Translations under genes and position numbers: made by a program | Part shown: positions 1 through 64,000 of the stretch, one piece after another | How the letters are laid out: each line of letters opens with the position of its first letter | How positions within the stretch are numbered: the stretch's first letter is position 1 | Source of the DNA: Cognatundibacterium curvum | Lineage (GTDB): Bacteria > Pseudomonadota > Gammaproteobacteria > Burkholderiales > Burkholderiaceae_D | NCBI RefSeq assembly: GCF_014284235.1 | Contig: NZ_JACOGD010000002.1 | Location: forward strand, 62,001 to 126,000 | Direction of reading: 5' to 3' | Length of the DNA: 64,000 bases | The notes under the pieces: model-generated | Told to the model about the DNA's origin: nothing | Databases searched by the model: none | Seen by the model: only the letters and a program-made list of their open reading frames with translations

Positions 1-2
1 AA

Positions 3-1148
3 GGCAAAGATGTGCAGCGTGAAGTGCGTACCGTACACGCACACAGCGGCGCGGCCGAACTGGGCCCGTATCGCCACTACATGCAGAAAGAAATTTTCGA
101 ACAGCCACGCGCTATCAGCGATACGCTGGAAGGCATGACCAACATCATGCCTGAGCTGTTTGGTGACAAGGCATTTGAAGTCTTCAAAAAGATAGACTCC
201 GTGTTGATCCTGGCCTGCGGCACCAGCTACTATGCTGGCTCCACCGCGAAATACTGGCTGGAATCCATCGCTAAAATCCCGGTCAGCGTAGAGATCGCCA
301 GTGAATACCGCTACCGCGACAGCGTGCCTAATCCTAACACCCTGGTCGTCACCATTTCTCAAAGTGGCGAAACTGCTGACACCATCGCCGCACTCAAACA
401 TGCGCGCAGCCTGGGCATGGAACATACACTGACCATTTGCAATGTCTCCACCAGCGCCATGGTGCGTGAATGCGTACTGTCCTACATCACCCATGCCGGC
501 GTTGAAGTCGGGGTCGCATCGACCAAGGCCTTCACTACCCAGCTGGTTGCCTTGTTCCTGCTGACGCTGACTCTGGCGCAGTCCAAAGGCCGTCTGAGTG
601 CTGAAGATGAAGCCGCGCATATTAAGGCGCTGCGCCATCTGCCATCCGCAGTCAGTGCCGTGCTGGCGCTGGAGCCGCAAATAATTTCCTGGGCTGAGCA
701 ATTTGCTGCTAAAGAAAATGCCTTATTCCTGGGCCGTGGTCTGCATTATCCAATCGCACTCGAAGGCGCGCTCAAGCTCAAAGAAATTTCTTACATCCAC
801 GCTGAAGCCTATCCGGCCGGTGAACTGAAACATGGCCCGCTGGCGCTGGTCACCAAAGAAATGCCAGTCGTGACCGTCGCACCGAACGACGCGCTGATTG
901 AAAAACTCAAATCCAATCTGCAGGAAGTCCGCGCGCGTGGCGGTGAATTGTTTGTATTCGCCGATGCCGATTCCCACATCACCTCCAGCGAAGGCGTACA
1001 CGTCATTCGCCTGCCAGAACACTACGGCCAGCTGTCCGCCATCCTGCACGTCGTACCGCTGCAATTACTCGCCTACCACACCGCCCTGGCCCGCGGCACC
1101 GACGTCGACAAGCCACGTAATTTGGCGAAGAGTGTGACGGTGGAGTAA
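3..1148 (+). CDS. glmS: Glutamine-fructose-6-phosphate aminotransferase, C-terminal part (partial)
   Basis: The 5' end lies outside the window; about 380 of the usual ~610 residues are present. GlmS makes glucosamine-6-phosphate from fructose-6-phosphate and glutamine, the first step to UDP-GlcNAc in the cytosol. The visible part is the double SIS isomerase domain: [11 protein letters not shown] and SQSGETADT in the first SIS, then [30 protein letters not shown] and EEVRARGG-type motifs in the second, ending in the invariant [15 protein letters not shown]. The amidotransferase domain would be upstream. This 3' end is the sequence that TnsD proteins of Tn7 recognise, and Tn7-like end repeats begin two bases after the stop codon, closer than the roughly 25 bp seen for canonical Tn7. 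Confidence 0.98.
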
Positions 1149-1149
1149 T

Positions 1150-1216
1150 TGTTCCCGACAATTAAAGTCGTAAACTGGCTATTAAAGTCGTAAACTGCTT
1201 ATTAAAGTCGTAAACT
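1150..1216 (+). mobile_element. Tn7-like transposon end, glmS-proximal (copy A)
   Basis: The stretch starts with TGTTCCCGACAATTAAAGTC and contains three direct copies of ATTAAAGTCGTAAACT spaced exactly 20 bp apart (1161, 1181, 1201). Tn7 ends start with TGT and carry overlapping TnsB sites of the form ACAATAAAGTCTTAAACT, so the resemblance is close in both sequence and spacing. Closely packed sites are typical of the right end, which in Tn7 lies next to glmS. A shorter copy with two repeats is at 14398. That this is a TnsB-binding end is inferred from sequence similarity. Confidence 0.75.
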
Positions 1217-1234
1217 AAAAATCTTCAAGAAAAT

Positions 1235-1268
1235 GCACAAACCTGAATGATCAGGCTTGGGCATTTTT
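1235..1268 (+). terminator. Hairpin with T-run after the Tn7-like end
   Basis: GCACAAACCTGA pairs with TCAGGCTTGGGC around an ATGA loop with two mismatches, followed by ATTTTT. It looks like a rho-independent terminator for glmS or for the element. The same hairpin recurs at 14463-14496 in the second copy of the end, so it travels with the end sequence. Confidence 0.6.
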
Positions 1269-2942
1269 GCATTTGACGAAACGCTATTTAGTTGGTGTAG
1301 CCGCTTTCACCGTTTGGCGGCCAATGGTCAGGACAAGAATACTTGCTTGCAACTCTTTGGAGATACGCGTATTGGTTCAGCGCATGACTTTCCAGCTCGT
1401 ATCGCTGTGCTGGCTGCCAGGAGCCGGGGTTGCCTTGGGACTGCTTCTGACATCATTCGCGAGAGGACGCTCTTGCCCTTTTATCTCCCATTCAAAACAA
1501 TTGAGGTGGGCATTGAGGCAGTGAGTGCCCTATGTGGTCCTGGTATAGGGCATTTAAAGTATCGACTTGGACTCTTGACGAGTGGTGTGGGAGCCGCACA
1601 TCCTTTGAAAGCATGCCCAAAATGTATTTGTAGTGATTTGAACACGCATGGATGGGCATATTGGAGGCGAAGCCACCAATTGCCCGGTGTTTGGCTCTGC
1701 CCAGAGCACCTTACTCCGTTACGAGCCTCCAGTCTAAAACTATTGCAGGTAGCTCGTTTTGCATGGGTTCTCCCAACGCAGGCCAATTGTGCCCCGCTGG
1801 CTGGATTGGAGGATCGCAGACTGTCGAAACAGGAAACTGAATGGCTACTGAAGCTCGGACAGTTAAGTAATGAATTGCTGAACTGCTCGCCAGGAAGTTT
1901 TGCAGATCCAGTGCACATTGCGGAAGTGTTCAGAATCCGCCTAAAATCTCTTGGTATGACACATGCGAGCGGAAGTGTTCGATGGTCATTGGTCGAAGTC
2001 CAGCTTAAAAAACTGGTATCGAATTTAATATGTTTGCCAGCACTCAATCACGAGGCAGACGCTCATCTTCTGCGACCTCAGTTTTTGCGAATTTTATCTG
2101 GCCGGAATATGACTCACCCACTACGTTACCTGGTATGGATATCAACGTGGTTTGATGATCTGGCACACTTCAAGTCAGAGTATCAAAAATTGGGTGGTTA
2201 TAACAATCATTGTGATTTGGCACCTGCGTCAAACAAGCCAATACGTGGACCGACGAATGAGCAAGCAGAAATTATTGCGATGCTATGTACCGGTCAAATA
2301 AGTTTGACCGGTGCTGCGATACGAGCTGGCGTCGCTTACGCAACAATGGCTGCATGGGCTTCAAAAGAAGCTGTTGAAATTCTACGTCGCCCGAAGAAGC
2401 TGAGTCCTACCCTATGGGAACAAGCTGTGAAAATGTTGCGCGACGGTGCAGATAAATCAGATGTGAGCAGGCAATGTCAAATCTCTGTGGTCACAGTGAC
2501 ACGAATACTTCGCACCGTGCCAAGCCTCCAAGATCACTGGCATAACCTAAGACATCAGGAGCGTCGTGATGCTGCACAAAAAGCTTGGAAAAAACTTTTT
2601 CCACTACACAAGTATATGGGTATCAAGGAACTCAGGAGCCTGGAACCAGCGGTCTACGCATGGCTATATCGGAACGACCGCGCTTGGTTAAAATCCTCAT
2701 TAGACAGCGCATATAGAAATAAAATATCTAATCATGCAGCTAGACGAATTGAAAATGATGATGAACGAATGGCGATGTTTTTAAAGAAGCTTAGTTTAAG
2801 TCGGATAGCAAGTTCTTCAGGATGGCGACTAGATGAAATCAAGCTAGCATTTCCCCGGATCGAAAAAGTAATTCGTCATCCGGAAAAATGGCCTGCCACG
2901 GTGAAAGCGTTATCGTTCGTATTGGCTTCACGGTCGTTGTAG
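1257..2942 (+). CDS. tnsD: TnsD/TniQ-family target-selection protein, 5'-truncated
   Basis: TnsD binds the glmS 3' end and recruits the Tn7 transposase complex. This 561-residue product has the TniQ N-terminal core (DETLFSWCSRFHR near residues 7-18), the hydrophobic RTLLPFYLPF segment (70-79) and a CCCH zinc site (C120, C123, C148, H151, in CPKC and LPGVWLCPEH). It also has the C-terminal AVYAWLYRNDRAWL motif shared with Tn7 TnsD. The only in-frame start is TTG at 1257, which sits inside the preceding hairpin. The homologous copy at 6460 has about 15 more N-terminal residues. I infer that a deletion removed the original start, and probably tnsABC, placing the end repeats against tnsD. Function is therefore uncertain. 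Confidence 0.8.
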   Translation: MGIFAFDETLFSWCSRFHRLAANGQDKNTCLQLFGDTRIGSAHDFPARIAVLAARSRGCLGTASDIIRERTLLPFYLPFKTIEVGIEAVSALCGPGIGHLKYRLGLLTSGVGAAHPLKACPKCICSDLNTHGWAYWRRSHQLPGVWLCPEHLTPLRASSLKLLQVARFAWVLPTQANCAPLAGLEDRRLSKQETEWLLKLGQLSNELLNCSPGSFADPVHIAEVFRIRLKSLGMTHASGSVRWSLVEVQLKKLVSNLICLPALNHEADAHLLRPQFLRILSGRNMTHPLRYLVWISTWFDDLAHFKSEYQKLGGYNNHCDLAPASNKPIRGPTNEQAEIIAMLCTGQISLTGAAIRAGVAYATMAAWASKEAVEILRRPKKLSPTLWEQAVKMLRDGADKSDVSRQCQISVVTVTRILRTVPSLQDHWHNLRHQERRDAAQKAWKKLFPLHKYMGIKELRSLEPAVYAWLYRNDRAWLKSSLDSAYRNKISNHAARRIENDDERMAMFLKKLSLSRIASSSGWRLDEIKLAFPRIEKVIRHPEKWPATVKALSFVLASRSL

Positions 2943-3245
2943 CAAACCAAAATTGAACCTGGAGGTATAGATATCAATAAGGCTCGTCGTGATTGGGATG
3001 CCTTGCGCCAACATTGCGAGAATGACGACAGGTAATATACCGAATTTTATGGAATCAAGATTGGTCGAAGCTCAGTCCTGCGAGGAACGGACGATAGTGA
3101 TGTTGTACTTGCTGTTAGGACTCCGTACGCACTTGATCCTTTTCTTTTTCCGATACAGCTTCATGCCAAAGAAAAAATTAGTCGTTTGCGATTTTTTCGA
3201 GATGAACTAAATACACGGAGCGTGGCAATTGGTCAGTTTTCCTAG
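2943..3245 (+). pseudogene. Unidentified ORF remnant with an in-frame stop
   Basis: In the same frame as the preceding tnsD stop there is a protein-like stretch from about 2961 (GGIDINKARRDWDALRQHC). It is interrupted by TAA at 3033 and continues as TEFYGIKIGRSSVLRGTDD and DPFLFPIQLHAKEKISRLRF to a stop at 3243. Composition looks coding but no family is recognised and no good start is visible. It may be the remains of a further transposon gene. Another frame is open over 2989-3210 but looks less protein-like. Confidence 0.3.
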
Positions 3246-3298
3246 TGCTATATTTGCGATACTAATCGAATGCCATCAAGACTGGAATAGGGGAAAAA

Positions 3299-4549
3299 AT
3301 GGAAAAAGACAAAATTACAAAAACTGCCGAAAATGCTAGTTTGGGAGAGTATCGTTGTTCCGCGCTCCTCGCGGAAAGATTCTGGGTATTAAGCCGTAAT
3401 GTTGATTTGGACGGAGCCGATTTTCTTATCCAATTAAGCGATCCTGGCATTCGTTTCACTGACCCCCTTCCTCCTCGGCTAGGAATTGTTCAGTCAAAAT
3501 TTTCTCAAGATAAGAACACAGTACATTATATTCCGTCGAAATACGTTGTTGACGGCAAGACTAATGAGCCTTATGAAGGCTATTTTCTCTTAGTTCATAC
3601 TGGGCGTGGGAGTGATAGAAAAAGATATTTATTAACTTCGGAGCAAATGGTATCAAAATTAAAAATAACGAAAGACGATTCATTTTGCGTTGGTGCGTTT
3701 GCTTACTCGGTGGAATTTGAATCAAATGACGATGAGAAGACCCTAGATGTTATTGAAAAGGTTTTACGGAATCGAAGTGATGAGGATGCTAAACGCTTTT
3801 TGCATGCCGTAAATATTCCTGAATATCCGCTCAAGCGCGCAAACGTAGAAAGTAAATGGCTAGCACCTATTCCGAATGAACATCTTTTCATTCCTGATGA
3901 AATCTACAAGATTAAGCATGGGTTAAAAATGGTCTTGGATAGCATGGCCGCATCCTTTGAAGACATAGGGGACGCTCTCATGGAGCGCGACGTAGAAGAA
4001 TGCATGAAGTTACTTGAGAAAATTAAAGATGACTCATCCGTCGTGGAGGATGTGAACGGATTCATGTTCGACAAAATAGGGCCATTTAATTTGGGCGGAG
4101 CGTTGTTGTGTAAGGCTATCGAAATTCACAAAAAACGCTATGAGCTGCTTTTGTCAGATAAAGAAAAGTCCCAATGTTATATTGAGTTGCAAGAAAAATT
4201 AGAAGGAATTTGCTGGCGAGAGTTTGAAAAATTATCGCCGAAGACAAAATCGGTACCAGGAGGATTGAAATATGTCCCGTATACATGCACATTGTCGTTC
4301 GATGTAAGTGAAAAAAATTGCTCAACAGGCAACATTATTCTTTCAATAGATTCGAATAAAACTATTCCTGAGAAAAAGAATAGAGTCGTCATAACCCGAG
4401 AGATATTTACTAGTAGTGATGGAAGTAAACTGGAGGCCGTGAGGGATATGCACCAAGCCATGCACTTGGCGCTGGCGGAATATTTTAAAATAATTTTCCC
4501 AGCCGAAAAGATCGGAGATGTCAAACTCCCTATGTTGTTGATGGAGTAA
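3299..4549 (+). CDS. DUF4365-like protein, predicted PD-(D/E)XK nuclease fold
   Basis: A 416-residue protein. The N-terminal ~150 residues resemble DUF4365: GEYRCSALLAERFW (17-30), then DLDGADFLIQL (36-45) and GIVQSKFSQ (62-70). The D41...Q65-x-K67 spacing fits the metal-binding core of a PD-(D/E)XK endonuclease. The remaining ~260 residues match nothing I recognise. Proteins with this domain are frequent in defence islands and mobile elements. The gene is clearly more AT-rich than the core genes here, has a good ribosome site (AGGGGAA), and lies 96 bp upstream of a DUF4238 gene on the same strand inside the Tn7-like island. A defence role is inferred from domain and context. Confidence 0.65.
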   Translation: MEKDKITKTAENASLGEYRCSALLAERFWVLSRNVDLDGADFLIQLSDPGIRFTDPLPPRLGIVQSKFSQDKNTVHYIPSKYVVDGKTNEPYEGYFLLVHTGRGSDRKRYLLTSEQMVSKLKITKDDSFCVGAFAYSVEFESNDDEKTLDVIEKVLRNRSDEDAKRFLHAVNIPEYPLKRANVESKWLAPIPNEHLFIPDEIYKIKHGLKMVLDSMAASFEDIGDALMERDVEECMKLLEKIKDDSSVVEDVNGFMFDKIGPFNLGGALLCKAIEIHKKRYELLLSDKEKSQCYIELQEKLEGICWREFEKLSPKTKSVPGGLKYVPYTCTLSFDVSEKNCSTGNIILSIDSNKTIPEKKNRVVITREIFTSSDGSKLEAVRDMHQAMHLALAEYFKIIFPAEKIGDVKLPMLLME

Positions 4550-4645
4550 TTATTCCGTTTGGCGACTTGGCATATCGCTTTTGCATCAGGTGCGGTCTCT
4601 GTAAATGCGGATAGTTCTTGGTTTATCGAATTCCTCTGAGGTCAT

Positions 4646-5452
4646 ATGAAACATCACTATGTGCCACAGCATTACCTTCGAAATTTTGCAGGAGCTGAAG
4701 GGAAGTTGTTTTCTTTCAATAAGATCACTGGGAGATTTGATATTCAAGGAAAAACACCAGCACAAATTCTTTATGTCGATGATCTCCATGCTCTCGAAAC
4801 GCACGGTAAAAAGGATTTCTTCATCGAGACGTCGTTGGGAACGTTAGAGGACCTAGTCAAGAAGTTCGTGAATTTAATCTCCTCGCGTACCGATAAAGAA
4901 CTGGCGGAGTTGAAAAAGAATCCGGAGTATTGCAATACCCTAAAGCTGATGCTCACCATTCAATTTTGGCGATTGCCGGAGAATGCAGGTTTGGCCCATG
5001 AGCGATCTGCTCACTTACTTGAAATGTACGACGAGAGTTTAAGTACTGGAATCTGGAATTCGATGCCTTTGCCTGATAGAAATGAAGTGAGAAAGTGGAA
5101 AAAGGCGCGCGACAATAAGAACGTTAGAAAGATAATCCAGTTTTTCGGCCTGCCGTTAATCTCTTGTCGTTTTGACGGGACGCTCCCGGAAGGAATGGAA
5201 GTTTTGGGAAATGATGGCGGATTCGATTTTATTTGCTCGGATAGGCCAATTTATTGTCAGCAGTTTGCGAGTGACATTTCTTCTGCAGATGAAATATATT
5301 TCCCGTTGACGAAAAAAGTAGTGGTTGCAAAAGGCCCGTTCGCCACTGAAAGAGATTTTAATGGTATTCAGCTGACCTTAATGGAAAACTCGCGTGAAAA
5401 AATTTACGGTTCCTCAGTTGATTTATTACGATCCTGTGCGTTTTCTCGCTGA
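4646..5452 (+). CDS. DUF4238 domain protein
   Basis: The 268-residue protein begins with MKHHYVPQHYLRNFAG, the hallmark N-terminus of DUF4238 (HYVPQxYLRxF). The family is widespread, often mobile-element-borne, and without an established activity. Further conserved features are IQFWRLPENAG near residue 110 and a late FICSDRPI segment. A GAGG ribosome site precedes the ATG. Like its upstream neighbour it is AT-rich, and the two probably form one cargo unit. Its stop codon lies at the left edge of an IS21-like repeat. Confidence 0.7.
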   Translation: MKHHYVPQHYLRNFAGAEGKLFSFNKITGRFDIQGKTPAQILYVDDLHALETHGKKDFFIETSLGTLEDLVKKFVNLISSRTDKELAELKKNPEYCNTLKLMLTIQFWRLPENAGLAHERSAHLLEMYDESLSTGIWNSMPLPDRNEVRKWKKARDNKNVRKIIQFFGLPLISCRFDGTLPEGMEVLGNDGGFDFICSDRPIYCQQFASDISSADEIYFPLTKKVVVAKGPFATERDFNGIQLTLMENSREKIYGSSVDLLRSCAFSR

Positions 5453-5575
5453 ATTGACTCAGTCAGTTTGATCCACCTTCCACTTCCTGGCGAAAGCGGC
5501 CAACCATACGACCCCACAAATCCCAGTTTTTTCAGATCGAGATGAAGCGGGGGCAATTTTCAGTGCAAGTCAACA
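5453..5575. repeat. IS21-like end sequence, left copy
   Basis: TCAGTTTGATCCACC, CCACTTCCTGGCGAA and a final TTTTCAGTGCAAGTCA recur in the same order at 5924-6016. The GGTCAa/tTTTCAGTG pattern resembles the multiple terminal repeats of IS21-family elements. No istA or istB gene lies between the copies, only a 44-residue ORF. The IS21 assignment is from memory of such ends and is tentative. Confidence 0.4.
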
Positions 5576-5710
5576 ACGTCAACCTCAGCTGTCTGTTCTC
5601 ACCTCGTTTCAATCTTTGCATGGGGTGACTTGAAATTTTTCTTGGTGACCATATAACTCTCGTTGAGAGGGCTTCCCCTCTTACAACTCATTTGAAAAAA
5701 GAGGTTTAAT

Positions 5711-5845
5711 ATGGCTCTCAAACCAGGTCCAAAACCAATTGCTAAATCAACAGGAAAGCCTGATCAACGTCGACGCGACAACAAAGGTACACCTGGGAAT
5801 ACTCCAGCTTTAAAACCAAGCAAGTCTTCCAACCCGAACAAGTAA
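5711..5845 (+). CDS. Small Lys/Pro-rich hypothetical protein (44 aa)
   Basis: The ATG at 5711 follows a convincing ribosome site (AAAAAAGAGG, 6 bp spacing). The product starts MALKPGPKPIAKSTGKPD and ends in NPNK; it is very basic, rich in Lys, Pro and Gly, and probably unstructured. A 12-bp hairpin lies about 30 bp after the stop. The gene sits alone between two IS21-like repeats. No family is recognised; it could be a small nucleic-acid-binding or accessory peptide, or a chance ORF. Confidence 0.5.
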   Translation: MALKPGPKPIAKSTGKPDQRRRDNKGTPGNTPALKPSKSSNPNK

Positions 5846-5875
5846 CCCAACATTTATCTGGCGTCTATTCAGGGC

Positions 5876-5905
5876 ACAGCACCATCCAAGTTGGGGTGGT
5901 GCTGT
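5876..5905. terminator. Strong hairpin downstream of the 44-aa ORF
   Basis: ACAGCACCATCC pairs over 12 positions (one G-T) with GGGGTGGTGCTGT around the loop AAGTT. There is no T-run, so it is a possible terminator or mRNA-stabilising hairpin. Confidence 0.45.
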
Positions 5906-5923
5906 CGCTCTGTTCATTTGCTA

Positions 5924-6016
5924 GCTGAGTTGACCCTATCAGTTTGATCCACCTCCACTTCCTGGCGAAGGCTGCCACCGGGTCATACGAGGGGTCAAAT
6001 TTCAGTGTAAATCAGC
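5924..6016. repeat. IS21-like end sequence, right copy
   Basis: This is a direct repeat of 5453-5575 (TCAGTTTGATCCACC, TCCACTTCCTGGCGAAGG, AAATTTCAGTGTAAATCA). The two copies flank the 44-residue ORF. The stretch 6017-6227 after it shows no gene or clear motif. Confidence 0.4.
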
Positions 6017-6227
6017 AGTGAGTCTCAATTAATTCCATTTTTTGCAGTTAGTATTGATTCAGGTGATGAATTAATTGCTATTGAACTCGATCGTCATGAG
6101 TGACTTCTTCCTAGATTCGCGCCTATACGGAAAGGGGACTGAATAGCTCTGTTTTCAAAATCACTATATCCCTCGGACACCTTTCCGGTTCGCCTATGCG
6201 GCCGTCAAATTGCATATGCTGGGACTT

Positions 6228-6372
6228 CGACCAACTTTATTGAGCGTTTGCAGATATACCGCTGTTCGCAGGCTACTCCCGACCAACTTTAACGATTAAA
6301 ATGGTACTTTTGAAATCAATCACTTAGCTCTATTTGCCCGACCAACTTTATTTGCGCTAGTCACTCTTGATT
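6228..6372 (-). mobile_element. Tn7-like distal end with three transposase sites (copy A)
   Basis: Three copies of CGACCAACTTTA lie at 6228, 6280 and 6339 (spacing 52 and 59 bp). Read on the minus strand they give AATAAAGTTGGTCG, which shares the TAAAGT core of the glmS-proximal sites. Three separated sites over ~150 bp match the layout of a Tn7 left end. A homologous set with spacing 51 and 60 bp lies at 14255-14381. I take this as the distal end of the element that begins at 1150. Confidence 0.55.
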
Positions 6373-6401
6373 TATCGTAACCTCGCTGTAGAGTATTTTG
6401 G
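6364..6401. repeat. Direct repeat, partner at 14522
   Basis: CTCTTGATTTATCGTA followed by CCTCGCTGTAGAG and ATTTTGG recurs almost unchanged at 14522-14559. Here it follows a distal end and precedes a tniQ fragment; at 14522 it follows a glmS-proximal end. It probably belongs to the element body just inside the end. Confidence 0.6.
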
Positions 6402-6459
6402 CGTGACACTAATATCGAGCGATGGGAAGTTGACTCAGTTGGCGAGCGGGGGAGTAGCC

Positions 6460-6897
6460 ATGCCATTATTCAGCTCAGAAGTGACGCCGCTACTGACTCC
6501 ACTAACGAATGAAACCTTATTCAGTATTTTGAGCCGTCACCATGCATTCTGGGGACATTCCTTGGCAAGAAAAACGAGTCTTCTGTTATTTGGAAAAGCA
6601 CGAGGCGGCTATCACCATGATTTACCGAATTGTGTTCATGCTTTTTGTGAACGCACAGAAAATCGCTATGGGAGTAGTGACACTGTAAACGTAGGCCTAT
6701 CCGATGATAAGTCAGCTACATTCGTGGCAAAAGCTACCGCTAATCACTCAAGTTTAAATATCTGTTCGCAGTGGTGGCCTGCGATCCTGGTATGTTGGTA
6801 TCGCCACTGGTCAAGGATCATGACATCAAAACCAACATGTTTTTTCACATGGCCTCGGGGCCTGCGTGCTTGCCTGCTGAATGGGAAGACTACGTAA
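6460..6897 (+). pseudogene. TnsD/TniQ N-terminal fragment (second copy)
   Basis: From the ATG at 6460 (ribosome site GGGGGAG) the product reads MPLFSSEVTPLL, then NETLFSILSRHHAF, KTSLLLFGKARGGYHHDLP and so on. It matches the N-terminus of the tnsD at 1257 (DETLFSWCSRFHR, CLQLFGDTRIG). Similarity fades after about 90 residues and there is no zinc finger or C-terminal domain. From ~6744 another frame looks more protein-like. It is the broken target-selection gene of a second Tn7-like element. Confidence 0.7.
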
Positions 6898-6923
6898 GGA
6901 ACGAGGTGGCACAGGATTACTGA
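6744..6923 (+). pseudogene. Unidentified coding remnant
   Basis: Reading frame 6744-6923 gives a protein-like sequence (YLFAVVACDPGMLVSPLVKD, then FFHMASGPACLPAEWEDYVR) ending at TGA 6921. Matching style continues in shifted frames to about 7023 (IRGTLAARAKASSARWLQPV), so the gene seems to carry several frameshifts. No family is recognised. It overlaps the tail of the tniQ fragment. Confidence 0.3.
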
Positions 6924-7038
6924 GCGCTATGCCATTGATGCCTAGATCCGTGGCACGCTCGCTGCACGAGCGAAAGCAAGTTCGGCCAGGTGGTTGCAGC
7001 CCGTGCGTAATGAACTGGAACACTGACTACTCACCTGC

Positions 7039-7155
7039 CGGCACGGCCAGGGCCAACGATGTCTACCCCGAAGCGTTTAACGCCATATCCTGACGCATAT
7101 CGCCGATTTTCTCTTCAACCAAGTTGATGATTTCTGGCCTTGGAAATGCTATCTG
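7039..7155 (+). pseudogene. Possible IS66-family transposase C-terminal remnant
   Basis: With one frameshift near 7083 the translation reads ARANDVYPEAFNAILTHIAD then NQVDDFWPW. The C-termini of IS66 TnpC transposases have AKANG-EP-AYL--VLTHIADHPIN-IDELLPW. Only ~40 residues survive and no IS66 inverted repeat was found, so this is a scar of an old insertion at best. Confidence 0.4.
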
Positions 7156-7216
7156 TCAGTATCGCTGCGATATAACGCAGCGACCTTGCGAACTTGCTGT
7201 TTTACTCAAGGTAGCC

Positions 7217-8272
7217 CTATAAATTATCTTGAAGGCGTACTGTTTGCGGGGTCTTGCCTGTCCACGAATGGAACGCTCTGGCAAACGAGTTCGAGTCTTC
7301 AAAGCCCAACAGGAAAGAGATCTCAGCACTCGACATCTCTGTATTGCGCAGATAGTGTTGGGCAAGTGACTGTCGTAAATTGTCAAGCGTATGTTGAAAA
7401 CTGGTTCCCTCATCTTGAAGCCGACGCTGGAGCGTGCGTATGCTTACCGCTAGCTTGCGACTGACCGATTGTATGGACACCTCACCAGCGGGCATCGCTT
7501 CCAGCAATGCGCTGCGCACACGCTCCACCATACTTGCCGTCTTGTCCAGATCCGCCAATCTCTGGCGTAATGAGGGCTCAAAAAATAACCACATTTTGTG
7601 ATTTTCGGTCAGGAATGGCCGCGTCATATCCTCATTAGAAAATACCACAGTAGCTAGCGGAGCATCAGTGACAGCAATGCCGAAATAGTGTTGGTAAGCC
7701 ATTGTATGACGATGCGCATCAAGCGTGGAGGGCCAGCTTACGCGCAGGGGAAGTACATGGCTCCGTGTAGCCAACCGCACCAGCTGGACGAAAAACACTA
7801 GCTTAAATATCAGGAACACCTCTGGTGGCCGTTGAGTATGGTCCATGAAATCCATGGTGATCGTTGTATGAGCAAAGCTGCGGTCGATCTTGATGATCAT
7901 TGGCGCGATCAGCCTGACATATTTTGCAATCCGTTCGAGCGCGCTGGCGAGGTTTGCGCTGCATAGCGCGGCAAATAATTCGGGATCGAACCAGTCGGAC
8001 GACATGACCTTCGCTATTTGCAATGCAGTCGGTAGTTCCGAATCAATAGATGCAGCCTCTTCATCGATCGCAGTCCATAGCTTAAAAAAATTAACTGGAT
8101 CCAGACGAACGTTTTGGCGGGCAAATAAGTCCCCTGGCAGCTGCGCCCGTCGCAAAACCGGCGATGCTGAAATGCCGGCGTCCTGCATCAAAAGGCGCCA
8201 TCCTGGCCAGATTGCGTATTCAAATATCCGGCTTTGGCGGCTTACCGGTATATGGGTGGTTTTAGTATTCAC
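7217..8272 (-). CDS. AraC-family transcriptional regulator
   Basis: About 351 residues from a GTG at 8272; a TTG at 8314 is the alternative start. The first ~200 residues fit the arabinose-binding-like N-terminal domain of the OruR/ArgR group of AraC regulators. The C-terminal ~100 residues hold the two helix-turn-helix motifs (SIQSVSRKLAVSIRTLQRRL and EISFLLGFEDSNSFARAFHSWTGKTPQTVR). It is divergent from the SDR gene at 8497, and three copies of a likely operator sequence lie between them, so it probably controls the oxidoreductase cluster 8497-11859, and perhaps the monooxygenase. The inducer is unknown. Confidence 0.88.
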   Translation of the reverse strand: MNTKTTHIPVSRQSRIFEYAIWPGWRLLMQDAGISASPVLRRAQLPGDLFARQNVRLDPVNFFKLWTAIDEEAASIDSELPTALQIAKVMSSDWFDPELFAALCSANLASALERIAKYVRLIAPMIIKIDRSFAHTTITMDFMDHTQRPPEVFLIFKLVFFVQLVRLATRSHVLPLRVSWPSTLDAHRHTMAYQHYFGIAVTDAPLATVVFSNEDMTRPFLTENHKMWLFFEPSLRQRLADLDKTASMVERVRSALLEAMPAGEVSIQSVSRKLAVSIRTLQRRLQDEGTSFQHTLDNLRQSLAQHYLRNTEMSSAEISFLLGFEDSNSFARAFHSWTGKTPQTVRLQDNL

Positions 8273-8307
8273 AAGCGAAAGTGTAGCGGGCCAAATATGC
8301 CACTGCA

Positions 8308-8377
8308 ATAGCAAAACGCGCCAATTTCACTTTTTTCAATTGGCGTGTTCGGCAGCTAAATTGGCGTGTTCTGCTAG
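8308..8377. promoter_or_regulatory. Three AraC-type operator repeats
   Basis: CAATTGGCGTGTTCGGCAG (8337-8355) and AAATTGGCGTGTTCTGCTAG (8358-8377) are direct repeats about 21 bp apart. A third copy is inverted at 8308-8327 (minus strand AAATTGGCGCGTTTTGCTAT). Direct repeats of ~20 bp at about two helical turns are typical of AraC-family operators. They lie between the regulator and the divergent SDR operon, about 120 bp upstream of the SDR start. Confidence 0.6.
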
Positions 8378-8496
8378 TGATGGTAGCGTAAATTGTAGGC
8401 AAAGTATCGGTAACGGTAAGGGGGCAGATAAATTACTTGTCACCCCGTGTGTACCGAATCGCTGAGCAATTTCATTCAACAAATATGGGGTAACAC

Positions 8497-9303
8497 ATGA
8501 AAAAAACAGTCTTAATTACCGGCGCGTCGTCCGGCTTTGGTCTGATGCTTGCCAATAAACTCCATCGCGAGGGTTACACGGTAATAGGTACTTCCCGTCA
8601 GCCGGAAAAATATGCGCGCAACGTGCCGTTTAAGATGCTACGTCTCGATATTGATGATGACAACTCCATCAGGTCATTCACGCAAGAGCTATTCACGCAT
8701 ATACGCCACCTAGACGTCTTGATCAACAACGCCGGCTACATGGTCACGGGGATTGCAGAGGAAACGCCTGTCGAAGTTGGCCGCCAACAGTTTGAGACAA
8801 ACTTTTGGGGAACAGTGAAGGTCACCAATGCTTTGCTACCTTATTTTCGCAAACAGAAAAGTGGCCAAATTATTACCGTCAGTTCGATCGTCGGTCTGAT
8901 CGGTCCGCCGAATCTGTCCTATTACTCGGCATCAAAACATGCTGTGGAAGGCTATTTCAAGGCGCTGCGATTTGAGTTGAACGACTTTAACATCAAGGTC
9001 AGCATGGTGGAGCCGGTCTGGTTTAAGACCAAGCTTGCCGAAAATTCAGTCTTGTCGACAGGTAGCAATATCACGGACTACGACAACTATCGCAAACAGG
9101 TGCGTGCTGCCACCCAAAAAGGTATCGACGGGGCCGAAGCACCCGATGCAGTCATCTGCACCATCAGCAAGATCATAGAGACTAAAGAGCCGAAGTTCAG
9201 CAACCCAGTGGGAAAGATGACTGGAATGATTCTTTTCTTGCAGAACTATGCACCAAAAATGTTTGAGGGTTCGATTCTTAAGAGTGTGAAAACAGCAGCG
9301 TAA
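8497..9303 (+). CDS. Short-chain dehydrogenase/reductase
   Basis: A 268-residue classical SDR: TGASSGFG nucleotide-binding motif at 7-14, LINNAGYM, SSIVG with the catalytic Ser, and YYSASKHAVEG with the catalytic Tyr and Lys. These enzymes reduce or oxidise a carbonyl or hydroxyl with NAD(P)H in the cytosol; the substrate cannot be told. It is the first gene of a same-strand run with a SnoaL-like protein, a crotonase, a YCII protein and a second SDR, divergent from an AraC regulator. Confidence 0.9.
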   Translation: MKKTVLITGASSGFGLMLANKLHREGYTVIGTSRQPEKYARNVPFKMLRLDIDDDNSIRSFTQELFTHIRHLDVLINNAGYMVTGIAEETPVEVGRQQFETNFWGTVKVTNALLPYFRKQKSGQIITVSSIVGLIGPPNLSYYSASKHAVEGYFKALRFELNDFNIKVSMVEPVWFKTKLAENSVLSTGSNITDYDNYRKQVRAATQKGIDGAEAPDAVICTISKIIETKEPKFSNPVGKMTGMILFLQNYAPKMFEGSILKSVKTAA

Positions 9304-9373
9304 TTGCTGTGCGATTTTGCGGCGTAACTCGATGAACTGATGCCGCTGATAAACCAAATTTTAGGAGATTTAA

Positions 9374-9826
9374 ATGAGTATGCTTGATACGCATTCCTTC
9401 CAAAACATCCAGACGGGCATACCCCATCTGGCGGCCCAGAATGGACTAGCTGAATGGCACCGCATTGTTGCTTCCTCGGATTGGGACAGCCTCCCAGCCC
9501 TGTTGACAGAGAACGTTGTTTTTCGCAATCCGGCGGCGATTGAACCCTACCATGGCAAAGATACGATGGTCGCGATCTTGTCTGCAGTCTTTGATGTGAT
9601 GCAGGAATTTACCTACCTTCGGCATTTCGGTAGAGAGACCGGCTATGTAATGGAGTTTAGTGCCCGCGTCGGTGCTGAAATCGTGTTCGGAGTTGACCTG
9701 GTTGAATTCAATCAGGAAGGAAAGATCAGCGATTTCATGGTCATGATGCGACCTGCCAGCACTGTGCTGGTCTTGGCCGCTGAGGCGGGAAAACGTCTTG
9801 CGGCAAGTCATACCCCAACGGCGTAA
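9374..9826 (+). CDS. SnoaL/NTF2-like protein
   Basis: A 150-residue protein with the cone-shaped NTF2-like pattern: an N-terminal helix pair (GLAEWHRIVASSDWDSLPALL), then VVFRNPAAIEPYHGKD, then beta strands ending in DLVEFNQEGKISDFMVMMRP. Such proteins are small cyclases, isomerases or ligand binders. An AGGAG ribosome site precedes the start. It lies between an SDR and a crotonase, so a role in the same pathway is likely. Confidence 0.8.
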   Translation: MSMLDTHSFQNIQTGIPHLAAQNGLAEWHRIVASSDWDSLPALLTENVVFRNPAAIEPYHGKDTMVAILSAVFDVMQEFTYLRHFGRETGYVMEFSARVGAEIVFGVDLVEFNQEGKISDFMVMMRPASTVLVLAAEAGKRLAASHTPTA

Positions 9827-9867
9827 CGGGCGCCACAACGAACTCACAACATTCAACGAAAGTATTT

Positions 9868-10834
9868 ATGAACCAGATTAAACTGATTGCAGCGGTGATC
9901 TTTTCCGGCGTACTGTCGCTCAACGCCGTCTATGCACAAGAGACTAAGCAAGCTACGACCTCAACTCCGACAGCTACACCGACTCAGGCTCACAGCACGA
10001 TCCGTGTTGAGCGCCTGTCGGCGTCGATTGCCCAAGTACATTTTTTTAATGCCCCTATCAATTTCATTGTTCCTGAAACCATCGCTGCCTTGAATGACGC
10101 CGTGAAGGCATTAAGTAAGGACGAGCAGATCAAGGTAGTGATCTTCGTCAGCGATATGAACGGCTATTTTTTCAACCATTTTGACACCAACCAGTTTCCT
10201 GCCTTCCTTGGACAGAGTGGTACCGATAACCGGCCGTTGTGGGTTGAACTTATTACTAATCTGTCAAACGCATCATTTGTCACTATTGCCTCAATTCGTG
10301 GGCGGACACAGGGTGGTGGGAATGAACTGACGTTGGCGTTCGACTTGCGTTACGCCAGCAAGGAGAACGCCATCTTCGATCAGCCTGAAGTCGGCATCGG
10401 CTTGTTCCCCGGCGGTGGCGGCACTGACATGTTGACGCGTCTTACCGGCCGTGATCGCGCCTTGGAAGCATTTTTGAGCAGCGATGATTATAGCGCCGAG
10501 CTGGCGGAGAAGTACGGTTGGGTCACTCGTGTACTGCCTGATGCTCAACTCGATGGCTTTGTCGAACGGATGGCCCGTCGCCTCTCCTCGTTCGACAAGG
10601 CCGCACTTGTCACAACCAAGCAGCGCATCAATGAGACGGTATTCCCTAAAGAAGCTGAGCGTATGGTTTCGTACAGCGCGTTTACGAAATCTCTTTCCTG
10701 GCCTGCAGCAGCGCTTGCCTGTCTTTGGCAAGATGTACCAAAACGTCGGACTTGAGAAAGTGGAAAGTAATATGGGCTATTACATTGGCGAAGGCAATAA
10801 GCAGTTGCAAATGAATGAAAAGGCAAAAAAATGA
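9868..10834 (+). pseudogene. Enoyl-CoA hydratase/isomerase family protein, frameshifted near the 3' end
   Basis: The first frame (9868-10755) has a crotonase fold: SIRGRTQGGGNELTLAFDLRYA for the oxyanion hole, then EVGIGLFPGGGGTDMLTRLTGR. Unusually it starts with a Sec-type signal peptide (MNQIKLIAAVIFSGVLSLNA-VYAQ). Crotonases normally act on CoA esters in the cytosol. Near 10690-10710 the family-like sequence passes into the next frame (QQRLPVFGKMYQNVGLEKVE...) and ends at 10834, where the stop overlaps the start of the YCII gene (ATGA). The natural product is thus probably ~321 residues, and a one-base insertion or a sequencing error splits it. Without correction the product is 295 residues with an altered tail. 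Confidence 0.75.
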
Positions 10835-11127
10835 AATATTACCTGTGCAAATTCGTACCCCCGCGTGCTGATTTCCTTACCACGATGTCGGCAGATGAAC
10901 TCACGTGGATGGGGCAACACGGTGTTTTTCTCAATGACCTGCTCGCAAAAAACGTGATCGTCGCACATGGTCCAGTGATCGACGAAAACGGTGGTTACGG
11001 TGTCTCGCTATACCAGATCGCAGATCAAGAAGACATCACGTCTTTTACTTCGCAAGATCCAATCGTCAAAAATGGCGTGGGTCATTATGAACACTACGTG
11101 ATGCTGCATCTTGCATCGCGTCCCTAA
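10831..11127 (+). CDS. YCII-related protein
   Basis: A 98-residue protein with the YCII (dimeric alpha-beta barrel) pattern: KYYLCKFVPPRADF, then MGQHGVFLNDLLAKNVIVAHGPVIDENGGYGVSLYQI and a His-rich end (GHYEHYVMLHL). Family members include chloromuconolactone-dehalogenase-like enzymes and many of unknown role. Its ATG overlaps the stop of the crotonase frame, which indicates translational coupling. Confidence 0.8.
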   Translation: MKYYLCKFVPPRADFLTTMSADELTWMGQHGVFLNDLLAKNVIVAHGPVIDENGGYGVSLYQIADQEDITSFTSQDPIVKNGVGHYEHYVMLHLASRP

Positions 11128-11151
11128 ACCCTCTTTCGAAAGATCACTAAA

Positions 11152-11859
11152 TTGAAAATTCAAGGCTCTATCGCGCTCGTCACGGGTGCTAATCGTGGCT
11201 TGGGTGCTGCGTTCGTCCGCGCGCTACTGGCTGCCGGCGCTGCTAAGGTCTATGCCGCCGCCCGTAACCCTTCGAACATTGTGGAAGCTGGTGCGGTGCC
11301 GGTGCTGCTCGATGTCACCCGCCCTGATCAGATTGACTCGCTTGTAAGCGAATTGGGTGATGTTAATCTACTGATTAACAACGCTGGTATCGGTGGTTCG
11401 GGCTCTGTGCTGGCAGCTACCTCTGTCGACGCATTGCGTCAACAATTTGAGGTCAACGCAGTTGCGCCTTTGCGTATGGCGCAGGCATTCGCGCCGACCC
11501 TGGCCGCGAGCAGTGAGAGCGCCATCATCAATGTGATTTCGGCGCTCAGTTGGGCCACCCTACCAGGTGTGACCGGTACGTACAGCGCATCTAAGTCGGC
11601 AGCGTGGGCATTGAGTAATGCGATGCGGCAGGAATTGAAGGCACAGGGGACGGAGGTACTATCGCTTCATGTTGCATTCATGGATACCGATATGGCACGC
11701 GGAGTCCCAGGAGAAAAAGCATCGCCTGATGAAGTTGCGCAAATGGCGCTCGCAGCACTGGAAGCGGAACAATCCGAGCTCCTGGCTGATGACGTAACCC
11801 GCAACGTACACGCTGGTCTTACAGCTCTGCCACCGCTTTATCTGGGTATGCTCGGCTGA
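11152..11859 (+). CDS. Short-chain dehydrogenase/reductase (second)
   Basis: A 235-residue SDR with TGANRGLG near residue 14, LINNAGIGGSG, VISALSWA and YSASKSAAWA. The start codon is TTG at 11152, 24 bp after the YCII stop; no in-frame ATG gives the complete Rossmann motif. It resembles the SDR at 8497 only at family level. It is the last gene of the AraC-linked run. Confidence 0.88.
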   Translation: MKIQGSIALVTGANRGLGAAFVRALLAAGAAKVYAAARNPSNIVEAGAVPVLLDVTRPDQIDSLVSELGDVNLLINNAGIGGSGSVLAATSVDALRQQFEVNAVAPLRMAQAFAPTLAASSESAIINVISALSWATLPGVTGTYSASKSAAWALSNAMRQELKAQGTEVLSLHVAFMDTDMARGVPGEKASPDEVAQMALAALEAEQSELLADDVTRNVHAGLTALPPLYLGMLG

Positions 11860-11917
11860 TATGGCTCGAGCGGCCGACTCACCTAAGGCATGCTTTCCTG
11901 AAAATTGGGAAATAGTC

Positions 11918-12080
11918 ATGCCATTATTTAGCCCAGAAGTGAGGGCGTTACTGAATCCGTTCCCTAAGAAACCTCATTTAGTATTTCAAGTTGTCAACAT
12001 GCAGCTTGCGAATATCCTTTGAAAAAAATGAGTCTTTCGTTGTTTGGAAATGCGCGAGGTGGTTACGTCAAAGATTTCTA
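11918..12080 (+). pseudogene. TnsD/TniQ N-terminal remnant (third copy)
   Basis: ATGCCATTATTTAGCCCAGA starts a sequence very close to the start of the copy at 6460 (MPLFSPEVRALLNP, later MSLSLFGNARGGYVKDF). Frameshifts and a stop lie between these pieces. Only about 50 codons are recognisable. It lies inside the cargo, between the second SDR and the monooxygenase. The following stretch 12081-12341 holds no gene I can support. Confidence 0.6.
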
Positions 12081-12341
12081 GACCTATGATAAAATTCCTC
12101 CAGTCGAAAAAGGTGGACCGGCGTGGTGAGCCCCGGTCAACGTTCCATCAGGAACGTCAAAATGCGTTCAGGAATATGCTGAATGACCACGACGAGAGCG
12201 GACGTGCGCCGATTTCTCGTGGAGCCTTTGTCGAAAGCTGAGCAGCACTCTTGTGCCGTTCGGCAAATCCCTCCTCGTACTTTGCACACGTCCTACATCT
12301 GTTCATCGTCAATTCATTGACCTAAGCACAAAGGACGTATC

Positions 12342-13892
12342 ATGTTACATACCCCTGTTCTCATCATCGGCGGAAGCCTCGTTGGCCTCTCGGCATCTCT
12401 TTTTCTTGCTTGGCGTGGCGTACCCCATATCCTTGTGGAAAAACACATTGGCAGTTCTACTCATCCGCGCGCCATGGGTTACACCGAAACCACGCTGGAG
12501 CACTATCGCATGGTTGGTATTGCCAACCGCATTCCTCAGACACCTCCTGAATTCCGTCTGCGCCGTGTCACGGTAACAAATCTTGCTGGTAAGTGGTTAA
12601 GCGAGCATGCTTGGACACCTGGCGAAGCCGATAAATATAATTCGGGGCTGTCGCCGAATACAGGTGCGGCCATTGCGCAAGACAAACTGGAGCAAATACT
12701 ACGTAAGGCGGCTTTAGAGTTGGGTGCGGAGCTGCGCCTAGGCACCGAGTTAGTGCATTTCGAAGATCGTGAGGATGAAATTGTTGTACAGTTGCGAGAT
12801 CGGAATAACGGGCAGGAATACACTATCTCTGCTGATTACCTCATTGCTACAGATGGTGCCGACAGCCCTGTTCGCGAGCACCTAGGTATTGCTCGTGAAG
12901 GTGTAGGGCATGTCCGAACGGTTCGTAGCGTGCTTTTTACATGTCCTGAGGCTGATCAATACCTTGCGCGCGGCGCCCAACAGTTTGAAATCGAACAGGA
13001 AAATTTCCGCGCTTTCCTGACAACCTACAACGATAGTCGCTGGCTGTTGATGTTCGTTGACGATAACGAGCGCGGCGAGGATGAATTGCGTGCTGCGATT
13101 CGCCAAGCCTTGGGTCGCGACATGGCATTTGACATCATCACTACCGGGCGCTGGGAAATGGCTGGTCGCATTGCCACGCAGTACAAAAAAGGACGTGTAT
13201 TTCTCGCCGGAGACGCTGCGCATCAGCTTCCCCCAACCCGAGGTGGTTTTGGTGCAAACACCGGCATTGATGATGTGTGGAATTTAGCGTGGAAGTTGCA
13301 ACGCGTACTGGATGGTACTTCCGATGCATTGCTACTCGACACCTACGATACCGAACGACGCCCGATCGGTTGGCTTCGCCATCAACAGACCTTTTCCCGG
13401 CCAGATTATGCCAAATGGGTGGATTCTGGCTTCAAAGCCGATCCACTTTTCAGAAATGACGCAATGGAACTGGGCCAACTGGTGCGATCTTCCGCAGTCA
13501 TCGGAGCCGGACCAGAACTTCCTGCCGCGGCATCGCCAATTGAATGGGCAGGACAGCCAGGGACGCGAGCTCCGCATGTTTGGCTAACAAACACGGCTGG
13601 CGAGCGAATTTCTAGTCTGGACCTGCTTGGACTTGAGTTCGTTTTGCTCGCAGAGGCACCAGCTTGGCGAGAGGCGGGTGATGCATTGAAGCTAAAACTG
13701 ATTCTTATCGGGCAGGACGTACATTTTGCGGATACTGAAACGTTCTCAGCGAAATTCGGCATCCCGCCATACGGTGCTGTATTGGTTCGCCCCGATGGCA
13801 TCATTGCATGGCGCAGCAACAATGCTGCCCAAGCTGGTGGTGCTAATGAGTTGAAGCTGGCGTTAACTCAGGTCGCAGCATCCGCATGCTAA
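12342..13892 (+). CDS. FAD-dependent aromatic/polyketide monooxygenase
   Basis: A 516-residue flavoprotein hydroxylase of the PheA/TfdB/MhpA type. It has GGSLVGLSAS (FAD ADP-binding, residues 9-18), HPRAMGYTETTLE, ATDGADSPVREHLGI (the DG motif), and FLAGDAAHQLPPTRGGFGANTGIDDVWNLAWKL (the GD motif with the ribityl contact). The C-terminal ~120 residues fit the thioredoxin-like tail of this group. It uses NAD(P)H and O2 to hydroxylate an aromatic ring or a similar substrate. An AAGGA ribosome site precedes the ATG. A degraded tniQ separates it from the SDR cluster, but a shared pathway is possible. Confidence 0.9.
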   Translation: MLHTPVLIIGGSLVGLSASLFLAWRGVPHILVEKHIGSSTHPRAMGYTETTLEHYRMVGIANRIPQTPPEFRLRRVTVTNLAGKWLSEHAWTPGEADKYNSGLSPNTGAAIAQDKLEQILRKAALELGAELRLGTELVHFEDREDEIVVQLRDRNNGQEYTISADYLIATDGADSPVREHLGIAREGVGHVRTVRSVLFTCPEADQYLARGAQQFEIEQENFRAFLTTYNDSRWLLMFVDDNERGEDELRAAIRQALGRDMAFDIITTGRWEMAGRIATQYKKGRVFLAGDAAHQLPPTRGGFGANTGIDDVWNLAWKLQRVLDGTSDALLLDTYDTERRPIGWLRHQQTFSRPDYAKWVDSGFKADPLFRNDAMELGQLVRSSAVIGAGPELPAAASPIEWAGQPGTRAPHVWLTNTAGERISSLDLLGLEFVLLAEAPAWREAGDALKLKLILIGQDVHFADTETFSAKFGIPPYGAVLVRPDGIIAWRSNNAAQAGGANELKLALTQVAASAC

Positions 13893-13937
13893 TTGGGTTT
13901 CCGAAAAAAAGGCTTCAAACTTGATTGGGCATTTTCT

Positions 13938-14010
13938 TCCCTTAGGGGAGTAGCAACTCCTCGGATGATATGGGCTGATCTAAGGTTTGTTGCATGACGC
14001 CCGGCATCCA
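13938..14010 (+). ncRNA. Possible orphan fragment of a yybP-ykoY (Mn) riboswitch
   Basis: CCCTTAGGGGAGTAGCAACTCC is the characteristic 5' part of yybP-ykoY leaders (TTAGGGGAGTAGC). The expected 3' part is not convincing, and no MntP- or TerC-like gene follows. The rest of 13893-14254 shows no ORF or other motif. This may be chance or a truncated leader. Confidence 0.2.
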
Positions 14011-14254
14011 AAACAAATATTTAATTTTCGTTTACGGCTGCCACATCGCTACCATTTATCCTCTTAGCTTTGTGGCAGTCATCTCTTTCTGGCTCGTGAA
14101 AGCTAAAGCCATAACTTTCAATTTCCCAAAAAAATGGCATATCTCGCTTGAACAGTAGACCATGATTTAATGCGGATTAGATTCAGCGGAAAGATAACGT
14201 TTTTCTTCAATATGATAGCTCTTGTTGATCGTTAATCCCTTACAAAATTTATCT

Positions 14255-14397
14255 CGACTAACTTTATTTGACGGTTATTTTTTAAGGCATATTTCAAACT
14301 ATTTTCGACCAACTTTGATATCAAATTGGTTGCAAAAAAAATCAAGAGCTTAGCTTTGATGAGTTCGACCAACTTTATTTGCTTTAGTCATTTTTGA
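14255..14397 (-). mobile_element. Tn7-like distal end with three transposase sites (copy B)
   Basis: CGACTAACTTTATTTG (14255), CGACCAACTTTGAT (14306) and CGACCAACTTTATTTG (14366) are spaced 51 and 60 bp, mirroring the set at 6228. The two outermost sites share the flank TTTATTTGCnnTAGTCA, which points to homologous transposon ends. It abuts the next glmS-proximal-type end at 14398. Confidence 0.55.
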
Positions 14398-14444
14398 TGT
14401 TCCCGATAATTAAAGTCGTAAACTGCTTATTAAAGTCGTCAACT
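14398..14444 (+). mobile_element. Tn7-like glmS-proximal end (second copy, two repeats)
   Basis: TGTTCCCGATAATTAAAGTC with two ATTAAAGTCGTnAACT units 20 bp apart is a near-copy of 1150-1216 minus one unit. Identity with the first copy continues through the hairpin and GGGCATTTTTGCATTT (to 14502), then stops. It is likely the relic of a third, older element pushed away from glmS. Confidence 0.65.
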
Positions 14445-14462
14445 AAAAATCTTCAAAAAAAT

Positions 14463-14496
14463 GCCCAAACCTGGATGATCAGGCCTGGGCATTTTT
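14463..14496 (+). terminator. Hairpin with T-run (copy of 1235-1268)
   Basis: GCCCAAACCTGG pairs with TCAGGCCTGGGC around ATGA, followed by ATTTTT. Confidence 0.6.
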
Positions 14497-14521
14497 GCAT
14501 TTAAACGTGAGCACAATCGAG

Positions 14522-14559
14522 CTCTTGATTTATCGTAGCCTCGCTGTAGAGGATTTGGG
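14522..14559. repeat. Direct repeat, partner at 6364
   Basis: CTCTTGATTTATCGTA, CCTCGCTGTAGAG and GATTTGGG match 6364-6401 with a few changes. A perfect 7-bp hairpin (CTTGGGA CCGA TCCCAAG) follows at 14578-14595. Confidence 0.6.
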
Positions 14560-14696
14560 ATAACCCCACAGCGCAGACTTGGGACCGATCCCAAGCAAGC
14601 TTATGAAAACGCCTATGCACTCACTTTAGGTTGATGCCATTGCTGAAAAGAATAGGTTTGCGCTGTTGTTTTGGCACAAACCAAGCACCTATGATT

Positions 14697-15290
14697 TTAT
14701 TTTCTGAGTTCTGGTGTTTCTAGCAAGACTTTCTGCAGCTTCTGTAGTAGATCCTCGGTAGAGCGGCGTGCGCTTAAAGAGTGATCTCGCTTAAATTCGT
14801 CGAACTCCGCAGCACCATCACCTACTACTTTTTTCTCAACGATCAATTGACCATTTTTATCTGTAACTTTACAGGTTAGCTCAGTTGTGAACTTTGTTGG
14901 TGGCCAGGTTAATGGGCTGGGTGATGACGAGTTTGTCAGAATGATAGGCGTAAAAATAAGTGAAATATCGTATTTTGTAATCAGCTCTTTCTCTTGCGGA
15001 GATTTCAGGCGGTTCACATCCTTAAATACGTTTGACAATACTTTATAAAAGCCAGGCTCAATGTCCTGATAAGGTGAATACTTTACTTTGTCACCACCAC
15101 CACCTGGAGTTGTTACTTCAGCATTGAGTGAAGCCGGATCGATGTAGTATCCAACGCTTTTATCAATTTTCTGACTTGTTTGTACTGCAGATATTTTGTC
15201 GAGATCAGATTTCAGGGTAATCGGATGTGCACAGGCTGCCATTAATACTGGTACGGCTAACACAGTCGCTATTTTTAGTATGCGAAACAT
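14697..15290 (-). CDS. Putative lipoprotein
   Basis: A 197-residue product with a lipoprotein signal peptide (lipobox LMAAC at about residue 19) followed by AHPITLKSDLDK. The mature part is hydrophilic, with a Gly cluster (TPGGGGDKVKY) and beta-rich segments (KYDISLIFTPIILTN, KFTTELTCKVTDKNG). No family is recognised. It is 10 bp downstream of another lipoprotein gene on the same strand; both are AT-rich, which suggests acquired DNA. Confidence 0.65.
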   Translation of the reverse strand: MFRILKIATVLAVPVLMAACAHPITLKSDLDKISAVQTSQKIDKSVGYYIDPASLNAEVTTPGGGGDKVKYSPYQDIEPGFYKVLSNVFKDVNRLKSPQEKELITKYDISLIFTPIILTNSSSPSPLTWPPTKFTTELTCKVTDKNGQLIVEKKVVGDGAAEFDEFKRDHSLSARRSTEDLLQKLQKVLLETPELRK

Positions 15291-15300
15291 AATTAGTTAG

Positions 15301-15867
15301 TTATTTAGTTGCTTGATTGAAAGAGTTGTCAGCGAACAGGGATGCAAGTAATTTTTGTACTGCAACGTTGTAAGACTGAACAGCCGAAGGAATTGCAATG
15401 CTTCCCATAAACGACGAACTGAATTCATGCTTTACAGTTTTTACCTGATTGTAACTTTCTTTACCGTCTTTTTTTACGATAAAACGTGCTGAAACTGTTG
15501 TATATCCAGTACTGAAACCAGCAGCATCAATATCATTTTTTAGTAGTGTGCCGGTTACTTCTATTGCAGCATCATTTGACAGGCGGTTTGCCATTTGAAG
15601 CTCTTGTTTTAACGCGGTAGTCAGATATGCGGAGTATGACTGATCATACGGTGAGGCCAAGGATGAACCACGAATAGAAATGGTGTTGTGATTATCAGAA
15701 GATTTTTCAGAAGTAAATGGAGTTACTTTCAACTGAGTTTGACTATTATTTTTCAGTGATTGCACGTTATCCATCGATGTATTGTAGCTGGGCGCTACCA
15801 TTGCACATCCTGTAGCAAAGAAAACGGTAGCGCCGCAAACCACTGCTGATTTGAAAATTGATTTCAT
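15301..15867 (-). CDS. Putative lipoprotein
   Basis: A 188-residue protein with lipobox FATGC (Cys 21) and a mature part that looks like a small outer-membrane-associated beta protein (TQLKVTPFTSEKS, SAYLTTALKQELQMANRL, AIEVTGTLLKNDID). This is the general pattern of penicillin-binding-protein activator or ABC-auxiliary-like lipoproteins, but no firm match is claimed. It is the first gene of a two-gene minus-strand unit with the lipoprotein at 14697. Confidence 0.65.
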   Translation of the reverse strand: MKSIFKSAVVCGATVFFATGCAMVAPSYNTSMDNVQSLKNNSQTQLKVTPFTSEKSSDNHNTISIRGSSLASPYDQSYSAYLTTALKQELQMANRLSNDAAIEVTGTLLKNDIDAAGFSTGYTTVSARFIVKKDGKESYNQVKTVKHEFSSSFMGSIAIPSAVQSYNVAVQKLLASLFADNSFNQATK

Positions 15868-16180
15868 TTTTTAATATTTGTAGTTAATTTTGGATAAAAA
15901 ATAATATTGTTATATATGAATGATGTCAATCACTCGTTTTACACTGTTGAAATTGCTTTTTTAGAAAAAGGCGTTAATTTTTTTTGCCAAGTGTCTGATA
16001 CGTGACTTTTTTATCATTCTCCAAGCGAATTTTCTGCACTTCTCACAATATTGCGATTACGGCATTGGCCTCATTTCATGGTTTATTAATCGCTTATGCC
16101 GAGTATCTGCTTGTCATGTTTTTCGTGGGTAACGCTCGTATTTTAAATACTCTGGCTTACATTCTTACCCAGTTACGCTG

Positions 16181-16385
16181 TTATATACTTAACATCTCTC
16201 GCAACCGTTTTGGCAGAAATTTTCTGATTAGCTGTACTGCAGGACTAAGTTGCCGACGGTCAGTGCATAGTAAAGTAATGGCGTTGTCGCTCCCTGCCAT
16301 TGCTCGCAGAGGGCGATCAGAAGTCCGGTTCTGATGTCGTCCCATACATCCAGTTCTGACTTACAGGCGATTCCACGTCCAATCA
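16181..16385 (-). pseudogene. LysR-family regulator, C-terminal remnant
   Basis: On the minus strand the sequence reads GRGIACKSELDVWDDIRTG, LLIALCEQWQGATTPLLYYA, then after a frameshift QLIRKFLPKRLREMLSI-stop at 16181. This is the end of a LysR-type effector domain. Everything upstream of it is missing at about 16385, exactly where the plus-strand dehydrogenase remnant begins. The gap 15868-16180 shows no supportable gene. Confidence 0.55.
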
Positions 16386-16722
16386 GAATTATGCCGATCT
16401 GGCTGAATTGATTGCACCAAACAGCAAGCTGAGCCTGATTGATGACCCAGCTGTCCCCACCGATGTGATGAAGCTAAAACGTAAAAGCGTCTCGCTACAC
16501 TGGGAATTCATGTTCACCCGTTCTCTGTTTCAGACCAGCGACATGCTCGCGCAGCATCGCTTACTGACTGAAGTTACCGCGCTGATAGACGCAGGCGTCA
16601 TACGCTCCACGCTGGGTCAGCATTTCGGCAACATCAATTCGGGTAATCTAAAGCGTGCACATGCGTTGCTTGAAAGCGATAAAGCACGTGGAAAAATTGT
16701 GCTGGAAGGTTTTACAGGCTAA
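16386..16722 (+). pseudogene. Zinc-type alcohol dehydrogenase-like protein, C-terminal remnant
   Basis: The open frame gives YADLAELIAPNSKLSLIDDP, then HWEFMFTRSLFQTSDMLAQH and a normal C-terminus (LESDKARGKIVLEGF). This matches the last ~110 residues of the MDR quinone-oxidoreductase/zinc-type alcohol dehydrogenase family. The N-terminal two thirds are missing and no proper start is present. The gap 16723-16979 shows nothing. Confidence 0.65.
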
Positions 16723-16979
16723 GTCTTGTTTCCTGCTATTGGTTAAATGCTCTCATCACCAGAAAAGCGCGGTGAGAGTATTACTGTTTTTTACTATGTA
16801 GATGTTTTTCAACTCAGCTTGCAGGGCAAGAGTTTCTTATGCAGAAATATAAAGTACACGAAAATCACGCATGATTTTTTTGAAGACTTGTGCGCCATAA
16901 TATCTGCCTGTTGGGGAATGCGCAGTGTGCAGACTAGCCAGATCAGGCGGCTCAGTTTCCGCATCAAGAGCAGCCCCCC

Positions 16980-18578
16980 TCACCACCCCTGCACCTGACT
17001 AAAACTCAAATCAAACTTACTCAGATATTTACGTAAGCGGTCGGCGTCGTTCGGGGTTTTTTTGTCTTTGCGGCTGTGCTCAAATAAGCTGCGGCCGGCG
17101 TCGGACAGGCTGGCGGATTGTTGGCAGATCTGGATCACATAGGCTAATTGCACGCGGTCGAAAGGGTCGATCTGGGTTTGCAGCGCGATCCAGTCCGGGT
17201 GGCTGAGGGTTGACTGCGTCGCCAGCGCGCTTTGCTCAGATCCTTGGTTGCGCAAGCTCAGGCGTTGTACTTCGGCTTGTACCAGTGGCTGATCGATGCG
17301 GCCGGAATCGGCCAGCGTCGCCATGCGTAGCAAGCTGCCTGACAGGTCGCGGAAATTTCCTGCCCATTGTGTGCTGCCCGCCATCGCGTAATCCAGATAG
17401 ATTTTTTTCGCATCGGAATTGAAGCGCACTTTTTTACCTAGCTGGCCGGCGATGCGTTCCAGTTCAAATTCCAGATTGGGTTCTATGTCTTCGCGTCTGT
17501 CCTTCAGGCCGGGCAGGGTGTATAGCCAGGTATTGATGCGCGCGAATAAATCCTCACGAAAACGCCCATCCCTGACATCCTGACTCAGGTCTCTGTGGGT
17601 GCCGGCGATAAGCTGAAACTGGCTGGAGATTTCTTTGTCGCTGCCCATGGGGAAGAAGCGTTTTTCTTCGATCGCTTTCAGTAGCATGGCTTGCTCATCT
17701 AAGCCCAGCTCACCTATTTCATCCAGAAACAGTAAGCCGTTTTCAGCAGCTTTCAGATAACCGGCGCGAGCTTGTAAGGCGCCGGTAAATGCGCCTTTGG
17801 TATGGCCGAACAAAGCAGACATGGCGCCTTCACCGCGCAAGGTAGCGCAGTTGACGTCGATAAAGTCGCCTTGCAACTGATGTTTGGCGCGTTTTAATTC
17901 GTAAATGCGTCGCGCCAGAAAAGACTTGCCGGTTCCTGTCGGGCCGGTCAGCAGTATGGGTGAGGAAGAGCGCAGCGCGACTTGTTCGATCTCGGCGATC
18001 GTGGCATTGAAGGCGGCGTTTTGGGTCGCGATGCCGAATTTGAGAAAGGACAGGTCTTCTTCCCGTTCGGCTTCAAAGCGGCTGGCTAACTGATTGTATT
18101 GCGAGAGGTCCAGATCGACGATGGCGAATGCACTGCTGTCATCGCGCTGAGGATTGCGTGGTGGTGATGTCTGTAGCAGCTTCGCGGGGAAGTAGCGTGT
18201 TTCGGTCAGCAGGAACAGACAAATCTGCGCAACGTGGGTGCCGGTGGTGATGTGCACCAGATAGTTATTCTGTTCGGTGTTGAACTGATAGCGACGCGCA
18301 AAATCATGCAGTGCTGAATACACTTCAACGAAATCCCAGGGGTCACGCATGCGCAGCAGTACCGGTTCGACCACAGTCTCCGGTGAGATACGTTTGATAT
18401 CTGCGGTAATCAGCCTGAGTAAAGCGTCATGCGCGCCGATGTGGAACAGGACCAGCCGATGGACCAACATATCCTCTTGCTGGCACAGCGCTATCGTCGG
18501 ACGCCAGCGGCTCCAACGCTGCGCGCTGAACCCGGCATCCAGCGTAGTGCCCAGAAAGCTGAAAATCACATTATCCAT
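16980..18578 (-). CDS. rtcR: Sigma-54-dependent regulator of RNA repair, RtcR
   Basis: A 532-residue protein. Residues 1-180 form the RtcR N-terminal CARF-type ligand domain (VHITTGTHVAQICLFLLTETRYFP near 108-131), which in this family senses RNA ends such as 2',3'-cyclic phosphate fragments. The AAA+ domain has Walker A GPTGTGKS (212-219), the sigma-54 contact motif GAFTGA (262-267), Walker B LLFLDEIGEL and an arginine region FREDLFARINTW. The C-terminus is a short helical DNA-binding tail. It is divergent from the slipin-rtcB-rtcA-rlaP genes, which start behind a sigma-54 promoter at 18714. It should activate that promoter when RNA damage products bind. Confidence 0.95.
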   Translation of the reverse strand: MDNVIFSFLGTTLDAGFSAQRWSRWRPTIALCQQEDMLVHRLVLFHIGAHDALLRLITADIKRISPETVVEPVLLRMRDPWDFVEVYSALHDFARRYQFNTEQNNYLVHITTGTHVAQICLFLLTETRYFPAKLLQTSPPRNPQRDDSSAFAIVDLDLSQYNQLASRFEAEREEDLSFLKFGIATQNAAFNATIAEIEQVALRSSSPILLTGPTGTGKSFLARRIYELKRAKHQLQGDFIDVNCATLRGEGAMSALFGHTKGAFTGALQARAGYLKAAENGLLFLDEIGELGLDEQAMLLKAIEEKRFFPMGSDKEISSQFQLIAGTHRDLSQDVRDGRFREDLFARINTWLYTLPGLKDRREDIEPNLEFELERIAGQLGKKVRFNSDAKKIYLDYAMAGSTQWAGNFRDLSGSLLRMATLADSGRIDQPLVQAEVQRLSLRNQGSEQSALATQSTLSHPDWIALQTQIDPFDRVQLAYVIQICQQSASLSDAGRSLFEHSRKDKKTPNDADRLRKYLSKFDLSFSQVQGW

Positions 18579-18633
18579 TTTTATAAATACGTATCTGAAA
18601 ATATATGAATTTGATTTTCCTATAGACGTGAAA

Positions 18634-18690
18634 TTTTTGCAAAGTATTTTGTTTTTAAAAAATATCCTTATGAATCAGATATTTGCAAAT
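18634..18690. promoter_or_regulatory. Candidate RtcR upstream activator sites
   Basis: TTTTTGCAAA (18634-18643) and the palindrome ATTTGCAAAT (18681-18690) share TTTGCAAA and lie about 25-80 bp upstream of the sigma-54 promoter, in a very AT-rich stretch. Enhancer proteins bind paired palindromes in such positions. Assignment to RtcR is inferred. Confidence 0.35.
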
Positions 18691-18713
18691 TTTTTTAGAA
18701 AACTGTGCCGAGC

Positions 18714-18729
18714 TGGCACGCTTATCGCA
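18714..18729 (+). promoter_or_regulatory. Sigma-54 (-24/-12) promoter of the rtc operon
   Basis: TGGCACG-CTTA-TCGCA matches TGGCACG-N4-TTGCA at all but one position, with GG and GC exactly 12 bp apart. The expected start of transcription is near 18740, so the tRNA-like sequences and the slipin gene would be on one transcript. Confidence 0.85.
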
Positions 18730-18867
18730 ATACAGTCAGGGTCTTCAACGACATGGATTGCAACAGGTAAGGGTTCCAAAGCCCTTCCGGTGCTTCCGCC
18801 TCCACCACGGTTTTCCGTCAGGTGTATCGGCAGGAAGTATGCCGCAGCTATGTCATGAAAACAGTTT

Positions 18868-18911
18868 GCGATGTTCTGGTGAATTTATCCGGGTTCGATT
18901 CCCGACATCGC
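18868..18911 (+). ncRNA. Minimal tRNA-like element (acceptor stem plus T-arm)
   Basis: GCGATGT (18868-18874) pairs perfectly with ACATCGC (18905-18911). Between them lie about 15 unstructured bases and a T-arm CGGG-TTCGATT-CCCG with a canonical T-loop. D-arm and anticodon arm are missing. It sits in the leader of the rtc operon, three bases before a second, larger tRNA-like sequence. It resembles the tRNA-mimic modules known from bacterial Y RNAs such as YrlA, which are encoded near rtcBA in Salmonella. It cannot be a decoding tRNA. Confidence 0.65.
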
Positions 18912-18914
18912 TGG

Positions 18915-18987
18915 AAATGGACTGCTCATTTGGTAGAGCCACTGACAAATACTCAGTTCTTAGTGGGTTCGATTCCCACTCCACTTA
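18915..18987 (+). ncRNA. tRNA-like cloverleaf in the rtc leader
   Basis: The elements in order are: acceptor AAATGGA with TCCACTT (one A-C mismatch); D-arm GCTC-ATTTGGTA-GAGC, one base off the common bacterial GCTCAGTTGGTAGAGC; anticodon arm ACTGA-CAAATAC-TCAGT; variable TCTTA; T-arm GTGGG-TTCGATT-CCCAC; then discriminator A followed by CCT. The anticodon loop has A instead of the universal U33, and the 3' end lacks CCA. I take it as a tRNA mimic or an obligate pseudo-tRNA, not a translating tRNA. Its position between a sigma-54 promoter and rtcBA suggests a function in RNA repair, as a decoy, guide or regulator. Confidence 0.75.
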
Positions 18988-19257
18988 CCTTAACCGGGTA
19001 TGCATGTAACACAAGTAGTAAAGGGTGGGAGGCGCGTAAACTGAACAGGTAAAACGCTTCCTCATTGTAGTTGACCGGAATTTGTCATCACCGATCTGAC
19101 CAGGGATGTTTCAGTCTTGTTTGTGTGCCGCAATGAAAGCAAGCGTCAACAATCAGGCACGATACCTTCCTGCTCGATTTAGCTGAGACACATTGTCGTC
19201 CTCTGCAAACCACCCTTCCCCCTTGGTTCAATAACAGAAGAGAAAAAAGAGAGAATC

Positions 19258-20388
19258 ATGAAAATTAAAGTACAAAAAAATGAACGGGCCATTTTATTTA
19301 AAGATAAGGAATTCGAGGAAATTCTGGGCCCGGGTGAACATGTGCGCCGTAGTTTGTTTGCGACTTATACCTGTCAGCTTGTCGATATGGGCAAGGTAGA
19401 ATTCGACGGCCCGGTCGCCGAGTATTTACGTCAGCACGAAGCGGCAGTGACAGAAGAGAATTTTTACGTCGCCGATGTCGGTGATGAAGAAGTGGTTTTG
19501 CGTTACGAACATGCGAGTCTGGTTGAGATTTTAGCACCGGGTAGCCGTAAATTATTCTGGAAATGGGGTGCAGCGCAAAGCTTTGAGCGTGTGAGCATAC
19601 GTGAGAATTATCAGGTTCCGGAAAAATTGTTAACTTATCTGGCACAACCTGCTCTGCGCGGAAAAGCGGTGGCTGGCCTGCAGAATATCTTAGCGGCACA
19701 AGTACCGGAATCCTTTGTCGGTTTGTTGCGTGTCGATGGTAAGTTAGTGGCGCAGCTCACACCTGGTAAAACTGCTTACTGGCGTTTTAATCGCGACATA
19801 CAGCTGGAACTGGTCGATACCCGCTTGCAGGTGCTGGAAGTCTCAGGTCAGGAAATTTTGACCCGCGATAAAGTGAATTTGCGTATTAACCTGAATGCGC
19901 ACTGGCAGTACGATGATGTCAGTCTGGCTTATGCACGCCTGGCAAAACCTGCTGAGCATATCTACCGCGAATTGCAGTTTGCGCTGCGCGCGGCGGTTGG
20001 AACCCGCAGCCTGGACGAGTTGTTGGAAGATAAGCAGGTCATTGATCGTGTGGTTGATCAGTATGTGCAGGAAAAGCTGGCTGGCTTTGGCTTGCGTGTC
20101 GCTGGCATAGGTGTGAAAGATATCGTGTTACCAGGTGAGATGAAGGTATTGCTGGCACAGGTAGTTGAAGCTGAAAAAGCCGCTCAGGCCAATGTGATAC
20201 GCCGGCGCGAAGAAACTAATGCGACCCGTTCTATGTTGAATACTGCCCGTGTGATGGAAAGTAATCCGATTGCGCTGCGCTTGAAAGAATTGGAGACTTT
20301 GGAAAAAGTCGCGGAACGTATTGATAAGATATCCGTCTTTGGTGGCTTGGATCAGGTCTTAAACGGACTCATCAAGATTAAAGCCTGA
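19258..20388 (+). CDS. Slipin (SPFH/stomatin-family protein)
   Basis: A 376-residue protein with the stomatin/prohibitin (SPFH) signature in its second half: SFVGLLRVDGKLVAQLTPGKTAYW (~155-178), VDTRLQVLEVSGQEILTRDKVNLRINL, YRELQFALRAAVGTRSLDELL and GFGLRVAGIGVKDIVLPGEMKVLLAQVVEAEKAAQAN. The N-terminal half repeats a similar beta pattern. Unlike most slipins it has no N-terminal membrane hairpin, so membrane attachment is unclear. It is the first protein gene after the tRNA-like leader and is 67 bp upstream of rtcB. Slipins accompany RtcBA in a number of RNA-repair operons, but their role is not established. Confidence 0.85.
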   Translation: MKIKVQKNERAILFKDKEFEEILGPGEHVRRSLFATYTCQLVDMGKVEFDGPVAEYLRQHEAAVTEENFYVADVGDEEVVLRYEHASLVEILAPGSRKLFWKWGAAQSFERVSIRENYQVPEKLLTYLAQPALRGKAVAGLQNILAAQVPESFVGLLRVDGKLVAQLTPGKTAYWRFNRDIQLELVDTRLQVLEVSGQEILTRDKVNLRINLNAHWQYDDVSLAYARLAKPAEHIYRELQFALRAAVGTRSLDELLEDKQVIDRVVDQYVQEKLAGFGLRVAGIGVKDIVLPGEMKVLLAQVVEAEKAAQANVIRRREETNATRSMLNTARVMESNPIALRLKELETLEKVAERIDKISVFGGLDQVLNGLIKIKA

Positions 20389-20455
20389 GCGATGCGTAAA
20401 GCAGGGGACGATGCATCCCCTCCTGCAAATAAAAAGAACAGAAAGAAAAAAGAAA

Positions 20456-21685
20456 ATGACGAATAAAAATTACCAGTTACTGGAAATAGACAATGCTGCG
20501 CCGATCAAAATGTGGACCGAAGGAGTACCGGTTGAGGCCGATGCGAGAGCGCAGTTGATCAACACCGCACGTATGCCTTTCATCTATAAGCATCTGGCTG
20601 TAATGCCCGATGTACACCTCGGAAAAGGCTCGACCATAGGCAGTGTGATACCTACCCATAAAGCGATTATTCCCGCTGCCGTCGGGGTTGATATCGGTTG
20701 CGGCATGATCGCTTGCAAAACCACATTGACCGCCAAAGATTTGCCCGACAATCTGGCACCTTTGCGTGCTGCGATAGAACAGGCTGTGCCACACGGTCGT
20801 ACCTCTGTCCGTGGTAGTCGGGATAAAGGTGCCTGGGGTGACCGTCCACCTGCATTGGTGGATGAGGCCTGGAAGTCATTGCAAGGCGTGTTTAATGAAA
20901 TCACCGCTGACTACCCGCAGTTAATAAAGACCAATCAGCATAAGCATTTGGGTACGCTGGGAACCGGCAATCATTTCATAGAAATCTGTCTCGATGAACA
21001 GGATACGGTCTGGATTATGCTGCACTCGGGTTCGCGTGGTGTCGGGAATGCGATTGGTACCCTGTTCATCGAGTTAGCAAAAAAAGATATGCAGCAGCAT
21101 TTGTGCAATATCCCGGATCAGGATCTGGCGTATTTCGAAGAAGGTAGTAAATACTTCGGCGATTATGTGAAAGCCGTAGGATGGGGGCAGAAATTCGCCA
21201 AAACCAATCGCGAAATCATGATGCAGCATGTGATAGACGCGATGCGTAAAATCATTTCCAAGCCATTTCAAACCCATCTGGAAGCCGTGAATTGCCACCA
21301 CAATTATGTGCAGAAAGAGCGGCATTTTGGCGAGGATGTGTATGTCACCCGTAAAGGTGCGGTATCCGCGAAAAAGGGTGAGTTGGGCATTATCCCGGGA
21401 TCGATGGGCGCCAGAAGTTTTATCGTACGTGGTTTGGGAAATGAAGACAGCTTCAGCTCTTGCAGTCATGGTGCGGGACGAACCATGAGCCGGACCAAGG
21501 CTAAAAAGCTGTTTTCTCTTGAGGATCAGATACTTGCGACGCAGGGCGTGGAATGTCGTAAGGATGCGGATGTGATTGATGAAATCCCGATGGCCTACAA
21601 GGACATCGATGCCGTCATGCATGCGCAAAAAGATCTGGTTGAAATTGTGTATACCTTAAAGCAGGTGGTATGTGTTAAAGGCTGA
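20456..21685 (+). CDS. rtcB: RNA-splicing ligase RtcB
   Basis: RtcB joins RNA 2',3'-cyclic-phosphate or 3'-phosphate ends to 5'-OH ends using GTP and Mn2+. The 409-residue product from the ATG at 20456 has MPDVHLGKGSTIGSVIP (50-66), VGVDIGCGM with the metal-binding Cys 82, LGTLGTGNHFIEI, HSGSRGVGN, NCHHNYV and CSCSHGAGR-type SSCSHGAGRTMSR, which carries the guanylylated His of the family. An upstream in-frame ATG at 20411 would add 15 basic residues and is less likely. Its 3' end overlaps rtcA by 14 bp. Confidence 0.95.
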   Translation: MTNKNYQLLEIDNAAPIKMWTEGVPVEADARAQLINTARMPFIYKHLAVMPDVHLGKGSTIGSVIPTHKAIIPAAVGVDIGCGMIACKTTLTAKDLPDNLAPLRAAIEQAVPHGRTSVRGSRDKGAWGDRPPALVDEAWKSLQGVFNEITADYPQLIKTNQHKHLGTLGTGNHFIEICLDEQDTVWIMLHSGSRGVGNAIGTLFIELAKKDMQQHLCNIPDQDLAYFEEGSKYFGDYVKAVGWGQKFAKTNREIMMQHVIDAMRKIISKPFQTHLEAVNCHHNYVQKERHFGEDVYVTRKGAVSAKKGELGIIPGSMGARSFIVRGLGNEDSFSSCSHGAGRTMSRTKAKKLFSLEDQILATQGVECRKDADVIDEIPMAYKDIDAVMHAQKDLVEIVYTLKQVVCVKG

Positions 21686-22730
21686 AAATTCTAAGAATAA
21701 AGCGGCGTCTGTGTTAGACATAGACGCTTCACAAGGAGAAGGTGGCGGGCAGATATTACGCACCGCCCTCTCCTTGTCTATCCTGACCCAAACGCCGGTT
21801 CGGCTAACTAAGATCCGCGCGAAGCGCAGTAAGCCGGGCTTAATGCGTCAGCATTTGAGTTGTGTGCGTGCGGCTACTGAAATTTCAGCTGCCGTCGTTA
21901 CTGGCGATGAAATCGGCAGTGATAGCCTGAGCTTTGAACCAGGGCCGGTGCGTGCGGGTGAGTATGCTTACGCGATTGGCACCGCCGGTAGCTGTGCCCT
22001 GGTATTGCAAACGGTGTTGTGGCCGCTGTTGTTTGCCGATGCGGAGAGTCAGGTGACGATAGAGGGCGGCACCCATGTGGATATGGCGCCATCCTTTGAA
22101 TTTTTAAAATTCAGCTTTTTTCCTGTACTCGCGAAAATGGGTGTGGATACCGTGCTCAGTCTGGCTAAGCATGGTTTCTATCCGGGTGGCGGTGGAAAAT
22201 TACAGGCGCAAATTCGTCCGTGGCGGCAGCGTAATGCACTCGATTTACAAACGCGCGGAGAATTTGTCGGACAACAGGCACTGTGTCTGACCGCCAATCT
22301 GGATCCTGCTGTCACTGCGAAACAACTCAGCGAAGTTGAACGTCATTTGCAGTGGCCGCGCGACAGTTTACAGCATCAGGGCTTACGTAATTCACATGGC
22401 ATCGGCAATGCTTTGATGCTGAGTGTGCAGAGTCGTGCACATACCGAAGTCGTGACTGCATATGGGCATAAAACCAGATCGAGTGAATATGTGGCACAGC
22501 TCGCCTGCGATGAGATCAGGCGTTATCTGGCGGGCGATGCTGTCGTTGGTGAGCATTTGGCGGATCAGTTATTGCTGCCGCTGGCTTTGGTGGGCGGCAC
22601 ATTCACCACTAATCTCATCAGCGAACACTTTACAACTAACGCCGCATTGATAGAAAAATTTTTGCCCGTGAAGTTCTGTGTTGAACAAAGGGGAGCGAAC
22701 TGTTTTGCAGTAAGCTGCGCTTCACCTTAA
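21672..22730 (+). CDS. rtcA: RNA 3'-terminal phosphate cyclase
   Basis: RtcA turns RNA 3'-phosphates into 2',3'-cyclic phosphates via an adenylylated His, making substrates for RtcB. The 352-residue product starts with the family block DASQGEGGGQILRTALSLS and has RAKRSKPGLMRQH, GTAGSCALVLQTVLWPLLFA, GGTHVDMAPSFEFLK, KHGFYPGGGGK and VGEHLADQLLLPLAL with the active-site His. It overlaps rtcB and is followed 51 bp later by rlaP. Length is normal (E. coli ~340). Confidence 0.96.
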   Translation: MLKAENSKNKAASVLDIDASQGEGGGQILRTALSLSILTQTPVRLTKIRAKRSKPGLMRQHLSCVRAATEISAAVVTGDEIGSDSLSFEPGPVRAGEYAYAIGTAGSCALVLQTVLWPLLFADAESQVTIEGGTHVDMAPSFEFLKFSFFPVLAKMGVDTVLSLAKHGFYPGGGGKLQAQIRPWRQRNALDLQTRGEFVGQQALCLTANLDPAVTAKQLSEVERHLQWPRDSLQHQGLRNSHGIGNALMLSVQSRAHTEVVTAYGHKTRSSEYVAQLACDEIRRYLAGDAVVGEHLADQLLLPLALVGGTFTTNLISEHFTTNAALIEKFLPVKFCVEQRGANCFAVSCASP

Positions 22731-22781
22731 GCATCGTCAGCCTGGCATCAGCCATGGCGATCAAATTAATCAGAAAGAAGA

Positions 22782-23582
22782 ATGGATATGAACAGGATAC
22801 CTGAGACCGTGCGCGAAGAGATAGTGCGCCGTATCCGCCGGGCAGAAGATGAACACGGTGTGCGCGTATTGCTTGCGGTTGAATCGGGGAGCCGCGCCTG
22901 GGGCTTCGAGTCGCCCAACAGCGACTTCGATGCGCGCTTTATCTACGCCAATCCGCGTGACTGGTATTTGTCAGTGGGCCTGGAAGAACAACGCGATGTG
23001 ATCGAATATCCTATCGTTGATGAGATCGACCTGAACGGCTGGGATGTACGCAAAGCCTTGCGGTTGTTTCGGAAATCGAATCCCGCATTCGTCGAATGGA
23101 TACAGTCGCCTGTCATCTACGCAGAAAATACGTGCTTTGCGCAAGACGTGCGTCAGCTGCTGCCGGAAATCTATTCGTGCCAGAATGGGATCTACCATTA
23201 CAGAAGCATGGCGAAAACCAATTACCGGACATATCTGAAAGCGGATCTGGTGCCGCTTAAAAAATATTTCTACGTTCTACGCCCTTTGCTGACCGTGCGC
23301 TGGCTGCAGCGTTACGGCAGCGCAGCACCGATAGAGTTTAGCAAATTGCTGCATTTGATCGAAGATGAACCAGGCTTAGTCGCCGACATTCATGCGCTGC
23401 TCGAACAAAAACGTGCAGCGCCGGAATTAGGTCTGTCATCACCGGTGCTAAGCATTAACGCATTTGTTGAACGCGAGTTAGAGCGGCTGGAAGCAATCGT
23501 GCCCACTACAGCACAACGCGAACATATCACCACCAAATTGAATGCCGTTTTTCATCGCAGCTTGCAGCAGGCCTGGGCTTGA
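22782..23582 (+). CDS. rlaP: RlaP-type nucleotidyltransferase of RNA repair operons
   Basis: A 266-residue member of the RlaP (YcgL-like) branch of the DNA-polymerase-beta nucleotidyltransferases. The key block ESGSRAWGFESPNSDFDARFIY (32-53) contains the GS and DxD metal/nucleotide motifs. VDEIDLNGWDVRKALRLFRKSNPAFVEWIQSPVIY and the YFYVLRPLLTVRWLQR helix follow. The Pfam name, RNA repair pathway DNA polymerase beta family, comes from its linkage to RtcB. It presumably adds nucleotides to damaged RNA ends, but the activity is inferred. It is the last gene of the rtc operon here. The following 286 bp contain no gene. Confidence 0.88.
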   Translation: MDMNRIPETVREEIVRRIRRAEDEHGVRVLLAVESGSRAWGFESPNSDFDARFIYANPRDWYLSVGLEEQRDVIEYPIVDEIDLNGWDVRKALRLFRKSNPAFVEWIQSPVIYAENTCFAQDVRQLLPEIYSCQNGIYHYRSMAKTNYRTYLKADLVPLKKYFYVLRPLLTVRWLQRYGSAAPIEFSKLLHLIEDEPGLVADIHALLEQKRAAPELGLSSPVLSINAFVERELERLEAIVPTTAQREHITTKLNAVFHRSLQQAWA

Positions 23583-23868
23583 TTGGATGATATGAAGGCG
23601 GTGATTGCACCTTGGTGTCTATCTTCTGCTTTTTTTGCTGCGTGTGGATTTAAGCTTGGGTTACACGGAAGGTCAGGCGTTTTTTGATCATTTCAGACAG
23701 CTAGCTTTTGTAGGCCAGACTGTACTTTGATTCCTTGTCGTTTGTGCTGACTAACAGCTGGGTGCATAATTTGAGTGAATAAGAGTGAGTGGCAGGCGAC
23801 ATGCTTGTCTGGGTTTTTGTTGTGACGCATCGCACTTCGGCATGATGCGATAAACCAGAGGGAAAATC

Positions 23869-25266
23869 ATGCAATTAAGCAGAATTGAATCAGACTCCAT
23901 GGGCAGTATCGCTGTCCCTGCCGACTGTTACTGGGGTGCGCAGACCGAGCGCTCGGTGCATCATTTTCCTATCGGGGTGGCGCGTTTCCGCTGGCAGCGT
24001 CCGGTCATCCGCGCACTTGGCATACTCAAGCGCGCAGCCGCAGAAGCGAATGTGGAACTGGGTGAACTGGAGCCACAGCTGGGGGCATGGATCATGCAGG
24101 CAGCCGATGAAGTCATCGCCGGAACGCTGGACCGGCACTTTCCTTTAGTGGTGTTTCAGACCGGCTCAGGTACGCAATCAAATATGAATGCGAATGAAGT
24201 GATATCCAATCGCGCCATCGAATTAGCGGGCGGTGTGATGGGCAGTAAGCAGCCGGTGCATCCGAATGATCATGTCAATCGCGGACAATCCTCCAACGAC
24301 ACTTTTCCGACTGCCATGCATATCGCCGTGGTGTCTGAATTGTTTGCACAGCTGTTCCCGTCCGTGACGCAATTGCGAAATACGCTGGCGCAGAAAGCGC
24401 AGGATTACCATGATGTGGTCAAGACCGGACGCACCCATTTACAGGATGCGACGCCGATTACCTTAGGGCAGGAAATAGGTGCCTGGGTGGCGCAAATCGA
24501 CTTTGGCCTGGCAGCGGTTCATTCGGCTTTGCCCGGCTTATACGATCTGGCCATCGGTGGTACGGCTGTCGGCACCGGCTTAAATGCGCATCCACAATTT
24601 GGTGATCTGGCTGCGAGCCGGATTGCGCAATTGACTGGGCAGCCATTTCGTTCTGCATCCAATAAATTCTTTGCCTTGTCTGCGCATGACGCTATGGTGC
24701 AGGTATCGGCGGCGCTCAGAACGCTGGCTGGTGGCCTGATGAAAATGGCCAATGATGTGCGCTGGCTGGCCAGTGGGCCGCGCTGCGGTATCGGTGAATT
24801 ACGCATACCGGAAACGGAGCCTGGCTCTTCTATCATGCCGGGCAAAGTAAATCCTACTCAGTGTGAAGCATTAACCATGGTTTGCGTACAGGTTTTTGGC
24901 AATGATGCGGCGGTCGCGTTTGCGGGTACGCAAGGGAATTTTCAGCTCAATGTATATAAGCCGGTGATGCTGCATAATGTGATGGAGAGCATTGCCTTGC
25001 TGGCAGATTCCTGTACTGCATTTGATCAGTTCTGTGCCAGCGGGATAGCGCCAGACCTGGATCGTATTCAAAGTAACCTGGAACGTAATCTGATGTTAGT
25101 GACGGCTTTGAATCGTCATATTGGTTATGACAAGGCCGCTGCCATCGCTAAAAAAGCGCAGCATGAAGGCAGCAGCCTGCGCGAAGCGGCACTGGCGCTC
25201 GCGTATGTCAGCCCGGCGCAATTCGATGCGTGGGTACAAGCGCTGGAAATGACCAGCAATCAATGA
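23869..25266 (+). CDS. fumC: Fumarate hydratase, class II
   Basis: Fe-independent fumarase, the TCA-cycle enzyme interconverting fumarate and malate. The 465-residue product carries [59 protein letters not shown] and the superfamily signature [13 protein letters not shown] with the mobile catalytic loop Ser. Length and motifs are complete. It appears to be a single-gene unit, convergent with the pqi operon. Confidence 0.97.
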
Positions 25267-25291
25267 ACGCTCGCGCCGCCTTGCTCGCCTC

Positions 25292-25900
25292 TTAGCTGGC
25301 TTGCAAAGCTTTGATGTCAACAGCAATCGCAGTGCTAAGCTGGCGTATCGCATCGGATACGCTGGCGGCCAGTGCGGCATACTGAGGCGATGCCACCGGC
25401 ACAGTAATCAGCTGATGCTGGCGCCTGAGCGCTTTTCTATCCTTATCCAGCACGACCCAGCTGATATCGAGTTCAGCCGATTTTCCGGGCTTAAGCAGCA
25501 AACGCTGCACTTCTATTCTGAGCCGCAAACGCGGCAAACTGGCTTGCTCAGCAGGTTCAGTGGTGACCCAGGCTGAAGCTAAGCTGGTACGCAGATTTCC
25601 AGCCAGCGCAAGAGCTATCTGTTCCTCCAAGGGCGCCAGCCAGCGCTGATGTTCGAGCATGCTGAGCTCACCACTTTCATGTTGAACCACGAATTGTGGC
25701 CGGTTGATCGCATCCGGAATTTTGACACTTTCGATCAGAATTTCATAAGCCAGTGCGCTGGCCTCGCTGGCTGGCTTGGTTTGTCGCTCATAGTCCAGGC
25801 TGTAAAAACGTTCTGTGGCGGTGCTCGCACAACCGCTCAACGTCGCCATGACCGGCAGGCTGAGCAGGCAGATACACAGCCAGTGCTTACTTGTTTTCAT
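25292..25900 (-). CDS. pqiC: PqiC-type ABC transport auxiliary lipoprotein
   Basis: A 202-residue protein with lipobox LSGC (Cys 24) and the auxiliary-lipoprotein fold: RFYSLDYERQ, ILIESVKIPDAINRPQFVVQHESGELSMLEHQRWLAPLEEQIALALAGNL. PqiC sits in the outer membrane and binds the PqiB needle in envelope lipid transport. Its ATG overlaps the end of pqiB by 14 bp. It is the last gene of pqiA-pqiA-pqiB-pqiC. Confidence 0.9.
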   Translation of the reverse strand: MKTSKHWLCICLLSLPVMATLSGCASTATERFYSLDYERQTKPASEASALAYEILIESVKIPDAINRPQFVVQHESGELSMLEHQRWLAPLEEQIALALAGNLRTSLASAWVTTEPAEQASLPRLRLRIEVQRLLLKPGKSAELDISWVVLDKDRKALRRQHQLITVPVASPQYAALAASVSDAIRQLSTAIAVDIKALQAS

Positions 25901-27557
25901 TTTTAGGTTTTTCCTTACCGTAGATGAGTGCTTCTGGATGGCGTTCCAGCATATCAGCCAGATTCGCTAAGGCACGCGCTGACTTCGCCACTTGCTTTAA
26001 TGATTCGCGCATATCCTGTTGCAAAGGCGCGCCTTCGGCCAGTACAGAATTGGCGTGATTGAGCGTGGTACGGGCATCTTTCAACGTCGCAGTGAGTTCT
26101 GGTGTCACATCGCTGTCGATACGACGCGTGAGTTTTTCTGTGTTTTCCAGCGTCTTATTCAGAGTCGCGATGGCGGTAAGCAAATCGGCAGACATTTTAT
26201 CGAGAGGCAGCCGGTCGACTTTCTTGGCAATGCGTCCTACCGTATCCTGAATTTCACCCAGCCCACCACCTATAGTCGGCAGCACCGGGACTTCGCTATT
26301 CCAGTCTATTTTTGCAGCGGGTGCATCAGGAAAAAAATCCAGCGCGATATACAGTTGACCTGTCAGCAGATTACCGGTGCGCTGCTGGGCCCGTAAACCG
26401 GAAGCGGTCAGGCTGTTCAGTAAGGCCTTTTCTTTGGCCATTGTTTCATCATCCGGTGCATTGGCACCTGAGCGCAAACGCGTGCGCAGGCGATCCGGAT
26501 AAATGCTGACCTCGACCGGAAAGCGTGGGATCTTTCCATCACTGCCGAAATCAACACCGATTGATTTCACTTCCCCGATCACGATGCCACGCAAATCCAC
26601 TGGAGCGCCTTTGCTCAGACCACGCAAGGACTCTTGAAAATACATAACAAAGCTGCGTACCCGGGTATCGGGTGCACGCAAGGCTTCTTCGCGGTTGTCA
26701 AACAAAGAGTACACACTACCTTCAAATGCGGGTTTCTCGTCCGGGATCGCATCGTCCCGGTTTTGAAATGCCAGACCACCTTCGATCACCGAAGTCAGCG
26801 ATTCAGCTGATAATTTGACGCCATTCGCATCCAGCGTCATTTCCATGCCACTGGCATGCCAAAAGCGTGTATCCGCATTCACATACTGGTCATACGGCGC
26901 ATTGATAAACACCCTGAGTGTGACCCCTTTGCCATCCGGGTCCAGACTGAACTTCGTTACGTGACCTGCGTTGATGTGGCGGAACAGGATAGGCGAACCG
27001 TAGGTAATCGAACCAATTTGCTTACCACGTAACACGAATTCTTTACCGACTGAATCGCGTGTCACCAGCGGCGGACTTTCCAAACCATCGAAGTCATCTT
27101 TCATGTCAGGCGAGGTACCCGCATCAACGCTGATGTAGGCGCCAGACAGCAGGGTACTTAGCCCTGACACTGAACCACCTGAAATGCGTGGCCGCACTAC
27201 AAAAAAACGGGTGTCGCTGGATAATAAATCGGCAGCGCTTTTAATCAGTTGCGCTGTAACGATCACGCTTTTCCGGTCTTGCGACAGGCTCAGTGCTTTG
27301 ATTTGTCCGACATCGACATCCTTGAAACGTAACTTGGTTTTGCCGACTTCCAGACCTTCCGCCGATTTGAAACTGATGGTGATGACCGGGCCGCGGCTGG
27401 TGATATTGTGTATCAGCAGCCACAAGCCTATCAGTGCGGCGATCACTGGAATGATCCACACCACAGTAGGATATTTTCGCCGTGGCCGCACTACCAGCGC
27501 AGGAGCCTCAGTAACAGCGTTTGTTGCCTGCGTATCGACAGGTGTAGGTTCATTCAT
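25887..27557 (-). CDS. pqiB: Intermembrane transport protein PqiB (MCE domains)
   Basis: About 556 residues: one N-terminal membrane helix (VVWIIPVIAALIGLWLLIHNI), then three MCE/MlaD repeats (first GPVITISFKSAEGLEVGKTKLRFKDVDVG; second with GKQIGSITYGSPILFRHINAGHV; third with LRGLSKGAPVDLRGIVIGEVKSIGVDF). A C-terminal helical segment is rich in KTLENTEKLTR. PqiB forms a periplasm-spanning tube for lipid traffic. The ATG at 27557 lies inside the end of the upstream pqiA gene; a TTG at 27569 is the alternative. Confidence 0.95.
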   Translation of the reverse strand: MNEPTPVDTQATNAVTEAPALVVRPRRKYPTVVWIIPVIAALIGLWLLIHNITSRGPVITISFKSAEGLEVGKTKLRFKDVDVGQIKALSLSQDRKSVIVTAQLIKSAADLLSSDTRFFVVRPRISGGSVSGLSTLLSGAYISVDAGTSPDMKDDFDGLESPPLVTRDSVGKEFVLRGKQIGSITYGSPILFRHINAGHVTKFSLDPDGKGVTLRVFINAPYDQYVNADTRFWHASGMEMTLDANGVKLSAESLTSVIEGGLAFQNRDDAIPDEKPAFEGSVYSLFDNREEALRAPDTRVRSFVMYFQESLRGLSKGAPVDLRGIVIGEVKSIGVDFGSDGKIPRFPVEVSIYPDRLRTRLRSGANAPDDETMAKEKALLNSLTASGLRAQQRTGNLLTGQLYIALDFFPDAPAAKIDWNSEVPVLPTIGGGLGEIQDTVGRIAKKVDRLPLDKMSADLLTAIATLNKTLENTEKLTRRIDSDVTPELTATLKDARTTLNHANSVLAEGAPLQQDMRESLKQVAKSARALANLADMLERHPEALIYGKEKPKNENK

Positions 27558-28212
27558 GATGGGTCTCAATCGTATCCCAGATTAAACGTGAATCAAAATG
27601 CTGAGCTGACAGCATGGTCAGCACCACCACAGCAGCAAAAGCGAAAGCGCCACCACCCGGATACACTGAAGCGAGGCTTTGAAACTGTACCAGCGCCACC
27701 AGTACCATCACCACATAGATATCCAGCATGGACCAGCGACCAACTGCCTCCACCAGACGGAACAGCCGGGTGCGCGGCAAAGGCAGCCAGCGTGAGCGAC
27801 GCCAGCTGCTGATCAGTAACAGGGTCAGCGAAAATAACTTCAGCAGCGGCACCATTATGCTGGCGAAGAAAACCAGCAGGGCCAGCGGCCATGAGCCAGT
27901 CGACAGCAATACCACCACGCCGCTTAGTATGGTGTCATCCTCTGCGCCGAAGATGGTTTCGGTATGCATGACGGGCAGCAGGTTAGCCGGTATGTACAGG
28001 ATGTAGGCGGCGATCAGATAGGCTGCCGCTTTACTCAGTGAATGCGGATCGCGCAGATGTAAATGGGCGCCGCAACGTTCGCAATGAGGCCCTGCCTGCA
28101 CCGGGCAAAAGGCTTCGCATACCGGACAGCTCAGATAACCGGCCTGTGCGCCGCTGTTGCCCTGGATATGAGGCTGGCGTTGGTTTTCAGTCATATCAGT
28201 CATATCAGCCAT
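27550..28212 (-). CDS. pqiA: Paraquat-inducible protein A, second half
   Basis: A ~220-residue integral membrane protein. An N-terminal rubredoxin-like zinc site (CPVC, then CERCGA) is followed by four membrane helices (AAYLIAAYILYIPANLLPVM, LLSTGSWPLALLVFFASIMVPLLKL, LDIYVVMVLVALVQF, AFAFAAVVVLTMLSAQHFD). E. coli PqiA contains two such halves in one chain; here they are separate overlapping genes. The start at 28212 has a good GGGAG ribosome site; 28224 is the alternative. Confidence 0.9.
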   Translation of the reverse strand: MADMTDMTENQRQPHIQGNSGAQAGYLSCPVCEAFCPVQAGPHCERCGAHLHLRDPHSLSKAAAYLIAAYILYIPANLLPVMHTETIFGAEDDTILSGVVVLLSTGSWPLALLVFFASIMVPLLKLFSLTLLLISSWRRSRWLPLPRTRLFRLVEAVGRWSMLDIYVVMVLVALVQFQSLASVYPGGGAFAFAAVVVLTMLSAQHFDSRLIWDTIETHHE

Positions 28213-28828
28213 GCTGACTCCCACGCTGTGCCCATAGCCATAAATTACGCGGTGTCAGCATGCTGCTCATGATGGCGCTGCAGACGATCAGACCGGCACA
28301 AGACCAGAACGCAGGGCCGATGATGATTTCAGCTAAATCCTGAAGTTTAACCAGTGACACCAGCAAGCCCAGCATGAATACTTCTATCATGCTCCAGGGC
28401 CGGATTTTCTGCAAAATAAGGATAGGTGTCGCCAGTTTGTGGGCTGATATGTGACCGCGTAAAGACAGCACCGTCACATAAATTTCCAGCCCAATTTGTA
28501 ATGCAGGAATCAGCAGCGTAGTCAGCATCACCAGCAAGGATAAGATATGCATATCCTTATCCCACATCGCTAAAGCAGCACCCAGCAAAGTCGCTTCCCT
28601 GCTGGTCTGCTGCAGGTTCAGAGCCATTAAAGGAAACAGATTCATGATGCCAAACAGGATGGCCGCAGTCAGTGTCAACGCCAAAGTCTGCTCAGGTGTG
28701 GCACCTGAATGTTTCATCAGCTTCGCTTCGCAACGCGGACAGTAAGCAGACTCACCGGGCGCTAGTACAACGACTGCAGAAATCAGATCACATTCGTGAC
28801 ATACAAGCAGTTTGGTTGATGTGGTCAT
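28205..28828 (-). CDS. pqiA: Paraquat-inducible protein A, first half
   Basis: A ~207-residue membrane protein, first gene of the pqi operon. It has a zinc site CHEC...CPRCEAKL, then ILFGIMNLFPLMALNLQQ, LLGAALAMWDKDMHILSLLVMLTTLLIPALQI and IEVFMLGLLVSLVKLQDLAEI, the PqiA helix pattern. Start 28828 (MTTSTKLLVCHEC) has CAGGAG upstream; the frame is open to 28882. It pairs with the next pqiA-like gene to form a complete PqiA unit, which presumably feeds lipids to PqiB at the inner membrane. Confidence 0.9.
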   Translation of the reverse strand: MTTSTKLLVCHECDLISAVVVLAPGESAYCPRCEAKLMKHSGATPEQTLALTLTAAILFGIMNLFPLMALNLQQTSREATLLGAALAMWDKDMHILSLLVMLTTLLIPALQIGLEIYVTVLSLRGHISAHKLATPILILQKIRPWSMIEVFMLGLLVSLVKLQDLAEIIIGPAFWSCAGLIVCSAIMSSMLTPRNLWLWAQRGSQHG

Positions 28829-29051
28829 GGATAAGTACGACTCCTGAGATAAAGTGTTACGCCAGACATAACGAAAAAACACTATACCTGCAAATGATGA
28901 ATTCTTTACGACTAAGTATTAAATGGTATTTCCCGAAAGTATTTTGGAGCTGATCGAGGCCACATTTTCCCGCGTTATGCCAGCCTGACTTCCCAATCGG
29001 GCTTTAGGGTTCTGCGCTACACTGGCTGCTTTTTTCAGCACGGGTGTTTCG

Positions 29052-29741
29052 ATGCAAAGTGTGTCCAAAAAATATGAGTGGGTATTGTTCGATGCCGATG
29101 AAACCCTGTTTCACTTTGATGCTTATCGTGGCTTGCAGGCGATGTTTGCAGAGTTTGGCATTGCGTTTGCCGAAACAGATTACGCAGCTTATCAAGTCGT
29201 GAACAAGGGCTTATGGCAGCGCTATCAGGAACATCAAATCAGTGCCAGCGATGTGCAGCAATTGCGCTTCACCAGTTGGGCAGAGCGCTTGTCTACTACG
29301 CCTGCTGCCTTGAACCAGGCTTTCCTGCATGCGATGGCGGAGATCAGCACTCCCATCGATGGTGTCCCTGAACTACTGCAAACCCTGCATGGCAATACGA
29401 AGATGGGCATTATCACCAATGGTTTTACGCAATTACAGCGCATACGTCTGGAGCGTACCGGCTTACAGGCGTATTTTGAAGTGCTGGTGGTATCGGAGGA
29501 AGTCGGCGTGGCCAAGCCGGGTCAGCAGATTTTTGATCATGCGCTAGAGCAGATGGGGCATCCTGTGCGTTCTGCGGTGCTGATGGTCGGCGACACGCTG
29601 GAATCCGATATTCTCGGTGGCTTGCAAGCCGGGATGGATACCTGCTGGCTCAATCCTGCCCAAAAAGCTGGCACGCCCGGTATCGCGCCGACCTTTGAAG
29701 TGACTAATCACCATATGCTGAAAACGCTGTTGACTGCGTAA
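29052..29741 (+). CDS. yjjG: HAD-family pyrimidine 5'-nucleotidase YjjG
   Basis: A 229-residue HAD phosphatase: motif I VLFDADETLFHFD, motif II GIITNGFTQLQ, motif III K in GVAKPGQQIFDHAL and motif IV VGDTLESDILGG. YjjG hydrolyses dUMP, dTMP and non-canonical pyrimidine nucleotides in the cytosol. The DADETLF and TNGFTQLQ wording is typical of YjjG rather than other HADs. It stands alone between pqiA (divergent) and the AAA+ gene; the following 250 bp hold no gene. Confidence 0.9.
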   Translation: MQSVSKKYEWVLFDADETLFHFDAYRGLQAMFAEFGIAFAETDYAAYQVVNKGLWQRYQEHQISASDVQQLRFTSWAERLSTTPAALNQAFLHAMAEISTPIDGVPELLQTLHGNTKMGIITNGFTQLQRIRLERTGLQAYFEVLVVSEEVGVAKPGQQIFDHALEQMGHPVRSAVLMVGDTLESDILGGLQAGMDTCWLNPAQKAGTPGIAPTFEVTNHHMLKTLLTA

Positions 29742-29992
29742 CTTTGACCACAAGCACGGCGATTGTCCCCTGTATGACACGCTTTGTGACCGGTATAGCG
29801 GGCGTATCTGCTTCTGTATCAAACCACGCGTAAAAAATATTTTTTCGGCATGGCGCTTTTGTGGCGCGCTTTGCGTCTTTAGAGCATCAGGCCGGATTCC
29901 GTGTATTTCACCTCGCCAGCAGGCGCCCGGGATTTCCGTCGAATGAATGGCATTTTTCCATTCAGGCTTGAGCTTCAACAAGGTGCATAGCG

Positions 29993-32900
29993 ATGTCAGA
30001 TACAGAGATAGAAGTCCCTTTGCCGGTTGCGCAGCGCTTACAGGCAGCACGCGCTGCCTATGCCGACGCCGAACAACACTACCAGGCTTGCAATCAGGCT
30101 TTGCAAAGTCATCAGGCCGGTGTGCAGGCGATACAGCAGCAGGCGCAAGAACAACTGCCTAAGGTGGTAGAGGCTGTACGCCAGGAACTGCTGGCTGAAC
30201 AGCTGAAGAAAACGCCTTGGAAGCCAGCCTTATTGTTGAAGGGCCTGCAACATCGTTTTCCGTTTGCCAATTGGGTTGGCTGGTTGTATCTGCTCGGTAT
30301 CACGTATTTTTTTGGATTTTTTGGCCTGATGCGGGCTAATTTTGCACTTGGTCTGCCTTACCTGGTTTCCGGCTTGTTCAGCTTCACGGGATTGCTGTTC
30401 GTCTGGTTGCCATATATCGCGATGGTACGTACAGCCAGACGTGGCAGCGCGCTGCAAGAGCTGAAAAAGCAATATCAACAGCTCGATGAGCAATTGGCAA
30501 AGGCCAGTATTCACTTACTGGCCTTTGCCGGCAAAGAATCCGGTGATCCTAAGTATCCTTACTCTGCTGTGATTTATCCGGGTGAAAACCCATCTGAGCT
30601 GGGCTGCACCAGCTTCCGCCTTGGACAGGTCGCTAAACGTTATCTGGGTGCCTCGTTGCTGCAATTCACCGAGCAGGGGCAGTCGGCCCAGCCTAAGCGT
30701 GCCTGGCTGGCTTATTTGCCAGAGCAAAAAAAACTGCTGCTGGAAGGCGAACATTACTTTTTTATGGCAGAACGTTGTCAGCCACACTGGATGGACTTAC
30801 TTAGTCAGCACCATGCAAGTCTGCAACAGGTGGTTGCGGCCAGCCAGTCTGTGCGCGCCGCTTATCAGGTATTGGAAGCCGCACACCAGCAATTGCAGAA
30901 ATGCGAACAACTGGTCAGTCTCTGGCGCGAAGTTGCGGTTCCGGATGCGCTGGCGGATAAGCTGATCAAGCTGGTCGATTTATTTGCAAGCCGCTCGGAA
31001 GTTTCACCTAAAGGGATTTTGCTGTACGGACCACCTGGTACTGGTAAAACAACGATTGCTGAATTGCTCGCAAAAACAGCGGATGTGCATTTCATGAGCG
31101 TCAGTGAGTCGGATCTGAAAGGCAGTTACCAGGGGCATACCTCACCCAAAGTCAAAGCAGTATTTGAAGCTACGCGTAAACAGAGTCCATGCATATTGTT
31201 TGTGGATGAGTGTGAAGGCATCTTCAAGCGCCGTGGCGGTGCCAGTTCAAGTGGTGTGAATTTCGATGATGAACTGGTCAAAGAATTCTTGAGTCAGTGG
31301 GGCGGCATCGCGCAGAGCGGGCAGGTGATGGTGGTGGGTGCTACCAATCTGCGCGATGGCATTGATGATGCAATATTGTCGCGTTTCACCAGTGTGGTGG
31401 AAGTTGGTTTGCCGGATGCGCGTAACCGCGAAAAAATTCTGAAAGCAGAATTGCTTAAGGCCAAGCTGATCGCCCCTGCAGAGATGAAAGCCATCGTGCG
31501 CGAAACCAGCGGCATGAGCGGGCGCGACCTGCATCAGCTGGTGATCGCCATCGCGGCTGAGCTGGCGGGGCGCAATGATCCGGAGGCGGCTGAAATCCTC
31601 AAGGAAGTCAGGCGTCAGCGCGGTAAAAATTCCAGCGAGGTCAGTGATCTGGGCTGGGACGATATCGTCTTACCGGAGCTGGTGAAAAAGTCGTTTATTA
31701 ATCTGGGTAAGATGCTGCGCAATAGCGAAGAGCTGAAAAAGAGTGGTATTGATACCCCGCGTGGCGCCTTGCTGTGGGGCCCGCCGGGTACCGGTAAGAC
31801 CCAGCTGGCGCGGGTGTTGGCGAATGAGGCCGGACTGGCTTTTCTGACCTGTACCACGGCTGAACTGAAGCAGGGCACGGTAGGCCGCTCCGGTAATGCG
31901 GTACGCAGTCTGTTTGAACGTGCGCGTAATCAGTCACCCTGCATCCTGTTCATCGATGAAATCGAAATTCTGGCACCGGCGCGCGGTGCACAGAACAGCA
32001 CTTCGGCGACCGAAGAAGTGGTTGGCCAGCTGTTACAGGAAATGGATGGCGCAAAAAGTCATCAGGGGCTGGTGTTTGTGCTGGCCGCCTCGAATTTGCC
32101 GGATCAGATTGATAGTGCTGTGTTATCACGTCTGGAGCAAAAACTGGAACTGCCTTTACCTGACCGTGGTAGCCGCGAAGCGATCCTGCAAAGCTTATTG
32201 CGTAAGAAGCCGCTGGGCTTTGATTTGATTGAAGCAGCAGCGACGCTGGGCAAGATGACGGAAGGGAAATCCGGACGCGACTTGCGTACCCTGGTCGAAG
32301 TCGCGGCGCGCAAGGCCACTGAACGTGCCTTGCTGAGTGGTGAGGATATCCACCCTGAACGTAATCCAGTTTGTCTGCAGATGGATGATTTGCTGCAGCA
32401 ATTAGAAGACAGTAAGCAATCGACTAAGGTTGAAACTTTAAGCTGGGATGATATTGTGCTGCCGGATGAATTGCGGCAGCAGTTTGAAGCACTGGGTCGC
32501 ATGATACGCAATGCGGAGCAGCTCAAGGCCAGCGGTATCAATGCACCGCGCAGCGCCTTATTGTGGGGCCCGCCGGGCACAGGTAAGACACAGCTGGCCA
32601 GGGTACTCGCGAGTCAGTCTGGCTTATCCTTTTTTGCCCCTTCCACGGCTGAGATACAGAAGCAATGGATAGGTCACTCGGGAACTGCTGTGAAAGCGAT
32701 GTTTGACAAGGCGCGCAGTCAGTCACCCTGCATCCTGTTCATCGATGAAATGGAAATTCTGGCGGCCAAACGGGGTGAACACAGCAAATCCTTTTCTGAA
32801 GAAATCATCGGTCAGCTGTTACAGGAAATGGATGGCGCACAAAGCAAGCAGGGACAAGTGTTCGTACTGGCTGCGTCCAATCATCCGGAACTGATCGACC

Positions 32901-33229
32901 CGGCAGTGTTATCGCGTTTTGCCCAGAAAATTGAATTGCCTTTGCCTGACCTGGCGGCACGTCAGACGATAGTGCGGCAATTGCTGCGTGATAAACCGCT
33001 GGCCTTTGATGCGGATATTGCCAGTCTGGAACTGGCCGCACGCACCGAGGGCAAGTCCGGGCGTGATTTGCGCAGTCTGATTGAGATCGCTTCGAATCAG
33101 GCCACCACCCGTTGTCTGCTGCGTGGTGATATTGATCCGGTTACTAATCCCATCCACATAGAATTGCAGGATCTGACCCGGCAATTAGAGGAAACTGTGA
33201 CGCAGACTGAGATCAGATCTGTCGTCTGA
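29993..33229 (+). CDS. Membrane-anchored protein with three AAA+ ATPase modules
   Basis: A 1078-residue protein. Residues 10-75 are a predicted coiled coil and ~93-146 form two membrane helices (WVGWLYLLGITYFFGFFGLM; LPYLVSGLFSFTGLLFVWLP). Three CDC48/FtsH-like AAA+ modules follow, with Walker A GPPGTGKT at about 346, 596 and 859. Their Walker B motifs are ILFVDECEGIF, ILFIDEIEIL and ILFIDEMEIL. Modules 2 and 3 are nearly duplicates, each introduced by LSWDDIVLP-type linkers; module 1 is more diverged (DECEG). No protease domain is present. A role as a membrane-linked unfoldase or segregase is inferred. It is transcribed alone and ends at a strong terminator. Confidence 0.85.
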   Translation: MSDTEIEVPLPVAQRLQAARAAYADAEQHYQACNQALQSHQAGVQAIQQQAQEQLPKVVEAVRQELLAEQLKKTPWKPALLLKGLQHRFPFANWVGWLYLLGITYFFGFFGLMRANFALGLPYLVSGLFSFTGLLFVWLPYIAMVRTARRGSALQELKKQYQQLDEQLAKASIHLLAFAGKESGDPKYPYSAVIYPGENPSELGCTSFRLGQVAKRYLGASLLQFTEQGQSAQPKRAWLAYLPEQKKLLLEGEHYFFMAERCQPHWMDLLSQHHASLQQVVAASQSVRAAYQVLEAAHQQLQKCEQLVSLWREVAVPDALADKLIKLVDLFASRSEVSPKGILLYGPPGTGKTTIAELLAKTADVHFMSVSESDLKGSYQGHTSPKVKAVFEATRKQSPCILFVDECEGIFKRRGGASSSGVNFDDELVKEFLSQWGGIAQSGQVMVVGATNLRDGIDDAILSRFTSVVEVGLPDARNREKILKAELLKAKLIAPAEMKAIVRETSGMSGRDLHQLVIAIAAELAGRNDPEAAEILKEVRRQRGKNSSEVSDLGWDDIVLPELVKKSFINLGKMLRNSEELKKSGIDTPRGALLWGPPGTGKTQLARVLANEAGLAFLTCTTAELKQGTVGRSGNAVRSLFERARNQSPCILFIDEIEILAPARGAQNSTSATEEVVGQLLQEMDGAKSHQGLVFVLAASNLPDQIDSAVLSRLEQKLELPLPDRGSREAILQSLLRKKPLGFDLIEAAATLGKMTEGKSGRDLRTLVEVAARKATERALLSGEDIHPERNPVCLQMDDLLQQLEDSKQSTKVETLSWDDIVLPDELRQQFEALGRMIRNAEQLKASGINAPRSALLWGPPGTGKTQLARVLASQSGLSFFAPSTAEIQKQWIGHSGTAVKAMFDKARSQSPCILFIDEMEILAAKRGEHSKSFSEEIIGQLLQEMDGAQSKQGQVFVLAASNHPELIDPAVLSRFAQKIELPLPDLAARQTIVRQLLRDKPLAFDADIASLELAARTEGKSGRDLRSLIEIASNQATTRCLLRGDIDPVTNPIHIELQDLTRQLEETVTQTEIRSVV

Positions 33230-33232
33230 TGC

Positions 33233-33264
33233 AAAAAAGGGAGCCCGCGGGCTCCCTTTTTTTT
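33233..33264 (+). terminator. Rho-independent terminator of the AAA+ gene
   Basis: AAAAAAGGGAGCCC-GC-GGGCTCCC followed by eight T; an almost perfect palindrome 3 bp after the stop. Confidence 0.9.
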
Positions 33265-33342
33265 GTGCCTGATTCTGTCTGAATCTGTACGAATCTGCCT
33301 GAATCTGCCTGAATCTGCTTAATGGCTATCGCCTATGACCTG

Positions 33343-34296
33343 TCATGCAGGCGGCTGATGATCGCGGTCAGGACGTTTCCAGGGGTCGATATGTGTCATC
33401 AGATTCAGCACTCTGTGTCTTTGCATCACGCGCTGGCGCGCGAGTACCGCAATGTCGTGCCCGGCTTCAACCGTGATATTGGCATCGACTTCGATATGCG
33501 CATCGACCACGATCATGTCACCCATTTTGCGCGTGTGTACATCGTGCGCATTAATCACGCCTGGAGTTTCGAGCAAGGTCAGGCGTATTGCCGCGACTTC
33601 CTCTTCATCGGCCGCGCGATCCATCAGATCATGCAAGGCTTCCCAGCCAAATTCCCAACCCATGCGCGCCACCATAAAGCCCACGATCAGCGCTGCAATC
33701 GGATCGAGTATCGGATAACCGGCCATATTGCCTATGATGCCCAGCCCTACGACCAGCGACGAAGCCGCGTCTGAGCGTGCATGCCAGGCATTGGCCACCA
33801 GCATGCTGGATTTCACCTTCTGCGCGACCGCCAGCATATAGCGGAACAGCAGTTCTTTAGAGATCAGTGCCAGTCCGGCTACCCACAGCGCTATGCTATG
33901 TACCTGTGGTACCAATTCCGGTGTTTCCAGCTTGCGGAAAGCCGACCACAGCATGCCGCTGCCGACCGCCAGCAGTATCAGTCCAAGTACCAGTGAGGCA
34001 GCATTTTCAAAACGCTGATGGCCGTAAGGATGATCGGTATCTGCCGCCTTTTTGCTGTGATGGCTGGCCAGCAGCACCACAAAATCCGATATCAGATCGG
34101 ACAGCGAATGAATGGCATCGGCAATCAAGGCCTGGGAATGGCTGAAGAAACCGACCACGAACTGTACGCTGGTCAGCAATATGTTGACCACGACGCTGGT
34201 CCAGGTGCTGCGGCTGGCCGCAGCTGCACGCTGCGCTGCGCCTAAGGGGCCATCCTGCCCGTCTTCGTGATCATCATGAAATTCTTGGTTATCCAT
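33343..34296 (-). CDS. Cation diffusion facilitator family transporter
   Basis: A ~317-residue CDF exporter for divalent metals (Zn, Fe, Co or Mn by proton antiport). The N-terminus is His/Asp-rich (HDDHEDGQDG), followed by six membrane helices. Site-A residues are in LIADAIHSLSDLISDFVVL and WHARSDAASSLVVGLG; HPYGHQRFENAASL is the family block; the C-terminal cytosolic domain has GVINAHDVHTRKMGDMIVVDAHIEVD. DxxxD/HxxxD patterns resemble FieF-like transporters, but the metal is unknown. Start 34296 is preferred over 34356. Confidence 0.93.
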   Translation of the reverse strand: MDNQEFHDDHEDGQDGPLGAAQRAAAASRSTWTSVVVNILLTSVQFVVGFFSHSQALIADAIHSLSDLISDFVVLLASHHSKKAADTDHPYGHQRFENAASLVLGLILLAVGSGMLWSAFRKLETPELVPQVHSIALWVAGLALISKELLFRYMLAVAQKVKSSMLVANAWHARSDAASSLVVGLGIIGNMAGYPILDPIAALIVGFMVARMGWEFGWEALHDLMDRAADEEEVAAIRLTLLETPGVINAHDVHTRKMGDMIVVDAHIEVDANITVEAGHDIAVLARQRVMQRHRVLNLMTHIDPWKRPDRDHQPPA

Positions 34297-34437
34297 CTTT
34301 TTCCAGCTTGAGGGTTGGTGGGTCAGTGCAAAACTGTGCACACAGCGAGGTGACATGGGACAATGGCGAAGAGCCGCAGTTTTTATCCAGCGTCCTGACG
34401 CTGCTCAGCATCGCATTTCAGTTTGAAAGGAACTTAC

Positions 34438-35349
34438 ATGATCATAACGCAAACCAGGCAATCTGGCCGCGCATGGCTCAGATCCGGCCTGTCTGCAGCC
34501 CTGCTGTTGAGCCTGTCATGCAGTGTCGTACTGAGTGCCTGTAGCTGGACGCATGCTGGCACGGCGCAAACAGTCCCCAAGCTGCGCGACAGCACAAGCA
34601 AAGAGCAGACGGTGTTGCAGGTACAGACAGCGACTCAGACCCTGCAATTGAGCCGGGCGCAGTTACTGGCTTTGCCTGAGTTGAAGACGATAGCGCTGGA
34701 GTCCGATGTGGCTTATGGCGGACGTCGCAGCTACCGTGCTTTGCCGTTGCAGACTTTTTATCCGGATTTGTCTGCGCTGAATTTGCAATTCACCGCGCTG
34801 GATGGCTTTGTCGCGACCTTGCCTGCCAGTGTATTCAACACCTCTGCCCGTCCCTGGTTAGCGATAGAAGATGCCGCAGCTCCCTGGCCTGCGCTGGCGG
34901 CTGGCAAGCCCAGTGCCGGCCCGGTCTATCTGGTCTGGCAAGATCCGGAACATCAGGTGTCCAGCGAGCAGTGGCCGTATCAGATCGCTAAAATCAGCCT
35001 GACACAAACCCTGGAGCAGCGTTATCCGCAGCTACTGCCACGAGCCAGCGGCCCGCAGCAGACGCAGGCTTTACGTGGCATGCAGGTCTATACCAAAAAT
35101 TGTGCAGCCTGCCACAGTATGAATGGCGGCGGTGATGCAAAACTGGGGCCGGATCTGAATCTGCCACATAGTCCGGTTGAGTATTTTCAGGAAGGGATGT
35201 TGCGTCAGCTGATACGCAATCCGGCCAGCGTGCGCAGCTGGCCTGCTTCGGCGATGCCGGGATTTAATCTGCAATCGCTGTCCGCGCAAGAGTTGGATGA
35301 CTTGCTGCTGTATTTCAGGCAAATGGCACAGCAAAAAGAAAAGGACTGA
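34438..35349 (+). CDS. Cytochrome c-domain lipoprotein with a molybdopterin-domain-like N-terminal region
   Basis: About 303 residues from the ATG at 34438 (AAAGGA ribosome site). The signal ends in lipobox VLSAC. Residues ~55-195 (LSRAQLLALPELKTIALESDVAYGGRRSYRALPL) resemble the small SUOX-like domain of molybdopterin oxidoreductases without an obvious cofactor Cys. The last ~90 residues are a mono-haem cytochrome c: GMQVYTKNCAACHSMNGGGDAKLGPDL (CAACH) with a likely axial Met in SAMPGF. It is probably a periplasmic or outer-membrane-attached electron carrier. It is divergent from the CDF gene. Confidence 0.85.
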   Translation: MIITQTRQSGRAWLRSGLSAALLLSLSCSVVLSACSWTHAGTAQTVPKLRDSTSKEQTVLQVQTATQTLQLSRAQLLALPELKTIALESDVAYGGRRSYRALPLQTFYPDLSALNLQFTALDGFVATLPASVFNTSARPWLAIEDAAAPWPALAAGKPSAGPVYLVWQDPEHQVSSEQWPYQIAKISLTQTLEQRYPQLLPRASGPQQTQALRGMQVYTKNCAACHSMNGGGDAKLGPDLNLPHSPVEYFQEGMLRQLIRNPASVRSWPASAMPGFNLQSLSAQELDDLLLYFRQMAQQKEKD

Positions 35350-35407
35350 CGCCAAAGCGCCCCGGCGGCCTGATGGCTCCTTGGCGTGACAATTTTGCGT
35401 CAGGCCT

Positions 35408-35446
35408 AAAAAATAAAAAAGCACAGCCCTCAATTGCTGGCTGTGC
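35408..35446 (-). terminator. Terminator of the 92-aa gene
   Basis: On the minus strand GCACAGCC and GGCTGTGC form an 8-bp stem followed by CTTTTTTATTTTTT. It lies 20 bp after the stop of the minus-strand gene. Confidence 0.85.
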
Positions 35447-35465
35447 CGTCTTGCGGAGCCTGCGC

Positions 35466-35744
35466 TCAGGCGCTGGTATTAATCAGACGCCCAACCACCT
35501 GGCCGCTGCCATTCACGCTGGGCTTGGGTTTGTTTTCCTGCGCCGCACGCGCCTGTTGTAACGCATCGGCAGACTGTGTCGCCTGCGCGGCTTGCGCCAC
35601 TTGCTGCGTCTGGGTTTCCGCCTTCACCTTCTGATTTTCCTGTTTGACTTTGTTCAGCTCACCATCGCGTTGTTTGAGTCTTTGCACATTGTTGCTATAG
35701 GTATCTGCCTGCGATGACTGATTGTTGACGCTTCCGATATTCAT
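35466..35744 (-). CDS. Small coiled-coil hypothetical protein
   Basis: A 92-residue hydrophilic protein starting MNIGSVNNQSSQADTYSNN. The middle (VQRLKQRDGELNKVKQENQKVKAE, then Q/A-rich repeats) is predicted coiled coil; the tail is Pro/Gly-rich and disordered. There is no signal peptide. The family is unknown to me. Ribosome site and downstream terminator support a real gene. Confidence 0.7.
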   Translation of the reverse strand: MNIGSVNNQSSQADTYSNNVQRLKQRDGELNKVKQENQKVKAETQTQQVAQAAQATQSADALQQARAAQENKPKPSVNGSGQVVGRLINTSA

Positions 35745-36063
35745 GATCTTTCCTTACTGACGCACAAGTGAGATTGTAATTTCCAATTGGAAATAAATTT
35801 CTACCCCCAGGTATAGAAGAAAAACTTCCTGAATACAATGGAAAGAAGTTAATTTCTGGTTGCCTGGAATGGGTTGGGTAGTATTCACTATCCTGTTTAC
35901 CATTTAAATTCGGGGATTTATCTGGCTTGATGAACACATCTTTGCCCAGCGCTCATGCGTAAAAACAGTCGTCATGCAATTGCCATGTGGCATGGTTATA
36001 CTTGCAGCCCTAACACGCTTGCTGAAGCAAAGCTCATTTCGATTTTTATTGTCAGGAAAATAC

Positions 36064-37353
36064 GTGCTGAATTCTTTACCCCGACTGCGTTTTGCCCCGG
36101 CGCTTTTGATTGCGCCTTTACTTACTTTACTGAGTGCCTGTACCCAGTTACCAGGCACGCCTGCCGCCAATACGACAGCCACAGCGCCTGCCGCGCTCAG
36201 TTACCGCGCACCTTTAGCGGCTCCGGTGATTCTGGTGTCGATAGATGGTTTCCGTCCTGATTACCTCAAACGCGGCGTCTCGCCTACGCTGAATGCGCTG
36301 GCCAGCCAGGGCGTGCTGGCAGATGTGATGCGGCCGTCATTTCCTTCGATTACTTTCCCGAATCATTACACCCTGGTCACAGGCTTGCGCCCGGATCATC
36401 ACGGCATCGTCGGTAACACCATGGTGGATGCGGCGATTCCTGGTGTGAAATTCACACTGAGTAACCGTGATGCAGTGACGGATCGCCGCTGGTGGGATCA
36501 GGCTGAGCCTGTCTGGGTGACGGCAGAAAAAAATGGCGTGCGCAGCGCCACCATGTTCTGGCCCGGTTCGGAAGCAGCAATACATGGCGTGCGTCCCGGC
36601 GAATGGCGTATGTTTGATGGCAAGGTCACGCCGGATCAGCGCGTTGATACCTTGCTGGGCTGGTTAGATAAACCGGCTGCAGAGCGGCCTTCCATGCTGA
36701 CTTTGTATTTTGATGATGTCGATCATGCCGGTCATGATGACGGCCCAGACAGCCAGATGGTGACTGAGGCGGTAGCACACGTGGACCGTGCGCTGGCACG
36801 TCTGATGGCGGGGCTGAAAGCGCGTCAGATCGAAGCCAATCTGGTGATCGTATCCGATCATGGCATGGCTGCGACCAGCGCACAGCGCACTATCGCGCTC
36901 GATCAGCTGGTACCAGCTGCCAGCTTCCGTATGGTCAATAGCGGCACCTATGCTGCATTTGAAGCGGTACCTGGTAAAGAGGCTGAACTGGAAGCTGCTT
37001 TGCTGAAACCGCATGCCCATATGCAGTGCTGGAAAAAAGCCCAGATCCCGGCGCGCTTTGAATTTGGTCGCAATCCACGGGTTCCATCCTATCTGTGTCT
37101 GGCTGAAACCGGCTGGCTGATTTTTGCTGATCAGAATCCTAAGAACCGCAGCAATGGCGGCGCGCATGGCTATGACAATCTGGCGCCGGAAATGGGCGCG
37201 CTGTTCATCGCCCACGGCCCGGCATTCCGTCCGGCGGCGCGTTTGCAAAGTCTGGATAATGTGGATGTCTATCCTTTGCTGATGCGCCTGATACAAGTGC
37301 CTGCGCTGGCTTCTGACGGTAAGCCGGAAGTCACGCAAGGCATTTTGAAGTAA
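36064..37353 (+). CDS. Ectonucleotide pyrophosphatase/phosphodiesterase-like lipoprotein
   Basis: The GTG start at 36064 (AGGA 7 bp upstream) gives 429 residues with lipoprotein signal LLTLLSAC; an ATG at 35974 is possible but adds an odd extension. The alkaline-phosphatase superfamily core has VILVSIDGFRPDYL (metal Asp), PSFPSITFPNHYTLVTG with the nucleophile Thr, DDVDHAGHDDGPDS (metal Asp and His), VIVSDHGMAA (Asp-His) and GAHGYDN (His). Family members cleave nucleotide pyrophosphate or phosphodiester bonds. It is probably periplasmic-facing and membrane-anchored. Confidence 0.92.
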   Translation: MLNSLPRLRFAPALLIAPLLTLLSACTQLPGTPAANTTATAPAALSYRAPLAAPVILVSIDGFRPDYLKRGVSPTLNALASQGVLADVMRPSFPSITFPNHYTLVTGLRPDHHGIVGNTMVDAAIPGVKFTLSNRDAVTDRRWWDQAEPVWVTAEKNGVRSATMFWPGSEAAIHGVRPGEWRMFDGKVTPDQRVDTLLGWLDKPAAERPSMLTLYFDDVDHAGHDDGPDSQMVTEAVAHVDRALARLMAGLKARQIEANLVIVSDHGMAATSAQRTIALDQLVPAASFRMVNSGTYAAFEAVPGKEAELEAALLKPHAHMQCWKKAQIPARFEFGRNPRVPSYLCLAETGWLIFADQNPKNRSNGGAHGYDNLAPEMGALFIAHGPAFRPAARLQSLDNVDVYPLLMRLIQVPALASDGKPEVTQGILK

Positions 37354-37373
37354 TCCACTGTGGCCTGCAGCGC

Positions 37374-38747
37374 TCAGGCGCTGTAGGCTTGCATGCGGTT
37401 CAGGTATTTGACCAGTATCCGGTAGGTGTCGCGATCAAAGCGCGGCTTGCCGGATGCCAGCAAGTCCGGCACCTGGTCCAGCGTCTCGGCACGACCCAGA
37501 TAGCACCAGGCCTCGATCACATGATAGACCCCGGCTTCCTGCAGCAAGGCAGGTCCGGCAAATGGCCATGCTTTGAGCTTCATCTCGGCCAGCGCTTCGA
37601 TCAGACGCAGATTATGTTGTAAGGCGCTTTCCTGACCCACGCAGGCCCCCTTGCATTGCTTGAGCTGGCGCGCAAAACAGGGTTTGCCATTGCCGCCTTT
37701 TTCCAGTCCCAGCGTGGCCGCGCACAATTGATATTGTTTGACGGCTTGCAATAAAAATTCACGTGCACTGGCACCGCTTTTAAACAAGCCATATAACTGT
37801 TCCTGTCTGCCGAGATCCAGATCGCGGCCATACACCAGTTGCGGTTGCAGCAGGCCGCTGCCCAGATCGCTCAGGCGCCATGAGCAGAATTCGCTATTCC
37901 TGCGTAACTGACGGTTCAGGGTAGGCTGTTTTTCCTTGATCAGGCGTGCCTCGGTAATCAGCGCATCGATTTCACCCGCGCATTCTATCCACTCTATGTC
38001 CCTGACTTGCTGGGAAATGTTCATTTCCTTAGCCAGTGCATGATCAGCCGAGAAATGCGATAACACGCGCTGGCGCAGGGTATTGCTCTTGCCGACGTAG
38101 ATAGGCAGCCGGTTTTCACCATAGAACAGATAGACGCCATAGCCCTTAGGTAACTGGTCGACGATATCGGCGTCCAGATGCGGTGGCAGCGCCGGACGTG
38201 AACTTAGCTCCTTCACCGCTGCCAATAAGGCGGCTTCGCCCGGCACCTGTTGTAACGCCTGCCAGAACTGCAGCAGGGCATCGGCATCGGTCATCGCACG
38301 ATGTCGCTCGCCGACCACGATCTGATGTCTTTCTATGATGCTGTCGAGATTGTGTTTGACGAATTGCGGGAACAGCTTGCGCGACAGCTTGAGCGTACAC
38401 AGCACCGGCGCGCGGTAAGACATCTCCAGACGGCGGAATTCGTTTTTCAAAAAACCGTAATCAAAGCGCGCATTGTGCGCCACCAGCATATGGCCTTGCA
38501 GCTGCGCCAGAATCTGCGGTGCCAGCTCGGCGAACAGCGGCTGATCCGCCACCATCGCATTGCTGATGCCGGTCAGTTGTTCGACGAAGGGCGGTATCTG
38601 GGTTTCCGGGTTGATCAGTTGTGACCAGCGTTCTATGTGTGCACCGTCAAAACGGATGATGGCGATTTCGGTAATCCGGTCACGGGTGGCGATCGTGCCT
38701 GTGGTTTCCAGATCCACAAATGCCAGAGGTGTTGCAAATTTGCTCAA
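37374..38747 (-). CDS. DEDDh 3'-5' exonuclease fused to a GIY-YIG (Cho/UvrC-like) nuclease
   Basis: A 457-residue protein. Residues 1-170 form a DnaQ-type exonuclease: FVDLETTG (D, E), VAHNARFDYGFLKNEF (D) and HRAMTDADALLQFW (H, D). Residues ~195-280 form a GIY-YIG nuclease: GYGVYLFYGENRLPIYVGKSNTLRQRVLSHF, then EARLIKEKQPTLNRQLRR. A Cho/UvrC-like tail follows (QLKQCKGACVGQE). Such fusions are known in proteobacteria and are thought to act in DNA repair next to UvrABC. Both active sites look intact. It is convergent with the NPP-like gene. Confidence 0.92.
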   Translation of the reverse strand: MSKFATPLAFVDLETTGTIATRDRITEIAIIRFDGAHIERWSQLINPETQIPPFVEQLTGISNAMVADQPLFAELAPQILAQLQGHMLVAHNARFDYGFLKNEFRRLEMSYRAPVLCTLKLSRKLFPQFVKHNLDSIIERHQIVVGERHRAMTDADALLQFWQALQQVPGEAALLAAVKELSSRPALPPHLDADIVDQLPKGYGVYLFYGENRLPIYVGKSNTLRQRVLSHFSADHALAKEMNISQQVRDIEWIECAGEIDALITEARLIKEKQPTLNRQLRRNSEFCSWRLSDLGSGLLQPQLVYGRDLDLGRQEQLYGLFKSGASAREFLLQAVKQYQLCAATLGLEKGGNGKPCFARQLKQCKGACVGQESALQHNLRLIEALAEMKLKAWPFAGPALLQEAGVYHVIEAWCYLGRAETLDQVPDLLASGKPRFDRDTYRILVKYLNRMQAYSA

Positions 38748-38948
38748 GATGGGACTCAGTGTTCAAGATGTGGCGTCATTGTATCGCGTTAGTCTGCACG
38801 TGGCTTTCTCCTGTGAAATCTGCCTGCGTTGCAGTCCGCTTGAAAATCAACCGGAACCGGATTAGAGCTGCTATCCTAAAATATCACTTGCGTAACAAAA
38901 GTGTTTTTTATTACAGTCAATTTATAACTTTGCTAAGAAAGTTGCCCG

Positions 38949-39446
38949 ATGAGTAAAGGTTCATTCGCAGACATGAATTGCCCTATCGCCCAGACACTGG
39001 AGCAGGTTGGGGAGTGGTGGTCTTTACTGATTTTACGCAATGCGTTTTGCGGTATGAGTCAGTTCCAGGATTTTCAGAGTCACCTTGGGATCAGTACCAA
39101 TATTTTGTCCCAGCGCCTGAGTCAACTGGTGGCAAACGACATTCTGACGCGTCAGCAGGCAGCCGATGACGGGCGGGTGGTTCACTACCACCTGACCGCT
39201 AAAGGCCAGTCTTTGTACCCGATTCTGGCGGCTATGTCGGTTTGGGGGGAGCAGTGGGTGCCCCATCCTCAGGGGCCAAGAATGACGATCGTGGCCAGCG
39301 ATACAGGAAAAGCAATCAGCGGTGTAGGCATCATCGCTGAAGACGGGCGCGAATTGCGACCCGATCAGCTCGATACGGTTGCCGGTCCGGGCGCCGACGA
39401 AAAAACGCACATTTTGATGCGGATGAGAATGGAGACGATGAAATGA
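38949..39446 (+). CDS. HxlR-family transcriptional regulator
   Basis: A 165-residue protein with the HxlR winged helix: NCPIAQTLEQVGEWWSLLILRNAF, FSxFQ-like MSQFQDFQSHLGISTNILSQRLSQLV, and RVVHYHLTAKGQSLYPIL. It carries a ~60-residue C-terminal extension. Its stop overlaps the start of the acyl-CoA ligase gene (ATGA), so it probably controls its own operon. Confidence 0.9.
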   Translation: MSKGSFADMNCPIAQTLEQVGEWWSLLILRNAFCGMSQFQDFQSHLGISTNILSQRLSQLVANDILTRQQAADDGRVVHYHLTAKGQSLYPILAAMSVWGEQWVPHPQGPRMTIVASDTGKAISGVGIIAEDGRELRPDQLDTVAGPGADEKTHILMRMRMETMK

Positions 39447-41140
39447 CAACAGAAAAACACTGGCTCAAATCCTACCCGGCAGGGGTACCTGAAACCATAG
39501 ACCCGGCACAATACAGTTCGCTCAATCATTTGTTTGATGAGTCCTTCAGCAAATACGCTGAGCGTCCTGCCTATGTCTGTATGGACAAGCAAATGAATTA
39601 CAGCGAACTGGATGCCTGTTCGCGCCATCTGGCTGCGTGGCTGCAGCAGCGTGGCCTCGCTAAAGGCGCCAGAGTCGCGGTGATGATGCCCAATGTGCTC
39701 CAATATCCGGTCGCTGTCACCGCCATCCTGCGTGCCGGTTGTACCGTGGTGAATATCAATCCTTTATACACGCCGCGCGAACTTGAGCACCAGTTGCGTG
39801 ATGCCGGTGTTGAGGCCATTTTTATTCTGGAAAATTTCGCGATTACCCTGGAAAAAGTACTGCAGCAAACGAGCGTTAAACACGTCGTCGTTGCCAGCAT
39901 CGGTGACATGATGGGCAGCCTCAATGGTGCGCTGATGAATCTTGTGGTGCGTAAAGTCAAGAAGCTGGTACCATCCTTCAGTTTGCCGGGTTCCATCAGC
40001 TTCCGCACGGCGCTGGCGCAGGGCGCAAAACTGAGTTTGCAAGCCGTGCCGGTTACGCATACCGATATCGCTTTCCTGCAGTACACCGGCGGCACGACCG
40101 GCTTGTCTAAAGGCGCAACACTGACGCACAGGAATGTGATCGCCAACATGCTGCAAAACGATGCCTGGGCAGGTCCCACTATGCGGCATGAAGCAGCGCA
40201 AGGCGCGCTGGTCACTGTCTGTGCTTTGCCGCTGTATCACATCCTGGCATTGAATGCCTGCATGCTGATGGGCATGCGTTGGGGCGCGATGAATGTCTTG
40301 ATTCCCAATCCGCGTGATATGCCGGGCTTTGTAAAAGAACTCGCGAAATACCGCGTCAATTTTTTCCCGGGTGTGAATACGCTGTTTAATGGTTTATTGA
40401 ATCAGCCCGCGTTTGCCAAACTCGATTTTTCCGGCTTGCGTATTACGCTGGGTGGCGGGATGGCGGTACAGGAAGTCGTGAGTGACCGCTGGTGCAAAGT
40501 CACCGGCAGCCCTATTCTGGAAGGCTATGGCCTGTCTGAGACTTCGCCTACTGCTACCTTGTGCCCGCCTGACCAGAACGGCTTCTCGGGCACCATAGGC
40601 TTGCCCGTCCCATCCACCGAAGTGGCAATCCTGAATGATGATGGCGAACCGGTTCCGTTCGGACAAGCAGGTGAAATTGCGATTCGCGGCCCGCAAGTCA
40701 TGACCGGCTATTGGAACCGCCCGGATGAAACTGCCAAAGTCATGACCGACAGCGGCTATTTTAAGTCAGGTGACGTCGGCATCATGGATGAGCGCGGCTA
40801 CGTCAAAATCGTGGACCGTAAAAAGGACATGATCCTGGTTTCCGGTTTCAATGTATATCCAAACGAAATCGAAGCCGTCATTGCTGCCCATCCGGATGTG
40901 CTCGAATGCGCATGCGTCGGTGTCTCCGATGCGGTATCGGGCGAAGCGGTGAAATTGTTTGTAGTGAAGAAAAATCCTGCATTGACGACGGATCAGCTCA
41001 TGGATTACTGCAAACAGCAGCTGACCGCTTACAAAAAACCTAAATACATAGAATTCCGCCAGAGCCTCCCCAAGACCAATGTGGGAAAAATCCTGCGCCG
41101 TGAATTACGCGATACAGTACAAGTCGCGACGACGCAATAA
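39443..41140 (+). CDS. fadD: Long-chain fatty-acid-CoA ligase
   Basis: A 565-residue adenylate-forming enzyme that activates fatty acids to acyl-CoA. It has AMP-binding signature LQYTGGTTGLSKGATLTHRN, EGYGLSETSPTATLCPP (A5), GYFKSGDVGIMDERGYVKIVDRKKDMILVSGFNVYPNEIE (A7-A8) and PKTNVGKILRRELRD with the catalytic Lys. Overall similarity and the MNYSELDACSRHLAAWLQ opening fit FadD. It is translationally coupled to the HxlR regulator upstream. Confidence 0.92.
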   Translation: MTTEKHWLKSYPAGVPETIDPAQYSSLNHLFDESFSKYAERPAYVCMDKQMNYSELDACSRHLAAWLQQRGLAKGARVAVMMPNVLQYPVAVTAILRAGCTVVNINPLYTPRELEHQLRDAGVEAIFILENFAITLEKVLQQTSVKHVVVASIGDMMGSLNGALMNLVVRKVKKLVPSFSLPGSISFRTALAQGAKLSLQAVPVTHTDIAFLQYTGGTTGLSKGATLTHRNVIANMLQNDAWAGPTMRHEAAQGALVTVCALPLYHILALNACMLMGMRWGAMNVLIPNPRDMPGFVKELAKYRVNFFPGVNTLFNGLLNQPAFAKLDFSGLRITLGGGMAVQEVVSDRWCKVTGSPILEGYGLSETSPTATLCPPDQNGFSGTIGLPVPSTEVAILNDDGEPVPFGQAGEIAIRGPQVMTGYWNRPDETAKVMTDSGYFKSGDVGIMDERGYVKIVDRKKDMILVSGFNVYPNEIEAVIAAHPDVLECACVGVSDAVSGEAVKLFVVKKNPALTTDQLMDYCKQQLTAYKKPKYIEFRQSLPKTNVGKILRRELRDTVQVATTQ

Positions 41141-41290
41141 GTTGCTGAGATAATTGCTTACCAGCCTGAACTGTATGAGTGTTACGCCAAATCCTGATGT
41201 CAGACTGGCCAGCGTTACACTACGCAGTCAGCGGGGCTCAATAGTTGGCAGGTTTATTGACAGTCACACCTAAATAATCAAAGACCACGA

Positions 41291-42301
41291 ATGATGATAA
41301 CAAGTTTGCCTGAGGCACCGGCATCGGTGCTCGATGAAAAAGCGGCGGTGCGGTTCGGACAATTTGCCGGAGCGCCGGAACGCATAGACTGGGCTGGCTT
41401 GGCCCAGCCTTTTCGCCGTCATCCGGTATGGCAGGCGCTGCATCACAAGCATTGGAATTACGCGGCGCTGGCGACAGACGAGATTTTTTGTGGGATAGCG
41501 ATTGTGGATGTGGGCTGGACCAATACTGCATTTGCCTACGTCTTTGACCGTCGTGCCAGAAAGATCATCGCCAGTTATAGCCAGGACGGTTTGCCCGGTT
41601 TGACGGCACGCTTAAGGCCTCAGCCTGCGGCAGGCGCGGCCAGCAGCTTTCAGTTCCTGCGCAATCGCATCCGTTTTCAGCATGTGGCTGAGTCCAATCA
41701 TTATCAGCTCTCGCTGGCTTGTGGTGATTTCCGGATAGACGCACATATGCTGACCGAGGATGCAGCGCGTCCCTTGTTTGCGGTTGGGATGGCAGAGGGA
41801 GGCACGGTGCATGCGACCCTGAAATCGGCAGGTATGCGTTTGCAAGGCAGCGTCAGCGTGGCCGGACGCCAGTTTGATCTGGCCGGTGGAGTCGGCAGTT
41901 ACGATCACAGCAATGGCTTTCTGGGACGGGAAACCGCCTGGCGCTGGGCTTCTGCGCATAGTATGGGTCTGGGCTTTAATCTGCAGGCTGGATATTTTGG
42001 GCAGAATGAAAATGCACTGTGGCTCGATGGTGACCTCATCAGGCTGGGCGCGGCACATTTCGATTATCAGCCTCAGCGTCTGATGGATAGCTGGCATATT
42101 TATACCGATGATGGATTGCTGAATTTACATTTTCAGCCGGAAGGTCTGCGCCAGGAAAACAAAAACCTGCTGATTGCAGCCAGTCGCTATGTACAGCCTA
42201 TCGGTTGCTTTAATGGCTGGGTCAAAGCGCATGCCTCGGCTCCGGCACGTCCTGTGACGCAGCTGGTGGGGGTGACTGAGGATCATTTTTCACGCTGGTA
42301 A
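41291..42301 (+). CDS. DUF2804 family protein
   Basis: A 336-residue protein matching DUF2804: HKHWNYAALATDEIFCGIAIVDVGWTNTAFAYVFDR, GSYDHSNGFLGRETAWRWASAHS and NKNLLIAASRYVQPIGCFNGWV. The family is predicted to have a beta-sandwich fold related to hydroxyneurosporene-synthase-like proteins. Its function is not established. There is no signal peptide and no operon partner closer than 120 bp. Confidence 0.8.
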   Translation: MMITSLPEAPASVLDEKAAVRFGQFAGAPERIDWAGLAQPFRRHPVWQALHHKHWNYAALATDEIFCGIAIVDVGWTNTAFAYVFDRRARKIIASYSQDGLPGLTARLRPQPAAGAASSFQFLRNRIRFQHVAESNHYQLSLACGDFRIDAHMLTEDAARPLFAVGMAEGGTVHATLKSAGMRLQGSVSVAGRQFDLAGGVGSYDHSNGFLGRETAWRWASAHSMGLGFNLQAGYFGQNENALWLDGDLIRLGAAHFDYQPQRLMDSWHIYTDDGLLNLHFQPEGLRQENKNLLIAASRYVQPIGCFNGWVKAHASAPARPVTQLVGVTEDHFSRW

Positions 42302-42428
42302 GGAAGCTGAAACTGCTGTCAGGGCGTCAGCACCGTTATCCGCACAAAGTTTGATCTGGTCGCTATAGCGAAAAAAGCAGGCATGTTACAACCGCGGTTT
42401 CTTCCTGTTTTTCTACGGCGGCGCCATC

Positions 42429-43580
42429 ATGTTGACCTTACAGCTAAGTGAATTTTCTCTGGACCGTTTTCTGGCGGAATACTGGCAGCAAAAGCCAGTG
42501 CTGATACGCCAGGGTTTCCCGGCTTTTCGTGATCTGATCAGTCCGGATGAACTGGCCGGGCTGGCCTGTGAGCCGCAAATAGACTCGCGTCTGATCAGTC
42601 GCCGTAACGGCGAGTGGCAGGCCGAGCGTGGCCCGTTTCAGGATTACAGCCACTTGGGCGAGCGCGACTGGACACTGGTGGTGCAGGCGGTCGATCACTG
42701 GTCGCCGGACGTGGCTGAGCTGGTGCAGGCTTTCGCTTTTATTCCTAAGTGGCGACTCGATGATGTGATGATCAGTTTCGCCGCACCCGGCGGCGGAGTC
42801 GGGCCGCATATCGATTTATATGATGTGTTTATTTGCCAGGGCTCAGGTAAGCGCCACTGGCGTGTCGGTGATCGTGGCGCGCATCGCCAGTTCGCAGCCC
42901 ATCCTGCGCTGCTTCATACCGATCCCTTCGCGCCCATTATCGATGCTGTGGTCGAGGCGGGTGATGTTCTGTATATCCCGCCCGGTTTCCCGCATGAAGG
43001 CCTGAGTCTGGACAGTTCCATGAGTTTTTCGGTTGGCTTTCGCAGCCGCTCGGCCAGCGACATGCTGAGTGGCCTGGCGGATTACCTGATCGACCACGAA
43101 CTCGGCAAGGATCTGATCAGCGATCCACGGCGCGAGGCGCATCAGCAGCAGGGTTACATCAATCGCAGCGATTTCGCCATGATACGGGCGCAGATGCAAA
43201 GTGTGCTCAATGATGACGCGCTGATGGCGGATGTAATTGGCAGCCTGTTGTCTACCACCCGCAGCGAACTGGATTTGCAAGCGATGGAGCCGCCACTGGA
43301 AGCGGATGAATTGCTGGCCGCCCTAGAGGAGCAGCAACTGCGCCGTACCGGTGGTCTGCGGTGCTTTTATCTGGAGCCACAGATCAGCGAGGGCATTTGC
43401 TACGTCGATGGTGAGCGTCATACTTTCGGCGCAGCCCTCAGCGAGGCGGTACGCACACTGTGTAATCACGATGTGATCGGACTCGCGAATCTGGGTTCGG
43501 CCCTACAGCAGACGCAGTTCCTGACTACCTTGCTGCAATGGGTGAATCAGGGTTACTGGTATCTGGATGAGCCGGATTAA
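42429..43580 (+). CDS. roxA: Ribosomal protein 2-oxoglutarate oxygenase, RoxA/YcfD type
   Basis: A 383-residue JmjC-type cupin dioxygenase. Fe-binding HxD is in GGGVGPHIDLYDVFICQ and the distal His in DVLYIPPGFPHEGLSL. The N-terminus (FLAEYWQQKPVLIRQGFP) and the C-terminal winged-helix-like domain fit YcfD, which hydroxylates an Arg of ribosomal protein L16. It ends at a strong bidirectional terminator. Confidence 0.92.
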   Translation: MLTLQLSEFSLDRFLAEYWQQKPVLIRQGFPAFRDLISPDELAGLACEPQIDSRLISRRNGEWQAERGPFQDYSHLGERDWTLVVQAVDHWSPDVAELVQAFAFIPKWRLDDVMISFAAPGGGVGPHIDLYDVFICQGSGKRHWRVGDRGAHRQFAAHPALLHTDPFAPIIDAVVEAGDVLYIPPGFPHEGLSLDSSMSFSVGFRSRSASDMLSGLADYLIDHELGKDLISDPRREAHQQQGYINRSDFAMIRAQMQSVLNDDALMADVIGSLLSTTRSELDLQAMEPPLEADELLAALEEQQLRRTGGLRCFYLEPQISEGICYVDGERHTFGAALSEAVRTLCNHDVIGLANLGSALQQTQFLTTLLQWVNQGYWYLDEPD

Positions 43581-43608
43581 GCATAAAATTAAGCATTAAA
43601 TTAAGCAT

Positions 43609-43650
43609 GAAAAAACGCCGCTGAAACTAAATCTCAGCGGCGTTTTTTTT
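43609..43650. terminator. Bidirectional terminator between roxA and the nitronate monooxygenase gene
   Basis: AAAAAACGCCGCTGA and TCAGCGGCGTTTTTTTT form a 9-bp GC stem with A- and T-runs on both sides, serving the two convergent genes. Confidence 0.92.
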
Positions 43651-43673
43651 AACTTTAGTACTGCGTACTTACA

Positions 43674-44918
43674 TCAGGCAGGTAAAGCGATCTGGTTATC
43701 GGTACTGAATTGGTAATCGCGGAATACATGCTCAGCACTCAGTAACTGATAGCTGCCATCCGGGTTTTTACGGGTGGTGTCTTTCAGACGATACGTGGTT
43801 TGGCCGCAAGTCCAGCATTTGAAGTTACGCATGTGGGTACACAGACAGGTTTTGTCCATCACCACTACTTTTTTCGCATCCGGATGGGCAGCAACTTCGC
43901 GGTTGTACGAGGTAATGTAGGCGCAATTGCCGTTGCCATCGAGCAGATAGCCATAAGATTCACAACCCGGACGCACGCCGTCACCGATGGCCGGCGTATT
44001 TTTCAGCATACGCATAGGATAGCCAGTCGGGGAAATATGATTGACTTCGATATCCTGTTCGCTGGCTTTGAAATATTCCTGTTTCACATCGGCGGGCAAA
44101 CCGCATTCATTGGTCACGGTAAAGCGGGTTGCAACCTGCACGCCAGCTGCACCGTTTTCCAGGAAAGCGACGGCATCGCTGCCGGTGAAAATACCGCCAG
44201 CGGCGATCAGTGGAATATCGAGCTGCTCAGCCTGCAGCCATTGATGAATTTCAGTGATGATGGTTTGCAGATCAAATTCTGCCCAGTCGTCACCGAAGCC
44301 CAGATGGCCACCAGCCAGCGGGCCTTCGACGATCACATAATCCGGCAGACGGTTCAGTCTGGCATTTTTACGCAGGAATAACTGCAGCGCGCGCAAGGAC
44401 GAGACGATGATGCCCAGTTTGGCCTCACGGAAGCGCGGATGATCAGCCATCAGACCGAAGGAGCTCAGATGCAGACCTGCACTCAGGGTGATGCCATCGA
44501 TACCCCCATCCAGTGCGGCTTCCAGCCTGACCTTCAGGGTTTCACGCGGGCCGTTCATGGTCAGCTTTTCCATGCAGTTCACGAATATCATGCCTGAGCC
44601 TTGTTTGGCTTCCATGGTTTTCCCTACGTGCAGACGGGTCGCTTCGGCCAGATGCTCGAGGTTGAACTTGATGTCCGTTTTGTCGGAGTTATTGATGTTG
44701 TACTTATAGAAGCGGGTTTTTTCTTTGATATAGCTGGTGTCAAAACGACGGTCAGACACATCATGCACCATGGCGTCAGAAATATGCCCGATGCCACCCA
44801 GGCGTGCGGCGACCAATGCCAGTTCAGCGGTGGAAATATCCACGCCCATCCCACCAATCATGATAGGAACCAGTTCATCTTTGCCTAGCTTCAGGCGGAA
44901 ATCATCTACTCGTTTCAT
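43674..44918 (-). CDS. Nitronate monooxygenase / NPD-family FMN enzyme
   Basis: About 414 residues from the ATG at 44918 (AAGGA ribosome site). TIM-barrel FMN enzyme of the 2-nitropropane dioxygenase group: PIMIGGMGVDISTAELALVAARLGGIGHIS, VIVEGPLAGGHLGFG, PLIAAGGIFTGSDAVAFLENGAAGVQVATRF. A C-terminal Cys cluster (CLCTHMRNFKCWTCG) is unusual for simple nitronate monooxygenases and may bind a metal. The substrate is uncertain; enoyl-reductase-like members exist in the same family. Confidence 0.85.
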   Translation of the reverse strand: MKRVDDFRLKLGKDELVPIMIGGMGVDISTAELALVAARLGGIGHISDAMVHDVSDRRFDTSYIKEKTRFYKYNINNSDKTDIKFNLEHLAEATRLHVGKTMEAKQGSGMIFVNCMEKLTMNGPRETLKVRLEAALDGGIDGITLSAGLHLSSFGLMADHPRFREAKLGIIVSSLRALQLFLRKNARLNRLPDYVIVEGPLAGGHLGFGDDWAEFDLQTIITEIHQWLQAEQLDIPLIAAGGIFTGSDAVAFLENGAAGVQVATRFTVTNECGLPADVKQEYFKASEQDIEVNHISPTGYPMRMLKNTPAIGDGVRPGCESYGYLLDGNGNCAYITSYNREVAAHPDAKKVVVMDKTCLCTHMRNFKCWTCGQTTYRLKDTTRKNPDGSYQLLSAEHVFRDYQFSTDNQIALPA

Positions 44919-45272
44919 TGCTATCCTTGACACATTGAGCTCAAAAGTCGCACCTGGTTACGGGGTCGCGCATCCGGTGAAGCCGCCTGCCAGAGCGGCG
45001 GCGCCCCAGATTGTATGCCAGCCTACGACGTGATTGTGAATAATTTAGTGCAGCGAACTGCTGAATTTTTGTGCAAATTGTGAGTGAAATCGATGTGAAA
45101 AAACTTGCATAAAAATTATCATCTCCGATGTTGTGAACAGCTAAGCGATGAAGACATGTAATTGTCTAGAGTTAGACTGTTTTCTCTAATTTAATTTCTT
45201 TGCCTGGATGAAAGAAATGCTGGCAACTAAGCTGAAAACGCATCCCATACCAGAAATTTTTTTTCTGCTGAC

Positions 45273-45286
45273 TTGATTTCCATCAA
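45273..45286. promoter_or_regulatory. Perfect FNR/ANR-type box
   Basis: TTGAT-TTCC-ATCAA fits the FNR consensus TTGATNNNNATCAA exactly. It lies in the 700-bp gene-free stretch 44934-45637, about 350 bp upstream of the phospholipase-like gene. That stretch is AT-rich around 45040-45270 and shows no supportable ORF. Oxygen-dependent control of the downstream operon is inferred. Confidence 0.5.
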
Positions 45287-45637
45287 GCGAATTTGCGCAG
45301 ATTTTACCTGCACTGCAAAAATTCTGCTGCAGCCTAATCTGCCTGAAAACTATGTCAGGCGTATGAAAAAACTTAGATGTGACTGCCTAGTGATTCGGAT
45401 TGAGGCAGAAGCTGAAGCGCAGTTCAATAGCGTCTCTGTCTTACCCATGATGCTGATGCGGCGATCCCGTTGTCAGCATAGTTTGAGGACAGACGTAAGG
45501 CCGTTTGCATGATGTGATGGCGTATGCCTGATCATCCTGGTGCGATGTTGCCAGGGGTTCTGCTGCCGTACTTTGTGAGAATTGGATTGCGTCCGTTCTT
45601 TTGATTGTGTTTTTTGTTTTGAAACCAAGGAAAAACA

Positions 45638-46660
45638 ATGAAATCAGTCTTCAAAGTGACAGCGCTCACGCTCGCTCTGTGCGCCAGTTTGCCAGCTTCA
45701 GCATTTCAGCAGGAAACCCATAGACGCATCGCCATTGATGCCGTCAACTTCATGAAAAACAATCCGGGCAAAACCAATTTTGCCAAATTGCAGGCCGGAT
45801 TGAACAAAGCAGGTATTACGCTGGATCAGTTTGCCACCGCCATGGGCCAGGGTGCCTATGATGTGGATGATTTTGCGGATACTTATCTGTGTGGCGCCAC
45901 CACTGGCAGCTGTGTACTGGCACCGGTCTGGGGTGCTGCACAAAGCATCGTGAAATACACGTCTTACTGGCATTTTCAAAACCATACTGCAGGCGCCGAT
46001 GTGCATGGTAATCCGTTTGGTGGCTATAACTATGCCAAGCTGACCGTGGCGGGTGATATCGATAAGCTGGCGGCGACCTGGCTGGTTGGCGATTATCTGG
46101 ATGACGGTCCTGGCGGCCTCAAGGGCTGGTTTGGCGACAGCAGCAAATACAATAGCTACGGCATCACGGAAGCACGCTACCGCCACGGTGGCTACTCCAC
46201 ACCGCAGCAATATGCCGATTTTGAAACTGCACCGTTTCAGCCTATCGATAATCTGGCGCAGTACTGGTTCCAGCAATTCCTGACTAAGCCCAGCTTGCAA
46301 AGCCTGGGTTTTGTAATGCACTCGACTGACTTGCTGCAACCGCATCACACCTGGACCACTTCAGCCCGTAATCACTCGGGCTGGGAGCAATGGGTCAATG
46401 ACTATTACTACAGCCAGAATCTGAATGACAGCGCATTGGTCAACGCTGCACTGGCCGACTTCACTCCACTGAGCGCAACAGCGACGGATATCCGTCCTTT
46501 GTTAACGCAGGGCGGCACTTACTCGTATCAGAATGGTGGCATCGTATTGTCATCGACCGATCAGAATGACCGGGTACAAGTCGCTAAAAAAGTGGTGCCT
46601 CACGCGATCGCGATGATGGTACATGTGCTTAACCGTGCGGCAGAACGTCTGGCGAACTAA
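45638..46660 (+). CDS. Secreted zinc-dependent phospholipase C-like protein
   Basis: A 340-residue protein with a clear Sec signal (MKSVFKVTALTLALCASLPASA-FQ). The mature start FQQETHRRIAIDAVNFM, the central WHFQNH and VGDYLDD, and the late FVMHSTDLLQPHHTWTT are His/Asp-rich segments like those of the zinc-dependent phospholipase C / S1-P1 nuclease superfamily. Substrate class is uncertain. Two downstream genes (parvulin, membrane-anchored protein) are tightly spaced and may serve its folding or export. Confidence 0.7.
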   Translation: MKSVFKVTALTLALCASLPASAFQQETHRRIAIDAVNFMKNNPGKTNFAKLQAGLNKAGITLDQFATAMGQGAYDVDDFADTYLCGATTGSCVLAPVWGAAQSIVKYTSYWHFQNHTAGADVHGNPFGGYNYAKLTVAGDIDKLAATWLVGDYLDDGPGGLKGWFGDSSKYNSYGITEARYRHGGYSTPQQYADFETAPFQPIDNLAQYWFQQFLTKPSLQSLGFVMHSTDLLQPHHTWTTSARNHSGWEQWVNDYYYSQNLNDSALVNAALADFTPLSATATDIRPLLTQGGTYSYQNGGIVLSSTDQNDRVQVAKKVVPHAIAMMVHVLNRAAERLAN

Positions 46661-46661
46661 G

Positions 46662-48011
46662 ATGTGGAATTCACGCATAGCGCGTGCCAACAAGCGGTGC
46701 CTGCACCGCTTGTTGTGCGCAGCAGTCGGGCTGCTGACTGCATTCGGACTGGCCTCAGTTGCCAGTGCCTCGGTATTGGCAAAAGTAGATGGGCAAGCTG
46801 TGCATCAGCTGACTGTGGATGTGATGCTGCAAATGGCGCAGCAGCAGGATGCTGGCGCGACGAAAGCAGCGGTACTGGAAGAAATCATCAGTAACCGCAG
46901 TCTGGTGCGTGCTGCGCACAAACGTTTTGCAGGACTGGATTTACAGGCTGGCGCGAAAAGGGTGGGTTTTGATCCTGCGGTTGCGGCTGATGATCAGCTC
47001 GCGGCCGCTTTGCGTTCAGCTTATCTGCAGCCTTTGGAGGCGGGATTGAAAGCGTTGCCCGGTGCCAGTTTGCAGGGCAAAGTGAGCGCGGAGTATCCGG
47101 TCACCGAACAGGATTGGAAAAAACTGCTGGGTGCTGACGATAAGCTGATTGTGGAATATCGCTGGAATGAAGCACAGTTGAAAACAGCGCAGCAAATCAT
47201 CGTGCTGCGTTCAAGTCTGGCGCCAGGCGGTGTGATCACGCTGGCCGATGTGTATCAACGCCAGAATGTACAGGGACGGGTCGAACTGTTTGCGCGTAAT
47301 CAGGCTTTTGTGCGCCAGCAAGCCATGCTGTATTTGAGCCAGCGTTATGTGCAGGACTGGGCGGAGCAGCGTTTTGGCAGTGCTGCCGTGGCGGATTTGC
47401 GGCAGGCTTTGCAAGAGCAAAACCAGGTGCGCGCTTTGCTGGCATTGCATGGCATAGGCGCTGATATCGACGCTGAAAGTCCGGTACTGAATAGCTTGGC
47501 CAAACAAGTTAAAGCGGCTGAGATTCAGAGCTATTACCGTCAGCATAAAGAAGAATTCAAACGCATCGCTGCGATACGCGCCAGACACATCCGGGTAGCA
47601 GATCAGGCTACCGCAGAACGGATAGTGCAAGAGGCGCGGCGTGGTCAGGATTTCGCCGCATTAGCGCGCCAGTGGTCGATTGCACCAGACGCGGCCAGCG
47701 GCGGTGATCTGGGTGAAATCCGGCATCAGGGCAAACTCAGCTGGTTGCAGGAACTCGCAATGATGCAGGAACCGGGGCAGGTGTCGCCGCCGTTCCGGGC
47801 TGCAGTCGGTCCGCATGAGCCTGCTTATTGGGAAGTGATTCTGGTCAGCCAGCGTCAGGACGGCTACCAGCCTGCGGATTCTGAATCTGTACGCTATCTG
47901 GCCAGCCGCGCTATCGCACAGGAAAAAGCCGTGCAGCAGATACGTGAGTTACAGTGCAGCGCGAGGCAGGCAGCAAAGGTCGAATACCTGATGGCCGGGA
48001 GTTCGACATGA
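46662..48011 (+). CDS. Periplasmic parvulin-type peptidyl-prolyl isomerase
   Basis: About 449 residues from the ATG one base after the phospholipase-like stop. A signal peptide (RLLCAAVGLLTAFGLASVASA) is followed by a SurA/PrsA-like layout: a long helical chaperone region (~30-310) and one parvulin domain (RARHIRVADQATAERIVQEARRGQDFAALARQWSIAPDAASGGDLGEIRHQGKL, ~320-375). It should catalyse prolyl isomerisation and chaperone an exported client, plausibly the phospholipase-like protein. Confidence 0.82.
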   Translation: MWNSRIARANKRCLHRLLCAAVGLLTAFGLASVASASVLAKVDGQAVHQLTVDVMLQMAQQQDAGATKAAVLEEIISNRSLVRAAHKRFAGLDLQAGAKRVGFDPAVAADDQLAAALRSAYLQPLEAGLKALPGASLQGKVSAEYPVTEQDWKKLLGADDKLIVEYRWNEAQLKTAQQIIVLRSSLAPGGVITLADVYQRQNVQGRVELFARNQAFVRQQAMLYLSQRYVQDWAEQRFGSAAVADLRQALQEQNQVRALLALHGIGADIDAESPVLNSLAKQVKAAEIQSYYRQHKEEFKRIAAIRARHIRVADQATAERIVQEARRGQDFAALARQWSIAPDAASGGDLGEIRHQGKLSWLQELAMMQEPGQVSPPFRAAVGPHEPAYWEVILVSQRQDGYQPADSESVRYLASRAIAQEKAVQQIRELQCSARQAAKVEYLMAGSST

Positions 48012-48580
48012 TGCGCCGCGCCTGGCTCTGGGTCGTGTTACTGGCATTGGGTTTGCTGCTACTTGCGCGCCTGTTGTTTGATGACGGCAGCGCGCCACAA
48101 GCAGCAGATCACAATCTGACTGCGGTAAGCAGTCAGTCAGGGACACAACTAAGCCAGCAGCACAGCACGAAAACCGCAAGCTGGCCACCGCCATTTCCAG
48201 AACCCAAGCGCGTGCCTTTACTCGATACCGGTCCTGCCATGCCAGCGGCGCAGAGCCTGGCTGCGACCCGCTATGGCGACCCGCGCAGCCCGCCGATAGA
48301 ACGCAATACCCAGCGTCCGCTACAGCCTACGCGCGAAGAATTGGCCGATCCCCAGGCGTATCAGCGTTATGAGGCGAATCAGCATCAGCAATTACTGGCC
48401 TCGTTTGCCGATGCGGCGCAACAGGAAGTGCCGCGCCTGTTGAGCGACATAGAGCGTGGACGGCAAAGCGGAATCGATCCGGTAGCGATCGCTAAGATGG
48501 AAGAAAAAGCACGCAGGCTGGCTGCGCTGGAGCAGGAATTGCGCCAACAGCATCCGGAATGGAAGCGCACTCAGCGCTAA
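48008..48580 (+). CDS. Membrane-anchored protein of unknown function
   Basis: A 190-residue protein whose start overlaps the parvulin stop (ATGA). One N-terminal membrane helix (AWLWVVLLALGLLLLARLLF) is followed by a Ser/Pro-rich linker and a helical C-terminus (LLASFADAAQQEVPRLLSDIERGRQSGIDPVAIAKMEEKARRLAALEQELRQQ). An anchored helix arm recalls lipase-specific foldases in layout only; no sequence match is claimed. It is the last gene of the three-gene unit. Confidence 0.7.
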   Translation: MMRRAWLWVVLLALGLLLLARLLFDDGSAPQAADHNLTAVSSQSGTQLSQQHSTKTASWPPPFPEPKRVPLLDTGPAMPAAQSLAATRYGDPRSPPIERNTQRPLQPTREELADPQAYQRYEANQHQQLLASFADAAQQEVPRLLSDIERGRQSGIDPVAIAKMEEKARRLAALEQELRQQHPEWKRTQR

Positions 48581-48595
48581 ATCAGCGCCAAAACA

Positions 48596-49615
48596 TTAAC
48601 GCTGATTCCAGCGCAGTTTTTTCCAGCTGCTTTGCTGTGCCGGGGTCAGGAAAGTCCAGGCCAGCAGGCGGCTTTGCTTATTGCCCTGACCCATAGCGAT
48701 TTCGCGCCAGTCCTGAACCTTGAGTTGTTTGAGTCGTGCTTTGAGTGCAGGCAGATGTTCAGCCTTGGCCACCAGGCTGGAATACCAATAGCAATGGGCA
48801 GGGAAGAGTGCGCTTTCATCCATCATTTGCAGGATGAAGGCAAGCTCACCGCCTGGGCACCAGAGTTCTGCATCCTTACCACCAAAATTGAGTACGGCTG
48901 ATTGTGCTGCCTGCTTTTTTGGAGCCGCGCTGGCCTTGCCTAATTGCCGCCATTTACGCTCTGAGCCAGCCGCGGCTTCTTGTGGCGAACGATGAAATGG
49001 TGGATTGCACAGCGTCACATCAAACCATTCCCCTTGCTGCAGGATATTCTTGAAAATAGCGCCAGGGTCAGGCTGCTGCCGCAAAGCGATACGGCTGGCA
49101 TGGCTAGGATTCTGACTTAGCAAAACGCTGGCATGAGCCAGCGACGCCGGATTGATATCGGTTGCGACAAACTGCCAGCCATAGTCTGCGCTGCCTAGCA
49201 AAGGATAAATCAGACTGGAGCCGGTACCGATGTCCAACACCTGTATGCCGTTCGCAGCTGGCAGCCGTCCACCATGGCTATCACTCAGTAAATCCGCCAG
49301 ATGATGCAGATAATCGGCGCGTCCCGGTATTGCGGGACAGAGCTGTCCTTCTAATACCGACCAGTTCTGTACGCCGTAGTCTGCTTGCAGGATGGCGCGG
49401 TTTAGCATGAACACCGCAGCCGGATTGGCAAAATCAACGCTGAGACCATGCGCAGTCTGCACCAGAAATTCCTTGAGTCCAGGCTCGCTTGCGCACAAAG
49501 CGCTCAGGTCGTAACGTCCCTGATGGCGGTTGCGTGGATGTAGCTGAGCGCTGGCTCTCTTGTCGCTCTTGGCTGCGTGTTTGGCTGGAGGGCTGGGTTT
49601 GCGGGGTGCAGGCAT
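48596..49615 (-). CDS. rlmF: 23S rRNA (adenine(1618)-N6)-methyltransferase
   Basis: A 339-residue RlmF: a basic N-terminus (HPRNRHQGRYDLSAL), VLDIGTGSSLIYPLLG for SAM binding, VATDINPASLAHA, catalytic NPPF in DVTLCNPPFHRSP, and the GGKDAELWCPGGELAFI block. It methylates A1618 (now A1618-N6) of 23S rRNA before or during 50S assembly. An unusually perfect inverted repeat lies 19-64 bp upstream of its start. Confidence 0.95.
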   Translation of the reverse strand: MPAPRKPSPPAKHAAKSDKRASAQLHPRNRHQGRYDLSALCASEPGLKEFLVQTAHGLSVDFANPAAVFMLNRAILQADYGVQNWSVLEGQLCPAIPGRADYLHHLADLLSDSHGGRLPAANGIQVLDIGTGSSLIYPLLGSADYGWQFVATDINPASLAHASVLLSQNPSHASRIALRQQPDPGAIFKNILQQGEWFDVTLCNPPFHRSPQEAAAGSERKWRQLGKASAAPKKQAAQSAVLNFGGKDAELWCPGGELAFILQMMDESALFPAHCYWYSSLVAKAEHLPALKARLKQLKVQDWREIAMGQGNKQSRLLAWTFLTPAQQSSWKKLRWNQR

Positions 49616-49633
49616 GATAAGTCCATGAGGTTT

Positions 49634-49679
49634 GGGCCAGTTAACATTTAAATTGCGTAATTTAAATGTTAACTGGCCC
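49634..49679. repeat. Perfect 21-bp inverted repeat with 4-base loop
   Basis: The arms 49634-49654 and 49659-49679 are exactly complementary (GGGCCAGTTAACATTTAAAT...) around GCGT. There is no T-run on either side. It lies in the rlmF upstream region and could be an operator, a leader hairpin or a small mobile repeat. Confidence 0.85.
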
Positions 49680-49717
49680 TAGGCTCAGCATTTTGACATA
49701 AACCCACAGTGCAGCCC

Positions 49718-49745
49718 AAAAAAAGCCTCCGTCATTGACGGAGGC
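49718..49745 (-). terminator. Terminator of the phoD-like gene
   Basis: GCCTCCGTC-AAT-GACGGAGGC followed by seven T on the minus strand. Confidence 0.9.
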
Positions 49746-49817
49746 AAGAGTAAATACCGGGAGTTATTCAATCCGGGCTCAGCCTGGGGATAGGCTGAGC
49801 TACGGTTGACAGCCTGA

Positions 49818-52358
49818 TTAGCTAATCGCTACTGCGGCTGTGCCAGTGTTGACTGTGGCCGTGGTTACACGCGCAATCACATTGGTCGGCGCCGTCATGC
49901 TGCCGGTGTTAACCAGCTTGTTCACTTGCTTGAACTGCGCTACCAGATTGCCCGGTGTGACTGTCACGACGGTATAACCCTGTGCATCGGCATTGATGTA
50001 TTTCATCCACTGGTTATTCGCCAGTGCAGCCAGTTGCTGTGCCAGTCCTAACAGGTTGGTATTGAAGCTGCTGTCGGCTTTCAGTCCGGCCAGCACGGCC
50101 TGTACTGTGCCAGTCAGAACGGCGCCTTCAGGCACGCCTTTGGCTGCCAGTGCACCGGTCAGCGGAACGCGGATTTGTTCCAGCAAGCCATCCAGGGTAG
50201 GTGCCGCTTTACCCATGGTGTAGTCGAGCATATTGGCATTGACGGTGATGGTGCCTATATTCGGAACCGGAATAGACAAAGGATAGAAAATGATCGTTGC
50301 CAGTCCGGTCGAACCCGCGCCGTCCATCATGTATTTGAAGAAGGAGTCGGAGCTGATACCCGCGCTGACCAGATCCACCATCGCTGGCGTGCCGCCACCG
50401 GCTGCGTCGAAGTCATGATTGACGGTACCGGCAAAGAAGCCATGGATATCGCCAGTGACCGACACCACATTGCTGACTTTCTTATCCAGCAAATGCTGCA
50501 TCAGGGCCTTACGTTCTGCATTGTAACCATCCCACTGATCGCAGTTGAGCAGGAATTTGGTGAAGAAGGCAGACAGTGCAGCTTGCTGGCCAGACGCAAT
50601 CACAAACGTAGATTTTTCTTTATTCGCCTGTACATCCGGTTTGATGTAGCCAAACGCAATGGTCTGTGCGGCAGCACCGACCTGGGTATTGGTACCTGCT
50701 GGCGCTGCTGCTTTGGCTGCGCCATAGGCGGCAACGGCGATGCCAGCCTGTGCAGTCGTCAGGCCTGCGGCCACCGCTGCTGCTGGTAAGGATGCGCTGC
50801 TGGCATCTGCGGTTGCAATTGCTACTGCTGCAGCCGCAGCTGTTGCCTGTGCCGCACCTGCAGTAGCCGCTGCCACCAGCGCGGATGCGACTAAGACATT
50901 GCCTTGCAGAGCAGGATTGCTGAGCGCGGTACCGATGTTGGTCGCCAGCGTAGAAACCGAGCTCAACGCGATCAGCGTCGCAATCGCATCCGTACCATTC
51001 AAGCCCATGCGCATCAGTGATACTTCATTGCCCCATACTTTCCAGGTTGCGGACGAAGAAGCCATTTTGTCTTTCCACCAGTCGCGCTGGGTTTTTCCCA
51101 GCATGGAGGTGTAAGCCAGCGGATCGGTGGTCATCGCAGTTGCGGTGGTGACTTTCTGAGCTTCCAGCGCATTGAATACGTCTTGTGGCACCACATAGCG
51201 TGAACCTATGCTGCTATTGAGAGGCTTGCCAGTCGCTGGATTAAACAGACTTTCCGGTACTACGTGATCGGTGCGATACAGGCGCTCATCAGTCATCACC
51301 AGTTGCATCAGTTTACCGAACTGGAAATCGCGATAAATCTTGATGTTCTGGAAGCCATTGTCTGCGGTATCCAGATTCACATCAGCAGGCATGAATTCAA
51401 ACCATGCCTGATTCGCAGAGCGGCGGCGCTGCGGTAAATGCTGGTTGTCACCCAGTTTGTCGAGGCTGTTATTGTCGTAAGTAATCGCATCTTGCCAGGC
51501 ATCGTCGGAAAATTCATGGTCATCCCAGATCGCGATATAGGCGAAGCGTTCATGCAGCGCTTGCTGACGCGGGTCGCTGCGATACATTTTGTACAGATAA
51601 CGATAGTCGGCCAGCGTAGTCGCATATTTGGCCTTGGTCGGTGTGCCGGACGCGTCGTTCAATACTGTGCCATCCGGTAATTGCAGCGCCGTGTGGCGCG
51701 CTTCTACATTGCCGACCTGGAAAGAAGCACCGACGGTTTCGTAAATGTAATCACCCAGATGGATGATGAAATCGAGACTTTCGTTTTTGGCGATGTAATC
51801 CATCGCACCCCAGTGATTGACACTCCAGTCCTGGCAAGTCAGGTAAGCGAACTGCAGTTTCGCGACATCGCTGCCAGCGGCTGGAGCCGTTTTAAAGCGT
51901 CCTACATTCGAACGCACATCACCGGCGATGAATTGATAGAAGTAAGTCTGACCCGCTTGTAAGCCGGTGACTTTATTGCGTATCGTATTGTCGAAGCTGG
52001 CCAGCACGGGCAGGCGGGTATCAACAATGGTCGTACCGGTTAATGCAGTGTTGCTGCCGAGTGCAGCACTATTGTCTGCTGCAGTAACGATCAGGCGGAT
52101 AGAGACATCATTGCCGGCAGGCGCTGCTGCAGCGACGTCCAGCGAGGCTGGTACTACGCGGGTCCACAACACGGCGCTGTCCGGACGCGGGTCGCCGGAA
52201 GCGATACTTTGCGGGAATTTCCAGGCGCTGCCGCTGGCTGCGGGCAATTCAGAATTACTTGTTGCGGTCGAGCTGGAACCACCGCAGGCTGCTAAACCTG
52301 TTGTTGCCACCGTCACGGAAAAAAACCCGCTGTACTTCAAAAACTGTCTTCTATCCAC
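49818..52358 (-). CDS. phoD: PhoD-family alkaline phosphatase/phosphodiesterase, Tat-exported
   Basis: The GTG at 52358 has an ideal CAGGAG ribosome site and starts VDRRQFLKYSGFFSVTVATTGLAACGG, a twin-arginine signal with lipobox-like LAAC; the frame is open to 52502. The product has 846 residues, longer than most PhoD proteins. The N-terminal Ig-like domain (IASGDPRPDSAVLWTRV) is followed by the metallophosphatase core (LTCQDWS, FIIHLGDYIYE, IWDDHEFSDDAW, VVSVTGDIHGFFAG). An Ala-rich low-complexity insertion of ~110 residues (SALVAAATAGAAQATAAAAAV region) interrupts the core, and a helical C-terminal extension follows. It hydrolyses phosphate mono- or diesters outside the cytosol. Confidence 0.9.
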   Translation of the reverse strand: MDRRQFLKYSGFFSVTVATTGLAACGGSSSTATSNSELPAASGSAWKFPQSIASGDPRPDSAVLWTRVVPASLDVAAAAPAGNDVSIRLIVTAADNSAALGSNTALTGTTIVDTRLPVLASFDNTIRNKVTGLQAGQTYFYQFIAGDVRSNVGRFKTAPAAGSDVAKLQFAYLTCQDWSVNHWGAMDYIAKNESLDFIIHLGDYIYETVGASFQVGNVEARHTALQLPDGTVLNDASGTPTKAKYATTLADYRYLYKMYRSDPRQQALHERFAYIAIWDDHEFSDDAWQDAITYDNNSLDKLGDNQHLPQRRRSANQAWFEFMPADVNLDTADNGFQNIKIYRDFQFGKLMQLVMTDERLYRTDHVVPESLFNPATGKPLNSSIGSRYVVPQDVFNALEAQKVTTATAMTTDPLAYTSMLGKTQRDWWKDKMASSSATWKVWGNEVSLMRMGLNGTDAIATLIALSSVSTLATNIGTALSNPALQGNVLVASALVAAATAGAAQATAAAAAVAIATADASSASLPAAAVAAGLTTAQAGIAVAAYGAAKAAAPAGTNTQVGAAAQTIAFGYIKPDVQANKEKSTFVIASGQQAALSAFFTKFLLNCDQWDGYNAERKALMQHLLDKKVSNVVSVTGDIHGFFAGTVNHDFDAAGGGTPAMVDLVSAGISSDSFFKYMMDGAGSTGLATIIFYPLSIPVPNIGTITVNANMLDYTMGKAAPTLDGLLEQIRVPLTGALAAKGVPEGAVLTGTVQAVLAGLKADSSFNTNLLGLAQQLAALANNQWMKYINADAQGYTVVTVTPGNLVAQFKQVNKLVNTGSMTAPTNVIARVTTATVNTGTAAVAIS

Positions 52359-52730
52359 ATTGATCTCCTGATTATTGTTATTGGAATTTTTTGGTATGAA
52401 CTCCCCCAATTCCATAGGCGGAAATGGTGAAAAAAATTCCAGTTGATAACAATAGACTAAAGCCTTGTAGATTAGAGAAACTATGTTTCCTCCTGATGAC
52501 ACGATGCTTGGTGGAAATACTCTATGTAAGCGCTTCCTTACTCAATAGATTAATAAATACAAGCAATTTTGAAAATCCTATGGATAAGTGACCGATGGTC
52601 AATTTGTTGGATTTTTTTCTCAATTTGCAGCATGCTCAGGCTAACCGGCATGCTGATGCAGGTACTGCAGCTATGCCAGTGGGCAGTCTGGTGGTACTTG
52701 GAAGTTAGTAAAATATAGCTTTCATGCTGC

Positions 52731-52758
52731 CTGCATCCCGGCTCAGGCGGGGATGCAG
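52731..52758. terminator. Hairpin downstream of tdk
   Basis: CTGCATCCC and GGGGATGCAG pair around GGCTCAGGC. It has no T-run; it is a possible transcription end for tdk. The rest of 52503-52811 shows no gene; it should hold the promoter of the phoD-like gene. Confidence 0.45.
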
Positions 52759-52811
52759 TGCTATGTCAGGGTAGGACTGTAAGTTTGTGTTGCGGGAATT
52801 GGGGAGCGCAC

Positions 52812-53360
52812 TTACTGATAAAAGCAACGGCCACACACATGGTGGTAACGCTCATTGCCACCGATGGAGATCTGTTCACCTGCTTTGAGTCGCTTGCCCT
52901 GTTCATCGACACGGATATTCATGGTCGCTTTTTTACCGCAGGTACAGATGTTTTTTAACTCTTCTATGGTATCAGCGAGGGTGAGCAGATAACTGGCACC
53001 GGCAAATGGTTCGCCCAGAAAATCGCTGCGTAATCCATAGCAGATGACCGGCACGCCGCGCAGATGCGCGAGCTGATGCAGTTGTCTTACCTGTTTAGGT
53101 GTGAGGAATTGCGCCTCATCCACCAGCACGCAATTCACCTGGGGCGCCTGCTCAAAAAAATCAAACTGGCTGTCAAAAACGGCGGCTTCGCGCTGCGGTC
53201 CCAGCCTGGAAGTCACTTTGCCGACGCCGTAGCGGTTATCGATCGCGGCGGTGTACAGAAAAACGCTCTGGCCCTGCTCTTCATAATTATGTGCGACTTG
53301 TAATAAGGCGGTGGATTTACCGGCGTTCATCGCCGAATAACGAAAATATAACTTGGCCAC
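52812..53360 (-). CDS. tdk: Thymidine kinase
   Basis: A 182-residue type II thymidine kinase from the GTG at 53360 (GGAAGAG ribosome site). It phosphorylates thymidine with ATP in the salvage pathway. It has KLYFRYSAMNAGKSTALLQVAHNYEEQG (Walker A region), VLVDEAQFLTPKQVRQL (Walker B), VICYGLRSDFLGEPFAGASYLL (lasso region) and the zinc-binding Cys residues (CTCGKKA, CGRC). Length fits the family. Confidence 0.95.
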   Translation of the reverse strand: MAKLYFRYSAMNAGKSTALLQVAHNYEEQGQSVFLYTAAIDNRYGVGKVTSRLGPQREAAVFDSQFDFFEQAPQVNCVLVDEAQFLTPKQVRQLHQLAHLRGVPVICYGLRSDFLGEPFAGASYLLTLADTIEELKNICTCGKKATMNIRVDEQGKRLKAGEQISIGGNERYHHVCGRCFYQ

Positions 53361-53465
53361 TGTGACTCTTCCGAAAAAATGCGTGGTGACGATGCCAGCC
53401 TTTTTCAAGCAAAAAACTGGCAGCAAGGTCAAAAAAATTTTCGCTATTGTAGGCGGAAAACTGCT

Positions 53466-53492
53466 CTTGAAATCAAAAAACTCTGCCTTATC
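53466..53492 (+). promoter_or_regulatory. Sigma-32-type heat-shock promoter of hsp20
   Basis: CTTGAAA, 13 bases, then CCTTATC fits the sigma-32 pattern CTTGAAA-N13-CCCCAT with changes in the -10. It lies about 100 bp upstream of the small heat-shock gene. Confidence 0.6.
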
Positions 53493-53595
53493 TTGAGTGC
53501 ATCAGACGCTCAAAGAGGTATGATTCATCTGCATCAGAGATGGGATGAAAACTCTCAATATTGAATACATCGCTTCTGTTAAAAAGGATATCACC

Positions 53596-54051
53596 ATGCG
53601 TAATTTTGACTTCGCCCCTTTATACCGTTCTGCTATTGGTTTTGACCGCCTGGCTCAGCTCTTCGATGACGCGCAACGCAATGAGACTGCCAGCAACTAC
53701 CCTCCCTACAACATCGAACTGATCGCCGAAGATAAATATGCGATCACCATGGCGGTAGCTGGTTTCAGCCGTGAAGAGCTGGAGATAGAAAGTGAGCGCG
53801 ATACGCTGAAAGTCGTTGGCCGCCGTCACAAAGACGAAAGTCAGAAAAATTATCTGCACCGTGGTATCGCGGCACGTGATTTTGAACACCGTTTCCGCCT
53901 GGCGGATCATGTGAAAGTCGTTGGTGCCCGTCTGGATAATGGCTTATTGCACATAGAATTGATACGTGAGATCCCGGAAGCCTATAAGCCACGTCGCATC
54001 CTGATCGACGGTGAAAACCTGCAATTAGTCGAAACTCAGCATGCCGCCTGA
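53596..54051 (+). CDS. ibpA: Small heat-shock protein, Hsp20/IbpA type
   Basis: A 151-residue alpha-crystallin chaperone from the ATG at 53596 (AAGGAT ribosome site). The N-terminus MRNFDFAPLYRSAIGFDRL is IbpA-like. The core NYPPYNIELIAEDKYAITMAVAGFSREELEIE, the late ARDFEHRFRLADHVKVVGARLDNGLLHIEL, and a C-terminal KPRRILI anchor follow. It holds aggregating proteins during heat stress. It is preceded by a heat-shock promoter and followed by a terminator. Confidence 0.95.
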   Translation: MRNFDFAPLYRSAIGFDRLAQLFDDAQRNETASNYPPYNIELIAEDKYAITMAVAGFSREELEIESERDTLKVVGRRHKDESQKNYLHRGIAARDFEHRFRLADHVKVVGARLDNGLLHIELIREIPEAYKPRRILIDGENLQLVETQHAA

Positions 54052-54088
54052 CTTGAAAGCGCAAGTCGCTTAAGCCGGATTTTTAGCC

Positions 54089-54117
54089 AAAAGCCAGTCT
54101 TCAAGACTGGCTTTTTT
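54089..54117 (+). terminator. Terminator of the hsp20 gene
   Basis: AAAGCCAGTCTTCAAGACTGGCTTTTTT; an 8-bp stem with T-run. The remaining 54118-54585 has no gene; it should hold the promoter of the che operon, for which I see no clear consensus. Confidence 0.9.
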
Positions 54118-54585
54118 CATGTCTCCATACTTTTTTGCAACATGCGTATTGGTGTTCCTGGTACGGCATTGCCCGCTACATAAACGGGACTCAGAGGGAA
54201 TTTCAGATGGAAACCAGCTATTAATTTCCTGTGGGAAAATAATGTTTTTCTTATCGAAACAAATATATTAAAAAGAAATTGCTTCGGTGCATATATTGTG
54301 GCTATGATGTTGTTACAACTTTTTGCTAAGAAAGTCGATATCAATCTGGCTCTTAATTTGTAAAATATGTTTACAAGGTTATCTGTGGGAATTTTGTGAC
54401 GCATCAATTTTAGTCGCGATAACTGTTGCTCTTTGGAATAAACGCTTCAAAACCAGATTGGCTGCACTACATTAGGCTTGTAAAGCAGGCGAGTGAAATA
54501 CGATTCTCAGCGGGCATCTTTGCAATCAAGTTATTGCAATGCTTGCCAATCGCTATTTGTGTCTATGTCATAAAAGGATGTTGCT

Positions 54586-54954
54586 ATGTCCAAAACGATT
54601 TTAGTCGTCGATGATTCTGCTTCTGTTCGCCAGGTTGTCGGGCTGGCCTTGCGTGGTGCAGGCTATTCTGTCATTGAAGGTATCGATGGCGTCGATGCCT
54701 TGAAAAAACTGACGGGTCAAAAAGTGCATCTGATAATTTCCGACGTCAACATGCCCAATATGGATGGCATCAGCTTTGTGCAGGAAGTCAAAAAATTAGC
54801 GGCCTATAAATTCACGCCGGTGATCATGCTGACCACGGAATCGCAGGAAGGTAAAAAACTCCAGGGACAAGCGGCCGGTGCCAAAGCCTGGGTCGTCAAG
54901 CCTTTTCAGCCAGCGCAAATGCTGGCGGCTGTTTCTAAACTGATCCTTCCATAA
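54586..54954 (+). CDS. cheY: CheY-like single-domain response regulator
   Basis: A 122-residue receiver domain: ILVVDDSASVRQ with the acidic pair, phospho-acceptor Asp in LIISDVNMPNMDGISF (~residue 53), Thr in VIMLTTES, and Lys in WVVKPFQPAQ. CheA would phosphorylate it. It is first in the chemosensory operon, followed by a STAS gene. No cheZ is present. Confidence 0.92.
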   Translation: MSKTILVVDDSASVRQVVGLALRGAGYSVIEGIDGVDALKKLTGQKVHLIISDVNMPNMDGISFVQEVKKLAAYKFTPVIMLTTESQEGKKLQGQAAGAKAWVVKPFQPAQMLAAVSKLILP

Positions 54955-54967
54955 CAGTGAGGCGGCC

Positions 54968-55252
54968 ATGAAAAATCTGGATATTCAGGGCGAATTGACG
55001 ATTTACACCGCCGCCACTGAAAAGCAGAGATTGCAGGAGTTTCTGGAGCAGGATAATCAGCTGGAAGTGAACCTGTCACGTGTCTCAGAAATGGATACCG
55101 CAGGTTTGCAGATACTCATACTCATGAAAAAAGAAGCTGAGCGTAGCGGGAAAAATTTACGCTATGTGATGCATAGCCAGGCCGTGCTCGAGATCATGGA
55201 ATTATCCAATACCACCGCCAGTTTCGGTGATCCTGTGGTCTTACATTCCTGA
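54968..55252 (+). CDS. STAS-domain protein
   Basis: A 94-residue STAS domain like anti-sigma-factor antagonists: LDIQGELTIYTAATEKQRL, LEVNLSRVSEMDTAGLQILILMKKEAERSGK. The usual phosphorylated Ser after Asp is Thr (MDTAGL). It lies between cheY and cheA, a position seen in several chemosensory clusters, where it may receive signals or link to another partner switch. No kinase or phosphatase of such a switch is visible here. Confidence 0.85.
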   Translation: MKNLDIQGELTIYTAATEKQRLQEFLEQDNQLEVNLSRVSEMDTAGLQILILMKKEAERSGKNLRYVMHSQAVLEIMELSNTTASFGDPVVLHS

Positions 55253-55397
55253 ATCCTTGCATCTGCCTTGCGTAGTTCAAATTAAGAAAACTGCGTTTCC
55301 TATTATTTTTGCATCACCGCATCACCGCATCATCGCAATAAAGTACAGCAATATCTGAAGCAGGCAGCATTCCGTATTCCATCATTCGGGGGAAAGA

Positions 55398-57629
55398 ATG
55401 AGTTTCGATAGTGAAATGAAAGCGGCTTTAGAAACCTTTGTGGTGGAAAGTCGTGATTTATTGCAAGACATGGAAGATCTGCTACTGGGACTGGAAAATA
55501 CGCCAGACTCAGCGGATGCCATTAATGCTATTTTTCGCGCTGCGCATACCATTAAAGGTTCCGCTGGCCTATTCGGCCTCGAGCATATCGTTACTTTCAC
55601 CCATGTGCTGGAGAGCGTACTCGACAAAGTACGTGACGGCGAAATTCATGTGACTTCCGGCCTGGTCGCAGTGCTGCTGCCTTGCCGCGATCATTTGGGC
55701 ACCCTGATTAATGGCGTGGCAGCCGGGCAGGCTGGACAAAGTGCGGAGCTGGAAGCTGCAGGTTCTGCTCTGCATGTGCAACTCGGATTTTTTTTGGATG
55801 GGCATGCCGGGAATGGCAGACCAGGTTCTGCTGTCGTCGGTCAGGATGAGGTGGTGCATACCACGACCTCAGGCGGAACAGTAGTCGATGCAGGGAACTG
55901 GTACCTGTCGCTGCGTTTTGGCAGCGACTGTCTGCGTAATGGCATGGACCCGCTGTCTTTTATCCGCTATCTGAGTACGCTGGGGGATGTGGTACATATC
56001 CTTACGCTCAGCAATAGCTTGCCTGATATACAGCGCATGGATGCAGAAAGTTGCTATCTGGGCTTTGAGGTGGTACTCAAAAGCAATGCATCGAAAGAAG
56101 CGATAGAAAACGTATTCGAGTTTGTACGTGAAGACAGCGTGATCCGCATCGTACCGCCGAATAGCAAAATGGATGAGTACATCAGCATCATACAAGGTTT
56201 GCCGGATGATCATGAACTGCTCGGTGAAATCCTGATTAAAAGTGGTGTACTGACCAAGAATGAACTGGCAACCTGTCTGCAATTGCAAGCGCAACGGGGC
56301 GATGGGAAGACCGGCAATGCATCGCAGGTGCCGATAGGTGAAATTCTGGTTGACCAGGAAATGCTGCAGGCGCCCGTACTGAATGCAGCCTTGAATAAGC
56401 AGCAGCAAGTCAAAGAACAAAAGGCGAGAGAACGCCAGAGCATACGCGTCGATGCCGAGCGGCTGGATAAGCTGATTGATCTGGTCGGTGAACTCGTGAT
56501 TGCAGGTGCCGGTGCGAATCTGCGGGCCAGTAAAAATCATGATATGGCCTTGCTCGAATCGACTGGTGAAGTGATGCGCCTGGTCGAGGAAGTACGTGAC
56601 AGTGCATTGCAGTTGCGTATGGTGCCTATCGGTACTACCTTCAGCCGCTTCCAGCGTGTGGTGCGCGATGTGAGTATGGAACTGGGCAAGGACATACAGT
56701 TGGAAATTACCGGTGGTGATACCGAGGTTGATAAATCGGTGGTGGAAAAAATCGGTGATCCGCTGATGCATCTGGTCCGGAATTCTATGGATCACGGTAT
56801 AGAGTCGGCTACCGTGCGTATGGCGCGTGGCAAGCCGGCACGTGGTCTGCTGCGGCTGAATGCCTACCATGAGTCTGGCAGCATCGTGATTGAAGTCAGT
56901 GATGATGGCGGTGGCCTCAACAAAGACAAGATACTGGCAAAAGCGATAGAGCGCGGCTTAGTCGCAGCCAACAGCGCGCTCACAGATAAAGAAATTTATG
57001 CGCTGATCTTTGAACCGGGCTTTTCGACCGCAGATCAGGTATCGAATCTGTCCGGGCGTGGCGTCGGTATGGATGTGGTGAAGCGTAATGTGACTTCTTT
57101 GCGTGGCATGATAGACATAGACAGCGAAATGGGTGTCGGTGCCACTATCCGTATCCGGCTGCCATTAACACTGGCGATCATCGATGGTTTCCTGGTCGGT
57201 GTAGGGAAATCTTCTTTCGTGGTGCCGCTGGATCATGTGATCGAATGCCTGGAATTACCTAAGCAAAGTGAACAGCAGGATTATATGGACCTGCGTGGTG
57301 AAGTGCTGCCCTTCATCCGCTTACGCAGCATATTCGACATCGAGGATGACTTGCCGCGTCGCCAGAATGTGGTGGTGGTGGGCTATGGTGAAGTAAAAAC
57401 AGGTTTGGTGGTAGATCGTTTGATGGGTGAATTCCAGACGGTGATAAAACCCCTGGGAAAAATTTTCAATCATGTGCGCGGCATTGGTGGCTCGACCATA
57501 CTCGGTAGTGGCGAGGTCGCGCTGATACTCAGTGTTCCGGCCATGACTGAGTACTATTCGCGTCAACAGCAGCAACAACAAATTCAGCTGACTCAGGCCA
57601 GCTGTCAGACCAGTAAATTGATTCAATAA
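55398..57629 (+). CDS. cheA: Chemotaxis histidine kinase CheA
   Basis: A 743-residue CheA. The P1 Hpt domain has phosphorylation site His 50 in IFRAAHTIKGSAGLFG. A ~250-residue linker ends in LGEIL-type repeats (HELLGEILIKSGVLTKNELA and IGEILVDQEMLQAPVLNAAL). Then the dimerisation domain (RLDKLIDLVGELVIAGAG), the ATPase domain (DPLMHLVRNSMDHGIE, DDGGGLN, FEPGFSTADQVSNLSGRGVGMDVVK) and the CheW-like P5 domain (IDGFLVGVGKSSFVVPLDHV) follow. It phosphorylates CheY and CheB in response to the neighbouring receptor. Confidence 0.95.
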   Translation: MSFDSEMKAALETFVVESRDLLQDMEDLLLGLENTPDSADAINAIFRAAHTIKGSAGLFGLEHIVTFTHVLESVLDKVRDGEIHVTSGLVAVLLPCRDHLGTLINGVAAGQAGQSAELEAAGSALHVQLGFFLDGHAGNGRPGSAVVGQDEVVHTTTSGGTVVDAGNWYLSLRFGSDCLRNGMDPLSFIRYLSTLGDVVHILTLSNSLPDIQRMDAESCYLGFEVVLKSNASKEAIENVFEFVREDSVIRIVPPNSKMDEYISIIQGLPDDHELLGEILIKSGVLTKNELATCLQLQAQRGDGKTGNASQVPIGEILVDQEMLQAPVLNAALNKQQQVKEQKARERQSIRVDAERLDKLIDLVGELVIAGAGANLRASKNHDMALLESTGEVMRLVEEVRDSALQLRMVPIGTTFSRFQRVVRDVSMELGKDIQLEITGGDTEVDKSVVEKIGDPLMHLVRNSMDHGIESATVRMARGKPARGLLRLNAYHESGSIVIEVSDDGGGLNKDKILAKAIERGLVAANSALTDKEIYALIFEPGFSTADQVSNLSGRGVGMDVVKRNVTSLRGMIDIDSEMGVGATIRIRLPLTLAIIDGFLVGVGKSSFVVPLDHVIECLELPKQSEQQDYMDLRGEVLPFIRLRSIFDIEDDLPRRQNVVVVGYGEVKTGLVVDRLMGEFQTVIKPLGKIFNHVRGIGGSTILGSGEVALILSVPAMTEYYSRQQQQQQIQLTQASCQTSKLIQ

Positions 57630-57778
57630 AGAAATCGTAAAAGCACGGCTGGCGTGAACGAAGATCATGCCAGCCCAGGCAGGTACAGCTTTAGTTTTTA
57701 GTTTTCAGTTTTCAGTAAATAAGATTCATCATTTCTCTTACGTTTGTCATTGTTGTTCCTCGCAGAAAGGAAGCACTC

Positions 57779-60451
57779 ATGAAATCGCTTTTAGAATCAT
57801 TGAGAATGTGGCAGAAGTTCGCACTGGTTGGTGTGTTTGTCGTCATTCTGTTTGGCTTGCCATTGTCCTTGTATCTGAATGTGATCAACCGTGACGTGGC
57901 TTCGGCACAAAATGAAAAAATCGGTGCTCTGATATTTCCTGGAATTGCTAAGACTATACAGTTGACGCAACGCCATTCCGGTGCAAATTCGCTGGTGATT
58001 ACAGGCCAGGAAGAAATGAAAGCGCAGCGCGATGTCAGTGGACAGGAATTAGGTGCCAGCCTGGACCAGTTGCAGAATTTGGTAAAAGACTACCCGGCAA
58101 TGCAGCTGGAGCCTCAGGTCACAGCCTTGAAACAGGAATGGCAGGGCATACTGAATGACAGGGATCGTTTAAAAATCGATGAAAACCGTGCGCGCCATTT
58201 GCAGTTGATCAAAAAACTGTTTGATTTCATCGATAAAACGGCCGATGCCAGCGACATCTTATTAAGTCCGGATGCAGCCACTTTCTATCTGGCTTCGCTG
58301 ACGACCGATGGCATTATCCGTATGACAGAGGACTTACGTAAGGCAAGAGCGATCGGGTTTGAGGCGCTAAGCAATCATACATTGAGCGATAAAGAGAGAA
58401 GAAATCTGTCTGAGTTGTATGCAGTGATTACCGATAATCAAAAGCGTAATGACAAGGTATTCAGCAGATTGTTTGATAACAGCAGTTCGTACCGGGAGTT
58501 ATTCGCCAGCAGAATGCAGGAACAGGCCAATAAAGTCCGCGAGGCAGGTCAACTGATTTCCGATAAGATTTTAGACAGCAGCAAACTGGATTACGAGATC
58601 CGTAATTATTCGCAAAGTCTGTCAGCGGCGATCGATGGCACGCACGAACTCGAACAGACCTTGCTCAAAGAAATGCTGAAGCGCACAGAGCAGCGGCTGG
58701 ATGAGCAAAAGTCCTTGCGTCTGAAGATGCTCAGTGCCTGTATTGCTTTGTTTCTGATCGTGGTCGTCTTAGCCTGGATCATGATACGCACGGTAATCCG
58801 CCAGGTTGGACAGGAGCCGGCAGAAGTGGTGGATTATGCGAGCCGCGTTTCTTCCGGTGATTTCAGTGCCAGTCTGGCGCTCGCTGATAATGATGTGTCC
58901 AGTATTGCTGCCAACCTGTCTGCGATGGTTGGCAACATCAAAATGCGTATGGAAGAGACCGAAGCCATCGCCAAAGAAAATTTGCGCATCAAAATCGCGC
59001 TGGACAATTGCGCGACCAATGTGATGATCGCCGATAACAATCGTAATATCATTTATCTCAATAAATCCGTGGTGCAGATGCTGAGTACAGCGGAAAATGA
59101 TATCCGTAAAGTGCTGCCAAACTTTAATGTGGCACATCTGATGGGATCGAATATCGATCAGTTCCATAAGAACCCCAGTCATCAGGCCAGCATGCTGAGT
59201 AGTTTTAACAATAATCACCGGGCTGAAATTCAAGTCGGTGGACGTACTTTTGCATTGTCTGCCAATCCTGTGATGAGTGAAAAAGGTGAACGTCTGGGCA
59301 GTGTGGTTGAATGGACGGACCGCACCGCTGAGGTCGCAGTGGAGAAAGAAGTCAGCCATATTGTGACGCAGGCAGTGGCGGGTAACTTTAAAGCCAGAGC
59401 GGTGGAAGAAGGTAAAACCGGATTCTTTGCCAAACTTAGCGTAGACATCAACAAACTGATGACGACCAGTGACGAAGGCCTCAACGAAGTTTTGCGCGTA
59501 CTGGCAGCGATTTCTAAAGGAGATCTGACCCAGACCATAGACAAGGATTACGAAGGCACTTTTGGTGCATTGAAGTCCGCCAGCAATGAGACGGTAGAAA
59601 AACTGTCGCAAATCGTGACGGATGTGATCAATGCCACCGACGCTTTATCGAATGCTTCAGAGCAGGTCAGTGCGACTTCGCAAGCTCTGTCTCAGGCTGC
59701 CAGCGAACAGGCAGCGAGTGTGGAAGAAACCAGTGCCAGCATAGAGCAAATGGCTGCGGGGATTAATCAGAATGCCGAGAATGCCAAAGTCACTGATGGT
59801 ATTGCCGGTAAGGCCGCAAATGAAGCCGTCGAAGGTGGACAGGCTGTCAAGCACACGGTACATGCGATGAATGAAATCGCCTCCAAAATCGGTATCATTG
59901 ATGACATTGCCTATCAAACCAATATGCTGGCATTGAATGCTGCGATTGAGGCTGCGCGTGCCGGTGAACATGGTAAAGGCTTTGCCGTGGTTGCTGCTGA
60001 AGTACGCAAGCTGGCCGAACGTTCCCAGATAGCTGCGCGTGAAATTGGTGATCTGGCCAGTGGCAGTGTGAAAACAGCAGAACGCGCCGGAGAACTGATC
60101 GACGAAATCGTGCCGGGTATAGGCCGCACTTCCGATCTGGTGCAGGAAATTGCTGCCGCCTCGCAGGAACAGTCTGCGGGTGTCGGACAAATCAATACCG
60201 CGATGAATCAGATGAATCAGATCACCCAGCAAAATGCATCGTCCAGTGAAGAGCTGGCGGCAACGGCCGAAGAAATGACCAGCCAGGCGGAGCAGCTCAA
60301 GGAACTGGTGGGCTTCTTCCGCATCAGTAATGAAAATCACCGTGCGCACAGCCAGGAAATCCGGCCCTCACGTCAGGTCAGCAGTATCAGCAGGCGTGGT
60401 GTACGCAGCGTTGCTTCCGGCGTCGATGAAGCGAAATTTGAACGCTTCTAG
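57779..60451 (+). CDS. Methyl-accepting chemotaxis protein with internal PAS domain
   Basis: An 890-residue receptor: membrane helix 1 (~13-34), a large helical periplasmic sensor (~35-325), membrane helix 2 ([17 protein letters not shown]), HAMP, a PAS domain (~405-515, [24 protein letters not shown]), a second HAMP-like linker and the signalling hairpin with tip [43 protein letters not shown]. It has no C-terminal NWETF-type pentapeptide. It is encoded between cheA and cheW, so it is likely the dedicated input of this system. The ligand is unknown. Confidence 0.93.
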
Positions 60452-60454
60452 GAG

Positions 60455-61051
60455 ATGATGATGGGGGCGATCACTGAATCAACAAATCATGCTGTGCGTC
60501 GGTCTGAGGCGGATGCCCAGGGCCGGGGTGGCTTGGAAACTGCGCAGTATCTGACCTTTATGCTTAGCGGTGAAATCTATGCTTTGGAAATACTGAATAT
60601 CAAAGAAATCATCCAATACGGTGATCTGACAGAAGTACCGATGATGCCAGCCTTCATTCGTGGCGTGATCAATCTGCGCGGTAAGGTGGTGCCTGTGGTG
60701 GACATGAATGCACGCTTTGGCCGTGGCGTGACCAGTATCGCACGCCGCACCAGCATCGTGATTATCGAGCTCAATGATGAGGAGGAGACCGGTTCCCATA
60801 GCATAGGTGTGATGGTGGATGCGGTGAACGAAGTGATTGATATTGCACGTCAGGATATCGAGCCACCACCTGTGTTTGGTGCGCGTATCCGGCCAGATTT
60901 TGTGACTGGCATGGCAAAGCATAACGGGCGTTTTATCATTGTACTGAATCTGACCCAGGTGCTGTCGGTCGCTGAGATGTCGGCTTTGGGCAGCGCTATG
61001 TTGGGTGGTGCGCAGGCAGAGAACCTGACGGAGCCGGAGTATGAACGCTAG
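60455..61051 (+). CDS. cheW: Chemotaxis coupling protein CheW
   Basis: A ~198-residue CheW linking receptor and CheA: QYLTFMLSGEIYALEILNIKEIIQYGDLTEVPMMPAFIRGVINLRGKVVPVVDMNARFG, then GVMVDAVNEVIDI and FVTGMAKHNGRFIIVLNL. Three ATG codons in a row begin at 60455; the GGAG just before favours the third (60461). It overlaps cheR by 11 bp. Confidence 0.95.
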   Translation: MMMGAITESTNHAVRRSEADAQGRGGLETAQYLTFMLSGEIYALEILNIKEIIQYGDLTEVPMMPAFIRGVINLRGKVVPVVDMNARFGRGVTSIARRTSIVIIELNDEEETGSHSIGVMVDAVNEVIDIARQDIEPPPVFGARIRPDFVTGMAKHNGRFIIVLNLTQVLSVAEMSALGSAMLGGAQAENLTEPEYER

Positions 61052-61874
61052 CTCACCGGTCATGCAGCCGATACGTAGCTTACAACAGGACGAATTCGTC
61101 TGGATTTGCCGTTATCTGTATGAGCGTACCGGAATTGCGCTCAATGATGGCAAGCAACCGCTGGTGATGGGGCGGCTGGAAAAGCGTTTGCGTAAACGGG
61201 GCTTACGCACTTATACCGATTATTTTGCGCTGTTCGGTCGTCCTGGTTATGAAGATGAAACCATCATTGCGATCGATTTACTGACCACCAATGAAACCTA
61301 TTTTTTTCGTGAGCCCGGGCATTTTGATTTTATCCGTCAGCATGTCTTACCGGGGTTGAGTCAGCAGCGCCAGATCCGGGTCTGGAGCGCTGCCAGTTCC
61401 AGCGGCGAAGAAGCCTATACCCTGGCGATGGTGCTGGCGGAATATGCGGGAGAGCAGCAATGGGAAATTCTGGGCAGCGATATCTCCACCCGCGTCTTGG
61501 AAAAAGCGCAACGTGCTTTATATCCTATGCAGGCGGCAGAAAAAATTAAGCCTGCGTTTTTAAAAAAATACTGCCTCAAAGGCAGGGACGAATATCAGGA
61601 CTATTTTTTGATCGATACTGCCTTGCGAAATAAAGTGGAATTCCGCTCTTTGAATCTGATCGAACCGCTACCGGATATCGGACTGTTTGACCTGATATTT
61701 TTACGCAATGTGATGATTTACTTTGACGTGGAAACTAAACAGAAGCTGGTGCAGCGCTTGCTCGAGAAGTTAAAACCGGGTGGATATTTTTTCATCAGCC
61801 ACTCGGAAACCTTGAATGGAATTAATACCTCACTCAAGATGATACAGCCGTCGGTTTACCGCCGGGAACCATAA
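61041..61874 (+). CDS. cheR: Chemotaxis protein methyltransferase CheR
   Basis: A 277-residue SAM-dependent glutamate methyltransferase acting on the receptor. The N-terminal helical domain (YLYERTGIALNDGKQPLVMGRLEKRLRKRGLRTYTDYF) is followed by LLTTNETYFFREPGHFDFI, VWSAASSSGEEAYTLAMVLAE (SAM site), ILGSDISTRVLEKAQRALYP and DLIFLRNVMIYFDVETKQKLV. It overlaps cheW. Confidence 0.95.
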   Translation: MNASSPVMQPIRSLQQDEFVWICRYLYERTGIALNDGKQPLVMGRLEKRLRKRGLRTYTDYFALFGRPGYEDETIIAIDLLTTNETYFFREPGHFDFIRQHVLPGLSQQRQIRVWSAASSSGEEAYTLAMVLAEYAGEQQWEILGSDISTRVLEKAQRALYPMQAAEKIKPAFLKKYCLKGRDEYQDYFLIDTALRNKVEFRSLNLIEPLPDIGLFDLIFLRNVMIYFDVETKQKLVQRLLEKLKPGGYFFISHSETLNGINTSLKMIQPSVYRREP

Positions 61875-61971
61875 ACTCAGAGCAGATGTTGCCTGCGCCA
61901 GTGTACTGTGTATAGCATACAGGCGACAGGCAGAAGCCGTTCTGTCACACCGTCTGCGGTGAGAGCGAATC

Positions 61972-62469
61972 ATGATGTCTGCACCGGATTTTTATATCGA
62001 TATTTTTTTGCAGCCCGGCGAGTTTTATTTCGGCGACCGGGAAACACGCATACGTACCATACTGGGTTCCTGCGTGGCGATCACCATGTGGCATCCAAGA
62101 TTGCAGATAGGCGGTATGTGTCATTACATGCTGCCACAAAATAAGCGCAATCCGGATAGCAAGGAACTGGATGGTAAGTATGCCCAGGATGCGATACAGA
62201 TGTTTCTGCGCGAGATCAAGGCAGCGCGTACCCGGCCATGGGATTATGAAGTGAAAATGTTTGGTGGCGGGAATCAGTTTCCTGATCATGACACCAGTGT
62301 ATTTGCGGTCCCGGATCGTAATATAGAACTGGGACGACGCTTACTGGCAGAAAATGAATTTACGGTGAAAAGCGAGCACATGGGTGGAGTCGGACATCGC
62401 AATGTGATGTTTGATGTCTGGTCCGGCGATGTATGGGTCAAACATGTAGAGAAAGTAATCATACCGTGA
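61972..62469 (+). CDS. cheD: Chemoreceptor glutamine deamidase CheD
   Basis: A 165-residue CheD. The catalytic Cys is in [28 protein letters not shown], the His in the GGMCHYMLP strand and the Thr/Ser in [10 protein letters not shown] region; the NIELGRRLL and [18 protein letters not shown] blocks follow. It deamidates receptor Gln residues. Its stop overlaps the GTG start of cheB. Confidence 0.92.
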
Positions 62470-63554
62470 CAGGCAAAATCAAAGTAATGCTGGTAGATGA
62501 TTCTGCAGTGGTGCGGCAGGTACTGGCAGCCGTACTGTCTAAAGACGCAGAGATAGAAGTGATAGGTTCTGCTCCGGATCCTATCTTTGCGATGGATAAG
62601 ATGAATCAGTCCTGGCCCGATGTGGTGGTGTTGGATGTGGAAATGCCACGCATGGATGGCATCACTTTTTTGAAGAAACTGATGTCGGTGCGCCCCACAC
62701 CGGTCGTGATCTGCTCTACCCTGACTGAAAAGGGCGCTGCCACCTCTATGCAGGCGATGGCAGCGGGGGCTGTCGGCATCGTCACCAAACCTAAGTCAGG
62801 TCTGAAAGGCTTTCTGGAGCAGGATGAGGGCGATATCGTGCAGGCGGTGAAATCTGCGGCGCAGATCGATATGCGGCGCATCAAGGCGATGTCGATGGCG
62901 AGTCTGAACACGCCGCCTAAGCTCACGATTAACCAGGTCATGCCCGCTACAGACAAAGCAGCAGCGATGGTGGTGACCACCAATAAGCTGGTCGCGATAG
63001 GCACTTCAACTGGTGGCACGCAGGCGTTGGAAGTCGTGTTGAGGAATCTGGGGCGTACTACGCCTGGCATCGTGATCGTGCAGCATATGCCAGAAAAATT
63101 TACCGCAGCCTTTGCTGAAAGGCTCAATAAGATTTGCGAAATCGAAGTCTTGGAAGCGAAAAACGGCGACCGCGTAATCGATGGGCGCGCGCTGGTGGCT
63201 CCTGGCGGCAAACATATGCAGCTCAAGCGCAGCGGTGCCCAATATCATGTGGAAATCACAGATGGTCCACCGGTTAACCGTCACAAGCCTTCGGTTGATG
63301 TGCTGTTCCGTTCAGTGGCGCGCAGTGCCGGTGCGAATGCGCTTGGCATCATCATGACGGGCATGGGCGATGATGGTGCACTCGGCATGCTGGACATGCA
63401 TAACGCAGGGGCTGAAACCATAGCGCAGGATGAGAAAAGCTGTGTGGTGTATGGCATGCCCAGAGAAGCGGTTAAGCATGGTGCGGTTGATACCATCGTC
63501 CCGCTTACAGAAATTGCCACGCTGATCGGGCAATACGCACGCCGCCACAGCTGA
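62466..63554 (+). CDS. cheB: Chemotaxis protein-glutamate methylesterase CheB
   Basis: About 362 residues from a GTG that overlaps the cheD stop (GTGA). The receiver domain has [12 protein letters not shown] and phospho-Asp in [13 protein letters not shown]. After a linker, the methylesterase has catalytic Ser in [12 protein letters not shown], His in [19 protein letters not shown] and Asp in [13 protein letters not shown]. It removes receptor methyl groups when phosphorylated by CheA. It is the last gene of the operon. Confidence 0.95.
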
Positions 63555-63581
63555 GCGGTGCGCGCTGCTTTGGTGCTGCGT

Positions 63582-64000
63582 TCAGCGTACCAGGTTGTGC
63601 GGCCCCACTGTGCGTATATCTTTGTTGCCAGTCAGCGCCATACTGACATCGAGTTCCTTACGCAAAATCTCCAGCATCAGACTCACACCCTGTTCACCCA
63701 TCGCACCCAGCGCATATAAGAAGGCGCGACCTATCATCGTGCCTTTGGCACCGAGCGCACAGGCTTTCAGGATGTCTTGCCCGCTGCGTATGCCGCCGTC
63801 AAACCAGACTTCCGTCTGATGTCCGACTGCTTCAGCGATCGCAGGTAAGGCCTGAATAGAAGAGATCGCACCATCGAGCTGACGGCCACCATGATTACTG
63901 ACTACGATCGCATCGGCCCCGCTTTGTACCGCCAGCCGTGCATCTTCCACATCGAGGATACCTTTGAGTATCAGCTTGCCGCCCCATTCCTGCTGTATCC
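63582..64000 (-). CDS. FMN-dependent alpha-hydroxy-acid dehydrogenase, C-terminal part (partial)
   Basis: The gene runs off the right edge; 139 codons are visible. KLILKGILDVEDARLAVQSGADAIVVSNHGGRQLDGA carries the active-site His and Arg of the L-lactate dehydrogenase / glycolate oxidase / mandelate dehydrogenase family. EVWFDGGIRSGQDILKACALGAKGTMIGRAFLYALGAMGE is the FMN phosphate site. It is probably lldD-like; the exact substrate cannot be told from this part. It is convergent with cheB. Confidence 0.9.
   Translation of the reverse strand, partial: IQQEWGGKLILKGILDVEDARLAVQSGADAIVVSNHGGRQLDGAISSIQALPAIAEAVGHQTEVWFDGGIRSGQDILKACALGAKGTMIGRAFLYALGAMGEQGVSLMLEILRKELDVSMALTGNKDIRTVGPHNLVR

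Follow-up and report, generated by a model that had tools for sequence, protein, structure and literature searches.

Why would an rtc RNA-repair operon that has no Ro60 gene carry two tRNA-like sequences in tandem in its leader? The locus lies in the window, the whole 64,000-nucleotide stretch of Cognatundibacterium curvum DNA that was analyzed. On the minus strand, rtcR (16980–18578) encodes a CARF and sigma-54 activator protein (Pfam RtcR, 254 bits; Sigma54_activat, 169 bits) and is divergent from a plus-strand operon. This operon comprises slipin, an SPFH/Band 7 gene (19258–20388; Band_7, 92.5 bits), the RNA ligase gene rtcB (20459–21685; RtcB, 436 bits), the RNA 3'-phosphate cyclase gene rtcA (21672–22730; RTC, 260 bits), and a gene for an RlaP-family nucleotidyltransferase (22782–23582; RlaP, 276 bits). 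A −24/−12 sigma-54 promoter-like site, TGGCACG-N4-TCGCA with the spacer CTTA, can be read at 18714–18729 on the plus strand. An earlier note on this DNA had placed a tRNA-like tandem between the sigma-54 site and slipin-rtcB-rtcA-rlaP, and both the position and the Pfam identities agree with that reading.

The same note had described these sequences as tRNA mimics operating without Ro60. This view holds: a TROVE/Ro60 profile found no match anywhere in the source genome (98.67% complete), the pairing is compensated in relatives, and the RNA occurs in linkage with slipin. The answer we prefer, and to which we give somewhat better than an even chance, is that the tandem belongs to a conserved tRNA-mimic noncoding RNA that is the RNA partner of slipin in Rtc RNA-repair operons, slipin being its presumed protein partner.

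Architecture of the RNA and evidence for its fold

Module 1 (18868–18914, or 18868–18911 without its 3' tail; plus strand), delimited by sequence and pair counts, has the form of a mini-tRNA. It consists of a 7-bp acceptor (GCGATGT/ACATCGC), a T-arm at 18889–18905 with the loop TTCGATT, and between them a GG loop with the D-loop-like motif CUGGU. Module 2 (18915–18989, plus strand) is a tRNA-like cloverleaf, recognized by ARAGORN, the Rfam tRNA model, our covariance model R1, and pair counts. Its acceptor pairs 18915–18921 with 18980–18986 and its D-stem 18924–18927 with 18936–18939, and the anticodon arm and T-arm occupy 18941–18957 and 18963–18979. As had been noted before, it carries A instead of U33 and lacks CCA, the 3' end being ACC followed by TT. 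ARAGORN called module 2 as tRNA-Ile(aat), the sole tRNA that it found in the window. In a narrowed search, the module reached 36.3 bits with the Rfam tRNA model (gathering score 29); a fast-filter Rfam scan of the whole window and an E-value scan of 17500–20500 both missed it. A minus-strand match to Plastid-ycf2 in the window was put down to likeness to an antisense tRNA.

Single-sequence folding gave weak z-scores (−1.48 and −1.42). Folded alone, module 2 adopted a non-cloverleaf structure, and folded together with module 1 it showed the cloverleaf arms in the minimum free energy structure. The case for the structure therefore rests on comparison rather than on energy. The same leader is present in five further genomes of the genus (G011, G023, G016, G008, and G044), in which RtcR is found in 18 of 43 genomes. 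In a MAFFT alignment of the six sequences, window included (A4), 10 of 33 pairs changed on both sides, a number reached by 0 of 500 shuffles, and 91.9% of pair cells were standard. The anticodon stem, for example, differs by species (ACUGA/UCAGU, AUCGA/UCGAU, and ACAGA/UCUGU). One T-stem pair of module 1, C-A in the window, reads C-G in G011, the nearest relative, and U-A in the remaining four genomes.

R1 was built from these six sequences, and the window, being one of its sources, matches it with 131.4 bits at 18866–18989. Among 81 chosen homologues, 25 of the 33 pairs were compensated, and the covariation score was 0.494, compared with at most 0.092 for slid versions of the alignment. This alignment was fitted to R1 and is biased in its favor, which gives weight to the shuffle test on the six MAFFT-aligned sequences. 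The compensatory changes in relatives that the earlier note had set as a check are thus present in both sets, and by this comparison the tRNA-like structure is real. Plain decay of tRNA genes is ruled out by the compensation, in the six sequences as in the 81 homologues.

The RNA is wider than 18868–18987, the extent first proposed; both modules stand, and further elements flank them on the same strand. Upstream, a 5' domain at about 18760–18846 forms two hairpins with a conserved AUGCCGC at its end. RNAalifold predicted it from 34 chosen loci, including four Pseudomonas loci without T-arms, and of the 18 pairs that it predicted, 14 are compensated in one sequence or more. Immediately 3' of module 2, a hairpin at 18985–19000 recurs with at least 4 bp in 72 of the 81 homologues, where shuffling would lead one to expect 37.8. 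Further downstream, the region 19020–19220 contains, by eye, a GUAGUA motif and a possible long-range helix between AGGGUGG (19022–19028) and CCACCCUU (19210–19217) ahead of slipin. This helix seems to covary in relatives, again by eye; aligning the 3' region across loci gained little.

Two side observations concern related loci. L033 (6058–7524) and L034 (5398–6882) have frames of 488 and 494 amino acids between rtcB and rtcA, which the window operon does not have. In L050, from G044, a short inverted repeat, TTCCCGCGGAAGCGGGAA, lies at about 2150–2200 between rtcR and the promoter and looks like an interspersed repeat.

Conserved and variable parts of the two modules

The D-stem of module 2, GCUC/GAGC, occurs in 81 of 81 homologues, which were chosen by a model containing this stem. 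Outside the 81, it is kept in L100, L207, and L210 and departs in L172 and L184, two weaker matches; it is also found in 23 of 50 tRNA genes of neighboring arrays. The T-loop UUCRANU is likewise present in all 81. The anticodon loop, as aligned, has 7 nt in 50 of the 81 and otherwise 2, 4, 5, 6, or 17 nt. The 7-nt loops carry U33 in 36 of 50 cases and show 20 different triplets. A fixed D-stem combined with a variable anticodon loop argues against decoding and against a sentinel cut at the anticodon, and for a mimic that docks through the tRNA elbow. Module 2 does not look like a translating tRNA: the D and T loops of its cloverleaf are standard, but the window has A33 and the homologues lack a constant 7-nt loop, a constant U33, or a conserved anticodon.

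The same loop data bear on another possible role, that of a decoy or sentinel against toxins that cut tRNA: a nuclease would bind or cut the mimic, so that tRNA is spared or an RtcR ligand is made. In Salmonella, the RtcR operon responds to broken tRNA, and the authors of that study suggest that YrlA is a competitive inhibitor of the anticodon nuclease (PMC7790460). Against such a role stand the anticodon loops just described, together with the presence of the RNA in genomes without an RtcR match. In addition, Hughes et al. report that YrlA fragments went undetected in Salmonella under tRNA-cutting conditions (PMC7790460). We consider a decoy or sentinel unlikely, and a variant that is bound through the elbow and left uncut may be envisaged. 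The specific form suggested before, an RtcR-sensed sentinel cut in its anticodon by a tRNA nuclease, fares poorly, since 31 of the 81 homologues have no 7-nt loop and no cleavage of YrlA was seen in Salmonella (PMC7790460). The loop may nevertheless have been deleted in some lineages and serve a sentinel role in others, the window included.

Module 1 is more variable in form, ranging from a mini-tRNA up to a full cloverleaf (several Pseudomonas, L132, and L204). Its tail reads NCC in 49 of 81 homologues and NCCA in 31 of 81. In a shifted control, NCCA was found 4 times at one base further on and 0 times at two bases further on. In many relatives, NCC or NCCA ends module 1 exactly where the module 2 acceptor begins, as in tandem tRNA genes. 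The window tail is UGG, without the CC(A) of relatives.

These tails would suit a substrate of the operon enzymes, with the CC(A)-like end of module 1 acted on by RlaP, RtcA, or RtcB. According to PMC7824862, RlaP is predicted to put back lost nucleotides, and NCC is the tail in the majority of homologues counted above. The tails vary, however, and that of the window has no CC(A); at some loci, such as L147 and L208, there is also no rlaP match within 7.1 kb, although the gene could lie beyond. Overall, a substrate role appears highly unlikely.

The modules can also be reduced or lost. Among the best 80 slipin loci, a single GGUUCRA T-arm motif was found within 640 nt in seven (L168, L211, L212, L213, L214, L215, and L217). 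Four further loci, all Pseudomonas slipin operons (L148, L149, L196, and L201), had no such motif within 640 nt and kept the 5' domain. This lack of universality counts against the reading of the RNA as a slipin partner, as do the missing CC(A) and the one mismatched T-stem pair in module 1 of the window.

Association with slipin and the form without RtcR

We searched an order sample of 399 genomes with R1, scoring about 8 candidates per genome. R1 reached at least 74.9 bits at 16 loci, 15 of them beside a slipin. The remaining match (G202, 80.1 bits) consists by sequence of tandem tRNA genes, and its locus has no slipin match; ordinary tandem tRNAs reach about 70 bits with R1. Similarly, second R1 matches in L103 (67.4 and 62.9 bits) overlap tRNA-Lys genes and were set aside.

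RtcR, recognized by its CARF domain, was found in 40 of the 399 genomes, at 41 loci. These loci were classed by tblastn with at least 1.5 kb upstream of rtcR, except for G038 and G000, which were classed by other searches. Sixteen had a slipin and 25 had none in the stretch examined; in four of the 25 (G319, G289, G387, and G302) no operon gene was recognized, and a slipin could lie further off. An R1 match precedes slipin in all 16 slipin-type RtcR operons (28.0 to 131.4 bits), with only module 2 matched in G389 and G038. The RNA was found in 0 of the 25 RtcR loci without slipin in the stretch examined, where the best R1 match was 18.6 bits. In G070 and G038, rtcB comes first and slipin second, and the RNA lies between them; in G290, G304, G199, and G381, the RNA and slipin are present and RtcR has no match. 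Taken together, these loci show the RNA following slipin and neither the promoter nor RtcR or RtcB, and its presence does not depend on RtcR.

Consistent results came from a scan of named genomes, covering the best 80 of 547 slipin loci, from Undibacterium, Burkholderia, Pseudomonas, Roseateles, enterics, and others. R1 gave at least 35 bits just upstream of slipin in 69 of these 80. The RNA is thus not peculiar to the window operon and precedes slipin in many Proteobacteria. L235, the sole slipin locus in a virus collection, showed no RNA match in the 177 nt of upstream sequence that it offers.

The distance from RNA to slipin has a median of 274 nt and a 10–90% range of 245–303 nt (63 loci). 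Such constant spacing counts against the partner reading to the extent that it also fits a cis element, namely a 5' leader of slipin whose folding, or cutting of the RNase P/RNase Z type, sets the stability or translation of the slipin message. The RNA keeps its place just upstream of slipin even at loci with slipin second, and the possible long helix lies near the slipin start, as such a leader would have it. A cutting site would nevertheless need neither two mimics ending in CC(A)-like tails nor a conserved D-stem, and Ro60-type operons use separate tRNA-mimic RNAs (PMC7790460). We regard a cis-acting leader as a real but minor possibility.

The loci with and without RtcR differ in what lies ahead of the RNA. 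The 80 named loci comprise 60 with RtcR, 14 without RtcR in the upstream stretch examined and with at least 1.5 kb upstream, and six whose upstream sequence is shorter; these six, one of them with a single such tRNA gene, were left out of the comparison. A sigma-54-like motif precedes the RNA in 53 of the 60 loci with RtcR versus 1 of the 14 without. Co-directional tRNA genes, 1 to 12 per locus, precede the mimic RNA in 11 of the 14 (L171, L182, L183, L186, L188, L189, L190, L192, L193, L194, and L204) and, in the upstream stretch examined, 0 of the 60; L132–L135 also have arrays. The recurring array tRNAs are Glu-UUC, His, Asp, Arg-ACG, and Pro, and a CCA end is present in 43 of 50. When one array tRNA-His was used to look for a second copy, only the gene itself came back.

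The arrays ahead of the RNA in RtcR-less slipin loci could suggest that the modules are themselves decayed or spare tRNA genes with no function of their own, and module 2 still scores as a tRNA (60.8 bits, with a UGU anticodon, in G044). The strong compensation in variable helices and the linkage to slipin speak against this, and we find it barely credible.

A related arrangement is known from Anabaena, where loss of the repressor TrcR raises a 26-tRNA operon, rtcB, and the slipin gene alr0740 (PMC10272220). This joint rise of tRNAs, rtcB, and slipin recalls the arrays before slipin-rtcB here and makes a shared stress regulon of the three plausible. In Anabaena, unlike here, the genes are dispersed and under the control of TrcR, and the main text of PMC10272220 does not use the term "tRNA-like".

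Relation to known RNAs and proposed role

SPFH/Band-7 modules are reportedly accompanied by a novel tRNA-like molecule, a counterpart of Ro with its Y RNAs (Burroughs and Aravind 2016, NAR 44:8525). Their SPFH/Band-7 repair systems reportedly adjoin ligases and a novel nucleotidyltransferase. The present RNA probably belongs to this kind by its setting: a tRNA-like RNA lies directly beside slipin in an RtcB operon, both in the window and in all 16 slipin-type RtcR loci of the order sample. Several features come from the present analysis, namely the 5' domain, the arrangement in two modules together with its losses, the unconstrained anticodon loop, and the tRNA-array form. In the titles, abstracts, and passages that we covered of the literature on rtc and RNA repair operons, Y RNA, SPFH-RtcB, and tRNA arrays, no description of this RNA was found. 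A 2026 paper mentions an SPFH gene in the rtc locus of P. aeruginosa, and its main text contains no word starting with "tRNA" (PMC13086221).

The nearest known counterpart is YrlA with Ro60/Rsr (rsr-yrlBA-rtcBA). Both RNAs sit in an Rtc operon, and they share the D-arm UAGCUCA..GGUAGAGC and the T-arm GCGGGUUCGA of the Rfam consensus. YrlA, however, is permuted, with the T-arm before the D-arm, whereas the RNA described here keeps tRNA order and has two tandem modules. It also lacks the nearby Ro60 (TROVE) gene expected of a Y RNA, the genome having no match. The Rfam YrlA model found nothing in the window at gathering score and nothing in 18700–19260 at E up to 5. A Pseudomonas locus (L163) gave 33.6 bits against the gathering score of 69, which proves nothing, since this model scores tandem tRNA-Lys genes at 41.6 and 40.7 bits. 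In operons of the same genus that have Ro60 instead of slipin, YrlA-like matches lie in the gap from rsr to rtcB. They score 59.0 bits in G001 and 58.3 bits in G009, short of the gathering score, and are not tRNA genes by ARAGORN.

In the rtcR-rsr gap of four Undibacterium Ro60 operons (L037, L053, L057, and L059), we observed another RNA-like stretch, ending in a T-arm plus CGUGUCCACCA. By eye, its acceptor partner, GGGCAUG, lies about 210 nt upstream, which would close a tmRNA-like domain. The tRNA-like domain of tmRNA, with acceptor and T-arm and no D-stem, resembles module 1 of the window. A tmRNA, which has this domain together with a tag reading frame, was rejected for the window: ARAGORN called none there, and Rfam tmRNA models match only 15–17 bases of the T-arm.

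In the mechanism that we propose for a slipin-partner RNA, broken tRNAs would turn the operon on through RtcR and sigma-54. RNase P and 3' processing would release the modules, a step suggested by the many relatives in which an NCC or NCCA end abuts the module 2 acceptor. The RNA would then work in trans, held on a slipin scaffold, with the 5' domain as the possible slipin-binding part. The role ascribed to YrlA on Ro60 is the tethering of an effector. By analogy, the tRNA elbow could be a docking surface for a tRNA-recognizing factor (RtcB, RtcA, RlaP, or a tRNA-modifying or tRNA-processing enzyme), which would bring repair enzymes to broken tRNAs, and slipin and the RNA may together form an RNP comparable to that of Ro60 and YrlA.

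A transcript possibly of this kind has been recorded in P. aeruginosa, where "tRNA gene PA4581.1" ranks among the transcripts that rose most from an earlier to a later isolate (PMC8743555). Its locus number suggests a position between rtcR and slipin, and ARAGORN finds a tRNA-Arg-like module between these genes in P. aeruginosa PA7 (L153).

More tentatively, and with less than even confidence, we propose a class of Ro60-independent repair RNPs made of slipin and a modular RNA. The 5' domain would be the fixed partner, and the tRNA mimics would be interchangeable effectors, present as two cloverleaves, as a mini-tRNA with a cloverleaf, as a mini-tRNA alone, or not at all. The class would have two control forms, one driven by RtcR and sigma-54 and one lacking RtcR, where a row of spare tRNA genes would precede the RNA, slipin, and rtcB.

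The anatomy described here, with a 5' domain that persists at some loci without tRNA parts, a conserved elbow, and an unconstrained anticodon loop, makes the association of slipins with tRNA-mimic RNAs in RNA-repair operons directly testable by binding. Within one genus, operons have either Ro60-YrlA or slipin-RNA, which appear as alternative scaffold pairs. If the proposed class is true, its RtcR-less form could replace broken tRNAs while mending them.
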